Positions 1 to 64,000 of a DNA stretch of 64,000 bases are shown here, in pieces. Made by a program: the position numbers and the translations under genes. Source of the stretch: Deltaproteobacteria bacterium (GTDB lineage Bacteria; Desulfobacterota; Binatia; UBA9968); NCBI GenBank assembly GCA_016874755.1, contig VGTH01000019.1:1-64000 (forward strand). Reading direction: 5' to 3'. Below the pieces are notes generated by a model that did no database searches, had not been told where the DNA came from, and saw nothing but the letters and a program-made list of their open reading frames with translations. Numbering within the stretch: the first letter of the stretch is position 1; each line of letters opens with the position of its first letter.

Positions 1-78
1 AACGCACCACAGCTTGTCGGAAAAGTAGCGCGCGGGACGAAGTATGACAATGGCAAAGAGATGAGGGTCGCCGCCTAG
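1..78 (+). CDS. possible C-terminal end of a gene cut by the window edge
   Basis: Frame 1 is open from the first base to a TAG at 76-78 (25 codons, ending K-E-M-R-V-A-A). The other two forward frames hit stops at about positions 25 and 43. Codon use is G/C-rich at third positions like the genes nearby, and the DNA turns AT-rich right after the stop. This fits the last residues of a protein that begins outside the window. No family can be recognised from so short a tail. Confidence 0.35.
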   Translation, partial: NAPQLVGKVARGTKYDNGKEMRVAA

Positions 79-298
79 TATCTTTTTACACACCTATTGA
101 CAACGGCTCCTCTTACAATATCGCCAAAACACCCTAGGCACATCTATGTGACTGATTTTAAAGAGAATACCATTTATTGAATCGTAAGGTTTATTTACAT
201 AAAGTTGCCTAAAAGCTCCGCAAATCAGCCAAATTCTCCTTGACACTTTAGGCCAGGCTGTACGATGATCGGGCAAATCTAACTGTGGAGGTCTGGCT
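79..298. other. AT-rich intergenic region
   Basis: This 220-bp stretch is clearly richer in A and T than the flanking coding DNA and has no convincing open frame. The only open frame across it runs antisense into the VOC gene and has no coding character. It probably holds the terminator of the upstream gene and the promoter of the VOC gene. Confidence 0.5.
240..266 (+). promoter_or_regulatory. candidate sigma-70 promoter for the VOC gene
   Basis: A perfect -35 box TTGACA (240-245) is followed after 15 bp by TACGAT (261-266). The spacing is shorter than the preferred 17 bp. An alternative -10 is GATGAT at 264-269 with 18 bp spacing. It lies 33 bp before the ATG at 299, and GGAGG (286-290) serves as ribosome binding site. 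Confidence 0.4.
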
Positions 299-994
299 AT
301 GAAAGGCGGATTCAAACACGTCGCACTGTTTACAAAAGATCCGGACAAGCTGCTGGATTTCTACCAAAAACATCTTGGTTTCAGTTTGATCCGCCGCTCA
401 CCGTCGGGATCGCTCTACACCACCGACGGATTGATCATGTACGCGATGTTGAAACATCGTCCCAACACCGAAGCGCGTTGGGTGGGCTACGATCATTTCG
501 GCTTTCACGTCACTAGCATGGAAGAAGCCAAACAGCGCGTCACCAAGGCTTTGCCCGATTGCCAATGGGGCCAGCGGCCGCAAGATGGACGCTACGCCGA
601 GTATCGCTTCCTCGACATGAACGGCCACCCCGTAGATGTCTCCGAAGAAGGCTTTCGCACCAGCGGCGACACCACGCCGCCTACAGTGCGCCACGTGACA
701 ATCGAAGCATCGGATGTCGCCAAGACCGTGGCTTTTTACAGAGATACATTCGAGATGAAAGAGATCGCCCGTGCCACCGACGACGTCACACTTTCCGACG
801 GCACCGTCGCGGTGGAGTTCGTCAAGAAGCAAGGCAGCGGCTCATGCCAAGTGCGCAGCATGGGTTTAGAAGTCAAAGACCCGGGGAGCGTGGCCGCAGG
901 CTTCGGAGAAAAGAAATCGCTGGGAAACGGCAGGTTCGCAGTCAAAGACCTCGACGGCAACACACTCGAGTTGGCCGCGAGCTGGCAGCTCTGA
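299..994 (+). CDS. two-domain VOC (glyoxalase/extradiol dioxygenase fold) protein
   Basis: The 231-residue protein has two vicinal-oxygen-chelate modules. The first starts with GFKHVALFTKD (residues 4-14) and the second with VRHVTIEASDVAKTVAFY (about 128-145). Each carries the usual histidine near its start, and the second ends with the NTLELA strand bearing the glutamate ligand. Such proteins bind one metal ion and act as glyoxalases, ring-cleaving dioxygenases or drug-binding proteins; the substrate cannot be read from sequence. The ATG at 299 has GGAGG 8 bp upstream. It is monocistronic, followed by repeats and a gene remnant. It is distinct from the PhnB-type VOC protein at 41119. Confidence 0.85.
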   Translation: MKGGFKHVALFTKDPDKLLDFYQKHLGFSLIRRSPSGSLYTTDGLIMYAMLKHRPNTEARWVGYDHFGFHVTSMEEAKQRVTKALPDCQWGQRPQDGRYAEYRFLDMNGHPVDVSEEGFRTSGDTTPPTVRHVTIEASDVAKTVAFYRDTFEMKEIARATDDVTLSDGTVAVEFVKKQGSGSCQVRSMGLEVKDPGSVAAGFGEKKSLGNGRFAVKDLDGNTLELAASWQL

Positions 995-1035
995 TTATTT
1001 TTCGTGCTGCGGCACAGCCGCAACCGAAGAAAAGA

Positions 1036-1072
1036 ACCGCCGCAAAAAACGCAAAAGTCGCAAAAAATTTAA
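1036..1072. repeat. period-9 micro-repeat (CGCAAAA type), degenerate
   Basis: Three CGCAAAA-like units about 9-10 bp apart (accgcCGCAAAAaaCGCAAAA and onward) lie just after the VOC gene and end in TTTAACC. This is a degraded member of the dispersed family better preserved at 5251, 55517 and 57017. Confidence 0.6.
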
Positions 1073-1078
1073 CCCAGA

Positions 1079-1128
1079 GGCGGGGCTTAGACCCGCCCTC
1101 CGACAATTGTAGCGTGCGCCGTGCGCAC
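1079..1128. repeat. two short GC-rich palindromes
   Basis: GGCGGG (1079-1084) pairs with CCCGCC (1092-1097), and GTGCGC (1114-1119) pairs with GCGCAC (1123-1128). They sit between the period-9 repeat and the SBP remnant and could form small hairpins. They resemble other extragenic palindromes at 49786, 52301 and 57054 in form, not in sequence. Confidence 0.5.
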
Positions 1129-1218
1129 CGGGAAATTCGCGCAGGCAGCGCAAATTCTCGACTATAGTGGTGCAGGTAGATCAAGATCCGTGCAGTCCCT
1201 CAGTCTTCGTTGGTTCCT

Positions 1219-1413
1219 AGTCCATTAGGATAAGTCTGGGCGGCTCGATCACACGCTGTCCGAAGAGAGTCTCGGCGCGCCAAGGCATCAAAACACCGAT
1301 CCAGCAGAAGCTCAGCGCGGTCAAGATAATTCCGGTCGACTTCACTCAAGCGGAGCACATGGAAAAGCACGCCAAACGCTACCGCGAAATTTTTCTCTCG
1401 AGCAAAAAGTAGC
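1219..1413 (+). pseudogene. C-terminal remnant of a probable extracellular solute-binding protein
   Basis: The frame ending at TAG 1411-1413 reads ...KLSAVKIIPVDFTQAEHMEK then HAKRYREIFLSSKK. This resembles the C-terminus of the periplasmic SBPs abundant in this genome type (an 'I-P-V-D-F ... KRY..IF' ending). No start codon, signal peptide or N-terminal lobe exists upstream; the sequence soon runs into repeats. The following MmgE/PrpD gene starts 4 bp after this stop and lacks a clear Shine-Dalgarno sequence, as if once translationally coupled to a full-length gene. The family assignment is from remembered family endings and needs a profile search. Confidence 0.4.
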
Positions 1414-1416
1414 GCC

Positions 1417-2775
1417 ATGGGAGCCACCGAAGAGATCGCCGAGTTCGTCGCCGCCACGCGCACCGGGGGTATTCCTGACGCCGTGCTGGGATTGGCCAAG
1501 CGCGGCGTGATCGATACCTTGGGTGTCGCCATCGGCGCCGCCGCTCACCCCATCGGCGACATACTGTCGAAAACATTATCGCCGACAAGCACCGGCGCGG
1601 TTTGTCTGTGGAACGGCCGCGGCAAAGTCGACGCGATGGATGGGGCGCTTTGCAACGGCACCATCGGCCACACCTTGGACTTCGACGACGGCGGCGTTGC
1701 GCTGACGCCGATGCATCCTTCGACGCCGGTGCTCGCCGCGGTCTGGGCGCTCGGCGAGAGCGGCAACTTTTCTGGCAAAGACGTGCTGGCGGCGTACACC
1801 GTGGGCGTCGAAGTCGAGTGTAAGGTCGCCAGCGCCATATCGTTAACGCACTACGATCATGGCTGGCACTCGACGGCGGTGCTCGGTTCGTTTGGAGCTG
1901 CGGCTGGCTGCGGCTTTCTGCTAGGTTTGAATGTAGCAGCGCTGCGCACGGCCATCGGCATCGCGGCCTCGATGACCGGCGGGCTGAAAGTCAATTTCGG
2001 CACCATGACCAAACCGCTTCACGCCGGCCTGGCCGCGCGCAATGGCTTGATGGCAGCGCAACTGGCGCAACACGGCTGGACCGCCAATCAAAACGCATTG
2101 GAGACCGGAAAGGGATTTTTCGAGGTCTTCCAGTGCGGCGAAGTCGGCGCGCTGCATCTCGGCCAGCCCTTTCATTTTCACTCGCCCGGTGTCTCGATCA
2201 AGCGCTTTCCATCTTGCTCTGCCACCCACCATTGCATCGAAGCGATGCTCGCGCTCAAAAGCGCCCATAATCTTAGAGCTGAACAGATCGAGCGCATCGA
2301 CTGCAGCGTGCACGCGGTTTCCTACCAAGCGCTACGCAAAGAGCCCGGGGTCTCAACCCCTGAGCAGGGCCGTTTCAGCTTGCACTTCACCATGCCGTTG
2401 ATTGTTCTCGAAGGCTCGGTGGAGCTCAAACACTTCGCGCCGCGCTACTTTGACAGAAAAGATTTGCAGGCGCTTTCCAACAGGGTGGCGATCGCCATTC
2501 ATCCGGAACTCGAAACTCTAGAGTCCAAGAAAAAAGCTTTCGGCGAAGTCACCGTGACTTTGAAAGACGGCCGCCGCCTGAGCCATCGCGCCACGGAGAT
2601 TCGCGGCCGCCCGCCGCTGCCGCTCAGCGATGCCGACGTCGACGGCAAATTTGTCGGTTGCGCCGAGCCGGCACTAGGGGAAGACAAGGCGCGAGCGCTG
2701 TTAACGGCGCTGCGCTGTCTCGAGGCGCAGCAAGCGATGGGGCCGCTGCTGTCCCGCGCTTATTCCCTTGCATAA
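1417..2775 (+). CDS. MmgE/PrpD family protein
   Basis: At 452 residues this has the normal length of the MmgE/PrpD family (2-methylcitrate dehydratase, cis-aconitate decarboxylase and relatives). Family landmarks include LAKRGVIDTLGVAIG near residues 27-41, the DFDDGGVALTPMHPS stretch (about 88-102), HGWHSTAVLGSFGAAAGCG (about 148-166) and the CSATHHCIEAML helix (about 267-278). Members act on tricarboxylic or methyl-branched acids in the cytoplasm. No prpB or prpC is nearby, so a methylcitrate role is not supported; the next gene, a TcuA-like flavoprotein, makes a tricarboxylate-type substrate possible. The ATG has a poor ribosome site and follows the upstream stop by 3 bp. Confidence 0.85.
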   Translation: MGATEEIAEFVAATRTGGIPDAVLGLAKRGVIDTLGVAIGAAAHPIGDILSKTLSPTSTGAVCLWNGRGKVDAMDGALCNGTIGHTLDFDDGGVALTPMHPSTPVLAAVWALGESGNFSGKDVLAAYTVGVEVECKVASAISLTHYDHGWHSTAVLGSFGAAAGCGFLLGLNVAALRTAIGIAASMTGGLKVNFGTMTKPLHAGLAARNGLMAAQLAQHGWTANQNALETGKGFFEVFQCGEVGALHLGQPFHFHSPGVSIKRFPSCSATHHCIEAMLALKSAHNLRAEQIERIDCSVHAVSYQALRKEPGVSTPEQGRFSLHFTMPLIVLEGSVELKHFAPRYFDRKDLQALSNRVAIAIHPELETLESKKKAFGEVTVTLKDGRRLSHRATEIRGRPPLPLSDADVDGKFVGCAEPALGEDKARALLTALRCLEAQQAMGPLLSRAYSLA

Positions 2776-2912
2776 TCGCAGTGCTCCGCATAATGATCCG
2801 CGGAGGAGCGGGAGTTCCCCGGGGTTGATCCGACGCGGCTTGGACATCCGCTCCATATTCGTCCGTAACGATTGGATTTGAGCGATTTCATTCTTTTTTG
2901 TGGGAGGACTCC

Positions 2913-4397
2913 GTGGCCAATCTCAAAGAACTCCAAACCGATGTGTTAGTTATCGGCGCCGGCAATGCCGCTCTGGTGGCCGCCGAAGCGGCCTACGATG
3001 CCGGGCTCAAAGTGACGACCCTGGAGCGCGCGCCGAAGATTCGCCGCGGCGGCAACTCGGCTTTTTCCGGCGGGCTGTTTCGCTTTGCCTTTAGCGACTT
3101 CGAGCATGTCAAAGAAATTGTCAACGAAACACCCGGCGTCGAGTTCACAGACGTCGACGTCGAGCCCTACCCGACCGACATGTTCTACGCCGACCTGATG
3201 CGTGTCACCGAAGGAATGGCCGATCCGGCACTCACCGAAATGCTCGTGGCACGCTCCGAGGAAGTCGTCACCTGGATGGCCAAGCATGGCATCGATTGGG
3301 AACTGCACATGAGCCATGTCGCCAAAGTCAAAGGCAAGTTTATCTGGCGCTCGGGCACGATCCCGGTCTCGGCGCGCGGCGGCGGCCATGGGTTGCAGGA
3401 AATGCACTTCAAGCATGTCGAAGAGCGCGGCATGGAGGTGCTTTATCAGGCGCGCGCCTTGGAACTATCGCAGGACGACAGCGGCGCGGTGAACGGCGCG
3501 CTAATCACGACGCCGGCGGGCAGACAAATGGTCAAAGCCAAAGCCGTGGTGCTCGCCTGCGGCGGCTTTGAATCCAACCCTGAGATGCGCGCGCGCTATC
3601 TCGGCCAGAACTGGGATTTGGTCAAAGTGCGCGGCACGCGCTACAACACCGGCGATGGCATCAACATGGCGGTGGCGGTAGGCGCCAACCCTTTCGGCCA
3701 CTGGAGCGGCTGCCACGCCTCGGTGATCGACGGCGACAGCCCAAACATCGAAGCGGCACAGGATGAGAGCACGCGCTACTCCTACCCTTACAGCATCATG
3801 GTGAATACGCTCGGCGAGCGCTTCGTCGACGAGGGCGAGGACTTTCAGGTCTACACGTACGCCAAGACCGGGCGGCGCATACTCGCTCAGCCCGGCCAGA
3901 TGGCTTTTCAAATTTTTGACGGCAAGACCATTCCGCTTTTGCGCAGCAACTATGTGCGCAGCCGCCCGGTGGTGGCCAATACGATCGAGGAATTGGCCGA
4001 CGGCTTAGGCATCGAACCAAAACGTTTGCGCCGGACTGTCGATGAATTCAACAAAGCGGTGTCACCGGCGGAGTTCGACTTTTCCAAGCGCGACGGCAAG
4101 TGCACGATCGGTTTAAATCCCGACAAATCGAACTGGGCGTCGCCCATCGACACCCCGCCCTATCAAGCCTACTCCGTTGCCTGCGGCATTACCTTTACCT
4201 ACGGCGGCCTGCGCATCGATCCGCAGTGCCGGGTGTTGACCGCGGACGACGAACCGATTCCCGGTTTGTGGGCGGCCGGCGAATTGACCGGCGGATTTTT
4301 CTATCACAACTATCCGAGTGGGTCTGGCTTGATGCGCGGCGCCATCACCGGCCATGTATCCGCGAGCGAAGCCGTGAAATATATCAAAGGCAAATAA
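2913..4397 (+). CDS. FAD-dependent oxidoreductase, TcuA/fumarate reductase flavoprotein-like
   Basis: The N-terminus carries the FAD-binding Rossmann motif (DVLVIGAGNAALVAAEAA), then an acidic ribose-binding residue in TTLERAP and the GGNSAFSGGLFR loop typical of the fumarate reductase/tricarballylate dehydrogenase family. The C-terminal GLWAAGELTGG and YPSGSGLMRGA motifs contact FAD again. I chose GTG 2913 because GGGAGGA (2902-2908) lies just before it; a TTG at 2898 would put that site inside the gene. The protein is 494 residues with no signal peptide, so it is cytoplasmic. Members oxidise or reduce a C-C bond next to carboxylates. Its pairing with MmgE/PrpD hints at tricarboxylate chemistry, but no TcuB electron-transfer partner is visible. 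Confidence 0.8.
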   Translation: MANLKELQTDVLVIGAGNAALVAAEAAYDAGLKVTTLERAPKIRRGGNSAFSGGLFRFAFSDFEHVKEIVNETPGVEFTDVDVEPYPTDMFYADLMRVTEGMADPALTEMLVARSEEVVTWMAKHGIDWELHMSHVAKVKGKFIWRSGTIPVSARGGGHGLQEMHFKHVEERGMEVLYQARALELSQDDSGAVNGALITTPAGRQMVKAKAVVLACGGFESNPEMRARYLGQNWDLVKVRGTRYNTGDGINMAVAVGANPFGHWSGCHASVIDGDSPNIEAAQDESTRYSYPYSIMVNTLGERFVDEGEDFQVYTYAKTGRRILAQPGQMAFQIFDGKTIPLLRSNYVRSRPVVANTIEELADGLGIEPKRLRRTVDEFNKAVSPAEFDFSKRDGKCTIGLNPDKSNWASPIDTPPYQAYSVACGITFTYGGLRIDPQCRVLTADDEPIPGLWAAGELTGGFFYHNYPSGSGLMRGAITGHVSASEAVKYIKGK

Positions 4398-4474
4398 CTC
4401 GCCGCGTAATGCGCCACGCGACGCTGAACGGCGTGATCGTACCACGTCAAGTAGTGTCGTTATCGGGATCGCGC

Positions 4475-4876
4475 TTATTTGAGTGACTTGATATCCGGCT
4501 TCTCCGCCGGTTTCGGCGGCGCTTTGTCGGGGGACTTCGCCTCAAGGCCCGGGGCGGGACCGACGCCGCGTTTCTGCAGCTCATCGATGACCATCTTGGC
4601 GCCGGGGTGGCCTTTGGCCGCCAGCTCTGCGGTTTTGGTCATCAGGGTTTGGAACTGGCTCTGAATCTTCTGCGACTCCTGCAGCGCAGCATCTTGGCTC
4701 TCTTTAGCGATGCTGAGGTTGGTGCGGTCGCGCAGCAATTGTACCGCTTGCGCGCCATGCCAAATCAAAAGCGCTAACAGCGTCAGGAGAAACGCCAGTT
4801 GTAGACTGTTACTTTCCCCGGGCACGAATTCTTCCGCCGCGTCCGCTTGCGAACTTCGTTGTTCATCCGCTTCCAC
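4475..4876 (-). CDS. small membrane-anchored protein of unknown function
   Basis: The 133-residue protein has an acidic N-terminus, one membrane helix (SLQLAFLLTLLALLIWHGAQAVQLL, about residues 23-47 in pieces), a charged coiled-coil-like segment rich in Q and K (about 50-95), and a Pro/Lys/Ala-rich tail ending PEKPDIKSLK. It probably has its C-terminus in the periplasm. It lies 6 bp after the similar bitopic protein 4883-5167, so the two may form a complex. It is the last gene of the lepA-lepB transcription direction. I do not recognise the family. Confidence 0.65.
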   Translation of the reverse strand: MEADEQRSSQADAAEEFVPGESNSLQLAFLLTLLALLIWHGAQAVQLLRDRTNLSIAKESQDAALQESQKIQSQFQTLMTKTAELAAKGHPGAKMVIDELQKRGVGPAPGLEAKSPDKAPPKPAEKPDIKSLK

Positions 4877-4882
4877 AGGTCC

Positions 4883-5167
4883 TCATTTCTTTGGCGCCGG
4901 AGCTTCCGGCGCGCCGCCCAGATTGATACCGCTCGAGACCAGCAGGTTTCTTAGCTGCTCGTCTTTGCTCTGCACGGCAAGGTTGGCCAACACGGTGACA
5001 ACCTGGCGATAGAGCGCTTCGATCTGCACCGTCTGAGCGATGGTTTGCTGGCGATCGCTCAGCTCGGCCTGGGTCGACTGAACGTTGTTCTGCAAAAATA
5101 CATTGACGACGACAAGCAGCAACAACACCGCGGACAAAATCATCGGTAAGATTTTGCTTTTCAGCAT
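4883..5167 (-). CDS. small bitopic membrane protein of unknown function
   Basis: This 94-residue protein starts with a helix (ILPMILSAVLLLLVVVNVFL, about residues 6-25) and continues with a Gln-rich amphipathic region that could be a coiled coil, followed by an Ala/Pro tail (EAPAPKK). Its layout is the same as its downstream neighbour. The 190 bp between it and lepB contain a period-9 palindrome, so it may have its own promoter. No family recognised. Confidence 0.6.
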   Translation of the reverse strand: MLKSKILPMILSAVLLLLVVVNVFLQNNVQSTQAELSDRQQTIAQTVQIEALYRQVVTVLANLAVQSKDEQLRNLLVSSGINLGGAPEAPAPKK

Positions 5168-5250
5168 CTTCCCTCTTTCCCTCTAGAGCTTGTAAAAGCG
5201 CGCCGCGTTTCCTCGCATGGTCGGCCTCCGGCGTTAAAGATCGGCTGATT

Positions 5251-5346
5251 TAACCGCAAAGAACGCAGCGAACGCAAAGGTAAGATCCCATCGTGCCATT
5301 TTCAGGCGAAGCCACGGCAGTGATTTTTTGCGTTCTTTGCAGTGTT
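5251..5346. repeat. head-to-head period-9 palindromic repeat
   Basis: GCAAAGAACGCA (5256-5267) is exactly inverted as TGCGTTCTTTGC (5329-5340), each arm belonging to a run of 9-bp CGCAAAGAA units. The 60-bp centre is unique sequence. It occupies the gap between lepB and the small membrane protein gene. Confidence 0.75.
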
Positions 5347-5358
5347 TTCTTCAGCTTG

Positions 5359-5982
5359 CTACCAGATCAGATTGCCCAGCCGCTCCCAGCGCACCCAGCG
5401 GTCGCCGCCGTCCCAGGAGAAATAGATCAGAAAAGCTTTGCCACGCACGGCATCCAGGCTGACATAGCCCCAGAAGCGGCTATCGTAGCTGCGATCGCGG
5501 TTATCGCCCATGACGAAGACATGATTCTCAGGCACGGCGCGCGGCCCGTAGTCGCGGCCACTCATGCCAGCGGCTTGCGGGTCGTCACCTTCGAAGTGGG
5601 CATGGGCATCTTCGACTTGCTTGCCGTTGATGTAAACTTTCTTATTGCGCACTTCGACCGTGTCGCCGGCGACGCCGATCACCCGTTTGATAAAGTCTTT
5701 GGACGGGTCCTCGGGAAAAATAAACACAATCACGTCGCCGCTCTGCGGCTTGCGGTAGTCGAGCAGGTATTTTTCTAAGAACGGCATGCGGATGCCGTAA
5801 GCTAGCTTATTGACCAGAATATGATCGCCGATTTGCAGGGTTGGAATCATCGAGCCGGAGGGAATCCTGAATGCCTGCACGATGAAGGTCCGGATGAACA
5901 GCGCCAGCAGCAAAGCCATAAAAATGGCTTCGGCGTACTCGCGGATGGCGGATTTGGTCTTAACGTTGGCTTGCGCTTCCAT
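5359..5982 (-). CDS. lepB: signal peptidase I
   Basis: This membrane serine protease removes signal peptides from exported proteins. It has one N-terminal membrane helix (AIFMALLLALFIRTFIVQAF), then the catalytic serine in PSGSMIPTL, the lysine region KRVIGVAGDTVEVRNKKVYI and the family box GDNRDRSYDSRFWG. The protein is about 207 residues from ATG 5982. GTG codons at 6000 and 6009 and a TTG at 6027 are in frame upstream; the one at 6000 has AAGGTGAG before it and is a real alternative start. The gene follows lepA after 160 bp, the classical lepA-lepB order, with a period-7 palindrome in the gap. Confidence 0.93.
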   Translation of the reverse strand: MEAQANVKTKSAIREYAEAIFMALLLALFIRTFIVQAFRIPSGSMIPTLQIGDHILVNKLAYGIRMPFLEKYLLDYRKPQSGDVIVFIFPEDPSKDFIKRVIGVAGDTVEVRNKKVYINGKQVEDAHAHFEGDDPQAAGMSGRDYGPRAVPENHVFVMGDNRDRSYDSRFWGYVSLDAVRGKAFLIYFSWDGGDRWVRWERLGNLIW

Positions 5983-6072
5983 CACGGAGTCTTTTTTCAC
6001 CTTACTCACCTTTGCCCAGCCAGACAACCTTACCGTGGATCACTCGGATTTGCCATATCTTCGCTGCGCTCA

Positions 6073-6134
6073 GAATCGCAAATCTCACATTTAATATCTC
6101 AGACTTTGAGATCTGAAATTTGAGATTTGAGATC
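6073..6134. repeat. head-to-head period-7 palindromic repeat
   Basis: The left arm reads as 7-bp units AAATCTC, ACATTTA, ATATCTC; the right arm reads the inverse way as TTTGAGA, TCTGAAA, TTTGAGA, TTTGAGA. Together they can fold into a long AT-rich hairpin. It lies between lepA and lepB, close to the lepA stop codon. Confidence 0.7.
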
Positions 6135-6144
6135 GCGAAGCGCT

Positions 6145-7938
6145 TTAGACTTTCAAGGCGGCAAGAAAAGCTTCCTGCGGGATTTCCACTTTGCCCACCT
6201 GCTTCATGCGCTTCTTGCCCTCTTTCTGCTTTTCGAGAAGCTTGCGCTTGCGCGTAATATCGCCGCCGTAGCACTTGGCTGTCACGTTTTTGCGCAGCGC
6301 TTTGACCGCTTCGCGGGAGATTATCCGGCTGCCGATGGCGGCCTGGATGACAACCTCAAACATCTGGCGCGGGATCAACTCGCGCATTTTCTGCACCAGA
6401 TCGCGGCCGCGATAGTAGGCGTTGTTGCGATGGACGATCATCGACATGGCATCGACCAAATCGCCATTGATGCGCACGTCGAGCTTGACCAGGTCGGCGG
6501 CGCGGTAGCCGGCCACTTCGTAATCCATTGACGCATAGCCCCGGCTCAGCGATTTTAAACGGTCATAGAAATCGACGACGATCTCGTTGAGCGGCAGCTC
6601 ATAGACCAGCATCACCCGATTCGGACCCAGGTAGCGAATCTCTTTCTGCGTGCCGCGCTTCTCCTCGCAGATCTTCATGACGCCGCCGACGAATTCCTGC
6701 GGCAAGTGCAGCGTCGCTTGAATCACCGGCTCTTCGATCCGCTCAATGTTGCCGTCGCTGGGAAACTTGACCGGGTTGTCCACCAACAAGACTTCGCCTG
6801 TGGTTGTAGTGATCTGGTAGACCACCGTCGCCGCAGTGGTAATCAAGCTGAGCGAGAACTCGCGCTCGAGCCGCTCGCGCACGATGTCCATGTGCAGCAG
6901 CCCCAGAAAGCCGCAGCGAAAACCAAAGCCCAACGCCTGCGAAGTTTCCGGTTCGTAGGTAAACGACGAATCGTTCAACCGCAGTTTCTCGAGCGCCTCG
7001 CGCAGCGCCTGGTATTGTCCGGAGTCGGTGGGATAGAGGCCGCTGAAAACCATCGGCTTCATCGGTTTGAAGCCGGGCAGAGGTTGGCTCGCCGGCCGCT
7101 CCTCGCTCGTGATAGTGTCGCCGATGCGCGTCTCGGCAACCTCTTTGATGCCGGCCATCAAGAAACCGACTTCGCCGGCGCCCAATTCATTTACCTCGAC
7201 CGGCCGCGGCCCGTAAACGCCCAAACGCAACACTTCAAAGGATCGGCCGCTTGACATCATGCGGATGCGCGAGCCTTTGACGACTTGGCCATCAAAAACT
7301 CGCATCATCACGACGGCGCCGTGATAGGGGTCGAACCAGCTATCGATGATTAACGCGCGCAGCAGGTCGGTGATTTTGCCTTTCGGCGGCGGCACGTTTT
7401 TGATGATCGCTTCGAGGATCTCTTCGGTGCCGACGCCCTCTTTCGCGCTGGCCAGTATCGCCCCCGACGCATCGATGCCGATCACGTCCTCGATCTCCTG
7501 CTTCACCCGCTCCGGCTCGGCGCTCGGGAGATCGATCTTGTTGATTACCGGAATTACTTCGAGATCATGATCAATCGCCATATGCACATTGGCGACGGTC
7601 TGCGCTTCGACGCCCTGCGCCGCATCGACAATCAGCAAGGCGCCCTCGCAGGCCGCCAAGCTGCGCGAAACTTCGTAGGTAAAATCGACATGGCCGGGCG
7701 TGTCGATGAGATTGAGGGTATATTCCATGCTGTCTTTGGCTTTGTAGTGCAGACAGACCGGGCTGGCCTTGATGGTAATACCACGCTCGCGCTCGAGCTC
7801 CATGCTGTCCAAGATCTGGTCGGTTCGCTCGCGCGCGCTGATGGCGCCGGTGAATTCCAACAGACGGTCGGCTAGAGTCGATTTGCCGTGATCAATATGG
7901 GCGATGATTGAGAAATTGCGAATGCGGTCCGATGTCAT
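6145..7938 (-). CDS. lepA: elongation factor 4 (back-translocating GTPase LepA)
   Basis: The 597-residue GTPase shows G1 [10 protein letters not shown]2 [10 protein letters not shown]3 DTPGHVDF, and G4 NKID, followed by the EF-G-like domains and the LepA-specific C-terminal domain with the lysine-rich end ([20 protein letters not shown]). It binds the ribosome and moves it back one codon under stress. The length is that expected for LepA (about 600). The start ATG overlaps the stop of the upstream epimerase by one base (TAATG), so the two are translationally coupled. Confidence 0.97.
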
Positions 7939-8861
7939 TACGGCGCCGAGTCACGCCACCAGGAGATGGTCGTTTTGAGTCCTTGGTCGAGCGGCATTTG
8001 AGCTTGCCATCCTAAGACCTTTTTTGCCAGACTTGCGTCCAGGGAGCTGCGGCGCTGTTCACCGACCTTCGCCGGTGCGTGAATCGCCTCGCAGGGACTG
8101 CCAAGACCTTTGCGCAGCTCTTGGTAAATGGTCACCACGTCGGTTTCTTTGCCGGTGCCGATATTGATCGGCCCGACATAGTCGCTATCTAGTGCCGCTA
8201 GATTAGCACGCACGACATCTCCAACAAAGACATAGTCACGAGTTTGTTTGCCATCGCCATTAATAGTCGGACTCTTGCCCTCAACCAACAGCGAAATGAA
8301 AATCGCCACCACCCCGGCCTCGCCTTTGCTCGACTGGCGCGGGCCGTAGATGTTGGCGTAGCGCAGCGCGATATAGGGAATCCCGAAAGCTTGATGGTAG
8401 TAGCCCAAGTACAACTCGCCGGCGCGCTTGCTGACGCCGTAGGGGCTCGCCGGACGCGTCGGATGATCCTCGGCGGCGGGAAAAACATCTTGCTCACCGT
8501 AGGCAGCTCCCCCGGACGACGAAAATAGCACTTTTTTCACGCCGCTGTTTTTGGCCGCTTCGAGTATGCTAACGAAACCCAAAATATTGACCCGCGCATC
8601 GAACATCGGGTCGGAAACCGAATGGCGCACGTCCATCTGCGCCGCATGGTGATTGAGCACGTCAGGCTTGATCGAGCCGATTAACGCCGCCGCTTTCTTG
8701 TCGGCGATGTCGACTTCATGGAGCTTGGCTTTGCAATTGACGTTGGCTTTCTGACCGGTGGAGAAATCGTCGAAAATGTGCACTTCATGGCCACGCTCAA
8801 TGTAGGCATCGACAATATGCGAAGCAATAAACCCCGCGCCGCCGGTGACGACGATCTTCAT
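7938..8861 (-). CDS. NAD-dependent sugar epimerase (UDP-glucose 4-epimerase-like SDR)
   Basis: This extended short-chain dehydrogenase has the NAD motif [15 protein letters not shown] at residues 6-20, a catalytic SSSGGAAYG strand, and the YGVSKRAGE active-site motif (Tyr and Lys three apart). The 307-residue length fits a GalE-type UDP-hexose 4-epimerase. It lies 4 bp after the UDP-glucuronate decarboxylase-like gene, and both follow UDP-glucose dehydrogenase, so the cluster makes UDP-sugars for a surface polysaccharide or glycolipid. The exact sugar (glucose/galactose, glucuronate/galacturonate or xylose/arabinose) cannot be told from the sequence. Confidence 0.85.
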
Positions 8862-8865
8862 CCGT

Positions 8866-9807
8866 TTAATTCCCTTTCACCCGCGGCCGAAAATATTCGA
8901 TGGTCTTCGTCAATCCCTCTTCAAGTTGGACTTTCGGCGCCCAACCGAGAATCGTTGTCGCCTTGGTGATATCCGGCTGACGCACCTGCGGGTCATCCTC
9001 AGGCAGCGGCTTGTAGACGATTTGGCTTTTGGACCGGGTGAGCTCGATGATTTTTTCAGCGAACTGCAGCACGGTCATCTCATAGGGATTGCCGATGTTC
9101 ACCGGCAAATGATAGCTCGACTCCAATAACTTCTGTATGCCGGCGACTAGGTCGTCGACGTACTGAAAGCTGCGCGTCTGCTGTCCCTGGCCGTAGACCG
9201 TCAGCGGCTGGCCGGTTAGCGCTTGAGAAATAAAATTGGGCACCACGCGGCCGTCGCGCAGGCGCATGCGCGGCCCATAGGTGTTGAAGATGCGCACGAT
9301 GCGGGTGTTCAAACCATGATAGCGATGGTAAGCCATGGTCATGGCCTCGGCGAAGCGCTTCGCTTCGTCGTAAACGCCGCGCGGACCGACCGGGTTGACG
9401 TTGCCCCAGTACTCTTCGTTTTGCGGCCGCACCAACGGATCGCCATACACTTCCGAGGTTGAAGCAAGCAAATAAGTCGCCCCCTTGGCTTTAGCCAAAC
9501 CCAGGGTGTTGTGGGTGCCCAGCGCGCCGACTTTCAACGTCGGAATCGGCAGCTCAAGATAGTCCACCGGGCTCGCCGGCGAAGCAAAGTGAAGCACGAA
9601 ATCGAGCGGCTCTTGAACTTCGATATAGCGGCTGACGTTGTGGTCGACGAAGCGAAAGCGCGGGTTCTTAAGAAAAGCCCCGACGTTTTCTTTCGCGCCC
9701 GTCGAATAGTTGTCCATGCAGATCACTTCATGCCCTTGGGCGAGAAAATGCTCGCACAGATGAGAACCGATGAAGCCTGCGCCGCCGGTGATTAAGTATC
9801 TAGCCAT
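8866..9807 (-). CDS. UDP-glucuronate decarboxylase-like SDR (UDP-xylose synthase family)
   Basis: The protein (313 residues from ATG 9807) has the NAD motif [12 protein letters not shown] and the active-site [10 protein letters not shown] typical of UDP-glucuronate decarboxylases, as well as NPVGPRG just before it and [12 protein letters not shown]. It would convert UDP-glucuronate to UDP-xylose in the cytosol. I prefer ATG 9807 over the longer frame because GGAAGA precedes it. The start lies inside the end of the UDP-glucose dehydrogenase gene (stop at 9800-9802), so the product of one enzyme is the substrate of the next and both are coupled in translation. Confidence 0.87.
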
Positions 9808-11104
9808 TGTTTCTTCCAATCGAGTAGTATTTGAAGCCAAGCTTGAGGAGATCCGCTGGATCGTAGATATTGCGGCCGTCGAAAATCACCGGCTGCTGCA
9901 AGAGATTCTTGACCCGAGCAAAATCGGGCCGGCGAAATTCATTCCATTCGGTCAAGATCAACAGCGCCGCCGCGCCGTGCAACGCATCGTAGTTGCGATG
10001 CGTGTACTGAATCCGGTCGCCGAAAATCTTGCGCGCTTCTTCCATCGCTTCGGGATCGAACGCCTGCACCCGCGCGCCGGCAGCGAGCAGCGATTCGATG
10101 ACTTTGATGGCCGGCGCGTCGCGCATGTCGTCGGTGCGCGGCTTAAAAGCAAGACCCCAGATCGCAAAGGTGAGGCCTTTTAAATGGGCGCCAAAATGGC
10201 GCTGGACTTTTTCGAAGAGCAGATTTTTTTGCCGCTCGTTGACCGCCTCCACGGCTTTCAAGAGAAGCATTTCCGGCGTGTCGCCGCCCATGCTGATCAT
10301 CGCCCGTATGTCTTTGGAGAAACACGAACCGCCGTAGCCCGCGCCCGGAAAAATAAAGTGCGGCCCGATGCGCCGGTCGAGACTAATCGCGCGCCGCACC
10401 TCGCCGATATTGGCGTGCATCGACTCGCACAATTTGGCCACTTCATTGATGAACGAAATCTTGGTTGCCAACATGGCGTTGGCGGCGTACTTGCTCATCT
10501 CGGCGCTGCGGCTGTCCATGGTCAAGATCGGATTGCCGGTGCGCACAAACGGCTCATAGAGCTCTTTGATGGTCGCCAACGCCTCGGCGTTGTCGCCGCC
10601 CAAAACGACGCGATCGGGTTTCATGAAGTCTTCGACGGCGGCGCCCTCTTTCATGAACTCCGGGTTGGAAATCACCGCGAAGGGCACTTTGGTCTCTTCG
10701 GATATCCACTGCTTAATTTGATCGGCGGTGCCCACCGGCACCGTGCTTTTGGTGACGATAACCTTAAACTCGTCCATCGCCTTGGCGATGCCCTTGGCAG
10801 TCGCCTTGACGTACTGCAAGTCGGCGTGGCCAGTCTGCCCCTGCGGCGTGCCCACGGCGATGAAAATAATCGGCGACGCTTTGACGGCGTCATTCAAGTT
10901 CGTGGTAAACGTCAGACGCTGATCTTCGGCGTTGCTCTTGACCATCTCTTCCAAGCCCGGCTCGTAGATCGGCACCTTGCCGTCGTTGAGCATGGCAATT
11001 TTTTCGGCGTCGATATCGACGCAAATAACATCGTTGCCGCTTTCGGCAAAGCAAGTACCGGCGACCAGGCCAACGTAGCCCGTGCCAACGACTGTGATTT
11101 TCAT
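9800..11104 (-). CDS. UDP-glucose 6-dehydrogenase
   Basis: The 434-residue enzyme oxidises UDP-glucose to UDP-glucuronate with two NAD. It starts with the NAD-binding [17 protein letters not shown] motif and carries the catalytic cysteine in [14 protein letters not shown] (about residue 260). The conserved central helix ([21 protein letters not shown]) and the C-terminal domain with [13 protein letters not shown] are present. The ATG overlaps the stop of the glycosyltransferase gene (TAATG). A long open frame on the opposite strand here is only a shadow. Confidence 0.95.
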
Positions 11105-12048
11105 TATCCTTCTCCCAAAACCTCTCTTACCGCATAGACCGGCTTGCCTTGCGACTCGTGATAAGTGCGCGCCAGCATTTCGCCCAACAGCCCCATCGTC
11201 ACGAACTGAAAACCGATGAAGATCAGCAAAATCGCCAGCAGCAAAAGCGGCCGGTCGCCGATGTTGGCGCCATAGATCAACTTTTCCAGTGTCAAAGATA
11301 TGGCAAGGGCAAAGCCAGCTAGGCCGCTGATCACCCCGATGGGACCGAAGACATGCGAGGGCCGGGTCGAGTAGCTGATCAAGAATTTCACCGTCAGTAG
11401 ATCGAGAACCACGCGTAACGTCCGGGTAATGCCATATTTCGACTTGCCGCGCAGACGCGGCCGATGATTCACTTTCAACTCGGCAACCCGCGCACCTCGT
11501 TCGTAGGCTATCGCCGGAATGAAGCGGTGCATTTCGCCATAGAGTTTCAAATCCCGTGCCACTTCCCGAGTCATCCCTTTGAGAGTGCAGCCATAGTCAT
11601 GGAGCTGCACCTTGGTGGTCATCGAGATCAGTCCGTTGGCGATCATCGAAGGCAGGCGCCGGTTGAGAAACGCGTCCTGTCGCTTGTGGCGCCAACCCGC
11701 AACCAGATCGAACCCCTTGTCGAGCTCCGCCAACAGCGCCGGAATGTCGGCGGGATCGTTCTGGCCGTCACCATCCATCATGATAACGACATCGCCGCGC
11801 GCATGGGCCAAACCCGCCGCCATTGCCGCGGTCTGGCCAAAATTACGCTTGAGTCGCACAACTTTGAGCCGCTTTTCCGCATGATGAATTTTACTCAGCA
11901 TGTCGAAGGTGGCGTCCTGGCTGCCATCGTCAACGGCAATGATTTCGTAAGACTTACCGAGCGGCTGCAGAGCTTCGGTGATTTCCCGAATCAGCGGCTC
12001 GACATTTTCTTCCTCGTTGTAAACGGGAATGACTATGGAGAGCTCCAT
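11104..12048 (-). CDS. family 2 glycosyltransferase with C-terminal membrane helices (polyprenyl-phosphate type)
   Basis: The GT-A domain shows VIPVYNEEENV (residues 5-15), DDGSQDAT (about 41-48) and the DGDGQNDP metal-binding motif (about 93-100). Two hydrophobic helices follow (SHVFGPIGVISGLAGFALAI and PLLLLAILLIFIGFQFVTMG). This is the arrangement of dolichyl/undecaprenyl-phosphate sugar transferases (ArnC/GtrB/DPM1 like), which load a sugar from a nucleotide onto a polyprenyl carrier at the inner membrane. With the UDP-sugar genes downstream, it probably transfers glucose, glucuronate or xylose. It starts 2 bp after the sugar kinase stop. Confidence 0.9.
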   Translation of the reverse strand: MELSIVIPVYNEEENVEPLIREITEALQPLGKSYEIIAVDDGSQDATFDMLSKIHHAEKRLKVVRLKRNFGQTAAMAAGLAHARGDVVIMMDGDGQNDPADIPALLAELDKGFDLVAGWRHKRQDAFLNRRLPSMIANGLISMTTKVQLHDYGCTLKGMTREVARDLKLYGEMHRFIPAIAYERGARVAELKVNHRPRLRGKSKYGITRTLRVVLDLLTVKFLISYSTRPSHVFGPIGVISGLAGFALAISLTLEKLIYGANIGDRPLLLLAILLIFIGFQFVTMGLLGEMLARTYHESQGKPVYAVREVLGEG

Positions 12049-12050
12049 CG

Positions 12051-12956
12051 TTACGTATGAAAGTCGGTCAACTGAACGAAGCGTTGATAGCGCTCCTCGA
12101 TGTCGGCGAGCGAGGCGCTCGTCAGACGCTTGACACCGAAATCTTCCACTGTGAACGATGCCACCACTGAACCATAAACTATGGCGCGGCGAATGCCTTT
12201 TTGGCTGGTGTCACCGGAGCGCGCCAGCTGACCCATGAACCCGCCGGCGAAGGAATCACCTGCACCGGTGGGGTCGAAAACCTCTTCCAACGGATAGGCC
12301 GGCGTGGCAAAAACCGAGGAATCGGAGAACTGCAACACCCCGTACTCGCCCCGTTTGATCAACACGGTTTTCGGCCCCATTTTGAGAATCGCCCGCGCCG
12401 CTTTGACAATGTTGTTGTAGCCGCTTAACAAGCGCGCTTCGGAATCGTTGAGCACCAGGGTCTCGATGCGGCCCAATACTTTGCGCAGCTCATCGGGGCT
12501 CGAATTGATCCAGTGGTCCATCGTATCGCATACCACCAGCTTCATGCGGCGAATTTGATTCAAAACTTCGCCCTGCATGGCCGGATCGATGTTGCCGAGA
12601 AAAACATACTCGGCGTCGCGATAGCGCTCCGGCAAGCTGGGCACAAAGCCCGCCAGCACGTTTAAGTGCAACTCCAGCGTGTCGCGCACATTGATATCTT
12701 CATGGTAGCGGCCGCGCCAGTGAAAAGTATCGCCGCTGGCGCGGGCCAAGCCTTCAAGATCGATCTTGCGCTCGTGAAATAGATCGAGATACTCTTGCGG
12801 AAAGTCGCGGCCGATAACGCCAACGATTCTGACCGGCGCAAACAGACTCGCTCCCAACGCAAAATAAGATGCCGACCCGCCGAGAATTCGCTCGGCGGAG
12901 CCAAACGGCGTCTCGATCGAATCGAACGCCACGGTGCCAACAACCAGTACACTCAT
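12051..12956 (-). CDS. PfkB family sugar/nucleoside kinase
   Basis: The 301-residue protein has the N-terminal GGSASYFALGASLF substrate region and the second PfkB signature FDPTGAGDSFAGGFMG with the catalytic aspartate in GAGD. The family phosphorylates ribose, adenosine and related compounds. It overlaps the 3' end of mtnP by 4 bp (ATGA). MtnP releases 5-methylthioribose-1-phosphate and adenine, so the kinase may act in purine or pentose salvage, but the substrate is not defined by visible residues. Confidence 0.88.
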   Translation of the reverse strand: MSVLVVGTVAFDSIETPFGSAERILGGSASYFALGASLFAPVRIVGVIGRDFPQEYLDLFHERKIDLEGLARASGDTFHWRGRYHEDINVRDTLELHLNVLAGFVPSLPERYRDAEYVFLGNIDPAMQGEVLNQIRRMKLVVCDTMDHWINSSPDELRKVLGRIETLVLNDSEARLLSGYNNIVKAARAILKMGPKTVLIKRGEYGVLQFSDSSVFATPAYPLEEVFDPTGAGDSFAGGFMGQLARSGDTSQKGIRRAIVYGSVVASFTVEDFGVKRLTSASLADIEERYQRFVQLTDFHT

Positions 12957-13813
12957 AGATATTTCCCAACAATCGGTTTTAGCTCGCTTTTGACTTTCTC
13001 CGGGATGCGCGAACGATCGGTGATTATAGCATTCTTCAACGAGGACGCACAGCTACAACTGCGGCTTCCGGGCGCGCCGTGGGCCAGTTGACGCACGGTC
13101 TTTTGCGCCAGCTCGACGTTTTGCGTTAGCACTTGCAGGACGTGATCGATGTCGACGTCGCCCGCCGCTTCGTTCCAGCAGTCGTAATCCGTCGCCAAGG
13201 CGAGCGTGGCAAAACAGATCTCCGCCTCCCGCGCCAGCTTGGCTTCCTGCAAATTGGTCATGCCGATGATGTGCGCGCCCCAGCTGCGATAGAGATGGGA
13301 CTCGGCGCGGGTGGAGAACTGCGGCCCCTCCATGCACAGATAGGTGCCGCCGCGATGCACTTGGCCGCCCGCCTGTTCGGCTGCGCTGACCAGTTGCTGC
13401 GACAGCACGGCACAAAACGGATCGGCCAGGCTCACGTGGGCGACGATGCCGTTGCCGAAAAAAGTGCTCGGCCGCTGCGTGGTACGGTCGATGAATTGGT
13501 TCGGCACCACCAAATGGCCGGGCGCGATCTCTTCGCGTAGACTGCCAACCGCGCTGATCGAAACTATCTGCTCAACGCCCAACTTTTTCATCGCGAAAAT
13601 ATTGGCGCGGAAATTCACCTCGGTGGGCAAGTAGCGGTGACCGCGGCCATGACGCGGCAAAAAAACCAACTGGGCACTGCCTAGCTTGCCGCGCACCAGC
13701 ACATCCGATGGTTTGCCGAACGGCGTGTCGACCTCGACTTCGCTAACGTCCGCTAATCCATCCATGTGGTAAAGGCCGCTGCCACCAATGACGCCGATCA
13801 TCGAATCACTCAT
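12953..13813 (-). CDS. mtnP: S-methyl-5'-thioadenosine phosphorylase
   Basis: The 286-residue cytoplasmic enzyme splits methylthioadenosine with phosphate in methionine salvage. It shows the phosphate-binding GVIGGSGLY, the PRHGRGHRYLPTEVNFRAN region, the FSTRAES motif and the GMTNLQEAKLAREAEICFATLALATDYD stretch (read in pieces) of the MTAP/PNP type II family. The C-terminal CSCASSLKNAIITD is typical of bacterial MtnP. No other methionine salvage genes (mtnA-D) are in the window. Confidence 0.93.
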   Translation of the reverse strand: MSDSMIGVIGGSGLYHMDGLADVSEVEVDTPFGKPSDVLVRGKLGSAQLVFLPRHGRGHRYLPTEVNFRANIFAMKKLGVEQIVSISAVGSLREEIAPGHLVVPNQFIDRTTQRPSTFFGNGIVAHVSLADPFCAVLSQQLVSAAEQAGGQVHRGGTYLCMEGPQFSTRAESHLYRSWGAHIIGMTNLQEAKLAREAEICFATLALATDYDCWNEAAGDVDIDHVLQVLTQNVELAQKTVRQLAHGAPGSRSCSCASSLKNAIITDRSRIPEKVKSELKPIVGKYL

Positions 13814-13822
13814 GGGATTGAC

Positions 13823-14890
13823 CTAATTGAAAGAGACGGTTTGCGCGGTTTCTTGCCACGGCCCCTGCGCCTGACCTTGCAATTGACCGCAGGCAGCGGC
13901 GATATCGTCACCGCGCGGCCGGCGCACATTGACCTGTATATGGTGATCGAACAAGACCTGCTGAAATTGCTTGATGCTCTCTTCCGTCGGCCGCTGAAAC
14001 TCGCTCTGCTCATGCGGGTTAAAGGGAATAACGTTGACCTTGCTCGGCACACCGCGGAGCGCGCGGCATAGGGCTTGGGCGTCGGCGCGAGAGTCGTTAA
14101 TGCCGCGCAGCAAAACATATTCGAAGGTAATCCGCTTGCGCGGCCCGAGCGGCAATTTGCGGCAGCACTCCAGCAGTTGCGCGAGCGAATACTTGCGATT
14201 GACCGGCATCAAGCGGCCGCGCAATTGATCGCTCGCGGCGTGCAGCGAAATCGCCAGACTGACATTGGTTTCGGCGATGAGCTTTTCGATTTGCGGGATC
14301 AACCCGACCGTCGACAGGGTCACGCGTCGCGGCGCAATCGCCAAGCCCCAGCTGTTGTCGGTCATGATTTTGATCGCTTCGAGCGTGTGCTCGTAGTTGG
14401 CCAGCGGCTCGCCCATCCCCATGAGCACCACGTTGGTAATCCGACTATCCGGCGCCAGCCCGCGGCTCGCTTCAATGATCTGTTCGACAATCTCACCGGT
14501 GCGCAAGTTGCGCTTGAAGCCCAGCTTGGCGGTGGCGCAAAAAGCACAGCCGTAGGCGCAGCCCACCTGCGTTGAGATGCACAGCGTCAAGCGCTTGGTT
14601 TCGGGGATCACAACGCTCTCTATGCTCTGTCCATCGCTGAGGCCGAACAAAAACTTGATCGTGCCATCGGCGGATTCGGCGCGCCGCACAACTTTCAAGC
14701 TACCGATCGAGAAGTCTGCTTCCAGCCGTGCCCGCAGCGGCGCCGAAAGATTGCTCATTTCGGCGAACGACATGGCGCGTTTCTGGAACAGCCATTGCCA
14801 AACTTGCTGGGCCCGGTAGAGCGGCTGCGTGAGACCCTTTAGATAAGCTTCAAACTCTTGCAAGCCTAAATCTTTGATGTCGGGCTTCAT
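13823..14890 (-). CDS. rlmN: 23S rRNA A2503/tRNA A37 C2-methyltransferase
   Basis: This 355-residue radical SAM enzyme has the cluster motif CAYGCAFCATAKLGF, followed by LMGMGEPLANYEH, and a C-terminal cysteine in DIAAACGQL that forms the methyl-transfer intermediate. It methylates the ribosomal peptidyl-transferase loop and some tRNAs. The gene lies between ndk (35 bp upstream) and mtnP (9 bp downstream) in the same transcription unit. Confidence 0.96.
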   Translation of the reverse strand: MKPDIKDLGLQEFEAYLKGLTQPLYRAQQVWQWLFQKRAMSFAEMSNLSAPLRARLEADFSIGSLKVVRRAESADGTIKFLFGLSDGQSIESVVIPETKRLTLCISTQVGCAYGCAFCATAKLGFKRNLRTGEIVEQIIEASRGLAPDSRITNVVLMGMGEPLANYEHTLEAIKIMTDNSWGLAIAPRRVTLSTVGLIPQIEKLIAETNVSLAISLHAASDQLRGRLMPVNRKYSLAQLLECCRKLPLGPRKRITFEYVLLRGINDSRADAQALCRALRGVPSKVNVIPFNPHEQSEFQRPTEESIKQFQQVLFDHHIQVNVRRPRGDDIAAACGQLQGQAQGPWQETAQTVSFN

Positions 14891-14925
14891 CGCTGGCGCG
14901 CCCTGCGCTCGATTTTCAGCGAGGC

Positions 14926-15351
14926 CTAGTATCGGTGAATCTCGTCGGGTTTGAAGAAAAATGCAATCTCGTTGGCGGCCGTTTCCGCTGCATCGGAGCC
15001 GTGCACGGCGTTCTTCTCAACGTCCTTGCCGAAATCCTTGCGAATGGTGCCCGGCGCTGCTTTGGCCGGGTCGGTGGCGCCCATCAGATCGCGGTTTTTC
15101 TGGATGGCGTTTTCACCTTCGAGCACCGAAACGAAGACCGGTCCTGATGACATGTAGGTGCACAGATCATTGTAAAACGACCGCTCTTGGTGCACGGCAT
15201 AAAACGCTTGGGCGCGCTCGAGGGAAAGCCGCAACAACTTGCCGGCGGCAAGGGTCAAGCCCGCCGCCTCGAAACGTCGCAAAATGTCGCCGATCAGATG
15301 ACGCGACACCGCGTCAGGCTTAACAATCGATAAGGTTCTCTCAACGCTCAT
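14926..15351 (-). CDS. ndk: nucleoside-diphosphate kinase
   Basis: The 141-residue enzyme equalises nucleoside triphosphate pools. It starts [12 protein letters not shown], has the phosphate-contacting RxxMGATDP segment and the active-site histidine in NAVHGSDA (about residue 117). The length matches the family. Its ATG overlaps the sucD stop (TAATG), so it is co-translated with succinyl-CoA ligase, an enzyme that makes ATP or GTP. Confidence 0.97.
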
Positions 15352-16223
15352 TACTTCCCTAACGCCTCCCGCATAGTTTGTCCGATGGTCGCCGGCGACG
15401 ACGCCATGCGAATGCCGGCGTCTTTCATCGCTGCGATTTTCTCTTTCGCCGTGCCTTTGCCGCCCGAAATGATCGCGCCCGCATGGCCCATGCGTTTGCC
15501 CGGCGGCGCGGTCTGCCCGGCGATGAAGCCGGCCATCGGCTTTTTCATATTGGCTTTGGCCCAGGCTGCCGCTTCCTCTTCGGCACTGCCGCCGATCTCA
15601 CCGATCATGACCACCGCCTCAGTGCCAGGGTCGTCTTTGAACATTTTCAACACGTCAATAAACTCGAAGCCATGCACCGGGTCGCCGCCGATGCCGACGC
15701 CGGTCGACTGGCCCATGCCGAGGCGGGTCAATTGGTCGACCGCCTCATAAGTCAAGGTGCCGCTGCGCGAGACCACGCCAACGGTCCCCGGCCGATGGAT
15801 ATGCCCCGGCATGATACCGATCTTGCATTCGCCGGGAGTGATCGTCCCCGGGCAGTTAGGGCCCAGCAGCTGCGAGGCGCGGCCCTGCAGGTAGCGCTTG
15901 ACCTTCACCATGTCGCGCACCGGCACACCTTCGGTGATACAGGTGATCAACGGAATGTTGGCGTCCGCCGCTTCGAGAATCGCATCGGCAGCAAACGGCG
16001 GCGGCACATAGATAACGGTCGCGTTGGCGCCGGTCGCTTTCACCGCCTGCTCGACCGTGTCGAAAATCGGAATCCCTTCGTAGCTCGTGCCGCCCTTGCC
16101 CGGCGTCACACCGCCGACCATCTGCGTGCCGTACTCTTTGCACGCCTTGGTGTGGAACTGGCCGGTGGCGCCGGTGATGCCCTGAGTCAGAACCCTGGTA
16201 TTTTTGTTGACTAAGATAGACAT
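15351..16223 (-). CDS. sucD: succinate-CoA ligase, alpha subunit
   Basis: This 290-residue subunit binds CoA and carries the phosphohistidine. Visible motifs are the N-terminal [11 protein letters not shown], the CoA-binding [18 protein letters not shown], and [14 protein letters not shown], where the histidine is phosphorylated. It works with SucC in the TCA cycle. The gap to sucC (120 bp) is filled by a period-7 palindrome. Confidence 0.97.
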
Positions 16224-16230
16224 CTGGTTA

Positions 16231-16348
16231 TTTTGGATTTGCGATTTTGGATTTTGGATTATCGAAATGTGTCCAGCGCCGAGTGAAATTGATATTCATC
16301 TTGCTCTTCCCCCAAGCCAAAATCGGCAATCTAAAATCCAAAATCACT
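16231..16348. repeat. head-to-head period-7 palindromic repeat between sucC and sucD
   Basis: The arm at 16231-16264 reads TTTTGGA, TTTGCGA, TTTTGGA, TTTTGGA, TTATCGA, a clean 7-bp period. The arm at 16316-16348 reads the inverse, CCAAAAT, CGGCAAT, CTAAAAT, CCAAAAT. About 50 bp lies between. The right arm runs into the sucC stop codon, whose TGA (complement 16344-16346) is the first part of a repeat unit. Confidence 0.8.
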
Positions 16349-17504
16349 TGATTGCTTTAACGATTTTCTCCGCCGCCTCGGCCATGGTTTCCGCGCTGAT
16401 GATCGTCAACCCCGAGTCAGCGAGAATTTTCCTGCCGATCTCGACGTTGGTGCCCTGCATGCGCACCACCAACGGCACCTTGATCCTCAATTCTTTCGCC
16501 GCTTCGACGATGCCTTGAGCGAGCACGTCGCAGCGCATAATGCCGCCGAAGATATTCACCAACACGCCACGCACCCGGGAGTCTTCCAACAATATTTTAA
16601 AGGCGTGGGCGACTTTCTCTTTGTTGGCGCCGCCGCCGACATCGAGAAAGTTGGCCGGCTCGCCGCCGTAATGTTTGATGATATCCATGGTCGCCATCGC
16701 CAGCCCGGCGCCGTTGACCATGCAGGCAATATTGCCATCGAGCGAAATATACGAAAGATCGTAGCGGCTCGCTTCCACTTCGCGCGGATCTTCTTCGTGG
16801 ATGTCGCGCAGTGCGACGATTTCTTTCTGTCGGAAGAAGGCGTTGCTGTCGAAATTCATCTTGGCGTCGAGCGCCATGACCTGCCCTTCTTTGGTGATGA
16901 TCAGCGGATTGATCTCGGCAAGCGAGCAGTCGCACTCATCGAACACCCGGAAGAGCGCCTGCATCACATTGCCCATCTGCCCGGCCAGCGCCTGCGGAAC
17001 GCCTAGCGCATAAGCGGTGCGCCGGCACTGAAAGCCGGCCAAGCCGATCACCGGATCGATGCTCTCGCGAAAAATTTTCTCAGGATGGTTCGCCGCCACC
17101 TCTTCGATCTCGACGCCGCCTTCCGAGGATGCAATCAGCGTCACCCGCGACTGTGCCCGATCGAGCACCATGGCGAGATAGATCTCCCGTTCGATGTTGA
17201 CGCCCTGCTCCACCAGGACGTGCTGGACGATCACCCCTTCGGGTCCGGTCTGATGCGTCACCAGGGGATGACCGAGCATGTCGTGCGCCTTTTGCGCCGC
17301 TTCATCGGGAGTCTTAACGACCTTGACGCCGCCCCCTTTGCCGCGCCCGCCAGCATGGATCTGCGCCTTCACGCACCAGACACTGCCGCCCAGCTCCAGC
17401 GCCGCCTGCTTCGCTTCGGCGGCAGTCGACGCGACGATGCCCTTTGGCACCGCAACGCCGAAACGCTTGAGCAGCTCCTTTGCCTGGTACTCGTGAATAT
17501 TCAT
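16344..17504 (-). CDS. sucC: succinate-CoA ligase, beta subunit
   Basis: The 386-residue subunit has an ATP-grasp nucleotide domain (start [33 protein letters not shown] near residue 45-61) and the C-terminal CoA-ligase domain with [16 protein letters not shown]. With SucD it makes succinate, CoA and ATP or GTP from succinyl-CoA. Nucleotide specificity cannot be stated from what is visible. The stop codon lies in a period-7 repeat unit. Confidence 0.97.
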
Positions 17505-17587
17505 TCGGTTAGACCACCATAAAGCGAGACCCTAAGACTAAACCATTAGCCCCAGGGTCTCAACTTGCGGACTCTCTCTTATGTAAA

Positions 17588-18532
17588 CTAGGCGACGCCC
17601 AAAATCCGATTCATCGCGGAAACGATGTCCTTAACATGGTTAAGCGATTCGTTGAACGCTTTCTTATCGGCATCCGACAGTTTCAATTCGATCACTTTTT
17701 CGACGCCGCCGGCACCGATCATGACCGGAACACAGAAGTAGTAGTCACTGACCCCGTACTCGCCTTCGAGCAGCGCGGCACAGGGCAAAATTTCTTTCTT
17801 GTCGAACAGAAAAGCTTCCGTCATCTGGATGGCAGCCGATGCCGGCGAAAAATAAGCCGAGCCGGTTTTCAAGAGCGCGACGACTTCACCACCGGCGTTA
17901 CGCACGCGAGCTTCGATTTCATCGAGTCGCTTGCTCGGGATCAAATGTTCCACCGGAGTCGGGCCGACGAAACAGGTGCTGCGCACCGGCACCATATCGT
18001 CACCATGGCCGCCCATCACCATCGCCTGCACGCTCTTCACCGAAACATTCAGCTCTTTGGCGATAAACGATCGATAACGCGATGAATCAAGAATGCCCGA
18101 CTGACCGACGACGCGATTCTTTGGGAAGCCCAGAGCGCGCTGCATCAAAGTCACCATCGCATCCAACGGGTTGGTGACAACGATGACAAAGGAATTGGGT
18201 GCGAATTTTTTAATGCCGTCGGCAACCGAATTTAGAATTTTGCAGTTGGTGCCGAGCAAATCGTCCCGGCTCATGCCCGGCTTGCGCGCAATACCGGCCG
18301 TGACGATACAGACATCCGCGCCCGCGATATCGTCATATTTAGTGGTGCCGATCACGTTGCCATCAAAGCCTTCCACCGGCCCGGCATGGGACAGGTCCAA
18401 CGCCTTCCCTTGTGGCAAGCCATCGACCACGTCGAACAACACGACGTCACCCAAGCCCTTGAGCAGCGCCAGATGGGCCATCGAGCCGCCAATATTACCT
18501 GCACCGATTAATGCAATCTTCTTCCTAGCCAT
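17588..18532 (-). CDS. mdh: malate dehydrogenase (lactate dehydrogenase-like type)
   Basis: The 314-residue protein has the NAD motif LIGAGNIGGSMAHLA, then GIARKPGMSRDDL with substrate-binding arginines, VVTNPLDAM and the catalytic histidine in VMGGHGDDMVP. The arginine at the loop (RKPGMSRDDL) and length are typical of the LDH-like malate dehydrogenases. ATG 18532 follows GAGGAAG; a GTG one codon upstream is less likely. It lies between icd and sucC in the TCA block. Confidence 0.94.
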   Translation of the reverse strand: MARKKIALIGAGNIGGSMAHLALLKGLGDVVLFDVVDGLPQGKALDLSHAGPVEGFDGNVIGTTKYDDIAGADVCIVTAGIARKPGMSRDDLLGTNCKILNSVADGIKKFAPNSFVIVVTNPLDAMVTLMQRALGFPKNRVVGQSGILDSSRYRSFIAKELNVSVKSVQAMVMGGHGDDMVPVRSTCFVGPTPVEHLIPSKRLDEIEARVRNAGGEVVALLKTGSAYFSPASAAIQMTEAFLFDKKEILPCAALLEGEYGVSDYYFCVPVMIGAGGVEKVIELKLSDADKKAFNESLNHVKDIVSAMNRILGVA

Positions 18533-18590
18533 CACTTCCTCTTAATGTTCCTTCAACGCAAGACGCTAAACCCGAGACGCCAAAGGGCGC

Positions 18591-20000
<1,410 letters not shown>

Positions 20001-20016
20001 ACGCTCCTCACCTATA

Positions 20017-20058
20017 AAAATAGCCTAAGGGCATTTTGCGCTCCCCTTAGGCTATTTT
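20017..20058 (-). terminator. rho-independent terminator between the channel-like gene and icd
   Basis: A perfect 15-bp stem pairs 20017-20031 (aaaatagcctaaggg) with 20044-20058 (cccttaggctatttt) around a 12-base loop. Read on the minus strand the stem ends in a run of T, so it would end transcription of the upstream gene 20118-20795. The A/T-flanked stem could also act in the other direction. It lies only 17 bp before icd, whose promoter must therefore overlap it or lie in the loop region. Confidence 0.8.
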
Positions 20059-20117
20059 CATTTGTTAAATTTTTGACTGCTGGAATCTAGCTGATTAGTA
20101 TTTTTTTTTCAACAAGT

Positions 20118-20795
20118 TCAGGGCTCACTTTTCTTCTGTTCCAGCCACTTTTCCAGGTAGCGACCGGCGACCTCGCGTCCGCCCAAACCGAACGCCAGCG
20201 CCAGTGACAAACAAGCCGCGCCAAAGACCAGAATAAAAGCCCAGATGACGATTTCCGAGGCGATATCGAGGATCTCAAAGATCCCCGCCACCACGAAAAT
20301 CGTCGTGCCGATGTAGGCGGTCTTGCCAATCGACGGTGCTGCTTCAAGGCCGGCGTTGGCGCAGGAAGTGCGCGTCACAGTCTCCAGAAAATTGGCGAAG
20401 TACAAACCGAGAATCAAGGTTACCAAGGCTGCAACAATCTTCGGAATATAAAGGTATATCGTGTGCAGGGTATCGGTGGCGCCGCTCAGGTTCAGCGTCT
20501 CCAACGTGGTCACGATGGCGATCAAAAACAAGAACCAGAAAACCAACAAGCCGAGGATATCCGACGCCGCTTGTTTGATGCCGCCGCGATCGAGAATCTC
20601 CTTTATTCCAGACCGCTCGGCCAACGTGTCAAATTGACATAGCTTCAGGATGCGCACGACGATGCGCTTGATGATATTGCAGACCACCCAGCCGAGCAGG
20701 ATTATCGCAATCGCAAAAAACAAGTTCGGTAAAAACACCGCTATCTTGGTAATGAAAGCATCCCAAAACCCGGTAACGGTGACAACGGGATTCAT
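20118..20795 (-). CDS. small MscS-related membrane protein with conserved TM-helix repeats
   Basis: The 225-residue protein has about four membrane helices: LFFAIAIILLGWVVCNIIKR, DILGLLVFWFLFLIAIVTTL, IVAALVTLILGLYFANFLE and IVIWAFILVFGAACLSLALAFGLGG. The pattern 'P.l..ai.illlgw' after a short periplasmic start, repeated twice, is the conserved TM-helix module found in MscS-like channels. It lacks the beta and cytoplasmic domains of a true MscS, so gating by tension is unproven. It is monocistronic, diverging from the ccm operon. Confidence 0.75.
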   Translation of the reverse strand: MNPVVTVTGFWDAFITKIAVFLPNLFFAIAIILLGWVVCNIIKRIVVRILKLCQFDTLAERSGIKEILDRGGIKQAASDILGLLVFWFLFLIAIVTTLETLNLSGATDTLHTIYLYIPKIVAALVTLILGLYFANFLETVTRTSCANAGLEAAPSIGKTAYIGTTIFVVAGIFEILDIASEIVIWAFILVFGAACLSLALAFGLGGREVAGRYLEKWLEQKKSEP

Positions 20796-20895
20796 TTTTC
20801 CTCCTCAGCACAGACCCACGAAAGCATATGCACTAAATAGAAGCGTTGGCGCTTCAATGTCAACCATGGCCTTAGGCGAAGCGAGGACATGAGAC

Positions 20896-20924
20896 TTGAA
20901 ACCGCGCCGCTCCATCACTATAGT
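20896..20924 (+). promoter_or_regulatory. sigma-70 promoter of the ccm operon
   Basis: TTGAAA (20896-20901) and TATAGT (20919-20924) are separated by exactly 17 bp, 48 bp before the first ccm start codon. It lies in the 176-bp divergent region with the channel-like gene. Confidence 0.65.
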
Positions 20925-20971
20925 CGGGCGACTCCTCCGATGAATCCTCTGCTACTTCCTCAGGCAGGATC

Positions 20972-21685
20972 TTGGCTTTGCGCCTAGCGGTTCGAAAGCT
21001 GGCGAAGGCCTATGGCTTTCTCTGGGCTGTGCGCGACTTACATATCGAGCTCGCCGCCGGCGACCTGGTTGCGTTGCTCGGTCCCAACGGCGCTGGCAAA
21101 ACGACTTTTCTTAAGCTCCTGGCGGGCTTGATCGAACCGACCGAAGGCACCGTGGCGTTCGACGGCACAGCGTTGGCGGCCAGCGATGCGCGGCGGCGGC
21201 GGCAAATCGGCCTGCTCGCGCCGGCCGATCACCTCTATGACAATCTCACAGTCAAGGAAAATCTCGAATTCTTCGCTGAGCTTTATGACAAAAAGCCTAG
21301 TGGATCACAGCTCGCCGCCACCTTAGATCAAGTCCAGCTAGCCGAACGCGCCGGCGAATACACCGGCAATCTTTCGAGCGGCATGAAGTGCCGCTTGTCG
21401 ATTGCCAAGTGGCAGCTATTGGAGCCAGGCTTGCTCTTACTGGACGAGCCCTACGGCGTCCTCGACGGCAATGGCGTTGACCTGCTCGAGGGCTTTCTCA
21501 AGGCGCACTGTGCCAAAGGCAACCTCGTCATCATGGCATCGCACCATGTCGCCCGCGTGCTCAAGCTTTGCAATCGCGCGATTATCTTGCATCAGGGGCG
21601 CCTGAGCTTCGACGAGCCGCGCCAACAGCCCTGGCCGAGCTTCGATGCCGCCTTCGGCGAATACTTGCCGCGCGGGGATTTATGA
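20972..21685 (+). CDS. ccmA: heme exporter ATP-binding protein CcmA
   Basis: The 237-residue ABC ATPase has Walker A LLGPNGAGKTTFLKLLAGL, the signature region NLSSGMKCRLSIAKWQL and Walker B LLLLDEPYGVLD, and a histidine in MASHHVARV as the switch. With CcmB and CcmC it drives release of heme-loaded CcmE in System I cytochrome c maturation. The start is TTG (20972) preceded by GGCAGGA; no in-frame ATG exists close by. Its last codons overlap the ccmB ATG (ATGA). Confidence 0.93.
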   Translation: MALRLAVRKLAKAYGFLWAVRDLHIELAAGDLVALLGPNGAGKTTFLKLLAGLIEPTEGTVAFDGTALAASDARRRRQIGLLAPADHLYDNLTVKENLEFFAELYDKKPSGSQLAATLDQVQLAERAGEYTGNLSSGMKCRLSIAKWQLLEPGLLLLDEPYGVLDGNGVDLLEGFLKAHCAKGNLVIMASHHVARVLKLCNRAIILHQGRLSFDEPRQQPWPSFDAAFGEYLPRGDL

Positions 21686-22359
21686 CGATTTTGCGGCAAA
21701 CTTATTTGGTTCTACGCAAAGACTTGCTGCTCGAGCTGCGCCGGCGCGATAGCTTGCTGACGATGTTTTTCTTCGGCACGCTGCTGCTGTTCGTGTTCAA
21801 TTTTTCCTTTGACTTGGCGCCGGACAAAGTCGCGGCGATGGCGCCCGCACTACTCTGGCTCGCCTTTCTTTTCACCGGCACCTTGGGTTTAGCTCAATTG
21901 TTTCAAGCAGAGCGTGAGAATCATTGCCTCGACGCCCTGCTGCTCTCGCCGCTCGATCGCGGCGCCCTGTTTCTCGCCAAGACCCTATTTAACTTTATCT
22001 TGATGCTACTGGTTGAAATCGTCGTGATCCCGCTGTTTTGGATCTTGTTTAATTTACCCTCGTGGAATTTGCTCCCGCAACTTTTTCTCGTTACCTTACT
22101 GGGAACCGTTGGCTTTTGTGTTTTAGGAACGATTCTTTCAGCGGTCACGCTGCGCGCCCGGGCGCGCGAGCTTTTGCTGCCGCTGGTGTTGTTCCCGCTC
22201 ATGATCCCGGTCATTCTCGCGACCATTCGTTGTATGGAAAACGTGATGCGCACCGGCATGATCGGCGATGCGCTCCCCTGGCTGCGGCTACTTTTGGGAT
22301 TCGATGTGATTTTTCTTACAGTCGGGGTTTTGATCTTCGACAGAGTGGTTGAAGCTTAG
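21682..22359 (+). CDS. ccmB: heme exporter membrane protein CcmB
   Basis: This 225-residue protein has six hydrophobic helices and the CcmB pattern: N-terminal LVLRKDLLLELRRRD, then FNFSFDL, the AERENHCLDALLLSPLDRGALF coupling region (in pieces) and LPLVLFPLMIPVILATIR. It is the permease partner of CcmA. ATG 21682 overlaps the ccmA stop; a longer open frame upstream lies inside ccmA and is not coding. Confidence 0.93.
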   Translation: MTILRQTYLVLRKDLLLELRRRDSLLTMFFFGTLLLFVFNFSFDLAPDKVAAMAPALLWLAFLFTGTLGLAQLFQAERENHCLDALLLSPLDRGALFLAKTLFNFILMLLVEIVVIPLFWILFNLPSWNLLPQLFLVTLLGTVGFCVLGTILSAVTLRARARELLLPLVLFPLMIPVILATIRCMENVMRTGMIGDALPWLRLLLGFDVIFLTVGVLIFDRVVEA

Positions 22360-22361
22360 CC

Positions 22362-23069
22362 ATGGCAAGCAATCATCAGCCAAGAAAAAAACGCAAAGGG
22401 ATCCTTGGCGCGCTCGCGCTAGTCGCCATTGCGATCGGCCAGTATTGGAACCTGGCCGTGGTGCCGCCCGACGCCTATCAGGGCGAAGTGCAGCGCATCA
22501 TGTATCTGCACCTGCCGAGCATTCTGACCGCCTATCTCTCCTATTTTTTGGTTTTCATCGGCAGCGGCATGTATCTTTGGAAACGCGAAAAGCGCGACGA
22601 CCTGCTCGCCCACTCGGCGGCGGAGTTGGGCGTCTTGTTCACGGCGCTGACCATCATCGAGGGCTCGATCTGGGGCAAACCGACCTGGGGGGTATGGTGG
22701 ACCTGGGACGCGCGCTTGACGCTGACGGCTGTCCTGCTATTGATCTACACCGGCTACTTGATGCTGCGCTCCTTGATCGAAGATGAAAACCGCGCGGCCA
22801 GCGCCGCCGCCGTGGTCGGCATCATCGGCTTTCTCGACATTCCGCTGATTCACATGTCGGTCTACTGGTGGCGCACGCTGCATCAGCCCCCTTCGATCCT
22901 GCGGCCCGACAAAGCGCCTTGGGAAAACGTCCACCCGGCGATGCTAACCGCGCTGGTAATTAGTTTCGTCGGATTCTTGTTACTTTATTTTTATCTTCTA
23001 TCTTTACGGTATCGGGTCGGTGAAATGCGCGAAGAGATCAAGCAGCGCCGCTTGGAGCGAGGCCGCTAA
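22362..23069 (+). CDS. ccmC: heme export/attachment protein CcmC
   Basis: The 235-residue heme-handling protein carries the WWD motif (WGVWWTWDARLTLTAVLLL, about residues 109-127) and histidines on both sides (YLHLPS, and IHMSVYWWRTLHQP) that coordinate heme on the periplasmic face. It loads heme on CcmE. It starts 2 bp after ccmB and overlaps ccmD by TAATG. Confidence 0.95.
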   Translation: MASNHQPRKKRKGILGALALVAIAIGQYWNLAVVPPDAYQGEVQRIMYLHLPSILTAYLSYFLVFIGSGMYLWKREKRDDLLAHSAAELGVLFTALTIIEGSIWGKPTWGVWWTWDARLTLTAVLLLIYTGYLMLRSLIEDENRAASAAAVVGIIGFLDIPLIHMSVYWWRTLHQPPSILRPDKAPWENVHPAMLTALVISFVGFLLLYFYLLSLRYRVGEMREEIKQRRLERGR

Positions 23070-23218
23070 TGGGACCCTGGGGATTTGTCGGTTTGGCCTA
23101 CGGCATCGTCTGGGGCGTAATCTTGATTTACTGGTATTGCTTAAAGCGTCGCTACCGCGCCGCGGCCGAAGAGCTGGCGCGTTTGGACGCAGAAGAGACG
23201 AGCCGCAAACATGGCTAA
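23069..23218 (+). CDS. ccmD: heme exporter small subunit CcmD
   Basis: The 49-residue open frame starts MGPWGFVGLAYGIVWGVILI, has one membrane helix (about 7-26) and a basic then acidic cytoplasmic tail (KRRYRAAAEELARLDAEE). Size, position between ccmC and ccmE and the W-G-F-V-x-x-A-Y start are those of CcmD, which helps CcmABC release holo-CcmE. Its ATG overlaps the ccmC stop and its end overlaps the ccmE start by 8 bp. It is short enough to be missed by gene callers. Confidence 0.9.
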   Translation: MGPWGFVGLAYGIVWGVILIYWYCLKRRYRAAAEELARLDAEETSRKHG

Positions 23219-23654
23219 GGGAAAACGATTGCTCATCGGTGGCGTCATCATCTTAGCCGCGCTGGGCTACATGGTCTGGGGCGGCATGCAGCAAGCCATC
23301 GTCTATTTCGTCACGCCCACCGAGCTCAAAGCCACCGAGACCAGCTCAGCCGATAAGTTCCTGCGCATGGGCGGCATGGTCGTCAAAGGGTCGCTAAAAA
23401 GAGACGTGCAGAATTTGACCTATCACTTTGATTTAACCGATGGCGCCGCGACTTTTCCAGTGTTTTTCAAAGGCATTCCCCCGGATCTTTTCGTCGAAGG
23501 CAAAGGCGCCGTCGTCGAAGGGCGTATCGGCAAGGACGGCGTATTTCAGGCGACGATGATCATGGCCAAGCATGCGGAAGACTACAGCCCGCACACCGAC
23601 GCCAAGGGCGCCGCGAAAAGTTTCGTTCCGGCCAAGGAATATCCCGCCAAATGA
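23211..23654 (+). CDS. ccmE: periplasmic heme chaperone CcmE
   Basis: The 147-residue protein is anchored by a helix at residues 6-20 and forms an OB-fold. The heme-binding histidine H121 and tyrosine Y125 sit in MAKHAEDYSP, the same H-x3-Y spacing as in the E. coli protein. It carries heme from CcmC to CcmF/CcmH. The gene overlaps ccmF by 4 bp (ATGA). Confidence 0.95.
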   Translation: MAKGKRLLIGGVIILAALGYMVWGGMQQAIVYFVTPTELKATETSSADKFLRMGGMVVKGSLKRDVQNLTYHFDLTDGAATFPVFFKGIPPDLFVEGKGAVVEGRIGKDGVFQATMIMAKHAEDYSPHTDAKGAAKSFVPAKEYPAK

Positions 23655-25612
23655 CCGCTCTCATCGGCCATAGCGCAATCGTATTGGCGCTGCTGGCGGC
23701 CGTCGTCGGCATTGTCGCGCCGATCCTCGGCGCACGCGGGCAACGCGAGCGCTATTTCGAGATCACCTTTGTCGCGATCCTGGGACAATTTCTCTTTGTC
23801 ACGCTGGCGGCGCTGGCGCTGGTCTACGGTCTCATCGCCACCGATTTCTCGATCCGTTACGTCGCCTTCAACACCACCCGCGCCACGCCGATCTATTATC
23901 GAATTACCGGGCTGTGGGGCGCCCTCGAAGGCTCGCTGCTCTTGTGGGAGTGGATCCTGATTATCTTCTCCGGCCTGGTCGCGTGGATTTATCGCGACCG
24001 CCACAAAGAACTCATGCCCTGGGTGCTGTTGGTGTTCTCCATCGTGTCGGCGTTTTTCCTGGGCGTCATCGCCTTTGCTTCCAACCCGTTTGAGACGATC
24101 TCGCCGGTGCCGCCCGACGGGCGCGGCCTGAACCCGCTCCTCGAAGACGCCAACATGATGACCCACCCACCGCTGCTCTACACCGGCTTTGTCGGTCTGA
24201 CGGTGCCATTCGCCTTTGCGATTGCCGCGCTGATTGTCGGCAAGCTCGACGAAGCCTGGATCGTGACAACGCGGCGCTGGACCATCACCGCCTGGTTTTT
24301 TCTCACCGCCGGCAATCTCGTCGGCGCCTGGTGGTCCTACCATGTGCTCGGTTGGGGCGGCTACTGGGCGTGGGATCCGGTGGAGAACGCCGCCTTCATG
24401 CCCTGGCTGCCAGCTACAGCGTTCTTGCATTCGATTCAGGTGCAGGAGCGGCGCCACATGCTGAAAGTGTGGAACCTGTCGCTGATCATGCTCGCTTTCA
24501 GTCTGACGATCTTCGGTACTTTTCTAACCCGCTCCGGCGTGCTGTCGTCGATCCATGCCTTTTCCTCCGGACCCGTGGGAATGATCTTTCTGTTCTTTCT
24601 TGGCTTCGTGCTGCTCGGCTCGTTCGGCCTACTCGCCCTTCGCGCCGACTTGCTCAAGGGCCAGCCCGAGCTCGATTCCATGGTCAGCCGCGAATCGGCC
24701 TTCCTACTTAACAATATCGTGCTGGTCTCGGCGCTGTTTACGATTTTTCTCGGCACGATTTTTCCGCTCATCTCCGAAGCCGTCGCCGGCGTGCAGGTGA
24801 GTGTTGGCGCGCCCTACTTTAATTCTGTCACCGTGCCACTGTTTTTGTTCATGGTTTTTCTCATGGGCATCGGGCCGATCATCGCGTGGCGGCGCGCTTC
24901 GTGGGACAATTTGAAACGCAACTTTCTTTGGCCGGCGGCGGCGTCGCTGGTTTTTGGTGTTGCTCTGTTCTTCTGGAAGGTGCGCGAGTTTTGGCCCATC
25001 CTGGGCTTCACTCTACTCGCCTTTGTGGTCGCCACCATCATCTACGACACCGCGCTCGCCCTGCGCGCGCGCAAGCGCATCGCCGGCGAAGGCATTGTGC
25101 GCGGCTTGATAACATTGACGCGCCGCAATCAGCGCCGCTACGGCGGCCTGGTGGTGCACCTGGGCGTGGTCCTGATTATCTTAGGGATCGCCGCTTCGAT
25201 GACCTATAGCTTGGAGCGCGAAGCCACCCTCGACTTGAAGCAAAGCCTGAACATCGGCGAGTACCGCATTCAATTCGAAGGCTTGAAGCCATCACGCCAA
25301 CCGACGCACCAGCGCATCGAGGGCAGCTTCCGGGTCTTTCACCGCGGTGAGGACGAAGGCGTGCTCAGCCCGGCACTTAAGTTTTTCCCGACCCAACAGT
25401 CGCCCATCGGCCGCGCCGTGCACCAGAGCAATTATTCCGAAGACATCTATTTGATCCTGTCCGGCTTTAGCGACTTGAGTAGCAACCGGGCGACGCTGAA
25501 AGTCTTGGTGCGTCCGCTGGTGGTCTGGATGTGGATCGGCGGCTTTGTGATTTTCTTCGGCACCTTGATCTGCATTTGCCCCATGGGCAAGGCGCGCAGT
25601 CAGGAAGATTAG
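23651..25612 (+). CDS. ccmF: cytochrome c heme lyase subunit CcmF
   Basis: The 653-residue polytopic membrane protein has the WWD heme-handling motif (HVLGWGGYWAWDPVENAAFM, about residues 231-250) and the TRSGVLSSIHAF segment with a conserved histidine. The C-terminal part contains a large periplasmic domain between the last two helices. It ligates heme to the CXXCH of apocytochromes with CcmH. Length is normal for CcmF. Confidence 0.96.
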   Translation: MTALIGHSAIVLALLAAVVGIVAPILGARGQRERYFEITFVAILGQFLFVTLAALALVYGLIATDFSIRYVAFNTTRATPIYYRITGLWGALEGSLLLWEWILIIFSGLVAWIYRDRHKELMPWVLLVFSIVSAFFLGVIAFASNPFETISPVPPDGRGLNPLLEDANMMTHPPLLYTGFVGLTVPFAFAIAALIVGKLDEAWIVTTRRWTITAWFFLTAGNLVGAWWSYHVLGWGGYWAWDPVENAAFMPWLPATAFLHSIQVQERRHMLKVWNLSLIMLAFSLTIFGTFLTRSGVLSSIHAFSSGPVGMIFLFFLGFVLLGSFGLLALRADLLKGQPELDSMVSRESAFLLNNIVLVSALFTIFLGTIFPLISEAVAGVQVSVGAPYFNSVTVPLFLFMVFLMGIGPIIAWRRASWDNLKRNFLWPAAASLVFGVALFFWKVREFWPILGFTLLAFVVATIIYDTALALRARKRIAGEGIVRGLITLTRRNQRRYGGLVVHLGVVLIILGIAASMTYSLEREATLDLKQSLNIGEYRIQFEGLKPSRQPTHQRIEGSFRVFHRGEDEGVLSPALKFFPTQQSPIGRAVHQSNYSEDIYLILSGFSDLSSNRATLKVLVRPLVVWMWIGGFVIFFGTLICICPMGKARSQED

Positions 25613-25613
25613 G

Positions 25614-26225
25614 GTGGAAGCGCAAAACACCGAGCCCAGCACCGCGACAGAAAATGGCGGGTCGATTCGCCGGCTGATCATCACGCTCCTGATCATCGGG
25701 CCAGTGCTAGCACTGCTCGCCTACGGGTTTACCCGCGATGCGCGCTACATCACTTCGCCGCTGATGGCCAAGCCGGCCGTGCCGTTTACGATTACGCTTT
25801 TCGATGGCAAGAAGCTCTCCCTCGACGACCTCAAAGGCAAAACGGTGTTTCTCAATTTTTGGGCTTCCTGGTGCCCGCCCTGCCGCGCCGAGGCACGCGA
25901 CCTCGAAGCCGCTTGGCAGAAGGTCAAAGATCAAAACATGGTCTTCATCGGCGTGGCGCTGCAAGACACCGACGAAGCCTCGCGCGAGTTCTTGAAAGAG
26001 TTCGACGTCACCTATCCCAACGGCAAGGATGAGTCCGGCAAGATCGCCGTCGAATACGGCACCTGGGGCATTCCGGAAAGTTTCTTCATCGACCCGCAGG
26101 GACGGATTACGTATAAGCATGTCGGCGGTATCCGCGCCTCGGTGGTCGTGGCAAAGATCAACGAAGCCGCCAAAGGCATCGTCAGCGCCCAGGAAGGCAA
26201 AGGCGACTACCAACCGGTCCGGTAA
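25614..26225 (+). CDS. ccmG: thiol:disulfide reductase of the CcmG/DsbE-TlpA type
   Basis: The 203-residue protein has an N-terminal membrane anchor (RLIITLLIIGPVLALLAYGF, about 20-39) and a thioredoxin fold with the active site NFWASWCPPC (Cys87 and Cys90) and the cis-proline region GTWGIPESFFID. It keeps the heme-binding cysteines of apocytochrome reduced. The start is GTG 25614, one base after the ccmF stop, with GGAAG upstream. The position in the operon supports CcmG, although the sequence alone could be called TlpA/ResA. Confidence 0.9.
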   Translation: MEAQNTEPSTATENGGSIRRLIITLLIIGPVLALLAYGFTRDARYITSPLMAKPAVPFTITLFDGKKLSLDDLKGKTVFLNFWASWCPPCRAEARDLEAAWQKVKDQNMVFIGVALQDTDEASREFLKEFDVTYPNGKDESGKIAVEYGTWGIPESFFIDPQGRITYKHVGGIRASVVVAKINEAAKGIVSAQEGKGDYQPVR

Positions 26226-26232
26226 AACTCTC

Positions 26233-27879
26233 ATGCCACTACGTCGCGCTTTTCTATCAGCCCTATTATTCTCACTCTTCTTTTTACTCCCATTGCGCCA
26301 AACTCTCGCCGCCACCCCCGACCTCGAAGACCGCACCCGCGAGATCGCCGCCGAGCTGCGCTGCGTGGTTTGCCAAAATCTCTCGGTGGCCGATTCGCCG
26401 TCGGAAATGGCGCAGCAGATGCGCGCCATCGTGCGCGAGCAGCTGGCGGCCGGCAAATCGCCGCAGGAGGTCAGAGATTTTTTCGTGTCGAAATATGGCG
26501 AATGGGTGCTGCTTAAACCGAAGACGAGCGGCGTCAGCGCCATCTTATGGTGGCTGCCCTACATCGCGCTCGCTCTCGGGGTCACCATCGCCCTTTTCGT
26601 CCTGCGCAAATGGGCGCGCAAACGCGCGGCGCAGCCACACGCTCCGCAGCCCCTGACGGAGCAGACCCGCAGTGAAATCTTGCGCGAGGAGATAGCGCTC
26701 CCCGACATTGAAGACACCAGCGCGCGGGCGCAGCTCCTGCGCGAGCGCAGCCGGCTGCGCGCCGAGCTGCAAGAACTCGAATTCGATCATAGTGCTGGAA
26801 AGTTGTCTGATTCGGACTACGCCGCGCTGCGCCAAGAAGTCGAAGCCAAAGCCGCCGCGCTGATGGCGCAACTCGAGGCGACACCGTCGGAGCCGGATCG
26901 CAAAGCCACACCGGCAAAAAAAGCCGCGCCCGCGGTGGACACCACCAGCACCGAATCGCGCGCGCGCTTGAAGCGCTGGCAACTAATCACTGGCGGCGCT
27001 TTCCTAACGTTATTTGGCCTGGCCCTCGGCGTGCTGCTCACTCAATCGATCAAGCCGCGCACGTCCGAAAACGATTCAATGACCGGCGATTTCATGACTG
27101 GAACAAGTTCGGGCAGCGCCGATGCCCGCGCTGCGATGGCCGAGGGCAAGGCCGCCTTCGGCAAGCAAGACTATCCAAAAGCGATCGCGGCTTTCAAAAA
27201 AGTCTTGGCAAGCGAACCCAACCAACCCGAAGCCCACACCTACATGGGATTTATCCTGATCCAAGCCGGCCACGGCGATGGCGCGCTGCTGGCATTCGAG
27301 AAAGCGCTCGCCACGGCGCCAAACTTTCCCATTGCCCTATGGGGCAAAGGCATGGTGCTTTATCAAGACAAAAAAGATTACGCCAGCGCCCGCGACATTT
27401 TCGAAAAGCTTTTGAACATCATGCCGCCGGGTGAAGAGCGCAACGAAGTCGCCAAGGTGTTAGCGGAAATACCCACGGCGGGCGGAGCTGGGCCGAAGAC
27501 GGCCGCACCGGCACCTGCGGCAAAGGCGAGTGGCCAAACCATCTCCGGCAAAATCACCGTCGACGCAAAGCTTAAGGACAAGCTCGATCCGCAAGCGGCG
27601 CTCTTCATCATCGCACGACCCGCCGGTGGCCCGGGCGGACCGCCGCTCGCTGTGAAAAAAATCGACAAGCCGGCGTTTCCGCTCGACTATGCGCTCGGCG
27701 CGGAAAACGTGATGATGCAGGGCATGCCCTTTACGGGCAAGATCAACGTCACGGTACGCCTGGACAAGGATGGCAACCCGACGACCCGCGGTCCCGGCGA
27801 TCTGACTGGAGAGTACAAAAAAAATCCCGCAGAAGTAGGTTCAAAGGGCGTCGATATCGTCATCGACCAGGCAATGTAA
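26233..27879 (+). CDS. ccmH: CcmH-CcmI fusion with TPR domain and an extra C-terminal domain
   Basis: The signal peptide (about 1-26) is followed by the CcmH/NrfF domain with the redox pair in ELRCVVCQN (Cys44, Cys47) and a membrane helix (LPYIALALGVTIALFVLRKW). A coiled region, a second helix (LITGGAFLTLFGLALGVLL) and TPR repeats (ADARAAMAEGKAAFGKQDYP to about residue 420) match CcmI, which holds apocytochromes. The last about 100 residues (SGKITVDAKLKDKLDPQAAL onward) resemble the C-terminal beta domain of long E. coli-type CcmH. The start ATG 26233 lies 7 bp after ccmG; a longer upstream frame lies in ccmG. Confidence 0.92.
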   Translation: MPLRRAFLSALLFSLFFLLPLRQTLAATPDLEDRTREIAAELRCVVCQNLSVADSPSEMAQQMRAIVREQLAAGKSPQEVRDFFVSKYGEWVLLKPKTSGVSAILWWLPYIALALGVTIALFVLRKWARKRAAQPHAPQPLTEQTRSEILREEIALPDIEDTSARAQLLRERSRLRAELQELEFDHSAGKLSDSDYAALRQEVEAKAAALMAQLEATPSEPDRKATPAKKAAPAVDTTSTESRARLKRWQLITGGAFLTLFGLALGVLLTQSIKPRTSENDSMTGDFMTGTSSGSADARAAMAEGKAAFGKQDYPKAIAAFKKVLASEPNQPEAHTYMGFILIQAGHGDGALLAFEKALATAPNFPIALWGKGMVLYQDKKDYASARDIFEKLLNIMPPGEERNEVAKVLAEIPTAGGAGPKTAAPAPAAKASGQTISGKITVDAKLKDKLDPQAALFIIARPAGGPGGPPLAVKKIDKPAFPLDYALGAENVMMQGMPFTGKINVTVRLDKDGNPTTRGPGDLTGEYKKNPAEVGSKGVDIVIDQAM

Positions 27880-27882
27880 CGC

Positions 27883-28434
27883 TTAGTAGCGCACCACGTT
27901 GAACCCTTTGCGATCGCGAAACACTAGCCGGTTGGTTTCGAAAGCAACTTCGAATTCGTAGTAGCCGGGCTCGGCGCCTTCGGGAATCGTCAGAAACAGA
28001 TCGACGCTCCAACGCCCGCCTTGGAGATCGTAGTCCGGCTCGCTGTCGCTCCATATCGCATTGCCCCTGTAGAGCACCCGTCGCGTCAATGCGCCGCGCA
28101 GACCGTTGTACCCTCGCGATGGACAAAGCACATAGACAAAGCGCTGGTTGATCTCATTGTTCGGCGCCACGCGCACTGGTTGCAGTTGCTGGCTTTGCAG
28201 CAAAGCGAAAGGAAGCGATCGCGACGCGCAGCGATATTCGGCCCAGACCCGCTCGGGCGGATCGATCATGCTGGGGCCGGGAGTGCGCGGCGCCTTGAAG
28301 ATTTCTTTGGCGACGGTGTTAAAAATCTCCTGCACGTTGCGCCCTGCCGCCCCCGAACAACTATTGACGAGCAGCGCCAGAGCGACAAGCAGCGCCGGCG
28401 ATAAGAACCTGGTTCGCGGTTGGGAATTGCGCAT
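27883..28434 (-). CDS. predicted outer-membrane lipoprotein of unknown function
   Basis: The 183-residue protein starts with a lipoprotein signal peptide (FLSPALLVALALLVNSC), the Cys being the likely lipidation site. The rest has a beta-rich look: ERVWAEYRCASRSLP, NQRFVYVLCPS, RWSVDLFLTIPEGAEPGYYE, ending with FRDRKGFNVVRY. ATG 28434 follows the kinase gene stop by 10 bp; an earlier in-frame start lies in the kinase gene. It ends 3 bp from the ccmH end (convergent). It may be a periplasmic partner of the kinase cluster; the family is not recognised. Confidence 0.7.
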   Translation of the reverse strand: MRNSQPRTRFLSPALLVALALLVNSCSGAAGRNVQEIFNTVAKEIFKAPRTPGPSMIDPPERVWAEYRCASRSLPFALLQSQQLQPVRVAPNNEINQRFVYVLCPSRGYNGLRGALTRRVLYRGNAIWSDSEPDYDLQGGRWSVDLFLTIPEGAEPGYYEFEVAFETNRLVFRDRKGFNVVRY

Positions 28435-28444
28435 GACTCTGAAA

Positions 28445-29863
28445 TCACTTTCGCACGTTGGTATTACCCCATGAACCACCGCTGCCCCCGCCCTCCTGCG
28501 GCGGCAGTGGCGTGTAAACCGGCCGGCGCCGTTCCGGCACCTGCGGCGGATAGTTATCCGCCGGTGGCGGCGGTGGCGCCGGTCGGGTCACTTGCACGGG
28601 CTGCCTTGGCTGCGGCGGAGCTGGCGGCGTTACCGGCGCTGGCGCGACTTTCTTGACCGGCAGTGCGGCATCCACGGGCGGCTTTGGCAATTCACCGGGC
28701 GGCGGCAATATGATCTTACTCTCCTCAGGCATCGAGAATGTGGCGCTCGGCCCGTCTACGTTCGTGCTCGCGGGAGCGCTCGGAATGGCCACCGCTGGAG
28801 AAGCGTTTTTACGTTCCGCCTTGCTATTGGCCTCGCCGCCACCGCGATTGCCGCGCGCAGCGAATAAGAACGCCACTCCAATCACGACCATCACCGCGGC
28901 CGCCGCGACAATGGGATTATTCTTGACGAAGCCAACGAAACCACTGGGTGCCTTCGCCCCTGTCACTGCCGATTCGAGCGCTGCCCCCCCACCGGTTGAG
29001 TTCGTCCCGGCCGCGGCAACATTCGCCATTTTCGTCTGCGCGCCAAGGGCTTCACCATGAGCGAGACCTTCGAGAGCTTGGGCAAACTCGCCGGCCGACT
29101 GAAACCGTTCGCCTGGCGCCTTCGCCAACGCTTTGTCGAGTAGTTTGCCTAGCGCTGGGGGAACGACCACACCGAAGCTCTCCAGCGGCGGCGGCTGGGC
29201 TTCGACCTGCGACTTGATCAAGTCATAGTCCGTGTCACCGTCGAAGGGCACCCGGCCCGCCAGCAGTTCGTATAGGACAATGGCCAGCGCGTAGAGATCG
29301 GAGCGGGCATCGCCTTCGCCGCCTTTGACCTGTTCCGGCGACATGTATTGCAGCGTGCCGATCAAATGGCCGACGCGGGTTTGCCGCGCCGTGTTGAGAA
29401 TGCGCGCGATGCCGAAGTCCATGAGCTTCAAGACACCGCTCGTTGTCAGGATGATATTCGCCGGCTTGAGATCGCGATGAATCACCTGCATCTGATGCGC
29501 GTGCTCCAGGCCATGCAGCGCTTGGATGATCAGACCCACGGCCTCGGTCCAGGGCAGCGCGCCGCGCCGGCGGATCAACGCATCGAACGTTTCGCCGCGC
29601 ACGAACTCAAGGACCATGTAAAGCCCGCCCGCTTCGCGCAGAAAACTATAGAGGGTGACGATGTTGGGATGATTGAGTTTGGCGAGGGTCACCGCCTCGG
29701 TGCGAAAGCGCTCGACGATATCGCTGTTGCCGGCAAATTCGGTGCGCAGCTGCTTGATGGCAACATCGCGCTCGAGCATCGTGTCGAGGCCGCGATAGAC
29801 CTCGCCCATGCCTCCCTCGCCGATTTTTTCGAGGGCCTTATAGACTCCGATTTGCTCCTGCAT
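28445..29863 (-). CDS. membrane-anchored Ser/Thr protein kinase (Hanks type)
   Basis: The 472-residue protein has a full kinase domain: glycine loop IGEGGMGEVYRG, lysine K37 in VAIKQL, HRDLKPANI and DFGIARI, then GTLQYMSPEQ. A membrane helix (NPIVAAAAVMVVIGVAFLFAA) follows, and the outer part is a long Pro/Ala-rich tail. It probably phosphorylates cytoplasmic targets in response to a signal. ATG 29863 is chosen because the preceding frame overlaps the PP2C gene end. It lies 13 bp after the PP2C phosphatase, its likely antagonist. Confidence 0.92.
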   Translation of the reverse strand: MQEQIGVYKALEKIGEGGMGEVYRGLDTMLERDVAIKQLRTEFAGNSDIVERFRTEAVTLAKLNHPNIVTLYSFLREAGGLYMVLEFVRGETFDALIRRRGALPWTEAVGLIIQALHGLEHAHQMQVIHRDLKPANIILTTSGVLKLMDFGIARILNTARQTRVGHLIGTLQYMSPEQVKGGEGDARSDLYALAIVLYELLAGRVPFDGDTDYDLIKSQVEAQPPPLESFGVVVPPALGKLLDKALAKAPGERFQSAGEFAQALEGLAHGEALGAQTKMANVAAAGTNSTGGGAALESAVTGAKAPSGFVGFVKNNPIVAAAAVMVVIGVAFLFAARGNRGGGEANSKAERKNASPAVAIPSAPASTNVDGPSATFSMPEESKIILPPPGELPKPPVDAALPVKKVAPAPVTPPAPPQPRQPVQVTRPAPPPPPADNYPPQVPERRRPVYTPLPPQEGGGSGGSWGNTNVRK

Positions 29864-29876
29864 TACCAACCGCCTT

Positions 29877-30704
29877 CTAATTCGCCGACCTGGGGAACGA
29901 TCGGGTGTCCGGCACGTTGGCCGCCCCGCTGTTGCCAGGTTCACGCGCCGCCAGCACACATACGGAAATGTTATCATGGCCGGAGCGCTCGCGCGCGAGC
30001 TCAATCAATTGCCGGCACTCCTGATAGGGGTCCTCACCCTTGGCAATCGCCGCTATCTCCTGCGCGTCCACCAAACCGTGCAGCCCATCGGAGCAGAGCA
30101 CGAAGACGTCGCCAACTGCCACCGGCTCAGGCTCTTCGATGAAATCGACTTGCACCTGACTCTTCGTTCCCACGGCGCGGGTAATAAGATTTTTATCCGG
30201 ATGTGACTCGGCTTCCTGCGCCGTTATCATTCCCTGGCGCAGGAGCTCTGCCACCACGGAATGATCATCGCTGATCTGGCGAATCTCACCCGCGCGGACT
30301 CGATAGGCGCGGCTGTCGCCCACATGCGCAACATAGGCGCGATCCGCGCGCAAAAGTAAGCCGGTCACGGTGGTTCCCATGCCGCGCAGCTGCGGCTCGG
30401 CGAGCGCTGCCTCGAACAATACCGCGTTGGCGTGCTCCAAAGCAGCCGCCAGCAGCGCACTTGGGTCGGCGGCGGCATGCTCCCGGTAATAGGAACCGAT
30501 CGTGTCGGTGGCCAGCTGACTCGCTGTCGAACCCGACTGGTGTCCGCCCATGCCGTCAGCCACCACCGCGAGCACGCCCCAATTCTCGTTCACTTGCCCG
30601 CGCGCGGGATTGACGAGCAGCACGCGATCCTGATTCTCCGTGCGCACGCAACCAACGTCGGTCAACGCGCAGGCATCGACGATAAATGAATTGGGCCGCG
30701 CCAT
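29877..30704 (-). CDS. PP2C-family Ser/Thr phosphatase
   Basis: The 275-residue protein shows the PP2C motifs in order: [15 protein letters not shown] with metal-binding aspartate, [26 protein letters not shown] and GHDNISV. No membrane helix or sensor domain is present. It should remove phosphate from proteins labelled by the two flanking kinases. ATG 30704 lies 7 bp past the upstream kinase stop; a longer frame overlaps that gene. Confidence 0.94.
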
Positions 30705-30711
30705 GGGCGGC

Positions 30712-32040
30712 TTATTTTTGGCGTTCTTTAAGAACGGGAGAGTAAACATTATCGGTATCGCGAACCGTGAACTCCAACGGTGTATCGTCATAGCCGGTGG
30801 CGCGCAGCGTCCAATGATAAGACCTACCCACCGGCAACTCCTGTCGAAACGGAGTATGCCCGATCACTTGCCCCGATTCCTGGATTTCGGCTTTTTCGAC
30901 AGCCATCGGTCGTATGCTCACCTGGCGCAGCGGCACCGGCGGCAAAGTTGGCCCGGGCCGGCTATCGGACTGCGGCGCAATCGTTTGCCCCGACGTTTGT
31001 ACCGGCTGTGGCGTCAACGCAACCTGTGGTTGAGTTGCTATCGGCGTTGGGCCAATGCCTGTCGACTCGGCGGGAGGCTTTGAAGGTGAGCTAGAAAAAG
31101 CAAACAGTCCCACAACCAGAGCCAGCGCGGCGACCCCGACCGCGACAATCGGCCCGTAACCGCGCGTCAGCGTCTGGCCGGTGTGCAGCAATCCAGTCCG
31201 AGGAGCTGCCGAGGGCGTCGCCGTAGCACCGAGCCGATCGAGATCTTCCGCGAGCTCGGCCGCGGAAGCGTAACGCTTGCCCGGCTCGGCTTCGAGGCAG
31301 CGGTCGATGATGCGCTCCATTTCCGGCGTGCATGACGCGTTGACCTTGGCCGGGCGATCGTAGGATGGCCGGGCGATGATGCGCAAAAAGCCGGTGACCG
31401 AGTCCGATTCGAAGGGCACCCGTCCGCAGAGCATTTCATAGCAAAGGATCCCCAGCGCCCAGACGTCGGAGCGAAAATCGGCCTTGGCCCCCGAGAGAAT
31501 TTCCGGCGCCGCGTATTGCATGGTGCCGATGTAGGAACCCACCGAAGTGACTTTGCTCGATTTGGGGTCGCGGGCAATGCCAAAGTCAAGCAGCTTGGCG
31601 GCGCCGCTTCTGTCAATCTTAATGTTGTTGGATTTAATGTCGCGGTGGACGATACGGCTCCTGTGCAGGTGCGCCACCGCGTCGACGATCTGCTTGAACA
31701 AACGGAATGCCTCGGCCGCCTGCAGGCCGCGCGCACGCTCGATACGCTGGTCGAGCATCTCACCGTCGACGTACTCCATGATGATGCACGGCCGGCCGTT
31801 GTGCTCGACAAAGTCATAGAGGTTGACGATATGCTTGTGCTGCACGCCCGCTTGAATGCGCGCTTCGTTGAAAAAACGCTCGGTCATGTCCGAGCGGGCG
31901 TCGGCGCGCGAGAGAATCTTGACGGCAACCACGCGGCCGATCTTGCTATGCTCACCCCGGTAAACGTCGCCCATGCCGCCGGCACCGAGAAACTCGACGA
32001 GGCGATACTCGCCGACCATTTGTCCAACCAAGCCAGACAT
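30712..32040 (-). CDS. membrane-anchored Ser/Thr protein kinase with periplasmic PEGA-like domain
   Basis: The 442-residue protein has kinase motifs [14 protein letters not shown]41 in [14 protein letters not shown] (Asp134), DFGIARD and YAAPEIL. A helix ([20 protein letters not shown]) precedes a Pro/Gln-rich spacer and a small C-terminal domain ([19 protein letters not shown] ... [15 protein letters not shown]) that looks like PEGA, a surface-layer-associated fold. It is the second kinase of the cluster and lies 28 bp after the FHA-protease gene. Confidence 0.92.
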
Positions 32041-32068
32041 GGACGTTATCCGCCGCCGCAGAAAAGAG

Positions 32069-33757
32069 CTACTTAATGACCTGTTTAATATCCATCAAAT
32101 CGAGGCCGTACTTGATCGGCACGGCAAACGACAGCGTGTCGTTGCCCGCTGAATAGATGCCGATGACGCGGCCCTTTTCATCGAAGGTCGGACCGCCGCT
32201 GTTGCCCGGCCCAGTCGAGTTAATAGTTAACTGATACATGTCCCTTATTTCGCTGAAGTAGTCGGATTTCGAGCCGCCCGTGGGGGTCTGAGTGCCGCGG
32301 ATCAGCCGGCCAATCGCTCCGACCGAAACTGTATTGTCGGGCACGGACACGACGGTCGCCGTGTTCACGAACGGATCTTGGGATTCGGTGCGGACAAATA
32401 CTTTCGGCGAAACCCCGGGATAGCCGAGCACGATAACCGGCTCGCCTTGCTTCAAGGTGTCGTAGGTATCGGCAGGCGCGAGCTGTACCGGCTTCAACGC
32501 TTTAGGCGTGTCGATCTTGATCAAAGCGACGTCCGCCTCGTCAGACACCTTAACGATCCGCGCCGGGATGCGGGTTTTCGATTTGGCAAAGGTCACGTCG
32601 AAATATTGATTCTCACCGATCAAGTTTTTCGGATCCCAGGCGCGACCGGTCTGCTTGCTGCGCGCCGGCACCCAGCGCCCTAGGGCAGCGCGATTTTGCG
32701 CGTTGTTTTCAAAAGTGACCGGCCGTTCCGGATCGTTCACTCTCACCAAAATGCCCGGCAGCGGCAACTGCGAGGCCGGACCGACACTGCTCCAGGCTTC
32801 GGCGACATGACGGTTGGTCAAGATAAAACCGTTATCGGTCACCACATAGCCGCTGCCGCTGTGAAAGCCGCCGACGATCAGGCTGTTGTTTTCCTCGGAG
32901 GTCAGCCAAGGCTCGATGGTCCCGTCGGCCAGTTGAACATAGAGCGGCACGAAGCGCCGCTCGGTTTTGCCTGCGCCGACGTCGGTTTTCACCGGCTGGT
33001 ATTTGTGATGCACCGCCTTCTTTGAACGGGTGTCGATCAGCTTCCAACTGGCTTCAATATAGACCGTCGAGCCACCGTATTCGGCGGCCACCCGAGCGGC
33101 GTCGTATTTTTCACCGCGCTGCTTCTTGTCGTCCGCGAACGTCTTAGCGACCTGCTCAGTCTCTTGTTTACTTTCAGCGGCTTGCTTTTTTTGGTACCAA
33201 AACAGCGCGCCGCTCGCTAAAACCACCACACCCACCAAGCCCGCTACCCAGTTGACCATCTGCTTCTTCGAACTCGACTCCGCCGCGCTCACCATGCGCT
33301 CGACGGTTTCGCGCCCGACGCCTGGCCGAACTGGCGGCGGTTCCACCGAGGTTACTGTCGCCTCGCGAGCGGTTTTCATCGCCGCGGAAGTCTCGACAAC
33401 CCGTGTGGCCTTCAGCGCCGCCGGCGGCGGCGGATCGAGATTAAACAGAAACTCCGGCCCGCCGGGGCCGAGCCGAACCACGTCACCGTGATGCAAATCT
33501 GAATTGCTGGTAATCTTAGCGCCATTGATGAACACGCCGTTGCGGCTGCCGGTATCGACCAAACGAAACTTGTTGCCATCGGCGCCGTCGCGCTCGATCT
33601 TGGCATGATTGCGGCTGACCAAATCATCGTTGGGATCGAACTTGACATCGAGTGACGGATCACGGCCAATCGTCAACGCGATGAATTTGTCGAGCGAAAA
33701 GCTCTCCTCCTGATTGGCGCGCGCGCCGTTGAGGTGTTTGATGACAATGCGATCCAT
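32069..33757 (-). CDS. FHA-transmembrane-trypsin-like protease fusion
   Basis: The N-terminal FHA domain (about 1-108) has GRDPS (31-35), SRNHA (48-52) and SRNGVFING (71-79), the residues that bind phosphothreonine. A linker and one membrane helix (about 169-188) lead to an HtrA-like serine protease with His317 in LTNRHVAE, Asp409 in EADVALIKI and Ser520 in GPGNSGGP. No PDZ domain is visible. The FHA side is cytoplasmic and the protease periplasmic, so a kinase signal could set protease activity across the membrane. GGAGGAAG precedes ATG 33757. It leads the kinase/phosphatase cluster. Confidence 0.92.
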   Translation of the reverse strand: MDRIVIKHLNGARANQEESFSLDKFIALTIGRDPSLDVKFDPNDDLVSRNHAKIERDGADGNKFRLVDTGSRNGVFINGAKITSNSDLHHGDVVRLGPGGPEFLFNLDPPPPAALKATRVVETSAAMKTAREATVTSVEPPPVRPGVGRETVERMVSAAESSSKKQMVNWVAGLVGVVVLASGALFWYQKKQAAESKQETEQVAKTFADDKKQRGEKYDAARVAAEYGGSTVYIEASWKLIDTRSKKAVHHKYQPVKTDVGAGKTERRFVPLYVQLADGTIEPWLTSEENNSLIVGGFHSGSGYVVTDNGFILTNRHVAEAWSSVGPASQLPLPGILVRVNDPERPVTFENNAQNRAALGRWVPARSKQTGRAWDPKNLIGENQYFDVTFAKSKTRIPARIVKVSDEADVALIKIDTPKALKPVQLAPADTYDTLKQGEPVIVLGYPGVSPKVFVRTESQDPFVNTATVVSVPDNTVSVGAIGRLIRGTQTPTGGSKSDYFSEIRDMYQLTINSTGPGNSGGPTFDEKGRVIGIYSAGNDTLSFAVPIKYGLDLMDIKQVIK

Positions 33758-33826
33758 GGACTTCCTCCGGTTAGGTTCCGCCACAGCGTTGCTGTAGCTC
33801 GCTATACCGCCACTGTCGAGTTGATG

Positions 33827-34501
33827 TCAATCGCCCACTGGCAAGGTGCACTCCACCCGATCGTTCACTGGAGTATTCACCAGCGGTGAAACCGGGTGAA
33901 AGGCCATCAACTCAGCGAGATAGGCCTTCAAGAGAGAGCGGACGGTTGCGAAGCCGGCGGCTCCGGTTTCCAGCCAGTGCTGCTCATGTTCTCTTTGCAG
34001 AATCACCGGCATGCGCGGATGGAGCGGCTGCATCATTGGATTGGCCGCAGTGGTGACGATCGTGCACGTCGCCAATTTGCTGCCGTCGCGTTTGCGCCAC
34101 AGGTCCCAGAGCCCGGCAAACGCGAACGGCTCTTGGTTTTTCAAATAAATAAAGTAAGGCACCTTGCCGGCTTCGCCCTGGCGCCACTCGTAGAAACCCG
34201 TGCTCGGGATCAAACAGCGCCGCCGCTCCAACAATTCTTTGAACGCCGGCCGCTCCGCCAAACTTTCCGAGCGCGCGTTGATCATCTTGTAGCCGATCTT
34301 TTCATCCTGGGCCCACGACGGCACCAGCCCCCAGCGCATCGGCCCGATGCGATTGCTGCCATGGGAGTTGATAATCACCGGCACGTCCTGACCGGGACAG
34401 ATATTGTAGCGCGCCGCAAACAAGGAAGGATCGTTGTCGAGATTCCAGCGCACCCGCAGGTCGGCAAAGTTACTCGGGAAATAGCCGTAGCGTCCACACA
34501 T
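33827..34501 (-). CDS. SOS response-associated peptidase (SRAP; YedK/HMCES type)
   Basis: The 224-residue protein starts MCGRYGYF, leaving Cys2 as N-terminus after Met removal; this cysteine forms the covalent link with abasic sites in single-stranded DNA. Other family residues are visible: INARSES (Asn), GFYEWR (Glu) and PLHPRMPVIL (His). It shields abasic sites during replication. It lies between the FHA-protease and an unrelated small gene and has no visible LexA box. Confidence 0.94.
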   Translation of the reverse strand: MCGRYGYFPSNFADLRVRWNLDNDPSLFAARYNICPGQDVPVIINSHGSNRIGPMRWGLVPSWAQDEKIGYKMINARSESLAERPAFKELLERRRCLIPSTGFYEWRQGEAGKVPYFIYLKNQEPFAFAGLWDLWRKRDGSKLATCTIVTTAANPMMQPLHPRMPVILQREHEQHWLETGAAGFATVRSLLKAYLAELMAFHPVSPLVNTPVNDRVECTLPVGD

Positions 34502-34683
34502 ATTCGCTTAAGATGTAGCGTCACCACCGCACAAGTGCAACGATTGGCGAGGCTTACCACGGAGAAAACAGGAGGGCTCGGCGCGCCCCTTGCGGCATTC
34601 CAATCGCCGCTCGCGGCAACGATTGTTTCATCAGGGTGGTCGCTGGGCACGATGCGTTTGTCCCAGCGCCGCAATGTCATCCG
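34502..34683. other. intergenic, no feature seen
   Basis: The 182 bp upstream of the SRAP gene contain no convincing coding frame, hairpin or operator. Open frames crossing it on both strands have unusual residue content and no ribosome site. Confidence 0.4.
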
Positions 34684-35052
34684 TTACGCCGCGCGCCGAC
34701 GCAAACCGCCCCCTTTGGTGGTCTTTCTACGAAGCGTTTGACGGGCTTGCCACGCCAACAGGCCGCGGCGCACGTACTGGGCGTCGAGTCCGAGCGTGTC
34801 GCAGATACTGGCAAAACTGAATACCCATTCATCGCCCGGTGCCATGATCCAATTGCGCGCTTCATGAAATTTTTTCAGCCCGGCGCGATCCCGCGCCGCG
34901 CTAAAGCGACGAAAGCAGTGTAGCGCGTCCTGCAGTACCGCCAGCAAGAGCATCTTTTCGGGCTCAAAATAATAACTGCGCTTAGCTGTGTCGCGGTATA
35001 GATCCGATGCCAGTGCGTCACGCTCCAACAGCGCTGCGAAATCTTGACTCAT
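34684..35052 (-). CDS. unrecognised small protein, paralogue of the gene at the window end
   Basis: The 122-residue cytoplasmic protein starts MSQDFAALLERDALASDLYR and carries EPEKMLLLAVLQDALHCFRR then WVFSFASICDTLGLDAQYVR and a Lys/Arg-rich end. The same pattern, (D/E)PE(K/R)-x(2,3)-(L/I)AVL-(Q/E)-D with W-(V/I)-FSF-x2-IC-(D/E)-TLG-(L/F)-D-x-(Q/E)-Y-(V/L)-RRGL-x2-W, occurs in the partial gene at 63660. The second half looks like a DNA-binding helix-turn-helix. A strong GGAGGAGG-like site precedes ATG 35052; the longer frame upstream is not needed. No function is assigned. Confidence 0.75.
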   Translation of the reverse strand: MSQDFAALLERDALASDLYRDTAKRSYYFEPEKMLLLAVLQDALHCFRRFSAARDRAGLKKFHEARNWIMAPGDEWVFSFASICDTLGLDAQYVRRGLLAWQARQTLRRKTTKGGGLRRRAA

Positions 35053-35345
35053 GCGATTTCCTCCTCCCCTACTCAGCTCCACGCAACGCATGTGCCACGG
35101 AAAAGCGCCCTTGGCGGGCATACTTTTTTTGCAAGCCTGCGGAATCTCGATGGAGGCTTTCTCAAATGCAGGAAAAAGCGCCGCGCTTTTCCTGGAGAGA
35201 AAGTAGAAAACAATCGGCGGGCGCTGAATCGTTCAAACGGTACTTTGGCGAGCCAAGCTTCTTGGGCTATGTATGACGAAAGCCAGCGACGGACGGATCA
35301 ACCTGATGTCGCGATCTTATCCGATTCGGTTACGGTTTGCCTCTC
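35053..35345. other. intergenic region with one hairpin
   Basis: This 293-bp gap between ubiD (ends 35346) and the small gene has no good coding frame. The only structure seen is a stem of 10 bp (35170-35180 with 35184-35193, one bulged A, 3-base loop) that could end ubiD transcription, though no strong T-run follows. Confidence 0.4.
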
Positions 35346-36800
35346 TCACCTTCTCGCGAACAAGTGCCCCCACTGCCGCAACACTTTCTCGCGATACTCC
35401 TTACTCATGCCGCTCACTTCCGGGAATTCATCTCGGCTGGCAAACGGCCGGCAGGCATCGATGATTTGGCAGGAGCTCACCATGTCGCCTCTGCGCCGCT
35501 CGTCCTCCGTCACCGTTGGATTTAAGTCGCTCGCCGGCACCGCGACGATTTCCGATTGCCGCTTGGGGTCCCAACGGGTCGCCACCGCCCACATCACTTC
35601 GTTGAAATTGGTAATATCGATATCGTCGTCGACGACGATGATCATGCGCGTGTCGCGGCCGCCGTCGCGGGTCGCCAGCACGCCGTGGCCAACCTGGCGC
35701 GCGTGGCCCGGGTAGCGCTGGCGAATGGCGACAATCACCACGAAGCGCCCCTGGCGCGGAAACCAGACGCCGCGCACCTCGGGAATGCCGGCGCGCTCCA
35801 TCGACGACCAGATGTTGGCCGAGCGCACGTACTTGTACATGTCGGTGTTGAGATAAGTCTTAAGCGGCGGATCGCCGGTGATGATCGGATCGTCACGGTG
35901 ATAAATCGCGGAAATCTTTACCACTGGCCGATCGATGGTGCCGGAAGCATAATAGCCGGGCCACTCGCCAAACGGCCCTTCGGGGTGCGATTCTTTTTCC
36001 GGCGGCGGCGCGAAACCTTCCAAGACAATTTCAGCGTTGGCCGGCATCGGCAGGCCGGTGACTTCCGAGTTCACCACCGGCATGGGTTCGCCAAGCAAGC
36101 CGCCGAGAAAATCATATTCACCGACACCCCAGGGAATGCCGAGCGAGCTGGCAAGCAGCAGCGACGGCGGCACGCCGCAGGCGATCAGAAACGGACAGTC
36201 CTGGCCCTTGCTCCAATATTTTTGCGCGATCAGGTTGCCGTGTTTGCCGGGAATCATCCACAAACCAACAGTATTTCGATCGTGCACCTGCACCCGATAG
36301 GTGCCGACGTTGACATAGCCGCTGTCGGGGTCGCGCGCGATCACCGCGTCGAACGTGCCGATATAGCGTCCGCCGTCTTTCTCGTGCCACTGCGGCGCGG
36401 GAAATTTGCCCACGTCGACGGCACTGCCAGTGACGATGTTCTGCAGCACCGGCGCGTTCTTGACCACCGTCGGTGGCAGCGGCTTCATCTCCGCCAGACG
36501 CCGCTTGATCTCAAACACGAGCGGAATGCCGCGCAGCTCCGGCGCCACTCCCAAGGCCACCGCTTGGCGCCGCGGCGAATACAACACGTTGCTCAGCACG
36601 CGCCGCCCTCTGGGATAATCGGGAATCTCGTCGAAGAGCAGCGCCGGCGGCACCGCCTGCTCGGCAAACAGCTCGGTCAGCGCGCCGATTTCCAGATTCC
36701 AATGCGCGCGCAAAATTTCTTGCAGCTCGCCCAACGCGCGCACTTCGTCGAGAAAGACGCGCAAATCATACGCCGCTTGAATGTTCGATGGTTCACTCAT
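35346..36800 (-). CDS. UbiD family (de)carboxylase
   Basis: The 484-residue protein belongs to the UbiD family, which uses prenylated FMN to decarboxylate aromatic or unsaturated acids. Family landmarks are the N-terminal DLRVFLDEVRALGELQEI, PHGPFGEWPGYYA-like stretch (here HPEGPFGEWPGYYA) containing a catalytic glutamate, and the C-terminal DVVDDIDITNFNEVMWAVATR-type motif (here VDDDIDITNFNEVMWAVATR). No UbiX is visible in the window. The substrate is unknown; the nearby molybdenum hydroxylase and amidohydrolase genes make an aromatic acid plausible. Confidence 0.92.
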   Translation of the reverse strand: MSEPSNIQAAYDLRVFLDEVRALGELQEILRAHWNLEIGALTELFAEQAVPPALLFDEIPDYPRGRRVLSNVLYSPRRQAVALGVAPELRGIPLVFEIKRRLAEMKPLPPTVVKNAPVLQNIVTGSAVDVGKFPAPQWHEKDGGRYIGTFDAVIARDPDSGYVNVGTYRVQVHDRNTVGLWMIPGKHGNLIAQKYWSKGQDCPFLIACGVPPSLLLASSLGIPWGVGEYDFLGGLLGEPMPVVNSEVTGLPMPANAEIVLEGFAPPPEKESHPEGPFGEWPGYYASGTIDRPVVKISAIYHRDDPIITGDPPLKTYLNTDMYKYVRSANIWSSMERAGIPEVRGVWFPRQGRFVVIVAIRQRYPGHARQVGHGVLATRDGGRDTRMIIVVDDDIDITNFNEVMWAVATRWDPKRQSEIVAVPASDLNPTVTEDERRRGDMVSSCQIIDACRPFASRDEFPEVSGMSKEYREKVLRQWGHLFARR

Positions 36801-36828
36801 CGTCTTCCTACTAGGCGTTTTGATTCTC

Positions 36829-37098
36829 TCATAACCTTTGCGCCCTTTGCGCCTTTGCGCGCGGCAATCTGAAAAACCCCTGCTCGCCTATGTGTATTCC
36901 TGCCCGGCCCGTTTGACAACCGCGCTCTAAGCTCGCTAATGTTTCAACCGTTCTTAGAAGCGCTCCTATGGCGACGAATATTCCTCTGAGCTTTCTGCTC
37001 GCCGACCGGCGCGGAATAGCCTTAAAGTCGACGGCGAGAATATTGCCCGCAATCTGACTGACCAACGATTGCTTCGCGGTATCGACCGAATCACTCAT
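36829..37098 (-). pseudogene. possible frameshifted N-terminal remnant of an MmgE/PrpD gene
   Basis: The frame opening at ATG 37096-37098 overlaps the stop of the MFS gene (ATGA). It reads MSDSVDTAKQSLVSQIAGNI then LAVDFKAIP, like the start of MmgE/PrpD proteins. After IP the reading changes: one frame over, the DNA encodes APVGEQKAQRNI, matching the expected helix, and then stops. It then meets a period-9 repeat (36835). A broken second MmgE/PrpD gene coupled to the MFS gene is the simplest reading. A short unrelated ORF is possible. Confidence 0.35.
36835..36864. repeat. period-9 micro-repeat (CTTTGCG units)
   Basis: Units CCTTTGCGC, CCTTTGCGC, CTTTGCGCG occur in tandem, a single-arm member of the CGCAAAG family read in the opposite sense. 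It lies 34 bp upstream of the ubiD start codon. Confidence 0.65.
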
Positions 37099-38178
37099 CG
37101 CCATCGCCCTCGTAGAAAGATTGGCGCTACTTTTTTCGTCGGCGGCCGGAGAAACAGGCTCAGCACCGACGAGAACAGTAGTAGCCCGATAAAAATCGTA
37201 AACGATAGTCGGTAGCTTCTGGTCGCGTCGAAGAGAAAACCGGAAAACGGCGGCCCGCCGGCGCTGAATATATAAGTTAGTAAAGAGCCCAGGCCGCGGA
37301 TGGTGCCGAGCGACACCCGGCCGAAATAGTTGGCCCAGATCACCTCCGCCAACACTTGCGTGCCGCCCATGCCGATGCCGTAGAGAAAAAAACCACAGTA
37401 AAGCGCAGCCAAGCCGGGACCGAACAACGCCAACGAGATTCCCACCGCTTGAAACAAGAATTTTACCATCATCAGGCGGGCGATATTCAGGCGCTCGGCG
37501 CCGAGGCCCCAAACCAGTGGCGTGCTGAACTGCATCAGCGCGATGGTGCTCATGACCAAAGCCGCAACCGTCAACGGGTGGACCTGATCGCTAACGAAGG
37601 AAAACACGTGCAAGTTAAGCCCGCTGACGCCCACATGGGCAACGCCAAAGGTGACGACGATCAGCCAAAAAGCCGGCGTGCCCAGCGCCTCGCGCCGCGT
37701 CCATGCAACGTCGTCAGCCGGCGGGCGATGAGGCGATTTCCCGGGGCGCGGCGCAGCGCCAATCTTTTCATCGTCCGCACTCGATCGGCCGTCGGGCTGC
37801 AAACCCATGTCTTCCGGCCGCCGGCGCATGAAAGAGTACGCCGGACCGACAACCATCAAAAGCGTCAACACGCCGAACACCACCCAGGTGCCGCGCCAAC
37901 CGGTGTATGCAATTAGCGATGCAGCGAACAGCGGCATGCATACTTTGGCAAAGCCATGGCCCATGCCCGCCCGCGCCAGCGCGCGCCCGCGCATGCGCAC
38001 GAACCAGCGCGAGATCGTCACGTTGACCACCATGTTGCCCATCAGCGCGTCACCGGGACTGACGAGCAGCCAGCGAATGATCAGAAACTGCCAGAAGTCG
38101 CGCGCCTGGCCGAGCAGCATCAAACCCGAGCCGAGGACAACGCCGCCGGCCGTCATCAGCCACTTGCAGCCGACCACA
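37095..38178 (-). pseudogene. MFS transporter lacking its N-terminus
   Basis: From about WLMTAGGVVLGSGLMLLGQ on, this is a normal major facilitator with the loop motif SRWFVRMRGRALA, a central loop rich in Pro/Arg, and helices to residue 388. But the first helix and the loop that should precede it are missing: the first 27 codons of the open frame are the antisense of an IorA C-terminus (see 38179). The junction lies near 38178. No start codon, ribosome site or signal belongs to the transporter here, so it is probably non-functional unless an internal ATG is used. Confidence 0.7.
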
Positions 38179-38313
38179 AAAGCGCTGCTCGATAGAAATC
38201 CGAAGCCCACCGATGCGCAAATCAAAGAGGCGCTTAACGGCAACCTGTGCCGCTGCGGCACGCACTTGAGAATCGTGCGCGCGGTGAAGCGAGCGTCGGG
38301 CCAGTTGGCTTAA
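38179..38313 (+). pseudogene. C-terminal 44 residues of a [2Fe-2S] subunit of a molybdenum hydroxylase (IorA-like)
   Basis: Reading from 38179 gives KALLDRNPKPTDAQIKEALN then GNLCRCGTHLRIVRAVKRAS, ending with TAA 38311-38313. The PTDAQI...GNLCRCGT-x-x-RI block is the diagnostic second cluster motif of the small subunit in isoquinoline 1-oxidoreductase, CoxS and relatives. The N-terminal plant-ferredoxin part (about 110 residues) is absent; its place is taken by the antisense MFS gene. The intact large subunit follows at 38604, so this was its partner. Confidence 0.75.
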
Positions 38314-38319
38314 TCCGGG

Positions 38320-38556
38320 ACTCACCACGAAGGACCTAGGGCGGCAGCCGCAACCGAATCCGACGAAAGATTTAACCACAAAGAGCACAAGGGAGCACAA
38401 AGGCGCTGCGCGCCCCGATTGGGAACCGGAGAATTTAACCGCAAAGAACGCAAAATTTCGGAGAGGAATATACACCACGAAGACCACGAAGGCAGGAGAG
38501 ATGACAATCAAAAAACCTCTCCGAACTTCGTGTCCTTCGTGCGCTTCGTGGTGAGA
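38320..38556. repeat. compound period-9 palindromic repeat block
   Basis: The gap between the IorA remnant and the IorB-like gene is made of repeats: TTAACCACAAAGAGCACAAG units (38372 on), AACCGCAAAGAACGCAAAAT (38438 on), CACCACGAAGACCACGAAGG (38472 on), and the inverse GAACTTCGTGTCCTTCGTGC (38523 on) with CGCTTCGTGGTG. TTTCGGAG and CTCCGAA copies mark the core seen elsewhere. Both the CGCAAAG and CACGAAG unit types occur in one block. Confidence 0.8.
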
Positions 38557-38603
38557 TTTGAATTTTGTCCGAAACTAAGTTTGTGCAAGCAGGAGATCGA
38601 AAC

Positions 38604-40877
38604 ATGAAATCAATGCAATTCACCCGCAGACAATTTCTTAAATCCACCGGCGCGCTGGTCGTCAGCTTCAACTTGCTGCCGCCCGCCGGCAAAGTATTTG
38701 CCCAGTTCGCCAAGCTGCCCTCCGGCGACATCGATCCGACTTCGCTCGACTCGTGGCTCGTCATCACGCCGGACGGTTACGTGACCTTTTACACCAGCAA
38801 GGTCGAGATCGGCACCGGCACGATCACCGCGCTGGCGCAGTTTGTCGCCGAGGAATTGGACGTGGCGTTTAACAAGATCAAAATGGACTCCGGCGACACC
38901 GAAAAAACCATCGAGCAGGGCTCCACCGTCGGCAGCCGCTCCATCGAGCGCGCCGGCCCGCAGATTCGCCAGGCCGCCGCGGCTGCGCGCCACGAATTGT
39001 TCAAGCTCGCCAGCGCCCAGCTCGGCGCGCCGGTGGAGAAGCTTACCGTCGCCGACGGCGTCGTCAGCGTGGTCGGCGAGCCTTCCAAGCGCGTTACTTA
39101 TGGCCAACTGATCGGCGGGAAAAAATTCAACACCAAGCTCTCGGTCAAAGGCACGGGCTGGGACATGGTGGTCGCGCCGGAAGTCAAAGCGAAAAACCCC
39201 AAAGACTACAAAGTCGTCGGCCAGTCGATTCAACGCGTTGAGCTGCCGCGCAAGGTGACCGGCGAGCATGACTACATTCACGACGTGCGCCTGCCTGGCA
39301 TGCTGCACGGCCGCGTCGTGCGGCCGCCGGCGATCAACACCGACCCGGAGTCCATCGACCAGGACTCGATCAAAGGCATTCCCGGGGTCGTGATGATTGC
39401 CCGCGAAGGAAAATTCGTCGGCGTGGTCGCCAAGACCGAGTGGGCGGCGATCAAAGCGGCGCGCGCCTTGAAAGTCACCTGGGCCAAACCGACCAGCAAA
39501 GTGCCGGGCACGGCGGATGAAGTTTACACCTACTTGAAAAACACCAAGCCAGTGCGCTCGCTCAAGCCGGTGGACAAAGGCAGCGCGACCAAAGCCTTGG
39601 CGGAAGCCAGGAAAGTTTACCAGTCGAGCTACCGCTTCCCGTTTCAGATGCACGGCATGATTCGCCCATCCTGCTCCATCGCTGATGTCAAAGGCAACAA
39701 GGCGACTATCTGGTCCGGACCGCAAGGGCCGTTCCGCACGCGCAGCACGGTGGCAGCGATCCTCGGCTTGAAAGACCAGGACGTGCGCATCATCTACCAC
39801 GAAGCGTCGGGCTCCTATGGCCGCATGAGCACCGACGACGGCGCCGAAGACGCCGCGATCCTCTCGCGCGCCGTCGGCGCGCCGGTGCGCGTCCAATGGT
39901 CGCGCCAAGACGAACACGGCTGGGAGCCCAAGGGTCCGGCACAAGTTGACGAAATCAAAGCCGCGGTCGACAGCGACGGCAAAATCACCGCGTGGGAGTT
40001 CGCCGACTACGGCCAGCCGTGGACCGCGTCGGGCTCGACGCCGCTGTTGGCGTCACTGCAAGTCGGACTTCGCCCGACCAACCCCGGCGGCTCCAACGGC
40101 ACGCAAAGCAGCGGCGAGTTCTACACCATCGCCAATCACCTGATCAACATTCATCACATCAACTGGCATTTCCCGGAGCCGATCCCGCTGCGCACCAGCA
40201 ACCTGCGCGCGCCGGGCGACGTCGCGCGCTGCTTCGCCAGCGAAGGATTCATCGACGAGATCGCCGCCGATTTGAAGGTCGACCCGGTGGAGTTTCGTTT
40301 GAAAAATCTCACTGGCAACAAGCGCGCCATAGAATGTCTCCAAGCCGCCGCCGACAAAGCCGGCTGGCAGAAACGGCCATCACCCGCACCCGCCCAAAGC
40401 GGCAATATCGCCAAGGGCCGCGGCGTGGCGCTGACCAATCGCGCCCAAACCTACGTTGCCATCGTCGCCGAAGTGGAAGTCAACAAGACCACCGGACAAG
40501 TGGCGGTGAAAAAACTCGTGTGCAGCCACGACTGCGGCCTGATCGTCAACCCCGACGGCGTGAAGAACCAAGTCGAAGGCAACGTCATCCAAGGCGTCAG
40601 CCGCGCGATGTACGAAGAAGTGCTGTTCGACAAAGACAGCAGCGTCACCAGCCTCGACTGGGCGACTTATCCAATCCTGCGCTTCACCGAGCTACCCGAG
40701 TTTGAGCTAGTGCTAATCAACCGCCCAGAAATGAACCCCCTCGGTGCCGGCGAAGGCGCGACGATCCCCCCCGCCGCGGCGATCGCCAACGCCATCTACG
40801 ACGCTGTCGGCGCCAGATTGAAAGAAGGGCCGTTTACACCGAAGCGCGTGCTGGCGGCGATGCAGAAGAAGGCGTGA
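38604..40877 (+). CDS. xanthine dehydrogenase family molybdopterin subunit (IorB-like), Tat-exported
   Basis: The 757-residue large subunit starts with a Tat signal (FTRRQFLKSTGALVVSFNLL), as IorB-type proteins do. It has the aldehyde oxidase hammerhead and molybdopterin domains; the C-terminal NPLGAGEGATIPPAAAIANA carries the catalytic glutamate. Such enzymes hydroxylate N-heterocycles or oxidise aldehydes. AGGAGAT (38591-38597) precedes ATG 38604; a TTG at 38565 is a poorer start. Its [2Fe-2S] partner is truncated upstream, so electrons cannot leave by the usual route unless another small subunit exists. No cytochrome subunit follows. Confidence 0.9.
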   Translation: MKSMQFTRRQFLKSTGALVVSFNLLPPAGKVFAQFAKLPSGDIDPTSLDSWLVITPDGYVTFYTSKVEIGTGTITALAQFVAEELDVAFNKIKMDSGDTEKTIEQGSTVGSRSIERAGPQIRQAAAAARHELFKLASAQLGAPVEKLTVADGVVSVVGEPSKRVTYGQLIGGKKFNTKLSVKGTGWDMVVAPEVKAKNPKDYKVVGQSIQRVELPRKVTGEHDYIHDVRLPGMLHGRVVRPPAINTDPESIDQDSIKGIPGVVMIAREGKFVGVVAKTEWAAIKAARALKVTWAKPTSKVPGTADEVYTYLKNTKPVRSLKPVDKGSATKALAEARKVYQSSYRFPFQMHGMIRPSCSIADVKGNKATIWSGPQGPFRTRSTVAAILGLKDQDVRIIYHEASGSYGRMSTDDGAEDAAILSRAVGAPVRVQWSRQDEHGWEPKGPAQVDEIKAAVDSDGKITAWEFADYGQPWTASGSTPLLASLQVGLRPTNPGGSNGTQSSGEFYTIANHLINIHHINWHFPEPIPLRTSNLRAPGDVARCFASEGFIDEIAADLKVDPVEFRLKNLTGNKRAIECLQAAADKAGWQKRPSPAPAQSGNIAKGRGVALTNRAQTYVAIVAEVEVNKTTGQVAVKKLVCSHDCGLIVNPDGVKNQVEGNVIQGVSRAMYEEVLFDKDSSVTSLDWATYPILRFTELPEFELVLINRPEMNPLGAGEGATIPPAAAIANAIYDAVGARLKEGPFTPKRVLAAMQKKA

Positions 40878-41030
40878 GGGCGTGGCTAATCGTCGACCAT
40901 TCGGCCTTGCCCTATTGTCAGGTATATTGGTGCTATACTGACCAGTGATATTGGATATACGAGCGAGGCACGAGCGCGGCAGAGAATTGACAACCTGTTG
41001 ATTGCAGGCGTAAATTTCCAATCGATGATT

Positions 41031-41037
41031 GTTGGGT
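41031..41037 (+). other. GTTRRRY core site upstream of the cassette-like VOC gene
   Basis: GTTGGGT matches the integron recombination core GTTRRRY exactly and lies 82 bp before the VOC start codon. It could be the upstream boundary of a gene cassette. A 7-bp match occurs by chance often, and the hairpin before it is weak. Confidence 0.25.
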
Positions 41038-41118
41038 ATCCAATTTACCAGATCAGTTCACTCAATGGTTCGGCGACGGAGACGAAGCCTCGCCGCACTC
41101 GCATCGAGGAGCAATACG

Positions 41119-41589
41119 ATGTCCAGCACGATTCGCACTTGCCTCTGGTTCCGTGACGGACGGGGCCGGGAGGCCGCAGAATTCTACTGCTCTCTCATTC
41201 CGGGAAGCCGGGTCGAGCACGTCTTCACAATCGATAATGCCGAGATGGGCACGTCCTGGCTAATCGACTTCACCCTCGGCGGAGTGCCTTACCAGATACT
41301 CGATGCCGGACCGTATTTCACACTGACCGAGGCCGTGTCGATTTCGGTCGAAACCCCCGACCAGGGCGAGACCGATCGACTATGGGCCGCGCTCACTGCC
41401 AATGGTGGCCAGGAAAGCCGCTGCGGCTGGCTGAAGGACCGCTTTGGCGTGTCCTGGCAAGTGTTCCCGAAACGGCTGACCGAATTGACACTGAACGCAG
41501 ACAAGAAAGTCGCTGCCAAAGCAATGGCCGCGATGATGAAACAGACGAAAATCGACATCGCCCCGATTGAAGCGGCGGTTCTCGCTTGA
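41119..41589 (+). CDS. PhnB-like VOC protein (3-demethylubiquinone-9 3-methyltransferase-type domain)
   Basis: The 156-residue protein starts STIRTCLWFRDGRGREAAEF and has FGVSWQVFPK and a C-terminal helix with AAKAMAAMMKQTKIDI, the hallmarks of the PhnB-like VOC group (so-called 3-demethylubiquinone methyltransferase domain). Function in this group is largely unknown. GAGGAG precedes ATG 41119, and the upstream extension is Arg-rich and unlikely to be translated. The gene is followed after 11 bp by an attC-like site, so it may be an integron gene cassette. PhnB-like proteins are common cassette products. Confidence 0.85.
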   Translation: MSSTIRTCLWFRDGRGREAAEFYCSLIPGSRVEHVFTIDNAEMGTSWLIDFTLGGVPYQILDAGPYFTLTEAVSISVETPDQGETDRLWAALTANGGQESRCGWLKDRFGVSWQVFPKRLTELTLNADKKVAAKAMAAMMKQTKIDIAPIEAAVLA

Positions 41590-41600
41590 GTTGCAGGCAC

Positions 41601-41697
41601 GCCGAACCAGGCGCTGCAGCAGACGGCGGGGGCATGTAGCGGTTCTGGGGTTCATAGCTCACTCGGCCCCCGCCGCTGCTGAGCTTGGTCGTTAACC
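41601..41697 (+). other. attC-like integron recombination site
   Basis: The 97-bp element has the arrangement of attC: a left core GCCGAAC (41601-41607, R''), spacer, a 16-bp stem whose left arm (41617-41633) pairs perfectly with the right arm (41666-41681) apart from one extra-helical A at 41623, a variable loop (41634-41665), spacer, and a right core GTTAACC (41691-41697, R'). Both cores differ from the consensus (RYYYAAC/GTTRRRY) at one base. The single unpaired base on the left arm is a known attC mark. The next ORF starts 12 bp after it. Confidence 0.6.
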
Positions 41698-41709
41698 AGA
41701 CGAGATTCT

Positions 41710-41940
41710 ATGTCAGCATTTCCTGGTTTCGAGAAACTGTATTTCTTGACCGACCCGCTATCTAAGCGACCGTTACGGGGTGAATTTCAGACAAAAGTCG
41801 ACTGTTTGGCGCTTACACGAGGTGATAGTAGTACGTCAGATACCGTTTGCGTCTCGTGGTATATGGGTGGCGCAACACCCTCCGACCTAGTGTGGGCGGG
41901 GGACGAACGGGGCAACGTGTCAGGCTTTGATTATCGGTAA
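41710..41940 (+). CDS. small hypothetical protein following the attC-like site
   Basis: The 76-residue frame starts MSAFPGFEKLYFLTDPLSKR and ends GFDYR, with no recognised motif. It begins 12 bp after the right core of the attC-like site, as cassette genes do, and has lower third-position GC than surrounding genes. No second attC can be seen after its stop. It may be the remains of a cassette or a chance frame. Confidence 0.4.
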   Translation: MSAFPGFEKLYFLTDPLSKRPLRGEFQTKVDCLALTRGDSSTSDTVCVSWYMGGATPSDLVWAGDERGNVSGFDYR

Positions 41941-42155
41941 TTGCTTTCGACTCATCTAAACTTCTAATATAAACAATCCATGCGCACCTGAGTTGTCACG
42001 CTTCCCCGAGCTGGGATGTGGCAGCCGACACTTGATCGATTGCAGCTAGGATTGACGGACTGACCCAATTGATCGACGCCGCATTACAGAGAGTATTTCG
42101 ATCTAACCAACGTCGCAAGATCGCCTGTCGTTCGGTTTTCAAGACAATTTTCGTC
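41941..42155. other. intergenic region, atypical composition
   Basis: The stretch is less GC-rich than the flanking catabolic genes and has no good coding frame. A short hairpin (TCAAGAC 42139-42145 with GTCTTGA 42153-42159) overlaps the -35 box of the following gene. Confidence 0.4.
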
Positions 42156-42185
42156 TTGACGGTGAAACGTCATCGGACATATGTT
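42156..42185 (+). promoter_or_regulatory. candidate sigma-70 promoter of the amidohydrolase gene
   Basis: TTGACG (42156-42161) and TATGTT (42180-42185) are separated by 18 bp and lie 31 bp before the ATG at 42217. The -35 overlaps the right arm of a 7-bp hairpin (42139-42159), which could be an operator. Confidence 0.5.
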
Positions 42186-42216
42186 CGGGGTAGTTGTCTC
42201 ATAGCGGAGGTCTCCC

Positions 42217-43260
42217 ATGTACATCGACTGCGATTCCCACTATTTCCCCGTGTCGTTTTTGGAAGGCATCAGCGATAAGTATCCGCACTCGCCGCGCGTC
42301 GTGCGCAAGGGCGACGACGTGCGCTCGGTGTTGCCCGACGGTACGTTGATCAAGAACCAGGCGCCCAAAGGGCGCTGGCATCTCGACACGCGGGTGCAGC
42401 ATGTCGATTGGGAGGGCTTCGACGTCCACGTGTTGATCCCGGAAAACCGCGAGCTGCTTTACACTTGGGATCGCGACTTGGGCTGCGAGCTGGCGCGGCG
42501 CTACAACGACGCGGTGGCGCAGGATCTGAAAGAATGCGCCCATCCCGAGCGCTATCTCGGCGTCGGCTGGGTCTTTCTCCCCGACGTCGAGGAGTCTTGC
42601 AAAGAACTCGAACGGATGGTGAAAACCCTCGGCTTGAAAGCGGTCAAGTTCATGGGCGGCTTCGCCGACGCCAACCTCGGCGCGGAAAGACTTTGGCCAT
42701 TCTATCAGAAGTGCTGCGATCTCAATGTGCCGATCCTGGTGCACGACACCGCTTCGGATCGCGACGGTCATCCCAATCCCGCGTTGGTCGGCATCGAACA
42801 ATTGTACCTCGAAGTCGACAACAACGCTTTGCCCTTTTTGCTCGGCTTTCCGTTTCGCTACATCGTCGACATGGGAAGTCTGATCTTGCGCGGCGCTTTG
42901 AAAGAATTCCCCAAGCTGCGGGTTTGCTTTGTCGAAGGCTCCGCGGCGTTCGTGCCGTGGTTGATGGATCGTTTGGATATGGACCCGACGGCGAAAAAGA
43001 AGTTGGGCAAACGGCCGCGGGAGTTTTTCGATCAAATCTGGGTCTCGGCCTTCGCCGCCGAGGAGTTGAGCTACACTTGCGACGTTTGGCACAACCACAA
43101 CCTCACCGTCGGCAGCGATTACCCCCACGGCGATCCGTCGGCGACATGGAATTCCGAACACGGCACTGTGCAGATGATCAAAGCGATGACGCGCCTGTCG
43201 GACGCGGACAAAGAAAAGATCTTGGGCGGCAATGCGATGCGGCTGTTCGGGATGGCTTAG
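42217..43260 (+). CDS. amidohydrolase, ACMSD/dihydroxybenzoate decarboxylase type
   Basis: The 347-residue protein is a metal-dependent TIM-barrel of the amidohydrolase family 2. It starts MYIDCDSHYFP, where D-x-H binds metal, has the middle PILVHDTASDRDGH histidine and the GSDYPHGDPSATW aspartate near the end. Family members decarboxylate aminocarboxymuconate semialdehyde or hydroxybenzoates, or hydrolyse rings and lactones. GGAGG lies 8 bp before the ATG. It is one of four paralogues in this region and is followed by repeats and an SBP gene. Confidence 0.87.
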   Translation: MYIDCDSHYFPVSFLEGISDKYPHSPRVVRKGDDVRSVLPDGTLIKNQAPKGRWHLDTRVQHVDWEGFDVHVLIPENRELLYTWDRDLGCELARRYNDAVAQDLKECAHPERYLGVGWVFLPDVEESCKELERMVKTLGLKAVKFMGGFADANLGAERLWPFYQKCCDLNVPILVHDTASDRDGHPNPALVGIEQLYLEVDNNALPFLLGFPFRYIVDMGSLILRGALKEFPKLRVCFVEGSAAFVPWLMDRLDMDPTAKKKLGKRPREFFDQIWVSAFAAEELSYTCDVWHNHNLTVGSDYPHGDPSATWNSEHGTVQMIKAMTRLSDADKEKILGGNAMRLFGMA

Positions 43261-43281
43261 GCGAAATAAGATTCGGAAGAA

Positions 43282-43445
43282 TCTCCCGCAAAGGCGCAGA
43301 GGCGCAAAGTTTCGGAATAATGTCTCGCGCAGAGGCGCTGAGGGCGCAGAGTTCGGGAGAAGAATTAACCACGAAAAGCACGAAACACACGAAATGAGAT
43401 TTAAAGTTTTCTTTTTTTCGTGATTTTCGTGTGTTTCGTGGTTAT
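43282..43445. repeat. compound period-9 palindromic repeat
   Basis: The first half has CGCAAAGG, CGCAGAGG, CGCAAAG then TTTCGGAATAATG and CGCAGAGG, CGCTGAGGG, CGCAGAG then TTCGGGAG. The second half has AACCACGAAAAGCACGAAAC and the inverse TTTCGTGTGTTTCGTGGTT, close to a perfect palindrome. Both unit types are present. It lies between the amidohydrolase and SBP genes. Confidence 0.8.
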
Positions 43446-43483
43446 CCCCTTAGCTTTTTCACGCAGTGAGAAGGAGGTTTGCG

Positions 43484-44503
43484 GTGATCAGACTCCTTAT
43501 CGTTGCCCTGGTTTCGCTATTCCAATCGGCCATCGCCTTCGATGCCCATGGCGCTGCGGCGCCGACGAAACTGATTATCGCCCACGCCGCTAATAACCCG
43601 CGCGTTGCCCCGCTTTGGGTTACCGACGAGCAGGGCTTTTTCTCCAAGCACGGCATCAAGGCGGAAGTCATTTACATCCGCAACAGCGCGCTGTCGCTCA
43701 GTGCGCTTTATTCGAAAAGCATCGACATCAGCCAGGCTGGTGGCATCTCGGTGCTCGGCATTGGCGACAAGGGGCCCGAAGTCAAAATCATCGCCGCGTT
43801 TACCAGCAAGCTGACCCATGATTTGGTCGTCCGGCCCAGCATCAACTCGGCCAAAGATCTGCGCGGCAAACGGCTCGGCGTTCAAGTGATCGGCGGCAGC
43901 CTGTGGATCACCGCTATGCTGGCGCTGGAACAACTCAAGATCGATCCGGCGCGCGACGATATCAAAGTCCTCACCATCGGCGACCAGATCGTACTCGCCC
44001 AGGCGCTAGAAAGCGGCGTCATCGATGCCGCGCCGCTGGACACCGCATTTAGCAAAAAGCTCAAGCAAAAGGGCTTTCCGGTGCTCGTCGAACTGAACAA
44101 AACCAATACCAGGACGGTTAGTTCCACCGTCGTCGTGCTCAATTCGTTTTTGCAATCGCAGCCGCAAGTTCTGGAAAATCTTTTGAAAGCCTTGATCGAA
44201 GGAACCGCCTTTACGCTTGCAACAGACAACAAACCACTGGTCGTCAAGACGATTATGAAGCGGCTCAAGATCAGCGACCCGGCTGACGCCGAGGAAGGCT
44301 ACGCCGGTCTTGCCCCGTCCACCGAATTAAAGCCCTACCCGTCGATGGAAGGCATGCGCAACATGCAGCGCTTCATGAAGACGCAAAACCCGCAGGTGGC
44401 CAACGTCAACCTGGACAGCCTGATCGACGCTAGGTTGGTGAAGAAGCTCGATGACAGTGGCTTTATCGATCAAACGTTGAAGAGCTATGGCCTCGGCAAG
44501 TAA
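43484..44503 (+). CDS. NitT/TauT-type ABC transporter substrate-binding protein
   Basis: The 339-residue exported protein has a signal peptide (LLIVALVSLFQSAIAFDAHG) and the NMT1/THI5-like fold: PTKLIIAHAANNPRVAPLWV, DEQGFFSKHGIKAEVIYI, then DISQAGGISVLGIG and DLRGKRLGVQVIGGS. It would bind a small organic ligand in the periplasm. GTG 43484 follows AAGGAGG (43471-43477); an earlier GTG at 43466 would place that site inside the gene. No permease or ATPase is adjacent. Confidence 0.88.
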   Translation: MIRLLIVALVSLFQSAIAFDAHGAAAPTKLIIAHAANNPRVAPLWVTDEQGFFSKHGIKAEVIYIRNSALSLSALYSKSIDISQAGGISVLGIGDKGPEVKIIAAFTSKLTHDLVVRPSINSAKDLRGKRLGVQVIGGSLWITAMLALEQLKIDPARDDIKVLTIGDQIVLAQALESGVIDAAPLDTAFSKKLKQKGFPVLVELNKTNTRTVSSTVVVLNSFLQSQPQVLENLLKALIEGTAFTLATDNKPLVVKTIMKRLKISDPADAEEGYAGLAPSTELKPYPSMEGMRNMQRFMKTQNPQVANVNLDSLIDARLVKKLDDSGFIDQTLKSYGLGK

Positions 44504-44509
44504 CATGCA

Positions 44510-45157
44510 GGGCGAACGCATACCGTTGTTCCTGTGAGCGATGCGCACGCGCGTCATGCGCTCGCGCAGTCCGCCTTCCTTGACGAAGTCCTGTTCCAGA
44601 CGTTGTAGTTGGCGGTCGAGAAGACAATTTGGTTTGATGGATCAGGCAAATGGCAATATTCGCGATGACCTCTGCCGGCCGAGTCTCTAGGAAATTGCGA
44701 TACATCTCCTAGGTCTGCGGAGTCTCCTGTCCAAGTTTGCGTACGTAACGCGCCTCTTTCGAGTCTTTGCTCCAAGTCTTCAGGTCGCGCGCGCGGAGGT
44801 AGTCTTTGTAATCGTCCAGCAACTCTTCCGAGCTCGCGCGGGCAACGTTGGTGAGCTTGATTTCGGTTTCCTTCGAGGTGAGAGCGGCTTTGCTGCCTTC
44901 CAGAATGTTCTTTTTACCCGAGCGCGCCGACTGTACCATCTGGTCGATCGTACGGTCGCCCGCGCAAGGTATTTGTGCGCGAAGCGATAGGTGATGTCGT
45001 CAACGACTTCGGCTTTCTGAAACGACAGCAGCGTCTGGTAGTCGCCGCGCGGCTTGAGCAGGCGGTCTGGGGAGTGGGACTTATGGGAAGAATGCGACTC
45101 ATGGGAGTCATTACTCCCATACTTCCCATAACTCCCATTGCTCCCAGCCTTGCCCAT
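44510..45157 (-). pseudogene. broken S23-type four-helix-bundle gene
   Basis: Three frames together encode one protein of the 23S rRNA intervening-sequence (S23)/bAvd-like four-helix-bundle family: LLKPRGDYQTLLSFQKAEVV and DDITYRFAHKYLAR (first frame), then MVQSARSGKKNILEGSKAAL and EELLDDYKDYLRARDLKTWS (second), then a stop, EMYRNFLETRPAEVIANIAI in the same frame, and LLDRQLQRLEQDFVKEGGLR with ERMTRVRIAHR in the third. The lesions are a missing base near 44960, a TAG at 44709-44711 where Tyr is expected, and an extra base near 44625. The N-terminal codons are a period-9 array (45070-45157). Confidence 0.8.
45070..45157. repeat. head-to-head period-9 array (TGGGAGTAA units) coding the N-terminus of the four-helix-bundle protein
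   Basis: On the minus strand the units are GGGAGCAAT, GGGAGTTAT, GGGAAGTAT, GGGAGTAAT, then inverted GACTCCCAT, GAGTCGCAT, TCTTCCCAT, AAGTCCCAC. The centre, 45101-45120, is ATGGGAGT-CATT-ACTCCCAT. Translated it gives a Gly/Ser/Tyr/His-rich stretch (GSNGSYGKYGSNDSHESH). It shares period and inverted layout with the intergenic CGCAAAG and CACGAAG arrays, with different unit sequence. Confidence 0.85.
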
Positions 45158-45170
45158 GACAACCACTCTC

Positions 45171-46160
45171 CTACAAGTACCCTTTCTCGCGATAGTACCG
45201 CTCCGCCCCCGGATGCAGCGGGAAATCCAGCGGCCCCGCTTCGGTGTCGCTGCACAGCTGCTTCATCGACGGCGTCTCGGTCGCATCGTAGGGAATCTCC
45301 GTCCGGATCTTCGCGAGCACACCGGCGATGTGATACGCCAGCTCGTCTGGAAAGTTTTTGTGCACGACGATGGGCCAGCCGCTGAAATCCACGACCGTCG
45401 TCGGATCGTTAATACCGGCTATACGGCCGTGGTCTAAGCGCGCCCGTTTGAAGCCGTACTGTTCCAGCTTCTTCAGCACCGGTTCCGAGTAAGACAAAAA
45501 CTTCATGCCATGCTGCACCGCGACATCGCCCCAGGAGTCCATGCCCTCGTCAATGACCATGTCGAGCTTGCCGGAGACAATACCCTGACGCCGCTGCGGG
45601 TTGCTCGGGCGCACGACTTCGTCGACCTTGCCGCCCCATTTGACGAAATGGTTTTGGGTGATGCCGTGGCATTTGAGTAAATATTTGATCGCGAAGTCGA
45701 CGCAGTCGTTAACGGCAATCGACACGCGCATCCTGGGCTTCTTGGCGATCAGCTCTTCCATGGAATTCACGCCCAAGCGCGGCGAGACCGCGATAACCAA
45801 CCGATCCCACGATGGAAAAACAGCCAAAGCGCGCAAGGGATATTTCTTCGTGAAAGGACCTTTGCCATGCACGGCCATCGACGGGATCGCGGTCGGATTC
45901 AGCCAAACCAGATCAAGCTTGCCGTTGGCAACCAGCTTGGCGCCGTTCAAGCCGCTGCACCAGGCCGGGCTGACGCCGATAGTAAACGGATACGGTGCCC
46001 CTTTGCCCCTTTTCCCACCCGGTAGCTGCACCATCAGTTGAATGGCGCTGGTCAACAAGGTCGGCACGTCTTCATAAAGCCCGGCAAGAATTTTGGTCGC
46101 GATACGCGCGCGCATCAAGCTCGCGCTCATCGGCTTTACACTGCGATCATCGTAGGCCAC
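45171..46160 (-). CDS. TAXI-family TRAP transporter solute-binding protein without signal peptide
   Basis: The 329-residue protein has the TAXI fold: GKLDLVWLNPTAIPSMAVHG, LRALAVFPSWDRLVIAVSPR, SMEELIAKKPRMRVSIA and FPDELAYHIAGVLAKIRTEI. TAXI proteins bind glutamate or other acids for TRAP transporters. The N-terminus (MAYDDRSVKPMSASLMRARI) has no hydrophobic core, so export is not predicted; either the protein is cytoplasmic or its signal peptide was lost. No TRAP permease is near. It ends just before the broken four-helix-bundle gene. Confidence 0.8.
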   Translation of the reverse strand: MAYDDRSVKPMSASLMRARIATKILAGLYEDVPTLLTSAIQLMVQLPGGKRGKGAPYPFTIGVSPAWCSGLNGAKLVANGKLDLVWLNPTAIPSMAVHGKGPFTKKYPLRALAVFPSWDRLVIAVSPRLGVNSMEELIAKKPRMRVSIAVNDCVDFAIKYLLKCHGITQNHFVKWGGKVDEVVRPSNPQRRQGIVSGKLDMVIDEGMDSWGDVAVQHGMKFLSYSEPVLKKLEQYGFKRARLDHGRIAGINDPTTVVDFSGWPIVVHKNFPDELAYHIAGVLAKIRTEIPYDATETPSMKQLCSDTEAGPLDFPLHPGAERYYREKGYL

Positions 46161-46230
46161 GGTACTTTGCTCCTTTAAGTAACGGAATTATTCATCCGAC
46201 CTAATCCGAATCGGGGTGGGTGTCAACCTG

Positions 46231-46252
46231 ATCGATTTTGGATTTTGGATTA
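46231..46252. repeat. period-7 micro-repeat
   Basis: GATTTTGGATTTTGGATT is a short clean 7-bp repeat, like one arm of the element at 16231. It lies between the TAXI and MFS genes (divergent). Confidence 0.6.
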
Positions 46253-46304
46253 CTGCCCCCGCTCGATTCGCTTCACCTTCACGAGCTAACAAGCTATGGT
46301 GAGT

Positions 46305-46345
46305 CATATTTCCGAACTCTGCGTCTCCGCGCCTCTGCGCGAGAC
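46305..46345. repeat. period-9 micro-repeat with TTTCCGAACT core
   Basis: ATTTCCGAACT is followed by CTGCGTCTC, CGCGCCTCT, GCGCGAGAC, a one-arm member of the CTTTGCG type. It ends about 30 bp before the MFS gene start. Confidence 0.65.
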
Positions 46346-46374
46346 AAATCCGAAAACCCAAGGAGCCTACTTCC

Positions 46375-47571
46375 ATTCGGATACTTCATTCTCTGCGTTA
46401 CCGAGACTACGCGCTCTTTTGGTCGACCGATTTGCTCAGCTCCATCGGTCACTTCGTTCAGGAAGTGGCACTGTTCTGGATTACCTACGAGATCACCCAT
46501 TCGGCGATGGCGCTCGGCATTCTCGGGCTTTGCGGCACCTTGCCGCGGCTCCTGCTCGGCGCCTTTAGCGGCGTGTTCGTCGACCGCTACGACCGCAAGC
46601 TGCTGCTCATTCTGGTGCAGTTCGTCTCTGCCATCCCGATTGCGATTTTCTTGGTCGTCTATTTCTTCGGCACACTGCAGTTTTGGCATTTGCTCGTGCT
46701 TGAAGTGGTCTTCGGCTCGATTCGCGCCATCAATCCGTCTGCGGCACAATCGATCCTTTCGGAACTTGTGCCGCGCGACGATCTCATGAACGCGGTGTCG
46801 CTTTATACGTTCGGATTCAACATCGCGCGCATCGTCGGCCCCTCTCTAGGCGGCGTAGCGATCATCTGGATCGGCATCGGCGGCTGTTTTGCCGCTTTTG
46901 CGATAACGCTTTTGCTGTCGGGTGTTGGCATGCTGTTCATTCATCCCAACCGCGCGCAAAACGAGAAACGCCAACAGGGGTTTGTTCGTGAATTCAAAGA
47001 AGGTTTTGACTACGTTTGGGGCACCCCGGTAATTCTGAGCAGCGTCATCGCCGCCTACACGTTCGCCGTCTTCATCGTCACCTACCAGAGTTTCCTGCCA
47101 GTGTTCGCCAAAGAAATACTCAAAGTCGGCCCCGACGGCCTCGGCCTCCTGATGGCGGCGCCGGGCATCGGCGCACTCGCATCGTTGAGCTTTCTTGCCT
47201 CCGTCGGCGAGCGCTGGAACAAGGCGATGCTGCTCTGGATCACGACGACCACAACGCCGATTTTTCTCATTCTGTTTTGCCTCTCGCCGACCTTCTGGCT
47301 ATCAGTAGCCCTGTTAGCGTTAGTCGGCGCCGGCCAAGTCTGCTTTCGCACCATCAGCCGGGTCATCATCCAAATCGAAGCGCCACGGACACTGATGGGC
47401 CGCGTCATGAGTGTCTTTAACCTCGACCAGGGTATGCGCTCGGTGGGCTCGATGGTTCTCGGTGCCGCGGCGACTTGGTTTGGCGCGTCGCTCGGTTTGG
47501 CGTTAGCGGCAGGAGCATCGTTGATAGTAACAACGACGATATTTTATCGCCTGTTGGGAAGAAGACACTAA
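46375..47571 (+). CDS. MFS transporter of the MFS_3/TMP_3 type, probable ATT start
   Basis: The 398-residue inner-membrane transporter reads IRILHSLRYRDYALFWSTDL then LSSIGHFVQEVALFWITYEI, the typical start of this group, with GVFVDRYDRKLLL after helix 2 and PSLGGVAI in the middle. The first conserved residues come before any ATG, GTG or TTG in frame. AAGGAG (46360-46365) lies 9 bp before ATT 46375, an unusual but known start codon. Starting at TTG 46432 would cut off 19 conserved residues. Substrate unknown. Confidence 0.8.
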   Translation: MRILHSLRYRDYALFWSTDLLSSIGHFVQEVALFWITYEITHSAMALGILGLCGTLPRLLLGAFSGVFVDRYDRKLLLILVQFVSAIPIAIFLVVYFFGTLQFWHLLVLEVVFGSIRAINPSAAQSILSELVPRDDLMNAVSLYTFGFNIARIVGPSLGGVAIIWIGIGGCFAAFAITLLLSGVGMLFIHPNRAQNEKRQQGFVREFKEGFDYVWGTPVILSSVIAAYTFAVFIVTYQSFLPVFAKEILKVGPDGLGLLMAAPGIGALASLSFLASVGERWNKAMLLWITTTTTPIFLILFCLSPTFWLSVALLALVGAGQVCFRTISRVIIQIEAPRTLMGRVMSVFNLDQGMRSVGSMVLGAAATWFGASLGLALAAGASLIVTTTIFYRLLGRRH

Positions 47572-47603
47572 GCGCCTATGCTGACAGCCGTGAGGTGTAC
47601 ACC

Positions 47604-48647
47604 ATGAACCTGCGAGAATTGCTGAGCATCGAGCTAGCCATCATCCAAGCTCCCATGGCGGGCTCGCAAGGCAGCGCACTAGCGATCGCGGTGTCGAACG
47701 CTGGCGGACTGGGTTCCCTGCCCTGCGCGATGTTGACCGCCGACGCCATGCGCACTGAACTGGAAAAGATCGAAGCCGGCACGACAAAGCCTTACAACGT
47801 AAATTTCTTTTGCCATACAGAACCGACGCCCGATCCCGAGCGCGAAGCGAGATGGCGCGCGGCGCTCACGCCTTATTACAAAGAATACGGCATCGACGTG
47901 AGCACAATTCCCTCTGGCCCTGGTCGCGTGCCGTTCAGCGCCGAAGCCGCAGATGTTCTCGAAGCGTTCAAGCCCGCAGTGGTAAGCTTTCATTTCGGCT
48001 TGCCGTCGCCGCAATTACTCGCGCGAGTGAAATCGTGGGGTTCGAAGATTTTGTCCTCGGCAACCACGGTCGAAGAAGCGCGTTGGCTCGAATCGCGAGG
48101 CGTCGATGCCATTGTCGCCCAAGGCTTGGAAGCCGGCGGCCATCGCGGCATCTTTTTGTCGGAAGATTTGAACACGCAAGTCGGCGCCTTCGCCCTGTTG
48201 CCGCAGATCGTTAATGCTGTGAGAGTGCCGGTCATCGCCGCCGGCGGCATCGCCGATGCAAAAGGAGTTGCCGCTGCCATGGCGCTCGGCGCCACCGGCG
48301 CACAAGTCGGCACGGCCTATCTGCTCTGCCCCGAGGCGACCACCAGCGCGGTGCACCGCGCCGCGTTGAAGGGCGAGGCTGCTCGCCACACCGCACTGAC
48401 AAATCTATTCAGCGGCCGCCCCGCCCGCGGCATCATCAACCGCGCCATGAAAGAGGTGGGTCCGATGAGCACAGCCGCACCGGCCTTCCCCCTGGCCACC
48501 AACGGCATCGCGCCGCTGCGCGCAAAGGCAGAGAGCCAAGGCTCTGGAGATTTTTCCCCGCTATGGTGCGGGCAAAATCCCAGCGGGTGCAAAGAGATTC
48601 CCGCTGCGCAGCTAACGCGCGACCTGGCATCGGAACTTCAGCGGTAG
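47604..48647 (+). CDS. nitronate monooxygenase family flavoprotein
   Basis: The 347-residue FMN enzyme starts with IELAIIQAPMAGSQGSALAI and has the FMN-binding VIAAGGIADAKGVAAAMALG segment and AQGLEAGGHRG with the catalytic-type histidine. Members oxidise nitroalkane anions or reduce enones. ATG 47604 follows GAGGTG; the longer frame starts in the MFS gene. It lies 32 bp after the MFS gene and may be co-transcribed. Confidence 0.9.
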   Translation: MNLRELLSIELAIIQAPMAGSQGSALAIAVSNAGGLGSLPCAMLTADAMRTELEKIEAGTTKPYNVNFFCHTEPTPDPEREARWRAALTPYYKEYGIDVSTIPSGPGRVPFSAEAADVLEAFKPAVVSFHFGLPSPQLLARVKSWGSKILSSATTVEEARWLESRGVDAIVAQGLEAGGHRGIFLSEDLNTQVGAFALLPQIVNAVRVPVIAAGGIADAKGVAAAMALGATGAQVGTAYLLCPEATTSAVHRAALKGEAARHTALTNLFSGRPARGIINRAMKEVGPMSTAAPAFPLATNGIAPLRAKAESQGSGDFSPLWCGQNPSGCKEIPAAQLTRDLASELQR

Positions 48648-48659
48648 CGCACGCTCCGA

Positions 48660-48697
48660 CAAATTTTCAATTTTCCATTATCCATTTCCAATTGTAC
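48660..48697. repeat. period-7 micro-repeat (AATTTTC type)
   Basis: The units CAAATTT, TCAATTT, TCCATTA, TCCATTT, CCAATTG follow each other with a 7-bp period, in the AT-rich gap before the MetE-like gene. Confidence 0.6.
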
Positions 48698-48760
48698 CTG
48701 CCTTGTCTTTCTCTCCCACCGGCGTTATAGCCAGGGACAACTCACGAAACGAGGTGTCCT

Positions 48761-49774
48761 ATGAATCTTCCGCCAATCGCCGCAACCACCATTGGCAGTT
48801 TTCCCCGTCCGCCATGGCTCGCGCAAAACGATCGCAGCCGCGCGGTTTTTCGTCTCGAAGGCGCCGATCTCAAGCAAGCGCAAGACGACGCCACCGCTCT
48901 GAGCATTCACACGCAAGATCGCATCGGCCTCGATCTGCTCTCCGACGGTGAGCAGCGCCGCACAGGGTTTATCAATCATATTCTTTCTGCCTTCGAAGGC
49001 GTCGATCTCGAACATGAAGCCGTCAAGACAATTTATCGGCGGCGCGAGCAGCCGCGGCCGGTGCCGCGTATTGTCGGTAAGATCAAGCGGCGCGTGCCGG
49101 CCGTTGTCGAAGACGTGAAGTTTGCCAAGGCGCAGACCGACAAGCCGATCAAGATGGACGTGCCGGGACCGATGACGATCGTCGACAGCACCTTGGATGA
49201 ATTCTACAAAGACGAAGCGGCCATGGCGATGGACGCGGCGGCGGCGTTGAATGCCGAGCTGCGCGACTTGCAAGCCGCCGGCTGCGACGTCATCGAGATC
49301 GACGAGCCGGCGATGACCCGCTATCACGAGAAAGTTTTCGAGTACGGCGCCGAAGCGCTCGATCGTTGTCTGGAAGGCATCGCCGTGCCGACGGTTGTCC
49401 ATCTCTGCTACGGCTACCCCGGCGGCAATCCGAACCGCCAGCACGAGTACACCTATCCGGAACTGCTCGAAGCGTTGATGAAAACCAAAATCGGCGGCTT
49501 CGGTGTCGAGTTCTGCCGCAGCGCCTACGATCCCTCGGTGCTTTCCATCGCCAAGGGGCGCATCGTCATGTTCGGCTGCGTCGACCCGAGCGACACGCCG
49601 GTGCCGCCGGTGGCGCAAGTGGCCGAACGCGTGCGCACGGCGTTGAAATATGTCGAGCCGAAGAACCTCTGGCTCGCGCCGGATTGTGGTTTGATGACGA
49701 TCACGCGCGAGCTAGCGAATGCCAAAGCGAAGCTGTTGGTCGACGTGGCCAAGGAAGTGCGGCGGACATTGTAG
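48761..49774 (+). CDS. methionine synthase II (MetE C-terminal)-like protein
   Basis: The 337-residue TIM-barrel corresponds to the catalytic half of cobalamin-independent methionine synthase. It starts with PIAATTIGSFPRPPWL, carries the zinc ligands in VVHLCYG (His, Cys), the GFGVEFCRS region and LAPDCGLM (Cys). No N-terminal folate half is present. Stand-alone forms act as thiol methyl- or alkyl-transferases, such as epoxyalkane:CoM transferase, so the substrate may be a small electrophile rather than methyl-folate. Located in the catabolic region, not near met genes. Confidence 0.87.
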   Translation: MNLPPIAATTIGSFPRPPWLAQNDRSRAVFRLEGADLKQAQDDATALSIHTQDRIGLDLLSDGEQRRTGFINHILSAFEGVDLEHEAVKTIYRRREQPRPVPRIVGKIKRRVPAVVEDVKFAKAQTDKPIKMDVPGPMTIVDSTLDEFYKDEAAMAMDAAAALNAELRDLQAAGCDVIEIDEPAMTRYHEKVFEYGAEALDRCLEGIAVPTVVHLCYGYPGGNPNRQHEYTYPELLEALMKTKIGGFGVEFCRSAYDPSVLSIAKGRIVMFGCVDPSDTPVPPVAQVAERVRTALKYVEPKNLWLAPDCGLMTITRELANAKAKLLVDVAKEVRRTL

Positions 49775-49785
49775 TTTTCGATCTT

Positions 49786-49803
49786 GGCGACCAGCCGGTC
49801 GCC
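49786..49803. repeat. short GGCGACC palindrome
   Basis: GGCGACC (49786-49792) and GGTCGCC (49797-49803) form a perfect 7-bp stem with a 4-base loop, just after the MetE-like stop. The same palindrome, with more flanks, is at 52301-52323. Confidence 0.6.
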
Positions 49804-49883
49804 CCGACGATTTTCTGCCTGAATTTTTCCTTGCATCGCAAAAGCTGAAAGTACTAAAAGATCGGTCAGAGCGGAGGCTGTTC

Positions 49884-50897
49884 ATGGCCGACGAAAAATT
49901 TCCTCACCTCACGGCCCTGCACGAAAAGTACGAGCGCATGGGTTTGCGCGGCCTGTGGCAGCGCGACGCGCGCACAGCGTCTGCGCCCGAGGCGCGCATT
50001 TGGCGCTGGGCTGACATGTGGCCGCTGCTACAAGAAACCCGGCGCGATGTGCGATTGCCCGAAGACACCGATCAGCGCGTCATCGGTCTTGACGTGCCCG
50101 GGTTATCGACCGGCTCGGTTTTTGTTTCGTATCAGATGATCAACCCTGGCGAAAAGATTCCCTCACACCGGCACACGCCGGCGCAGATGCGCTTCATCGT
50201 CAAAGGCAGCGGCGCCTACACGACCTCGCAGGGCGAAGCGATGTTCATGGAAGCGGGCGACTTGCTCGTGCAACCCAATTGGAGCTGGCACGGCACCACC
50301 GATCCGGGCAACGAGTCGGTGTTTTGGATCGACATTCAAGACCGCCATCTGGTGAACTACCTCGGCGCCTTTCGCCGCGATCTTTGGCCCAACGATGAAG
50401 TCGAGCCGACGGTGCATCCGGAAAATTATTATGCGCAGCAAACCGGCTTGATCCGTCCAACCAGTCGGTCAAACAAGGACGCCGTGTTGCCGCCGATCCA
50501 TTACAAATGGCGCGACATGATCAAAGTGATCGACGAGGTCACGGAAACCGCCGAGCTGAGCCCCTATGACGGCCGCATGTTCGAGTACCGCCACCCCAGC
50601 ACCGGCGGCCACACCCTGCCGACGCTGAGCGCGCAGCTGCAGCTTTTGCCGCCGCGCGCGCAGACAAAAGAGCACCGCCACACGGGAATGGCAATGTACC
50701 TGGTCGTCAAAGGCGCAGGCGCGACGATCGTGAACGGCAAGCAGATCGAATGGCGCGAGCACGATTGTTTCTTGCTGCCGCCTTGGCAATGGCACGCGCA
50801 TGAAAACGCGGCGACCCATGACCGGGCGATTTTGTTTACGGTCAGCGACCGACCGACACTGGAAGCGCTCGGACTCTATTACGAAGAAGGAAGATAA
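49884..50897 (+). CDS. bicupin, gentisate 1,2-dioxygenase-like
   Basis: The 337-residue protein has two cupin barrels: SHRHTPAQMRFIVKGSGAYT (about 93-112) with the metal-binding H-x-H, and a second KEHRHTGMAMYLVVKGAGAT (about 259-278), with the WQWHAHEN histidine near 300. The layout and length match gentisate or 1-hydroxy-2-naphthoate dioxygenases, which open an aromatic ring with Fe(II). GGAGG precedes ATG 49884. It lies with amidohydrolase genes. Confidence 0.85.
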   Translation: MADEKFPHLTALHEKYERMGLRGLWQRDARTASAPEARIWRWADMWPLLQETRRDVRLPEDTDQRVIGLDVPGLSTGSVFVSYQMINPGEKIPSHRHTPAQMRFIVKGSGAYTTSQGEAMFMEAGDLLVQPNWSWHGTTDPGNESVFWIDIQDRHLVNYLGAFRRDLWPNDEVEPTVHPENYYAQQTGLIRPTSRSNKDAVLPPIHYKWRDMIKVIDEVTETAELSPYDGRMFEYRHPSTGGHTLPTLSAQLQLLPPRAQTKEHRHTGMAMYLVVKGAGATIVNGKQIEWREHDCFLLPPWQWHAHENAATHDRAILFTVSDRPTLEALGLYYEEGR

Positions 50898-50930
50898 AAT
50901 CTCTCGAACAGCAAGAAGTTCGAAAACTAA

Positions 50931-50975
50931 GTTTTTCTCCGGACTTCGTGTGCTTCGTGCCTTCGTGGTCAATAA
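50931..50975. repeat. period-9 micro-repeat (CTTCGTG units)
   Basis: TCTCCGGACTTCGTGTGCTT then CGTGCCTTCGTGGTCA is a one-arm CACGAAG-type array with a TCCGGACT core. It lies between the bicupin and the amidohydrolase genes. Confidence 0.65.
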
Positions 50976-51021
50976 AAACGTCTCATTTTACGCTAACATC
51001 ACACTTTTTAGGGAGACCACC

Positions 51022-52221
51022 ATGCCACGCCAAATCCAAATGATCTCTGGCGATTCTCATCTCGATTTTTCGCCCGAGCGCTGGACCCATCATGTGCCCG
51101 CGAAATGGCGCGATCGCGCGCCGCGGCGCATCAAGCTCGCCAACGGCGATGATGCTTTTATCGTCGAGAACAGCCGGCCCCATTCGCCGAGCTTGCAGAT
51201 CACTGGCACCGGCACTAACTATGAGAAACATGACGTCAGAGGCATCGCCTACGAAGGCCCCGGCACAGGGTTGCCGGCGCAACGACTCAAAGAACAAGAT
51301 CAAGACGGCGTCGATGCGGAGATCTTATACACGCACCCGAGCTACCTGCTCTCCTGGCGCGGCATCACCGACAACGAACCCTACGTCGCTATGATTCACG
51401 CCTACAACCAATGGCTCATCGAAGAATATTGCTCCTTCGCACCGGATCGGTTGATCGGCACCGGCATCGTTCCCGATACGAATCTGGCCGACGCCGTCGC
51501 CGAACTCAAGTACTGCGCCAAAGCCGGCTACAAAGCGGTTTGCTTGTATAAATTTCCCAGCGGCAAAGGTTATCCGGTTCCAGAGGACGATCAGTTCTGG
51601 CAAACCGCGGTGGATTTGGGCATGCCCATCACCGCGCACACCAACGGCGGTACCACCCGCTTCATGCGCGAAGGGCCGGTTTATCACTACAGCAAAACGC
51701 CGGAGCGCGTAATTCCCGGACGCGATCCGATCAGTTTGCTGTTTCGCTTCTCCAACGACAATCCGATCGCGCCGTTGCAGCTCGCTTTCGCTGGACTATT
51801 CGATCGTTTTCCTAAGCTGCAAATCTACTGGTCAGAAACCCAAGCCGGTTGGCTCGCCTACGGCTTGGCGCAAATCGATGACAACTACGTGCGCAATCGT
51901 TTTTGGGCCGAAAGAGATTGGGGCGTGAAACCGCTCAAAGAAAAGCCCAGCTACTATCTCAAAGAAAATAGTCTATGGGGCTTCATGAAAGACCCGGTGG
52001 GCGTGCGTATGCGCCACGACGTCGGCGTCAAAGCGCTGATCTGGGGCAGCGACTTCGCCCACGCCACCGGCGATTGGCCGGAATCGCGCGGCATGATCGA
52101 CCAGACTTTCGCCGGTGTGCCAGCCGATGAGCGCTACGCCATGTTGGCCGGCAATGCGATCCGGTTTTTCAAATTGAAGGACACGGTACCGGAGCTGAGC
52201 GATTTGAGTCGGGCGGCGTAG
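51022..52221 (+). CDS. amidohydrolase, ACMSD/dihydroxybenzoate decarboxylase type
   Basis: This 399-residue paralogue reads QMISGDSHLDFSPERWTHHV near its start (metal D-x-H), has FDRFPKLQIYWSE in the middle, and GSDFAHATGDWPES near the end. It is most like the gene at 57267, sharing ERWTHHVPAKWRDRAPRRIK / ETWTHRVPAKFRDRAPRRIK. ATG 51022 is preceded by GGGAGA; the longer upstream frame lies in repeats. It probably decarboxylates or hydrolyses an aromatic acid derivative. Confidence 0.88.
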   Translation: MPRQIQMISGDSHLDFSPERWTHHVPAKWRDRAPRRIKLANGDDAFIVENSRPHSPSLQITGTGTNYEKHDVRGIAYEGPGTGLPAQRLKEQDQDGVDAEILYTHPSYLLSWRGITDNEPYVAMIHAYNQWLIEEYCSFAPDRLIGTGIVPDTNLADAVAELKYCAKAGYKAVCLYKFPSGKGYPVPEDDQFWQTAVDLGMPITAHTNGGTTRFMREGPVYHYSKTPERVIPGRDPISLLFRFSNDNPIAPLQLAFAGLFDRFPKLQIYWSETQAGWLAYGLAQIDDNYVRNRFWAERDWGVKPLKEKPSYYLKENSLWGFMKDPVGVRMRHDVGVKALIWGSDFAHATGDWPESRGMIDQTFAGVPADERYAMLAGNAIRFFKLKDTVPELSDLSRAA

Positions 52222-52228
52222 GGGTCGG

Positions 52229-52323
52229 AATATCTCGCGCCAAGCATTTCCTGAGCCTGGTCGAAGGGACGCAAAGGTCGCAAAGCTCAATGCAGAATGC
52301 AGGGGCGACCGGTTGGTCGCCCT
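52229..52323. repeat. mixed repeat block
   Basis: It contains a CGCAAAGGTCGCAAAGCTC array (52271-52289), a fragment TTTCCTGAGCCTGGTCGAAGG (cut here to its core TCCTGAGC, 52248) of another palindrome family, and the palindrome AGGGGCGACC-GGTT-GGTCGCCCT at 52301-52323. It lies between convergent genes and may act as terminator. Confidence 0.65.
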
Positions 52324-52330
52324 CTTCGAT

Positions 52331-53293
52331 TTATGGCCTCCACCCCTCGGCCTTCAAGTCGGCATGAATTTTCCGCGCCGCCGAGAAATCATAAAAGCGA
52401 TTGAGCGGCGGCGTGTCCTTCCGCCCCACCCGTTCCAGTAGCGGAGCGAGAAAGCGCTTTTGCAAATCTTCATTGAGCACGCCGTCCGGCGTAATCGCCG
52501 GCCTGATCAAATCGTAAACCTTGGCCGCGGCATTTTCGTCGATCTTTAAACTTTTGCGCAGCACGGCAACCGTGCCGCTGCGATTGCCGACATGAAATAG
52601 AAACCCTTTCACCGTCGCGCGCATGAACTTTTCGACCAGCGCGGGATCGCTCGAAAGTAGAGCGTCGCGCGCCACGACGGAACCCTGGAGCTGAACGATG
52701 TCCGAGTTAATAAACGAAACCAGCTCGCGCAGGCCGGACTCCGCCGCCGTCAGGTTGTGCGGGAACGTCATCATCGCCGCGTCCACCGTGCCGCTCGCCA
52801 GCGCGCTGAGACGCGTGCCGGTGGTGCCGATCGCCAGGATCGCCACGTCGCGGTTTTCGTCCATGCCATTTTTCTTGAACCATTCGCGCAGCGCCGCATC
52901 GCCCGCCGCGCCGAGGCTCGACACCGCCACTTTTTTGCCGGTGAGATCTTTGAGCGAGCGAATCTCGGGGCGCGAGTAGAGCCAGAACATCGGCTTGTTA
53001 AACGCCGCAAAGATAACTTTCAGCGGCGCGCCTTGCAGCGCCGCCTGCAAACCGGCGGTCGGCACCGCCGAGAAATCCACCCCACCGGCGATCAGCGCCT
53101 GATTGCTGACGCCGCCGCGCATGAGCACGAGATCGACTTCCAAGCCTTCTTTTTGAAAATAGCCGCGCTCCTGCGCAATAAAGAACGGGCTCATGGTCAC
53201 GTCGAGCACCGGCACGCCGACGCTGACTTTGCGCGCTTCGCAGGGGACTGCCACCATAGCTATTAGCAAAAACGTTGCGACATACTTGTTCAC
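52331..53293 (-). CDS. NitT/TauT-type ABC transporter substrate-binding protein
   Basis: The 320-residue exported protein has a signal peptide (KYVATFLLIAMVAVPCEA) and then VSVGVPVLDVTMSPFFIAQE, RGYFQKEGLEVDLVLMRGG, and GVDFSAVPTAGLQAALQG, the NMT1-like pattern. GTG 53293 is chosen: GAGGAG lies 10 bp upstream and the start precedes the signal peptide. It ends facing the amidohydrolase gene. It is orphan, without permease. Confidence 0.85.
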   Translation of the reverse strand: MNKYVATFLLIAMVAVPCEARKVSVGVPVLDVTMSPFFIAQERGYFQKEGLEVDLVLMRGGVSNQALIAGGVDFSAVPTAGLQAALQGAPLKVIFAAFNKPMFWLYSRPEIRSLKDLTGKKVAVSSLGAAGDAALREWFKKNGMDENRDVAILAIGTTGTRLSALASGTVDAAMMTFPHNLTAAESGLRELVSFINSDIVQLQGSVVARDALLSSDPALVEKFMRATVKGFLFHVGNRSGTVAVLRKSLKIDENAAAKVYDLIRPAITPDGVLNEDLQKRFLAPLLERVGRKDTPPLNRFYDFSAARKIHADLKAEGWRP

Positions 53294-53481
53294 CAGGTTA
53301 TGCTCCTCATGGTCATTTCGAGATCCGCCGAGAAATCTCTTCTTCGCCGTGTGCGGCCATCGATTGCGCCGAATACTACACGCGACCTCGAACTGGCTCA
53401 AGGCAACAATTCCCTTGCACACGGCCATATCTCGGAATTATGATCCGCCTGTCCGAACCCACTCACCGAGAGGCCATAATC

Positions 53482-54462
53482 ATGACCTATAGACGGGTCG
53501 CATTGATTCTCGCGTTGGTTATTTGCGCGAGCGCGGTCTTCGCCCAGGACAAGCCCAGCGCGCCGCGCAAACTGGAGTCCGTTACCCTCGGTCTCTCCGC
53601 CCGCTACGTGCTCAACCTGCCCATCTACATGGCGCAGAAACATGGCATCTTCGAAAGCGAGGGCTTCGACTTCAAGTTAATTACATTGAAAACCAGCACA
53701 GCCATCGCTGCGCTCGTTTCCGGCGACTTGGATTACATCACGGCGCTAGTTTCTGGCCTGGGTGCGGCCGTCGGCGGCGCGCCGCTGGTGGGGACCTATC
53801 TGGCGAACGACAAGCCACTGCTCTATTTGATCAGCCGCACCGATATCAAGGACGCCAAGGCGCTGCGCGGCGGCATCATCGGCCACGGCGGCACCCGCGG
53901 TAGCCACTACCATGCCACGGTGGCCATGGTGAAACACCTCGGCATCGATCCCGACAAGGATGTGCAACTAATCTCGACGATAGACGTCACGCAGGGCTTG
54001 CAGACGCTTTTTTCCGGACGCATCGCCGCCGCGACCCTGTCGCCACCCTACGACTCGATGGCGGTCGCCAAAGGCTACCACCGTTTGGTGTTGGGACCGG
54101 AAATATTGCCAAGGTTCATCGAGTCAGGCCTCGTCGTCCGGCGCGCCAAACTGCGCGACAATCCCGAGCAGGTAAAACGGATGACTCGCGCGTTAGTCCG
54201 CGGCCTGAAATATTCCATGGACCACCCGGCGGAATCCGTGGCACTGATCCAAAAAGAGTGGAATCTTGACCGCGAAACCGCTCAAGCAGCCTACGACGCC
54301 ATGATGCCGACCTACAATCAAAGAGGCGAAGCAAGCGACGAATTGATCATGGCCGCAATCAAACGCGCCCAGCAGGACGCCAAAATCACCTCCAACTTCG
54401 CGCCGAAAGATTTCGTCGATTGGAGTGTTGTACGGGTTGTACAGAAGGAACTGAAACGCTGA
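53482..54462 (+). CDS. NitT/TauT-type substrate-binding protein, tandem copy 1
   Basis: The 326-residue protein has a signal peptide (ALILALVICASAVFAQ) and SVTLGLSARYVLNLPIYMAQ then KHGIFESEGFDFKLI, and SGDLDYITALVSGLGAAVGG. ATG 53482 follows AGAGG. It has a close tandem paralogue starting 12 bp downstream; over the mature part they share long identical blocks such as GGIIGHGGTRGSHYHATVAM. Ligand unknown. Confidence 0.88.
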   Translation: MTYRRVALILALVICASAVFAQDKPSAPRKLESVTLGLSARYVLNLPIYMAQKHGIFESEGFDFKLITLKTSTAIAALVSGDLDYITALVSGLGAAVGGAPLVGTYLANDKPLLYLISRTDIKDAKALRGGIIGHGGTRGSHYHATVAMVKHLGIDPDKDVQLISTIDVTQGLQTLFSGRIAAATLSPPYDSMAVAKGYHRLVLGPEILPRFIESGLVVRRAKLRDNPEQVKRMTRALVRGLKYSMDHPAESVALIQKEWNLDRETAQAAYDAMMPTYNQRGEASDELIMAAIKRAQQDAKITSNFAPKDFVDWSVVRVVQKELKR

Positions 54463-54473
54463 CGGGAAAAAGA

Positions 54474-55502
54474 ATGGCCGCAGTAAACGCGAAAGAAATA
54501 TCGCGATACAGGGACGACCGGTTGATCGCACTTCTTCGACCCGGTGCCTGCCTGGCCCTCCTACTCGTGTTGTTTGTGCTGCCCTCATTCGCCCAAGCCC
54601 CACGCAAGCCTGAATCCGTGACCCTCGGTCTCTCCGCCAAACATGTGCTGAACATGCCGATCTATCTAGCGCAGCGCCACGGCATTTTCGATAGCGAGGG
54701 ATTCGACTACAAACCGATTACGACAAAGACAAATACGGCCATTGCAGCCCTGGTTTCCGGCGATCTCGACTACATAACCGCATTCAATTCAGGGTTAGGC
54801 GCCGCCATCGGTGGGGCGCCGCTAGTTGCGGCTTATGTCTCCACCGACAAACCGCTGCTCTACCTGATCACCCGCCCGGACATCAAAGACGCTAGAACAC
54901 TGCGCGGCGGCATCATCGGCCACGGCGGCACGCGCGGCTCGCACTACCATGCGACGGTTGCCATGGTGAAACATTTGGGATTGGACGCAGACAAAGACGT
55001 GCAGCTGATCTCGACGATCGACGTGACCCAGGGCATGACGGCGCTGCTCTCCGGCATTGTTGCTGGCGCGACGCTGTCGCCGCCCTACGATTCCATCGCC
55101 GTGCGCAAAGGCTATAACCGGTTGGTCCTCGGCCCGGAGGTCCTGCCGCGCTTTGCGGAGAACGGCTTGGTCATGCGCCGCGCCAAGCTGCGCGACAATG
55201 CCGACCAGGTGCGGCGCTTCCTGCGCGCGATGATTCGCGGCCTGAACTATGCGATCGATCGGCCCACCGACGCCGTCGCGTTGATTCAAAAAGACTGGAA
55301 CCTCGATAGAGAAACCGCGCAGACCGCCTATGACGCCTCGATCTCGACGTACAACCTGCGCGGCGAGGCCGGCGACGAAATCGTCATGGCCGCCATCAAG
55401 CGCGCGCAACAGGACGCTAAGATTACCCAATCAAGTTTCGCGCCGAGAGATTTTGTCGATTGGAACATCGTGCGCGGACTGCAGCGCGATTTGAAGCGTT
55501 GA
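54474..55502 (+). CDS. NitT/TauT-type substrate-binding protein, tandem copy 2
   Basis: The 342-residue paralogue of the previous gene is roughly three quarters identical by eye in the mature part, but its N-terminus is longer (MAAVNAKEISRYRDDRLIAL before the hydrophobic core LALLLVLFVLPSFAQ). The DNA coding that extension includes GGGACGACCGGTTGATCGC, close to the palindrome at 52301, so a repeat may have supplied part of the leader. Both are in one operon. A difference in ligand is possible. Confidence 0.88.
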   Translation: MAAVNAKEISRYRDDRLIALLRPGACLALLLVLFVLPSFAQAPRKPESVTLGLSAKHVLNMPIYLAQRHGIFDSEGFDYKPITTKTNTAIAALVSGDLDYITAFNSGLGAAIGGAPLVAAYVSTDKPLLYLITRPDIKDARTLRGGIIGHGGTRGSHYHATVAMVKHLGLDADKDVQLISTIDVTQGMTALLSGIVAGATLSPPYDSIAVRKGYNRLVLGPEVLPRFAENGLVMRRAKLRDNADQVRRFLRAMIRGLNYAIDRPTDAVALIQKDWNLDRETAQTAYDASISTYNLRGEAGDEIVMAAIKRAQQDAKITQSSFAPRDFVDWNIVRGLQRDLKR

Positions 55503-55516
55503 ACGATCAGGATTTA

Positions 55517-55594
55517 CCTCGCGCAAAGACGCAAAGGACCCCAAGAAAAAATATTATTTTCCGAACTTTGCGAGCTTTGCGCCTTTGCGCGAGG
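55517..55594. repeat. head-to-head period-9 palindromic repeat with TTTCCGAACT core
   Basis: CCTCGCGCAAAG (55517-55528) is perfectly inverted as CTTTGCGCGAGG (55583-55594). The left arm has CGCAAAGA and CGCAAAGG, the centre ATTATTTTCCGAACT, and the right arm CTTTGCGAG, CTTTGCGCC, CTTTGCGCG. It is the cleanest example of the type and lies between the SBP and amidohydrolase genes. Confidence 0.85.
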
Positions 55595-55636
55595 CATCTC
55601 CGACTCCGATTCACCTAACACTCAAACGGAGGACTT

Positions 55637-56788
55637 ATGATTGTCGATGCCGACGGCCATAGCCACATTCCACCGGAAGTGTTTGACAAGTATCTCGACA
55701 AGGAATTTCATCGCAACCGACCGCGCTATGTCACCTTCGACGATGGGCGCGGCTACTACATCGTCGAGGGGCGGGTCATCGCCAAGCCCTTCGGCTGGGG
55801 GCCGGGCACGCCGGGGAGCATCGCTGGCACGGCGCGCACGCGGAAAGTCAAGGATTGGGATCTGAGCAACGTGCCGGGGCGGCTGGATGATCTCGATCTC
55901 GAAGGCATCGATCTGCAGGTCATCTATCCCAACGTGTTGATGTCGATCAACAGTTGGGAGCACGCCGGCCTCGCTGGCGCCTGCGCGCGGGCTTACAACG
56001 ATTGGATGTCTGAGAAATGCGCCCAGGCCGGCGGCCGCCTGCGCTTCGCCGCCGTGGTCGCACTCCAAGATCCCAAGGCGGCGGCCGTCGAACTGAAGCG
56101 CGCCGTCACATCGCTTGGCGCCGTCGGTGTGATGGTCACCGGCACCATCGGCACGCGCACCCTCGACCATCCCGAGCTCTATCCGTTTTGGCAAGCCGTC
56201 GAGCAGCTCGACGTCGGCGTCGGCGTGCATACCGTCACCGGCATGTACCCGACGGTCGGTCAGGAACTGTTCGATCACTTCTGGGGCGCCAAGGCAGTGT
56301 CGATGCCGCTGACTTTAACGACGGCAATGGTATCGCTCGTGGGCGGCGGTGTCTGCGACCTGTTTCCAAACATTCGCTTCGGCCTGCTCGAAACCGGCTG
56401 CGGCTGGCTGCCCTACTGGGTCGAGAGGATGGACGAGATGCACGAGCGCGGCGAAAAAGATCCGCGCATGTACGACGGCATCCTCGAACGCAAACGACCC
56501 ACGAGCCGCATCAAACCGAGCGAGCTATTCGCCGAGGGTCGCATGGTGGTTTCCTGCGAACCGGGTGAGATCATGCTGCCGGCGGTCATCAACGCCGTCG
56601 GCGACAACTGCATCATGTACGCCAGCGACTATCCGCACGGCGACAGCAAGTGGCCCGAGACAGTGTCACGCATCCGCGGCGCGGGATTGTCGGAGACAAC
56701 CCAGAGAAAAATTCTCGGCGACAACGCGGCGCGGCTGTACCAGTTGCAGCAACCGCTTGGCCGAGCTGCGTCAATTCTGAGAGCGTGA
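55637..56788 (+). CDS. amidohydrolase, ACMSD/dihydroxybenzoate decarboxylase type
   Basis: The 383-residue paralogue starts MIVDADGHSHIPPEVFDKYL with metal ligands, has VGVHTVTGMYPTVGQELFDH in the middle, and ends with YASDYPHGDSKWPE. GGAGGA precedes ATG 55637. A strong shadow frame exists on the other strand. It follows two SBP genes, as if the SBPs capture the substrate that this enzyme processes. Confidence 0.87.
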   Translation: MIVDADGHSHIPPEVFDKYLDKEFHRNRPRYVTFDDGRGYYIVEGRVIAKPFGWGPGTPGSIAGTARTRKVKDWDLSNVPGRLDDLDLEGIDLQVIYPNVLMSINSWEHAGLAGACARAYNDWMSEKCAQAGGRLRFAAVVALQDPKAAAVELKRAVTSLGAVGVMVTGTIGTRTLDHPELYPFWQAVEQLDVGVGVHTVTGMYPTVGQELFDHFWGAKAVSMPLTLTTAMVSLVGGGVCDLFPNIRFGLLETGCGWLPYWVERMDEMHERGEKDPRMYDGILERKRPTSRIKPSELFAEGRMVVSCEPGEIMLPAVINAVGDNCIMYASDYPHGDSKWPETVSRIRGAGLSETTQRKILGDNAARLYQLQQPLGRAASILRA

Positions 56789-56803
56789 TGCGATACCAGA
56801 GTT

Positions 56804-56882
56804 TGCATCCTGAGCGCTAGCGAAGGATCTGCTTTCGTGCGGTCGCATAAAGCAGATTCTTCGCCTTCGGCTCAGAATGACG
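56804..56882. repeat. imperfect palindrome of the TCCTGAGC/GAAGGATC type
   Basis: The left arm ATCCTGAGCGCTAGCGAAGG (from 56807) with GATCTGC is inverted as GCAGATTCTTCGCCTTCGGC with TCAGAATGA (56851-56880), around a 20-bp centre. A fragment of the same family is at 52248. It precedes a truncated gene. Confidence 0.65.
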
Positions 56883-56929
56883 ATGGTGACAAAACACACA
56901 AGCAACGACTATTGAGAAAGATCCTTCGG

Positions 56930-57016
56930 ATGTGGTTCAAGATCTTTTTGTTGCTGCTCCTCTGTCTGGCCGCGCCACCCCGCATCCACGCCCAAACCGA
57001 AGCCGACTCGGAAGAC
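56930..57016 (+). pseudogene. signal-peptide-only remnant of an exported protein
   Basis: The frame MWFKIFLLLLLCLAAPPRIH then AQTEADSE has an excellent signal peptide with an AQA/AHA-type cleavage site (RIHAQ). At 57017 it enters a period-9 repeat (TTTAACCGCAAAG) and the rest of the protein has been lost. The nearest intact SBPs have a similar leader ending in Q, so it may have been one of them; nothing more can be said. Confidence 0.5.
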
Positions 57017-57203
57017 TTTAACCGCAAAGAACGCAGAGAACGCAAAGTCCGGAGGGCAGGCACAAGGCCTGCCCCTACAAAACCCTTCGTGGTGACAACC
57101 TGGCTGCAATTTTCATGTTGCATGGGCGTGCGCAAGCACATGAACCACTCCGTGGTGAATATCCCCTCTCCGACTTTTTGCGTTCTTTGCGGTTAAATTC
57201 TCC
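57017..57203. repeat. palindromic element with 19-bp perfect inverted ends
   Basis: TTTAACCGCAAAGAACGCA (57017-57035) and TGCGTTCTTTGCGGTTAAA (57179-57197) are perfect inverted repeats; the core TCTCCGACT lies beside the right arm. Inside are the palindrome GGGCAGGC-ACAAG-GCCTGCCC (57054-57074) and unique DNA. The outline, inverted ends around 143 bp with no gene, is like a non-autonomous mobile element. Confidence 0.75.
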
Positions 57204-57266
57204 GGGTTCCTAATCCGGGCGCGCAGCGCCTTTTGTGCCCCTTGTCTTTGTGCTTAATCAGTTTTC

Positions 57267-58430
57267 TTACGCCGCGTTCAAATGAAAAAACTTCACGGCG
57301 TTACCGGCGAGCATCGCATGCTTCTCATCCTCGGGGACGCCAGCAAACTGTTCTTGGACGAGCTTTAGCGAGTCCGGCCAGACGGTAACGATATGCGGAA
57401 AGTCCGTCGACCACATGACTTTGTCGACACCGACCATGTGGCGCAGCTGAATGCCGACTGGGTCGTCGAAGACGCCCCAGTGGGCGTGCTCGCGCAAATA
57501 CTCGCTCGGCGGCCGTTTCAACTTCGGCAGGCCCAATAATCTTTCCGCCCAGTGACAGTTGACCTTATAGGTCTGGTCCATCTGCTGGTAGAAATAGGGA
57601 ATCCAGCCGATGTTATTTTCCGCCCAAAAAATCTGCAGCTTGGGGAAACGATCGAACACACCGGTAAAGATCAATTGCGTCGCCTCCACCGCGCCGCAGT
57701 GATAAATCCCCTGGCGCGCCAGGCGCTGGAGAAAATCGAACGGCCGGTCTTCTCCCTGCGGGTCCTTGGGATATTTCATGAGATATACATCGCGCTCGTC
57801 GGTGCGGCGCGGAAACGACGTGTGAATCGTCACCGGCATGTCGAGATCGATGGCCGCCGCCCAAAAAATATCGTCTTCCGGCGTCGGAAAGCCCTTGCCA
57901 CTCGGAAACGTGTGCAGCCGCACCGCCTTGCAGCCCTTTTCTTTGCAGCGCTTCATCTCGGCGACGTTTTCCTCAGCGCCGATGTCGGGCATCACGGCGG
58001 CGCCGACGAGGCGGTCGGGGTCGACGGCGCAGTACTCTTCAATAAAATAGTCGTTGAACGCCCGAATGATGCCCAAAAAGCAGTCGCGGTCTTTGATCTT
58101 GCTGTTGCGCGCCTCGGTGGCGAACAACAATTCGCCGTCGATGCCGTCTTGATCCTGCTCTTTCAGACGCTGCTCGGGTGAGCCGGCGCCGACCGAGGTC
58201 TCGAAATCTAAGCGAGTCGGGTTAAAATTCTCCGGCCCCTTGCCGGCAAATAAATTCGTCCCGCGATACTCCAGCGGCTGGCCCTCTTCGACGATGGCGT
58301 CCCGGCCATCGCCCAATTTGATGCGCCGCGGCGCGCGGTCGCGAAACTTCGCCGGCACGCGGTGCGTCCAGGTTTCCGGTAGACGTTCGAAGTGACTGTC
58401 TGCTGAGAAATAACGATACTTGCGGGCCAT
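57267..58430 (-). CDS. amidohydrolase, ACMSD/dihydroxybenzoate decarboxylase type
   Basis: The 387-residue paralogue starts RYFSADSHFERLPETWTHRV with the metal D-x-H, has FDRFPKLQIFWAENNIGWIP, and ends with WSTDFPHIVTVWPDS. It is closest to the gene at 51022. GAGGAGG lies 11 bp before ATG 58430. Its promoter side abuts a repeat. Confidence 0.88.
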   Translation of the reverse strand: MARKYRYFSADSHFERLPETWTHRVPAKFRDRAPRRIKLGDGRDAIVEEGQPLEYRGTNLFAGKGPENFNPTRLDFETSVGAGSPEQRLKEQDQDGIDGELLFATEARNSKIKDRDCFLGIIRAFNDYFIEEYCAVDPDRLVGAAVMPDIGAEENVAEMKRCKEKGCKAVRLHTFPSGKGFPTPEDDIFWAAAIDLDMPVTIHTSFPRRTDERDVYLMKYPKDPQGEDRPFDFLQRLARQGIYHCGAVEATQLIFTGVFDRFPKLQIFWAENNIGWIPYFYQQMDQTYKVNCHWAERLLGLPKLKRPPSEYLREHAHWGVFDDPVGIQLRHMVGVDKVMWSTDFPHIVTVWPDSLKLVQEQFAGVPEDEKHAMLAGNAVKFFHLNAA

Positions 58431-58450
58431 GTTAACAAAACCTCCTCAGA

Positions 58451-58535
58451 TATTTGCCGCGCGCAAAGACGCAAAGCAGGCAAAGGGCAAAGTTATTTTC
58501 CGAACTCTGCGCGCTCCGCGCCTCCGCGCGAGCCG
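58451..58535. repeat. head-to-head period-9 palindromic repeat with TTTCCGAACT core
   Basis: The left arm has CGCGCAAAGA, CGCAAAGCAGGCAAAGGG, then AGTTATTTTCCGAACT, and the right arm CTGCGCGCTC, CGCGCCTC, CGCGCGAG. It lies between the amidohydrolase start and the truncated small gene. Confidence 0.8.
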
Positions 58536-58548
58536 TTCCGAATCTAAA

Positions 58549-58776
58549 CTAACGCACCAACATTTCCTTCATGATTTTTTCCATCGCCTTTGATACTTGA
58601 TCGGTCTGCCGCGCCCCGCCGGATAGTTTGGCGATCTCGCTAAAGAGCGGCTCGACCGATGCGGCATGGGTCGTCGCAGCGAATATCGCGATCACGACTT
58701 GGACGCACACCCAGGTTAAAGCGGTTCCGAACCCCATCCGCGATCCCCAACCGTCCATCATCGACCGGATCCCCAA
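58549..58776 (-). pseudogene. internally deleted substrate-binding protein, or small secreted protein
   Basis: The 75-residue frame has a signal peptide (MGFGTALTWVCVQVVIAIFA) then ASVEPLFSEIAKLSGGARQT, as at the start of iron-type extracellular SBPs in this genome type, but then jumps to DQVSKAMEKIMKEMLVR, like a C-terminal helix. The body, about 250 residues, is missing in frame. It ends at a period-9 repeat. A real small protein cannot be ruled out. Confidence 0.4.
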
Positions 58777-59865
58777 TCACTTCATCGTGCAATGCGGATG
58801 ATAATCCATCTTGCACTTGGCGCCGGCGCCGCGCATGGCCTTTTCGAACTCGGAGTGGATCATCGGCTCTTCGTCTTCATACTCGATCTGATCGCCGCCC
58901 TCTTTGACGCTTTTGTAAACGTAGGCTTTACCGCCCGCCTTCGGCTTGTCGCTGCCCCAGCCGATAGCGAGAAAAAACACCGGATCGGCGGCGCCGTTAA
59001 AATGTTGGTGGAACCACATTTCCGGCGGCACGAAGACACTGCCCGGCCCCCAGTCGATGCGTTCCATCTGATTGCCTTCTTTCCACATGAGCGAATAGCC
59101 GTGGCCGCGAATGATGAGAACGTGGATACCGGGGCCGTGACGATGGGCCTTCTTGTAGGCGCCGACGCCCCAGAGCGACACGTGCGATTTCATGGTGTTA
59201 CCGACCATGCGAAAGACCGTGCTCTTGGCGCCGCCGCCGCGGTCGAAACCGCCGGAAAAAGTCTGGCAGACGCGCACGTCGGAGACAAAGTTGGTCGACC
59301 ACTGCTGCGTGGCATTGGTCTGCTTAAAATAATTGTCTTCGCCGGTGAAACGGTCTTTGAAGACAAAGTCGTTATCAAAGACAAACTCGTGGTTATTGAA
59401 CGTGTCGATGACCCGCGGCGCGGCGGTCATGGCGATGTAGCGCACCGCCTCTTGACCCGAGGCATTGTGGTGCTCATGCCAGGCATTCATCGGTATCGCA
59501 AAGTAGCTTCCCTCTTGCCATTCAAACGTCTGCTTGTGATTGGGATCGATCCACACCGAGGTCGCGCCGCGGCCTTTCAAGATGTACATGGTCTCTTCGA
59601 ACAAATGGCGGTGCGCCGTGAAAGATTTGCCCGGAGGAATTTCCGCGACGTACGAATCGTTGAAGCCGCCGGTGCCGTCGAGATTCAAAAACGCCGCCGA
59701 GCCGCTGCCGCTCGATTTCCACGGCGCCAGCTCTAGATCGAAGACGCTTTTGACACCGAGGCCGCGGTAGGTCGGCAGGCCTTCGGACTCTTTCCAAGTT
59801 TCGTAGGGCGATTTATAGGCGAGTCGCTCTTTGACTTCCTCTTCTGCATTTGCCGGTGTAGCCAT
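58777..59865 (-). CDS. bicupin protein
   Basis: The 362-residue protein has two cupin modules: SFTAHRHLFEETMYILKGRG (about 105-124) with WHEHHN, and KAHRHGPGIHVLIIRGHGYS (about 250-269) with WFHQHFN. The H-x-H...H metal pattern is kept in both. Members include gentisate dioxygenase-like and ligand-binding cupins. GGAGGG precedes ATG 59865. No catalytic role can be stated. Confidence 0.82.
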   Translation of the reverse strand: MATPANAEEEVKERLAYKSPYETWKESEGLPTYRGLGVKSVFDLELAPWKSSGSGSAAFLNLDGTGGFNDSYVAEIPPGKSFTAHRHLFEETMYILKGRGATSVWIDPNHKQTFEWQEGSYFAIPMNAWHEHHNASGQEAVRYIAMTAAPRVIDTFNNHEFVFDNDFVFKDRFTGEDNYFKQTNATQQWSTNFVSDVRVCQTFSGGFDRGGGAKSTVFRMVGNTMKSHVSLWGVGAYKKAHRHGPGIHVLIIRGHGYSLMWKEGNQMERIDWGPGSVFVPPEMWFHQHFNGAADPVFFLAIGWGSDKPKAGGKAYVYKSVKEGGDQIEYEDEEPMIHSEFEKAMRGAGAKCKMDYHPHCTMK

Positions 59866-59925
59866 GATTTTTCCCTCCAGTTCTATTTCCAATTCGACCT
59901 TGTTGTCTCGCACGGCGTCATTGGA

Positions 59926-60003
59926 TCCGATACTCGCCCCGCCTCGGGGGAAGGCCAGGATGGGGGAAAACACTTCGACGTGACCCCCACTCTAACTCTC
60001 CGC
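59926..60003. repeat. possible degenerate GGGGGAAGG/CCCCCACTC palindrome
   Basis: CCTCGGGGGAAGGCCAGGAT then GGGGG, and the later ACCCCCACTCTAACTCTCC, look like two arms of a degenerate dispersed palindrome. The stretch has no coding frame. It lies between the bicupin and the iron-type SBP gene. Confidence 0.4.
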
Positions 60004-60031
60004 CGAAACGGGAAACAGAACCCGAATGTTC

Positions 60032-61021
60032 TTATCTCCCCAGGAATATCTCGTTAAACAACTTAATCTGTTTCCCCGAATCGCCTTCATACTTGATCAC
60101 GTGCGGCGTCTTCTCGACCAATTCGGCGACCCGCTTCGAATCGGCGTCGACGCCCTTGCGGATCGGAATCTTGTCGATCTCGCGCAGCGATTTTTGCCCC
60201 TCGTCCGATAAATAGAAATCCACCAGCAGCCGTGCCGCGTTGGGGCGCGGCGCGTTCTTGGCAATCGCCACCGACGACACCGTCGCAAACGATGGATCCA
60301 GCGGTAGCCAGTCCACCGGTCCGTTGCGCTCGCGGATCTTCTCCAGCTTGGTCACTTGCATGAACGCGACGATGGGAAATTCACCGGCGCCGAGCAGCTG
60401 GGAAATTTTCGTGTAGCCGTTGTGCGCGATCAAATCCTGCTTGGCGAAGGCGCGCATGAACGCCAACGCCTTCTCCTCGCCGCGCAACTCGGTCATGCCG
60501 ATCAACGGATTGTTGGTGCCGATGTGAAAGGCGATCTTGCCTTTGTATTCGGGCTTCAAATAGTCGTTGTAGGAGCGCGGCGCCTTCGCCACCGGCATTT
60601 GCTTGGTGTTGACGCCGGTGACCAGCACATCGGTATTGATGCCGCTCCAAAATCCCTTGGGATCGTTGAAGCCCTGTTGCAAGAACTTGGTCTCGGGACT
60701 CGTGTACTGCGCCAGGACACCGATGTCGCGCAAGTAGTTCATCGAATCGGGCGTCACGCCGAACACGTCGGCCAGATGTTTGCCGGCGCGAAACTCGGCG
60801 ATGGCGCGCGCCGCCAGCGTCGCCGCGCCCAGGCGCACATGATTGACTTTGAGAAACGGATACTTTTTGGCGATGGCTTTCTGAAACACTTGAAAGTCCG
60901 ACAGCACCATGGTCGTGTAAAGCACGACCTCGCCTTCTTTCTTGGCGAGTTCGAGGTCGGCTGCGTGGACAGAATGCCCCAGCCCCAGCGCAACAATTAA
61001 CAGTGTTAGCCAGACCTTCAC
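60032..61021 (-). CDS. extracellular solute-binding protein (iron/spermidine type 2 fold)
   Basis: The 329-residue exported protein has a signal peptide (VWLTLLIVALGLGHSVHAA) then LAKKEGEVVLYTTMVLSDFQ, VFGVTPDSMNYLRDIGVLAQ, and SVAIAKNAPRPNAARLLVDF, the SBP family 1/8 pattern of FutA/AfuA-like proteins. GTG 61021 is chosen since the preceding open frame reads through a repeat. The metal-binding tyrosines of true iron SBPs are not obvious, so the ligand may be organic. Confidence 0.85.
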   Translation of the reverse strand: MKVWLTLLIVALGLGHSVHAADLELAKKEGEVVLYTTMVLSDFQVFQKAIAKKYPFLKVNHVRLGAATLAARAIAEFRAGKHLADVFGVTPDSMNYLRDIGVLAQYTSPETKFLQQGFNDPKGFWSGINTDVLVTGVNTKQMPVAKAPRSYNDYLKPEYKGKIAFHIGTNNPLIGMTELRGEEKALAFMRAFAKQDLIAHNGYTKISQLLGAGEFPIVAFMQVTKLEKIRERNGPVDWLPLDPSFATVSSVAIAKNAPRPNAARLLVDFYLSDEGQKSLREIDKIPIRKGVDADSKRVAELVEKTPHVIKYEGDSGKQIKLFNEIFLGR

Positions 61022-61034
61022 CAAGGCCAACCAA

Positions 61035-61135
61035 CCTCTGATTTCCCGCTTTGAAAAAGCGGGATTGAGGGGGCTTTGTGCCTTGTGTGCGAAGGGAAAT
61101 CCCCCCTTATCCACTTTTCGCAAAGGGGGGAAAAA
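61035..61135. repeat. palindromic AAGGGGG/CCCCCTT element
   Basis: It has the parts GCTTTGAAAAAGCGGGATTG then AGGGGGCTTT, and GGGAAATCCCCCCTTATCC with TTTTCGCAAAGGGGGG. The arms are partly inverted (CTTTGAAAAAG; CAAAGGGGGGAAA with TTTCCC). It separates the iron-type SBP from the cupin gene upstream. Confidence 0.6.
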
Positions 61136-61143
61136 TGCCCTGA

Positions 61144-62178
61144 TCATACGTAATCCGCCTTTTCACCTTGATGGGTCAGCGACAAACCTAAGTTATCCAT
61201 CGCCAACCGCGTGTTGATACCAAGAATGCGCAGAGGCTCGTTGCCGGTATTGAAATACTGGTGCCACTGGAAAACCGGTATCGCCAAAACATCGAGCGTA
61301 TCGAAGTTGTACTCCTTATCCTCGACGATCACTTTGCCTTTGCCGCCGACCACCAAGTCGATTTCATCGTACAAATGCCGGTGCGCGCCCGAGCGCTTGC
61401 CCGGCGGAATCTCCGCCATGACGACACCCAATGCTTTGGCGTGAAAGCCGATGCGCGGGTCGACGACGTAGGCGATGTTGCCCATCGCGGTGGGCTCAAA
61501 CACCAGATCTTTTTGTTTGACCAACACTTTGCTGTTGCGCCGCAGCGTTTCTTCATGCATGGCGAACGCCACCTGTTCGGCGTAGAGCTTGGCGGCGCCG
61601 CTGTTGAGCAGCTTGGCATCTTCGATCTTGCTGCCGCCGCCCGGGATCAGCGTCTTGCGCATATCCTCGCCCTCCTGGGCGTAGATCCAAAACTCGGGAT
61701 AGCGCTCGTCCTCATAGACCGCTTGACCGAGCGCCAACGACAATGGCCCTGTGGTCGAGGCGATGCGCAGCACCGGCTCGTCGCCATCGTTGACATGGCG
61801 GTGCCAGGAGAACATCGGCACCGACAATAAATCTCCCGGCCCCCAATCGTAGCGCACGCCGTCGATGATGCTGTGGCCGTGGCCCTTGAGAAAATAGATG
61901 ATCGCTTCCACCGTGTGGCGGTGGCCCAGCGACTTCCACTCCTGCCCTTCTTCAGTGTGCGGCGGAATGACGTCATACCATAGACGGTGGGTATGATTGT
62001 TGGAACCTAAACGCGCGTCGACGACATAGATATGCTTGTGTTCGCCCAACTGCTTTTCCACGTCGGTCCATTTAAAAAGTACTTCCTGCCCCTTGCGCCG
62101 GCCCTGTTCCTCCTTGGCGAACTTGACGCTGTGCATCATCAGTTCGGTATGTTTTTCTTTGATCGACTTAACTTCCAT
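61144..62178 (-). CDS. bicupin protein
   Basis: The 344-residue protein has two cupin modules: LGHRHTVEAIIYFLKGHGHS (about 83-102) with SWHRHVN, and SGAHRHLYDEIDLVVGGKGK (about 266-285) with QWHQYFN. An alpha-helical N-terminus precedes. It is related to the bicupin at 58777 but not close. GGAGGA lies before ATG 62178. Operon with the SBP at 60032 is likely. Confidence 0.82.
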   Translation of the reverse strand: MEVKSIKEKHTELMMHSVKFAKEEQGRRKGQEVLFKWTDVEKQLGEHKHIYVVDARLGSNNHTHRLWYDVIPPHTEEGQEWKSLGHRHTVEAIIYFLKGHGHSIIDGVRYDWGPGDLLSVPMFSWHRHVNDGDEPVLRIASTTGPLSLALGQAVYEDERYPEFWIYAQEGEDMRKTLIPGGGSKIEDAKLLNSGAAKLYAEQVAFAMHEETLRRNSKVLVKQKDLVFEPTAMGNIAYVVDPRIGFHAKALGVVMAEIPPGKRSGAHRHLYDEIDLVVGGKGKVIVEDKEYNFDTLDVLAIPVFQWHQYFNTGNEPLRILGINTRLAMDNLGLSLTHQGEKADYV

Positions 62179-62297
62179 CCATCCTCCTGCGCTTGCTCGA
62201 TTGGGTAAATTGCGCTGACATTAGCGCAACAGTTGGGCGATGCCAAGGCAGGTTAACCCGGCTTGCCGGTTCGGCGACAAGTTGTTAGCTTGCGCCC

Positions 62298-62636
62298 ATG
62301 CGCTGTCCAAAATGCCAATCAGCAACTCTTCGCGAAAAGAACTTTGACGGGGTTAAGATCGATCGCTGCTCATCGTGCCACGGCACCTGGTTCGATGCCC
62401 GCGAGTTGGGCCAACTGCTGGCCGCCGAAGCCAACCAGGTGGCCGGCCTGCGACAGGGCGGCGCCAATACAACCGCGGACGACAAACAGGGCAATTGCCC
62501 GCGCGACGGTTCGGCGCTCCTGCGAATCTACAGCGCCATCGACCGAGCGGTGGTCTTGGATGCCTGTGCCGATTGTCACGGCATTTGGCTTGACGGCGGT
62601 GAATTCGAAAAGCTTTACAACACGCTGACAGCGTAG
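62298..62636 (+). CDS. double zinc-ribbon (TFIIB-type) protein
   Basis: The 112-residue protein has two zf-TFIIB motifs: MRCPKC...DRCSSCHGTWFDARE (3-38) and NCPRDG...DACADCHGIWLDGGE (66-102). In the second the first knuckle is CPRD, so one cysteine of the usual four is replaced by aspartate. Role unknown; such proteins are often small regulators or chaperone-like. It converges with the LysR gene (4 bp gap). Confidence 0.9.
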   Translation: MRCPKCQSATLREKNFDGVKIDRCSSCHGTWFDARELGQLLAAEANQVAGLRQGGANTTADDKQGNCPRDGSALLRIYSAIDRAVVLDACADCHGIWLDGGEFEKLYNTLTA

Positions 62637-62640
62637 CGCT

Positions 62641-63540
62641 TCACTCGCGCAGCTGCGTTTTGGCGGCTTCGGAGATCGCCACCACGGCGGGGTGCTTCAG
62701 TTTGCGGTCCAGAGAAACGGCGTAGAAACGTTCGGTCACTTTGCTCAAGCGGCCAACGATGCGCATATCGTCCTGTTTTCGCACCTCCGCCGCGGCCACT
62801 GCCGGCGTGAAAAACAACCCCACACCGCGCCGCCCGAACACATGCAACAGCGCGGTGTCTTCAAACTCCGCGACGATCTGCGGCACGATGCTGTGGGCGT
62901 CGAACCACTGGTCAAGCGACCGGCGGGCGGTCGTGTTGAGTGTCGGCAGCAAGAGCGGCGCGCCGTGGAGCGAACGCGGGAAACCACGCTGGAAACGCGC
63001 CGCGAGTTTGGCGGTCCCGAGCAGCACCATGGCAGATTCGCCGAGCAAGTGGCTAAAGGCCTTGACGTTGAGGGCGGCAACGATCGGCCGGTCAGTCAAG
63101 ACCACGTCGATTTCATTGGATACTAGCGCCGGCAACAACTGCTCGTTGGTGCCTTCTCGACACACGATGCGGCATGTCGGGCCCAAATTGAGCGCAGGTT
63201 GCAATAGCGCGTAAGCCACCAACTTCGGCATGACGTTGGCGACCCCGACCGTCAAGCGAGCGAGCCGCCCCTCCGGCCGCCCCTTGAGAGTGCCCATCAT
63301 TTCCTGCCCCAGGGAAAAGATCTCGTCGGCATAGCGAAACACCACGTTGCCGGTATCGGTAAGCACGAGTTTGCGCCCGGAGCGGCGAAACAACGCTTCG
63401 CCGAGCATGCGCTCCAGAGACTTTATCTGCGCACTGACGGTGGCTTGCGTGAGCTGCAACTGCTCCGCCGCTTGCCCCACGGTGCCGCGCCGCGCCACGG
63501 TCCAAAAGTAGAGCAGATGATGATAGTTGAGCCATTCCAC
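62641..63540 (-). CDS. LysR-family transcriptional regulator, NhaR-like
   Basis: The 299-residue protein has the N-terminal winged HTH (FWTVARRGTVGQAAEQLQLT, then QATVSAQIKSLERMLGEALF, about 11-52). The residues around EWLNYHHLLYFW are typical of the NhaR subgroup. The rest is the periplasmic-binding-like ligand domain. It is divergent from the gene at 63660 and probably binds the T-N11-A box between them. Ligand unknown. Confidence 0.9.
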   Translation of the reverse strand: MEWLNYHHLLYFWTVARRGTVGQAAEQLQLTQATVSAQIKSLERMLGEALFRRSGRKLVLTDTGNVVFRYADEIFSLGQEMMGTLKGRPEGRLARLTVGVANVMPKLVAYALLQPALNLGPTCRIVCREGTNEQLLPALVSNEIDVVLTDRPIVAALNVKAFSHLLGESAMVLLGTAKLAARFQRGFPRSLHGAPLLLPTLNTTARRSLDQWFDAHSIVPQIVAEFEDTALLHVFGRRGVGLFFTPAVAAAEVRKQDDMRIVGRLSKVTERFYAVSLDRKLKHPAVVAISEAAKTQLRE

Positions 63541-63552
63541 GATGGTCTTACA

Positions 63553-63571
63553 TTAGTTCGAATTTTTCTAA
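63553..63571. promoter_or_regulatory. LysR-type operator (T-N11-A)
   Basis: TTAG-N11-CTAA (63553-63571) is a perfect dyad with the T-N11-A spacing of LysR boxes, 13 bp upstream of the LysR start codon and 23 bp from the -35 box of the divergent gene. This location fits autoregulation and control of the neighbour. Confidence 0.5.
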
Positions 63572-63593
63572 GGATCAATCAAATATTATGAGA

Positions 63594-63622
63594 TTGTCTA
63601 AATTGCAGATTTACACTATGGT
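63594..63622 (+). promoter_or_regulatory. candidate promoter of the gene at 63660
   Basis: TTGTCT (63594-63599) and TATGGT (63617-63622) have exactly 17 bp between them. AGGGAGG (63641-63648) is the ribosome site before ATG 63660. Confidence 0.5.
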
Positions 63623-63659
63623 CCCCCGGACAAAACGTCAGGGAGGGTGTGGTTAGGCC

Positions 63660-64000
63660 ATGGCTTATACACCAAACGAATTCAATTATCAGGACTCCGG
63701 CAAGCTATTCGAGCCCGATACGGTGCTGCCGGCGCAATACTATGCAACCATCCAAAAGGGCCATCAACAAGATCCTGAACGGCGTCTGATGATCGCGGTG
63801 CTGGAAGACGTCGTGGCTTGCCTTTCGGTCAACCCCAAACAATGTTCGCGGCGCCAGCGCCTCGATTTCTACAGCGCGCATTACTGGGTCAATGCGCCGA
63901 CGCAGGGCGAGTGGATCTTTTCGTTCCACAACATTTGTGAAACTTTGGGCTTCGATCCCGAGTATCTGCGCCGCGGTCTCAATCGTTGGGCCAAGCGCTA
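63660..64000 (+). CDS. partial gene: unrecognised small protein, paralogue of 34684-35052
   Basis: The frame is open from ATG 63660 to the window end (113 full codons). It starts MAYTPNEFNYQDSGKLFEPD and contains DPERRLMIAVLEDVVACLSV, then EWIFSFHNICETLGFDPEYL and RRGLNRWAKR. The second half matches the protein at 34684. Both end with a helix-turn-helix-like stretch rich in Arg. The divergent LysR gene may regulate it. Function unknown. Confidence 0.8.
   Translation, partial: MAYTPNEFNYQDSGKLFEPDTVLPAQYYATIQKGHQQDPERRLMIAVLEDVVACLSVNPKQCSRRQRLDFYSAHYWVNAPTQGEWIFSFHNICETLGFDPEYLRRGLNRWAKR

Follow-up and report, generated by a model that had tools for sequence, protein, structure and literature searches.

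The window, i.e. the whole stretch of 64,000 nucleotides that was analysed, lies in contig C19 of G000, a 5.56-Mb draft genome; loci in relatives are given below as genome:contig. Between a gene for a molybdopterin-dependent protein and an amidohydrolase gene it carries an attI-type platform with a putative Pc-like promoter, a gene for a VOC/PhnB-like protein, an attC site and a short open reading frame (Table 1). The amidohydrolase belongs to a very large family with at least 87 matches in G000. Two stretches near genes, 43232-43423 and 38419-38607, are of a dispersed repeat type with translations like NHEKHETHE, RRGAEGAE and HHEDHEGRR.

Table 1 Features of the locus, in coordinates of the window
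Feature	Coordinates	Strand	Basis
Molybdopterin-dependent (xanthine dehydrogenase-like) gene, left flank	38565-40877	+	Pfam MoCoBD_1/2
attI-type platform (type B)	40919-41068	+	Bounded by CAGGTATATT on the left and by the crossover G41068^T41069 on the right; model R1
Palindrome ACTGACCAGT in the 5' arm	40937-40946		Sequence and aligned copies, by eye
Putative Pc-like promoter, TTGACA-18 bp-TAAATT	40987-41016	+	Sequence and conservation in aligned copies
attI core TCACTCAATG-GTTCGGC	41058-41074	+	Aligned copies diverge here; junction 41068/41069
Gene cassette, 623 bp	41069-41691	+	R'' GCCGAAC is reverse complementary to the junction GTTCGGC without mismatch
VOC/PhnB-like protein gene, 156 aa	41119-41589	+	PF06983, 117 bits
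attC	41601-41697	+	R'' 41601-41607, R' 41691-41697; sole window match with models R2 and R3
76-aa open reading frame after attC	41710-41940	+	Open reading frame list; starts 12 bp past attC
Amidohydrolase gene, right flank	42217-43260	+	PF04909

The attC site and its neighbouring genes

The initial annotation had proposed the attC with one mismatch in each core box and a 16-bp stem interrupted by a single extra-helical base, and had named a covariance model as the check. The site was confirmed at the exact coordinates. Its boxes, GCCGAAC (R'') and GTTAACC (R'), deviate from the consensus in one position each, and the paired stem consists of 6 bp, an extra-helical A and a further 10 bp, with 9-nt spacers on both sides. 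The covariance model R2, built from ten attC sites of related loci with the window excluded, gave 47.2 bits (E 1.4e-9) and no other match in 64 kb up to E 5. One row of R2, G020:C122, had entered via its likeness to the attC of the window; model R3, made from the nine sites without that row, yielded 38.1 bits (E 1.8e-6) at unchanged coordinates, again as the only match in 64 kb. With filters off and 7 kb scanned, R2 scored 33.3 bits (E 5e-7) at 41604-41694, and the runner-up reached 8.2 bits. The R2 alignment displayed covariation: 83.8 % of the cells were paired vs 68.7 % in shuffles and 28 cells were changed on both sides vs 12.7, and none of 500 shuffles reached the observed value on either measure.

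A GC-rich hairpin or terminator that stands between two genes by chance would be an alternative. It is favoured by the modest folding of the site relative to shuffles (z -2.7 as DNA, bottom strand; -2.2 as RNA) and by the frequency of such anatomy, about once per ten random sequences of window length: an anatomical scan found one site in the window and four sites in three of 40 first-order random sequences of equal length. However, R3 detects the site with no row found via the window's own attC, a homologous attC (79 % identity) stands behind another gene in G020:C122, the start of the cassette is complementary to R'' and an attI lies upstream, so that the probability of a chance hairpin is practically negligible. 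Rfam models at gathering scores and a tRNA search found nothing in the window.

The VOC gene ends 11 bp before the attC, in agreement with the annotated PhnB-like gene just before the site, and the short reading frame follows at the annotated distance. Relatives of the VOC protein were confirmed in 107 cases with up to 83 % identity, in records named Methylophaga, Accumulibacter, Luteimonas, Acidobacteria, Verrucomicrobia and others. Among the best 80 of these 107, eight loci of other bacteria have an attC directly after the VOC gene (L155, L158, L160, L173, L174, L182, L186 and L216; the weakest is L182 with E 0.012), beginning within about 55 bp past the gene, and R3 recovers the same eight. 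They include Adhaeretor and Roseilinea in addition to proteobacteria. By its company with attC sites in eight of 80 loci, the VOC gene is to be regarded as a cassette gene. For the 76-aa reading frame no attC of its own was detected with R2 (64 kb; 7 kb with filters off) or R3, nor a Pfam or NCBIfam match, nor a relative among PLSDB plasmids; it is a possible remnant of a second cassette. Of the proposal that one cassette-type gene lies on each side of the attC, the part on the VOC gene was supported, the part on the short reading frame was not. The stretch 41698-42155 gave no DNA match at E 0.01 among the loci compared; it presents neither an alignable flank nor a recognisable second cassette. 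The base composition was also described as lower in GC around the site. This applies in comparison with the left flank (0.51-0.59 in 400-bp windows of the cassette region vs 0.60-0.66 over 38.6-40.8 kb), but the right flank at 42.6-45 kb is about as low (0.52-0.59), hence GC is weak evidence.

The attI-type platform and the cassette junction

In addition to the attC, a DNA search with 40878-42216 in 58 relatives revealed another conserved stretch at ~40919-41075, which recurs in G000 (C14, C26), G004, G001, G008 and G017. In G008:C49 this platform is located directly 3' of an intact intI. The left edge GCAGGTATATT is common to the aligned copies wherever the left arm is present, the right edge lies near TCACTCAATG-GTTRRR, and beyond it the copies are divergent. 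A shared left edge, a Pc-like promoter and divergence after the GTT are together what an attI would look like once a cassette has been inserted into it. Model R1, a sequence model from nine platform copies with the window excluded, matched 40919-41072 with 97.2 bits and E 2.6e-29. By sequence, 40919-41068 is thus an attI-type site. The aligned copies have in common a putative Pc-like promoter of the form TTGACA, 18 bp and a TAAATT-like box; its TTGACA element is invariant in nine aligned relatives and exact in 20 of 24 platform copies. In several relatives, an inverted counterpart of the palindrome ACTGACCAGT was seen by eye close to the crossover, within the 3' arm. Control of Pc by LexA was considered and rejected: the attI-arm palindrome CTGRYCAG differs from the lexA box of the genus, TACTG-N10-CAGTA, found before lexA in G000 and G004. 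Phages had no match to 40900-42160, and a single degenerate pattern of the promoter region was not matched exactly in viral contigs. Among plasmids, 53 records matched; the 20 matches listed lie within the VOC gene.

The platform bears on a further alternative, the off-target capture of a cassette at a random attG site, with an accidental likeness to attI upstream. Cassette insertion into attG has been reported (cited in the available parts of PMC12901181 and PMC12444791). Against it, the 150 bp upstream of the cassette fit an attI model that is independent of the window, and the same element adjoins the intact intI of G008, which makes an off-target event very improbable.

The initial annotation had pointed to a perfect GTTRRRY at 41031 upstream. 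This motif, GTTGGGT, is present, but it is situated inside the attI, and the true junction G^TT is the one at 41068/41069. There the start of the cassette is exactly complementary to its own R'', as expected when the R' of a circular cassette is split on integration. Eleven type-B sites, the type of the window, possess both a junction GTT and an attC; six of them show exact complementarity and five a single mismatch, and none of 20000 permutations was as good, with seven of the eleven sites pre-selected by the same criterion. The four sites that were not pre-selected, the window included, have 0, 0, 0 and 1 mismatches. Of 10 foreign junctions, none was an exact match for the window or for G004:C78, whereas 2 fitted as well or better at each of the remaining two sites. 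An earlier control that applied an energy threshold discriminated weakly (5 of 24 own vs 33 of 532 foreign junctions). A twelfth platform copy with attC, G000:C26, has lost the junction GTT.

The flanking gene pair was found without the platform in the congener G004:C73, with roughly 310 bp between the genes. This orthologous locus without the cassette counts in favour of an integron platform with one captured cassette. The DNA identity of the amidohydrolase gene is 88 % to G004:C73 and 83 % to G001:C57. Homology to G004:C73 ends at ~40887 and resumes at 42216 (at 42200 for G001), and the ends of the insertion are not readable to the base from these comparisons. Empty sites for G000:C14 and G004:C8 were not readable; their left and right flanks match different contigs in the congeners.

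Integrase genes and dispersed platforms in the family

The stated lack of an integrase in the window was borne out: the IntI family TIGR02249 had no hit on contig C19, and no IntI match was present within 1.5 kb upstream of the window's platform. The proposed search of the genome for intI gave a single gene over the family cut-off, split between the ends of contigs C69 (L001, end) and C39 (L002, start), the hit over the cut-off being the one on C69. This gene contains extra sequence with repeated CGGCAACCTG at the borders, as an insertion sequence would leave. A related core, TCACTTAATA-GTTAGGC, is located 203 bp past the end of the IntI match in G000; it was named type A. Across G008:C49, G004:C75, G001:C63 and G000:C39 the intI match is followed by the attI core at a distance of 147-203 bp from its end. 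The window's genus has a split intI in G000, a frameshifted one in G004:C75 and a broken one in G001. No intI over the cut-off was detected in G002, nor in G003 (67 % complete). Within the genus no intI with an unbroken full-length match was found, thus present activity is doubtful. C-terminal remnants of intI precede attI in G020:C343, G008:C16 and G007:C133, and pieces of intI occur in G011:C17. In G008:C49 (L275, 1-8000) a same-strand run of lexA, a RecA-like (imuA-like) and an imuB-like gene has intI at its end (the whole at 1264-5721, minus strand), and in G004:C75 (L276) the intI match is preceded by lexA at a distance of about 1.6 kb. An SOS-driven co-expression of intI with the lexA-imuA-imuB-like run is suggested.

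Type-B platforms were observed in 24 places in 11 of 25 family genomes, nine of the 24 having trained the model; four are in G000 (C13 partial) and six in G004. A search of 145 genomes drawn from the class, with stricter filters, gave 11 positives, all in the family of the window. Upstream sequence of 1.5 kb was available for 22 copies and was screened with four IntI queries at E 1e-3: one copy follows a whole intI, two follow C-terminal remnants and 19 had no match. Only 12 of the 24 copies have an attC on the same strand in the downstream sequence available, and seven of these 12 attC sites are in the R2 training set. The 17-base core pattern of type A occurs in 23 places in 12 of 25 family genomes, three of which are type B. 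An IntI match lies upstream in seven of the 23; in two, weak IntI-like matches were seen on the downstream side only. Ten further non-B places with at least 1.2 kb upstream had no IntI match (one of these ten, G002:C18, may be chance). Five attC hits were obtained in G000, and four of them (C19, C14, C26 and C7) follow an attI core or platform without an upstream intI match. By these counts, the window locus ranks as one of a dispersed set of integrase-less platforms in the genome and the family. Two near-identical platforms lie 1.3 kb apart in G008:C5 (L055, 1-1700) with a truncated intI between them, and two others 0.3 kb apart in G008:C16 (L239); an intI tail precedes each of these two, and no crossover is recognisable in the first. 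Repeated platforms together with broken intI genes indicate that both duplication and loss of intI occur.

A difference in cargo was observed at one orthologous orphan site. The identity between G001:C3 and G004:C41 is 82 % as far as the crossover GTT and 86 % beyond the insert; the 1.9 and 1.6 kb between these flanks are unrelated from the crossover on. The insert of G004:C41 contains an Mrr-type restriction gene, that of G001:C3 other genes. Both platform copies have no left arm, and neither 18-kb region contains an IntI match below E 0.09. No attC was detected by the model at these two sites, consequently cargo replacement there rests on the sharp junction, and the attC sites would be decayed or different.

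An intI may once have stood between the xanthine dehydrogenase-like gene and the attI, captured the VOC cassette and later been deleted. Such a decay of a complete integron is compatible with our main reading; we give it slightly less than even odds. Intermediates exist in the family, namely the intI remnants, the pieces in G011:C17 and the frameshifted gene of G004:C75 described above, and CALINs have been proposed to be degraded integrons (available parts of PMC9024848 and PMC8618304). Against decay, the attI edge lies only 41 bp past the stop codon of the upstream gene, and the same left edge recurs in copies of different contexts, though six of the 24 copies have no left arm. The gene pair of G004 without platform also argues against it, but could also mean a loss in G004.

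The left edge is relevant for a more far-reaching idea as well: as satellite integrons, attI and Pc would form a discrete dispersing unit with the fixed left end GCAGGTATATT, which would seed the chromosome with several ports for capture and expression, filled in trans by one IntI from another locus, giving many one-cassette integrons instead of one long array. Among 13 copies picked as full-length, the window not among them, mean identity in 78 pairs was 27 % in the 40 bp upstream vs 89 % in the first 11 bp; between G000:C14 and C26 it was 17 % vs 96 % over 45 bp, and among the 17 copies starting at model position 1 or 2, the window included, 26 % vs 83 % in 136 pairs. The copies without left arm were counted against a fixed end, and the conserved edge could be a limit of selection instead. 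In a search for terminal inverted repeats, the left edge was compared as its reverse complement, allowing up to 2 mismatches, with the 233 to 1500 bp of downstream sequence available per copy; two of 24 copies gave a hit, at no common place, and no transposon end, terminal repeat or target duplication was found for the platform. We consider the dispersing unit less likely than not.

Interpretation and relation to known systems

The window most probably contains a single-cassette integron with attI and a Pc-like promoter, without an integrase, the cassette being inserted at the attI crossover; we assign this reading a probability of roughly 85 %. An integron integrase would have joined the folded bottom strand of the cassette attC to the attI at G^TT, as the junction and box sequences indicate. 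Recombination of the single bottom strand of attC is an established mechanism. From the promoter sequence, the Pc-like promoter is predicted to transcribe the VOC gene. The capture may have used an IntI made elsewhere in the cell, or one in cis before intI was lost here. The orthologous pair G001:C3 and G004:C41 favours an IntI from elsewhere without proving it, and capture in trans is plausible. The locus would be related to the integrons of the family, which have the attI 3' of intI. The mechanism would be an ordinary one in an unusual arrangement; the sequence establishes attC and attI, and recombination and expression are predicted. The initial annotation as a stray cassette or a cluster without integrase was right regarding the cassette and its attC. 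"Stray" is not the best term for a cassette with an attI and Pc platform upstream, and its start had been misplaced.

Integrase-less cassettes are often counted as degraded integrons; many of those in this family still have a docking site with a promoter-like sequence, and the cargo at an orphan attI differs from the crossover on in one species pair. If IntI acts in trans, the integron would be a distributed system, and surveys based on intI and attC would miss its ports. The attI model R1 makes this idea testable in the family genomes. It also adds attI sequences outside class 1, where attI sites are poorly described. Among open-licence papers, covered by titles and abstract openings and with most subscription papers outside this set, none was found to describe multiple attI platforms scattered through a genome in the absence of intI.

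With one attC and no intI nearby, and lacking the intI in cis of a complete integron, the locus is in the terms of IntegronFinder a single attC without integrase (SALIN/CALIN), here with its own attI and Pc-like promoter. It resembles SALINs and CALINs as an attC-bearing cassette away from intI, in this case with one attC. It differs in that the cassette is preceded by attI and a Pc-like promoter and that several loci in the genome and the family have the same platform. The SALIN/CALIN definition is based on attC alone and silent on attI. SALINs are scattered in Shewanella genomes (available part of PMC9229058), and in Xanthomonas CALINs reside at seven chromosomal loci, with mobilisation in trans mentioned (available part of PMC12444791). 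IntegronFinder detects no attI outside class 1 (PMC9024848, in part). Three routes to CALINs, off-target insertion, intI loss and rearrangement, are named in the available text of PMC8618304. The Shewanella prophage M16-3, which also contains a complete integron, likewise has a CALIN with its own attI (PMC9892861, as far as available); one extra attI in one prophage there contrasts with a single attI type here that is present 24 times, in 11 of 25 family genomes.

Integrons whose intI is oriented like their cassettes are known by the name reverse integrase. In the family this orientation is represented by G008:C49, G004:C75, G001:C63 and G000:C39, unlike the window with no intI. Insertions at attG (Loot et al. 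2024, as cited elsewhere) share with the window a cassette outside an intI-bearing integron; their target is a non-classical site, whereas the target in the window would be a conserved attI.
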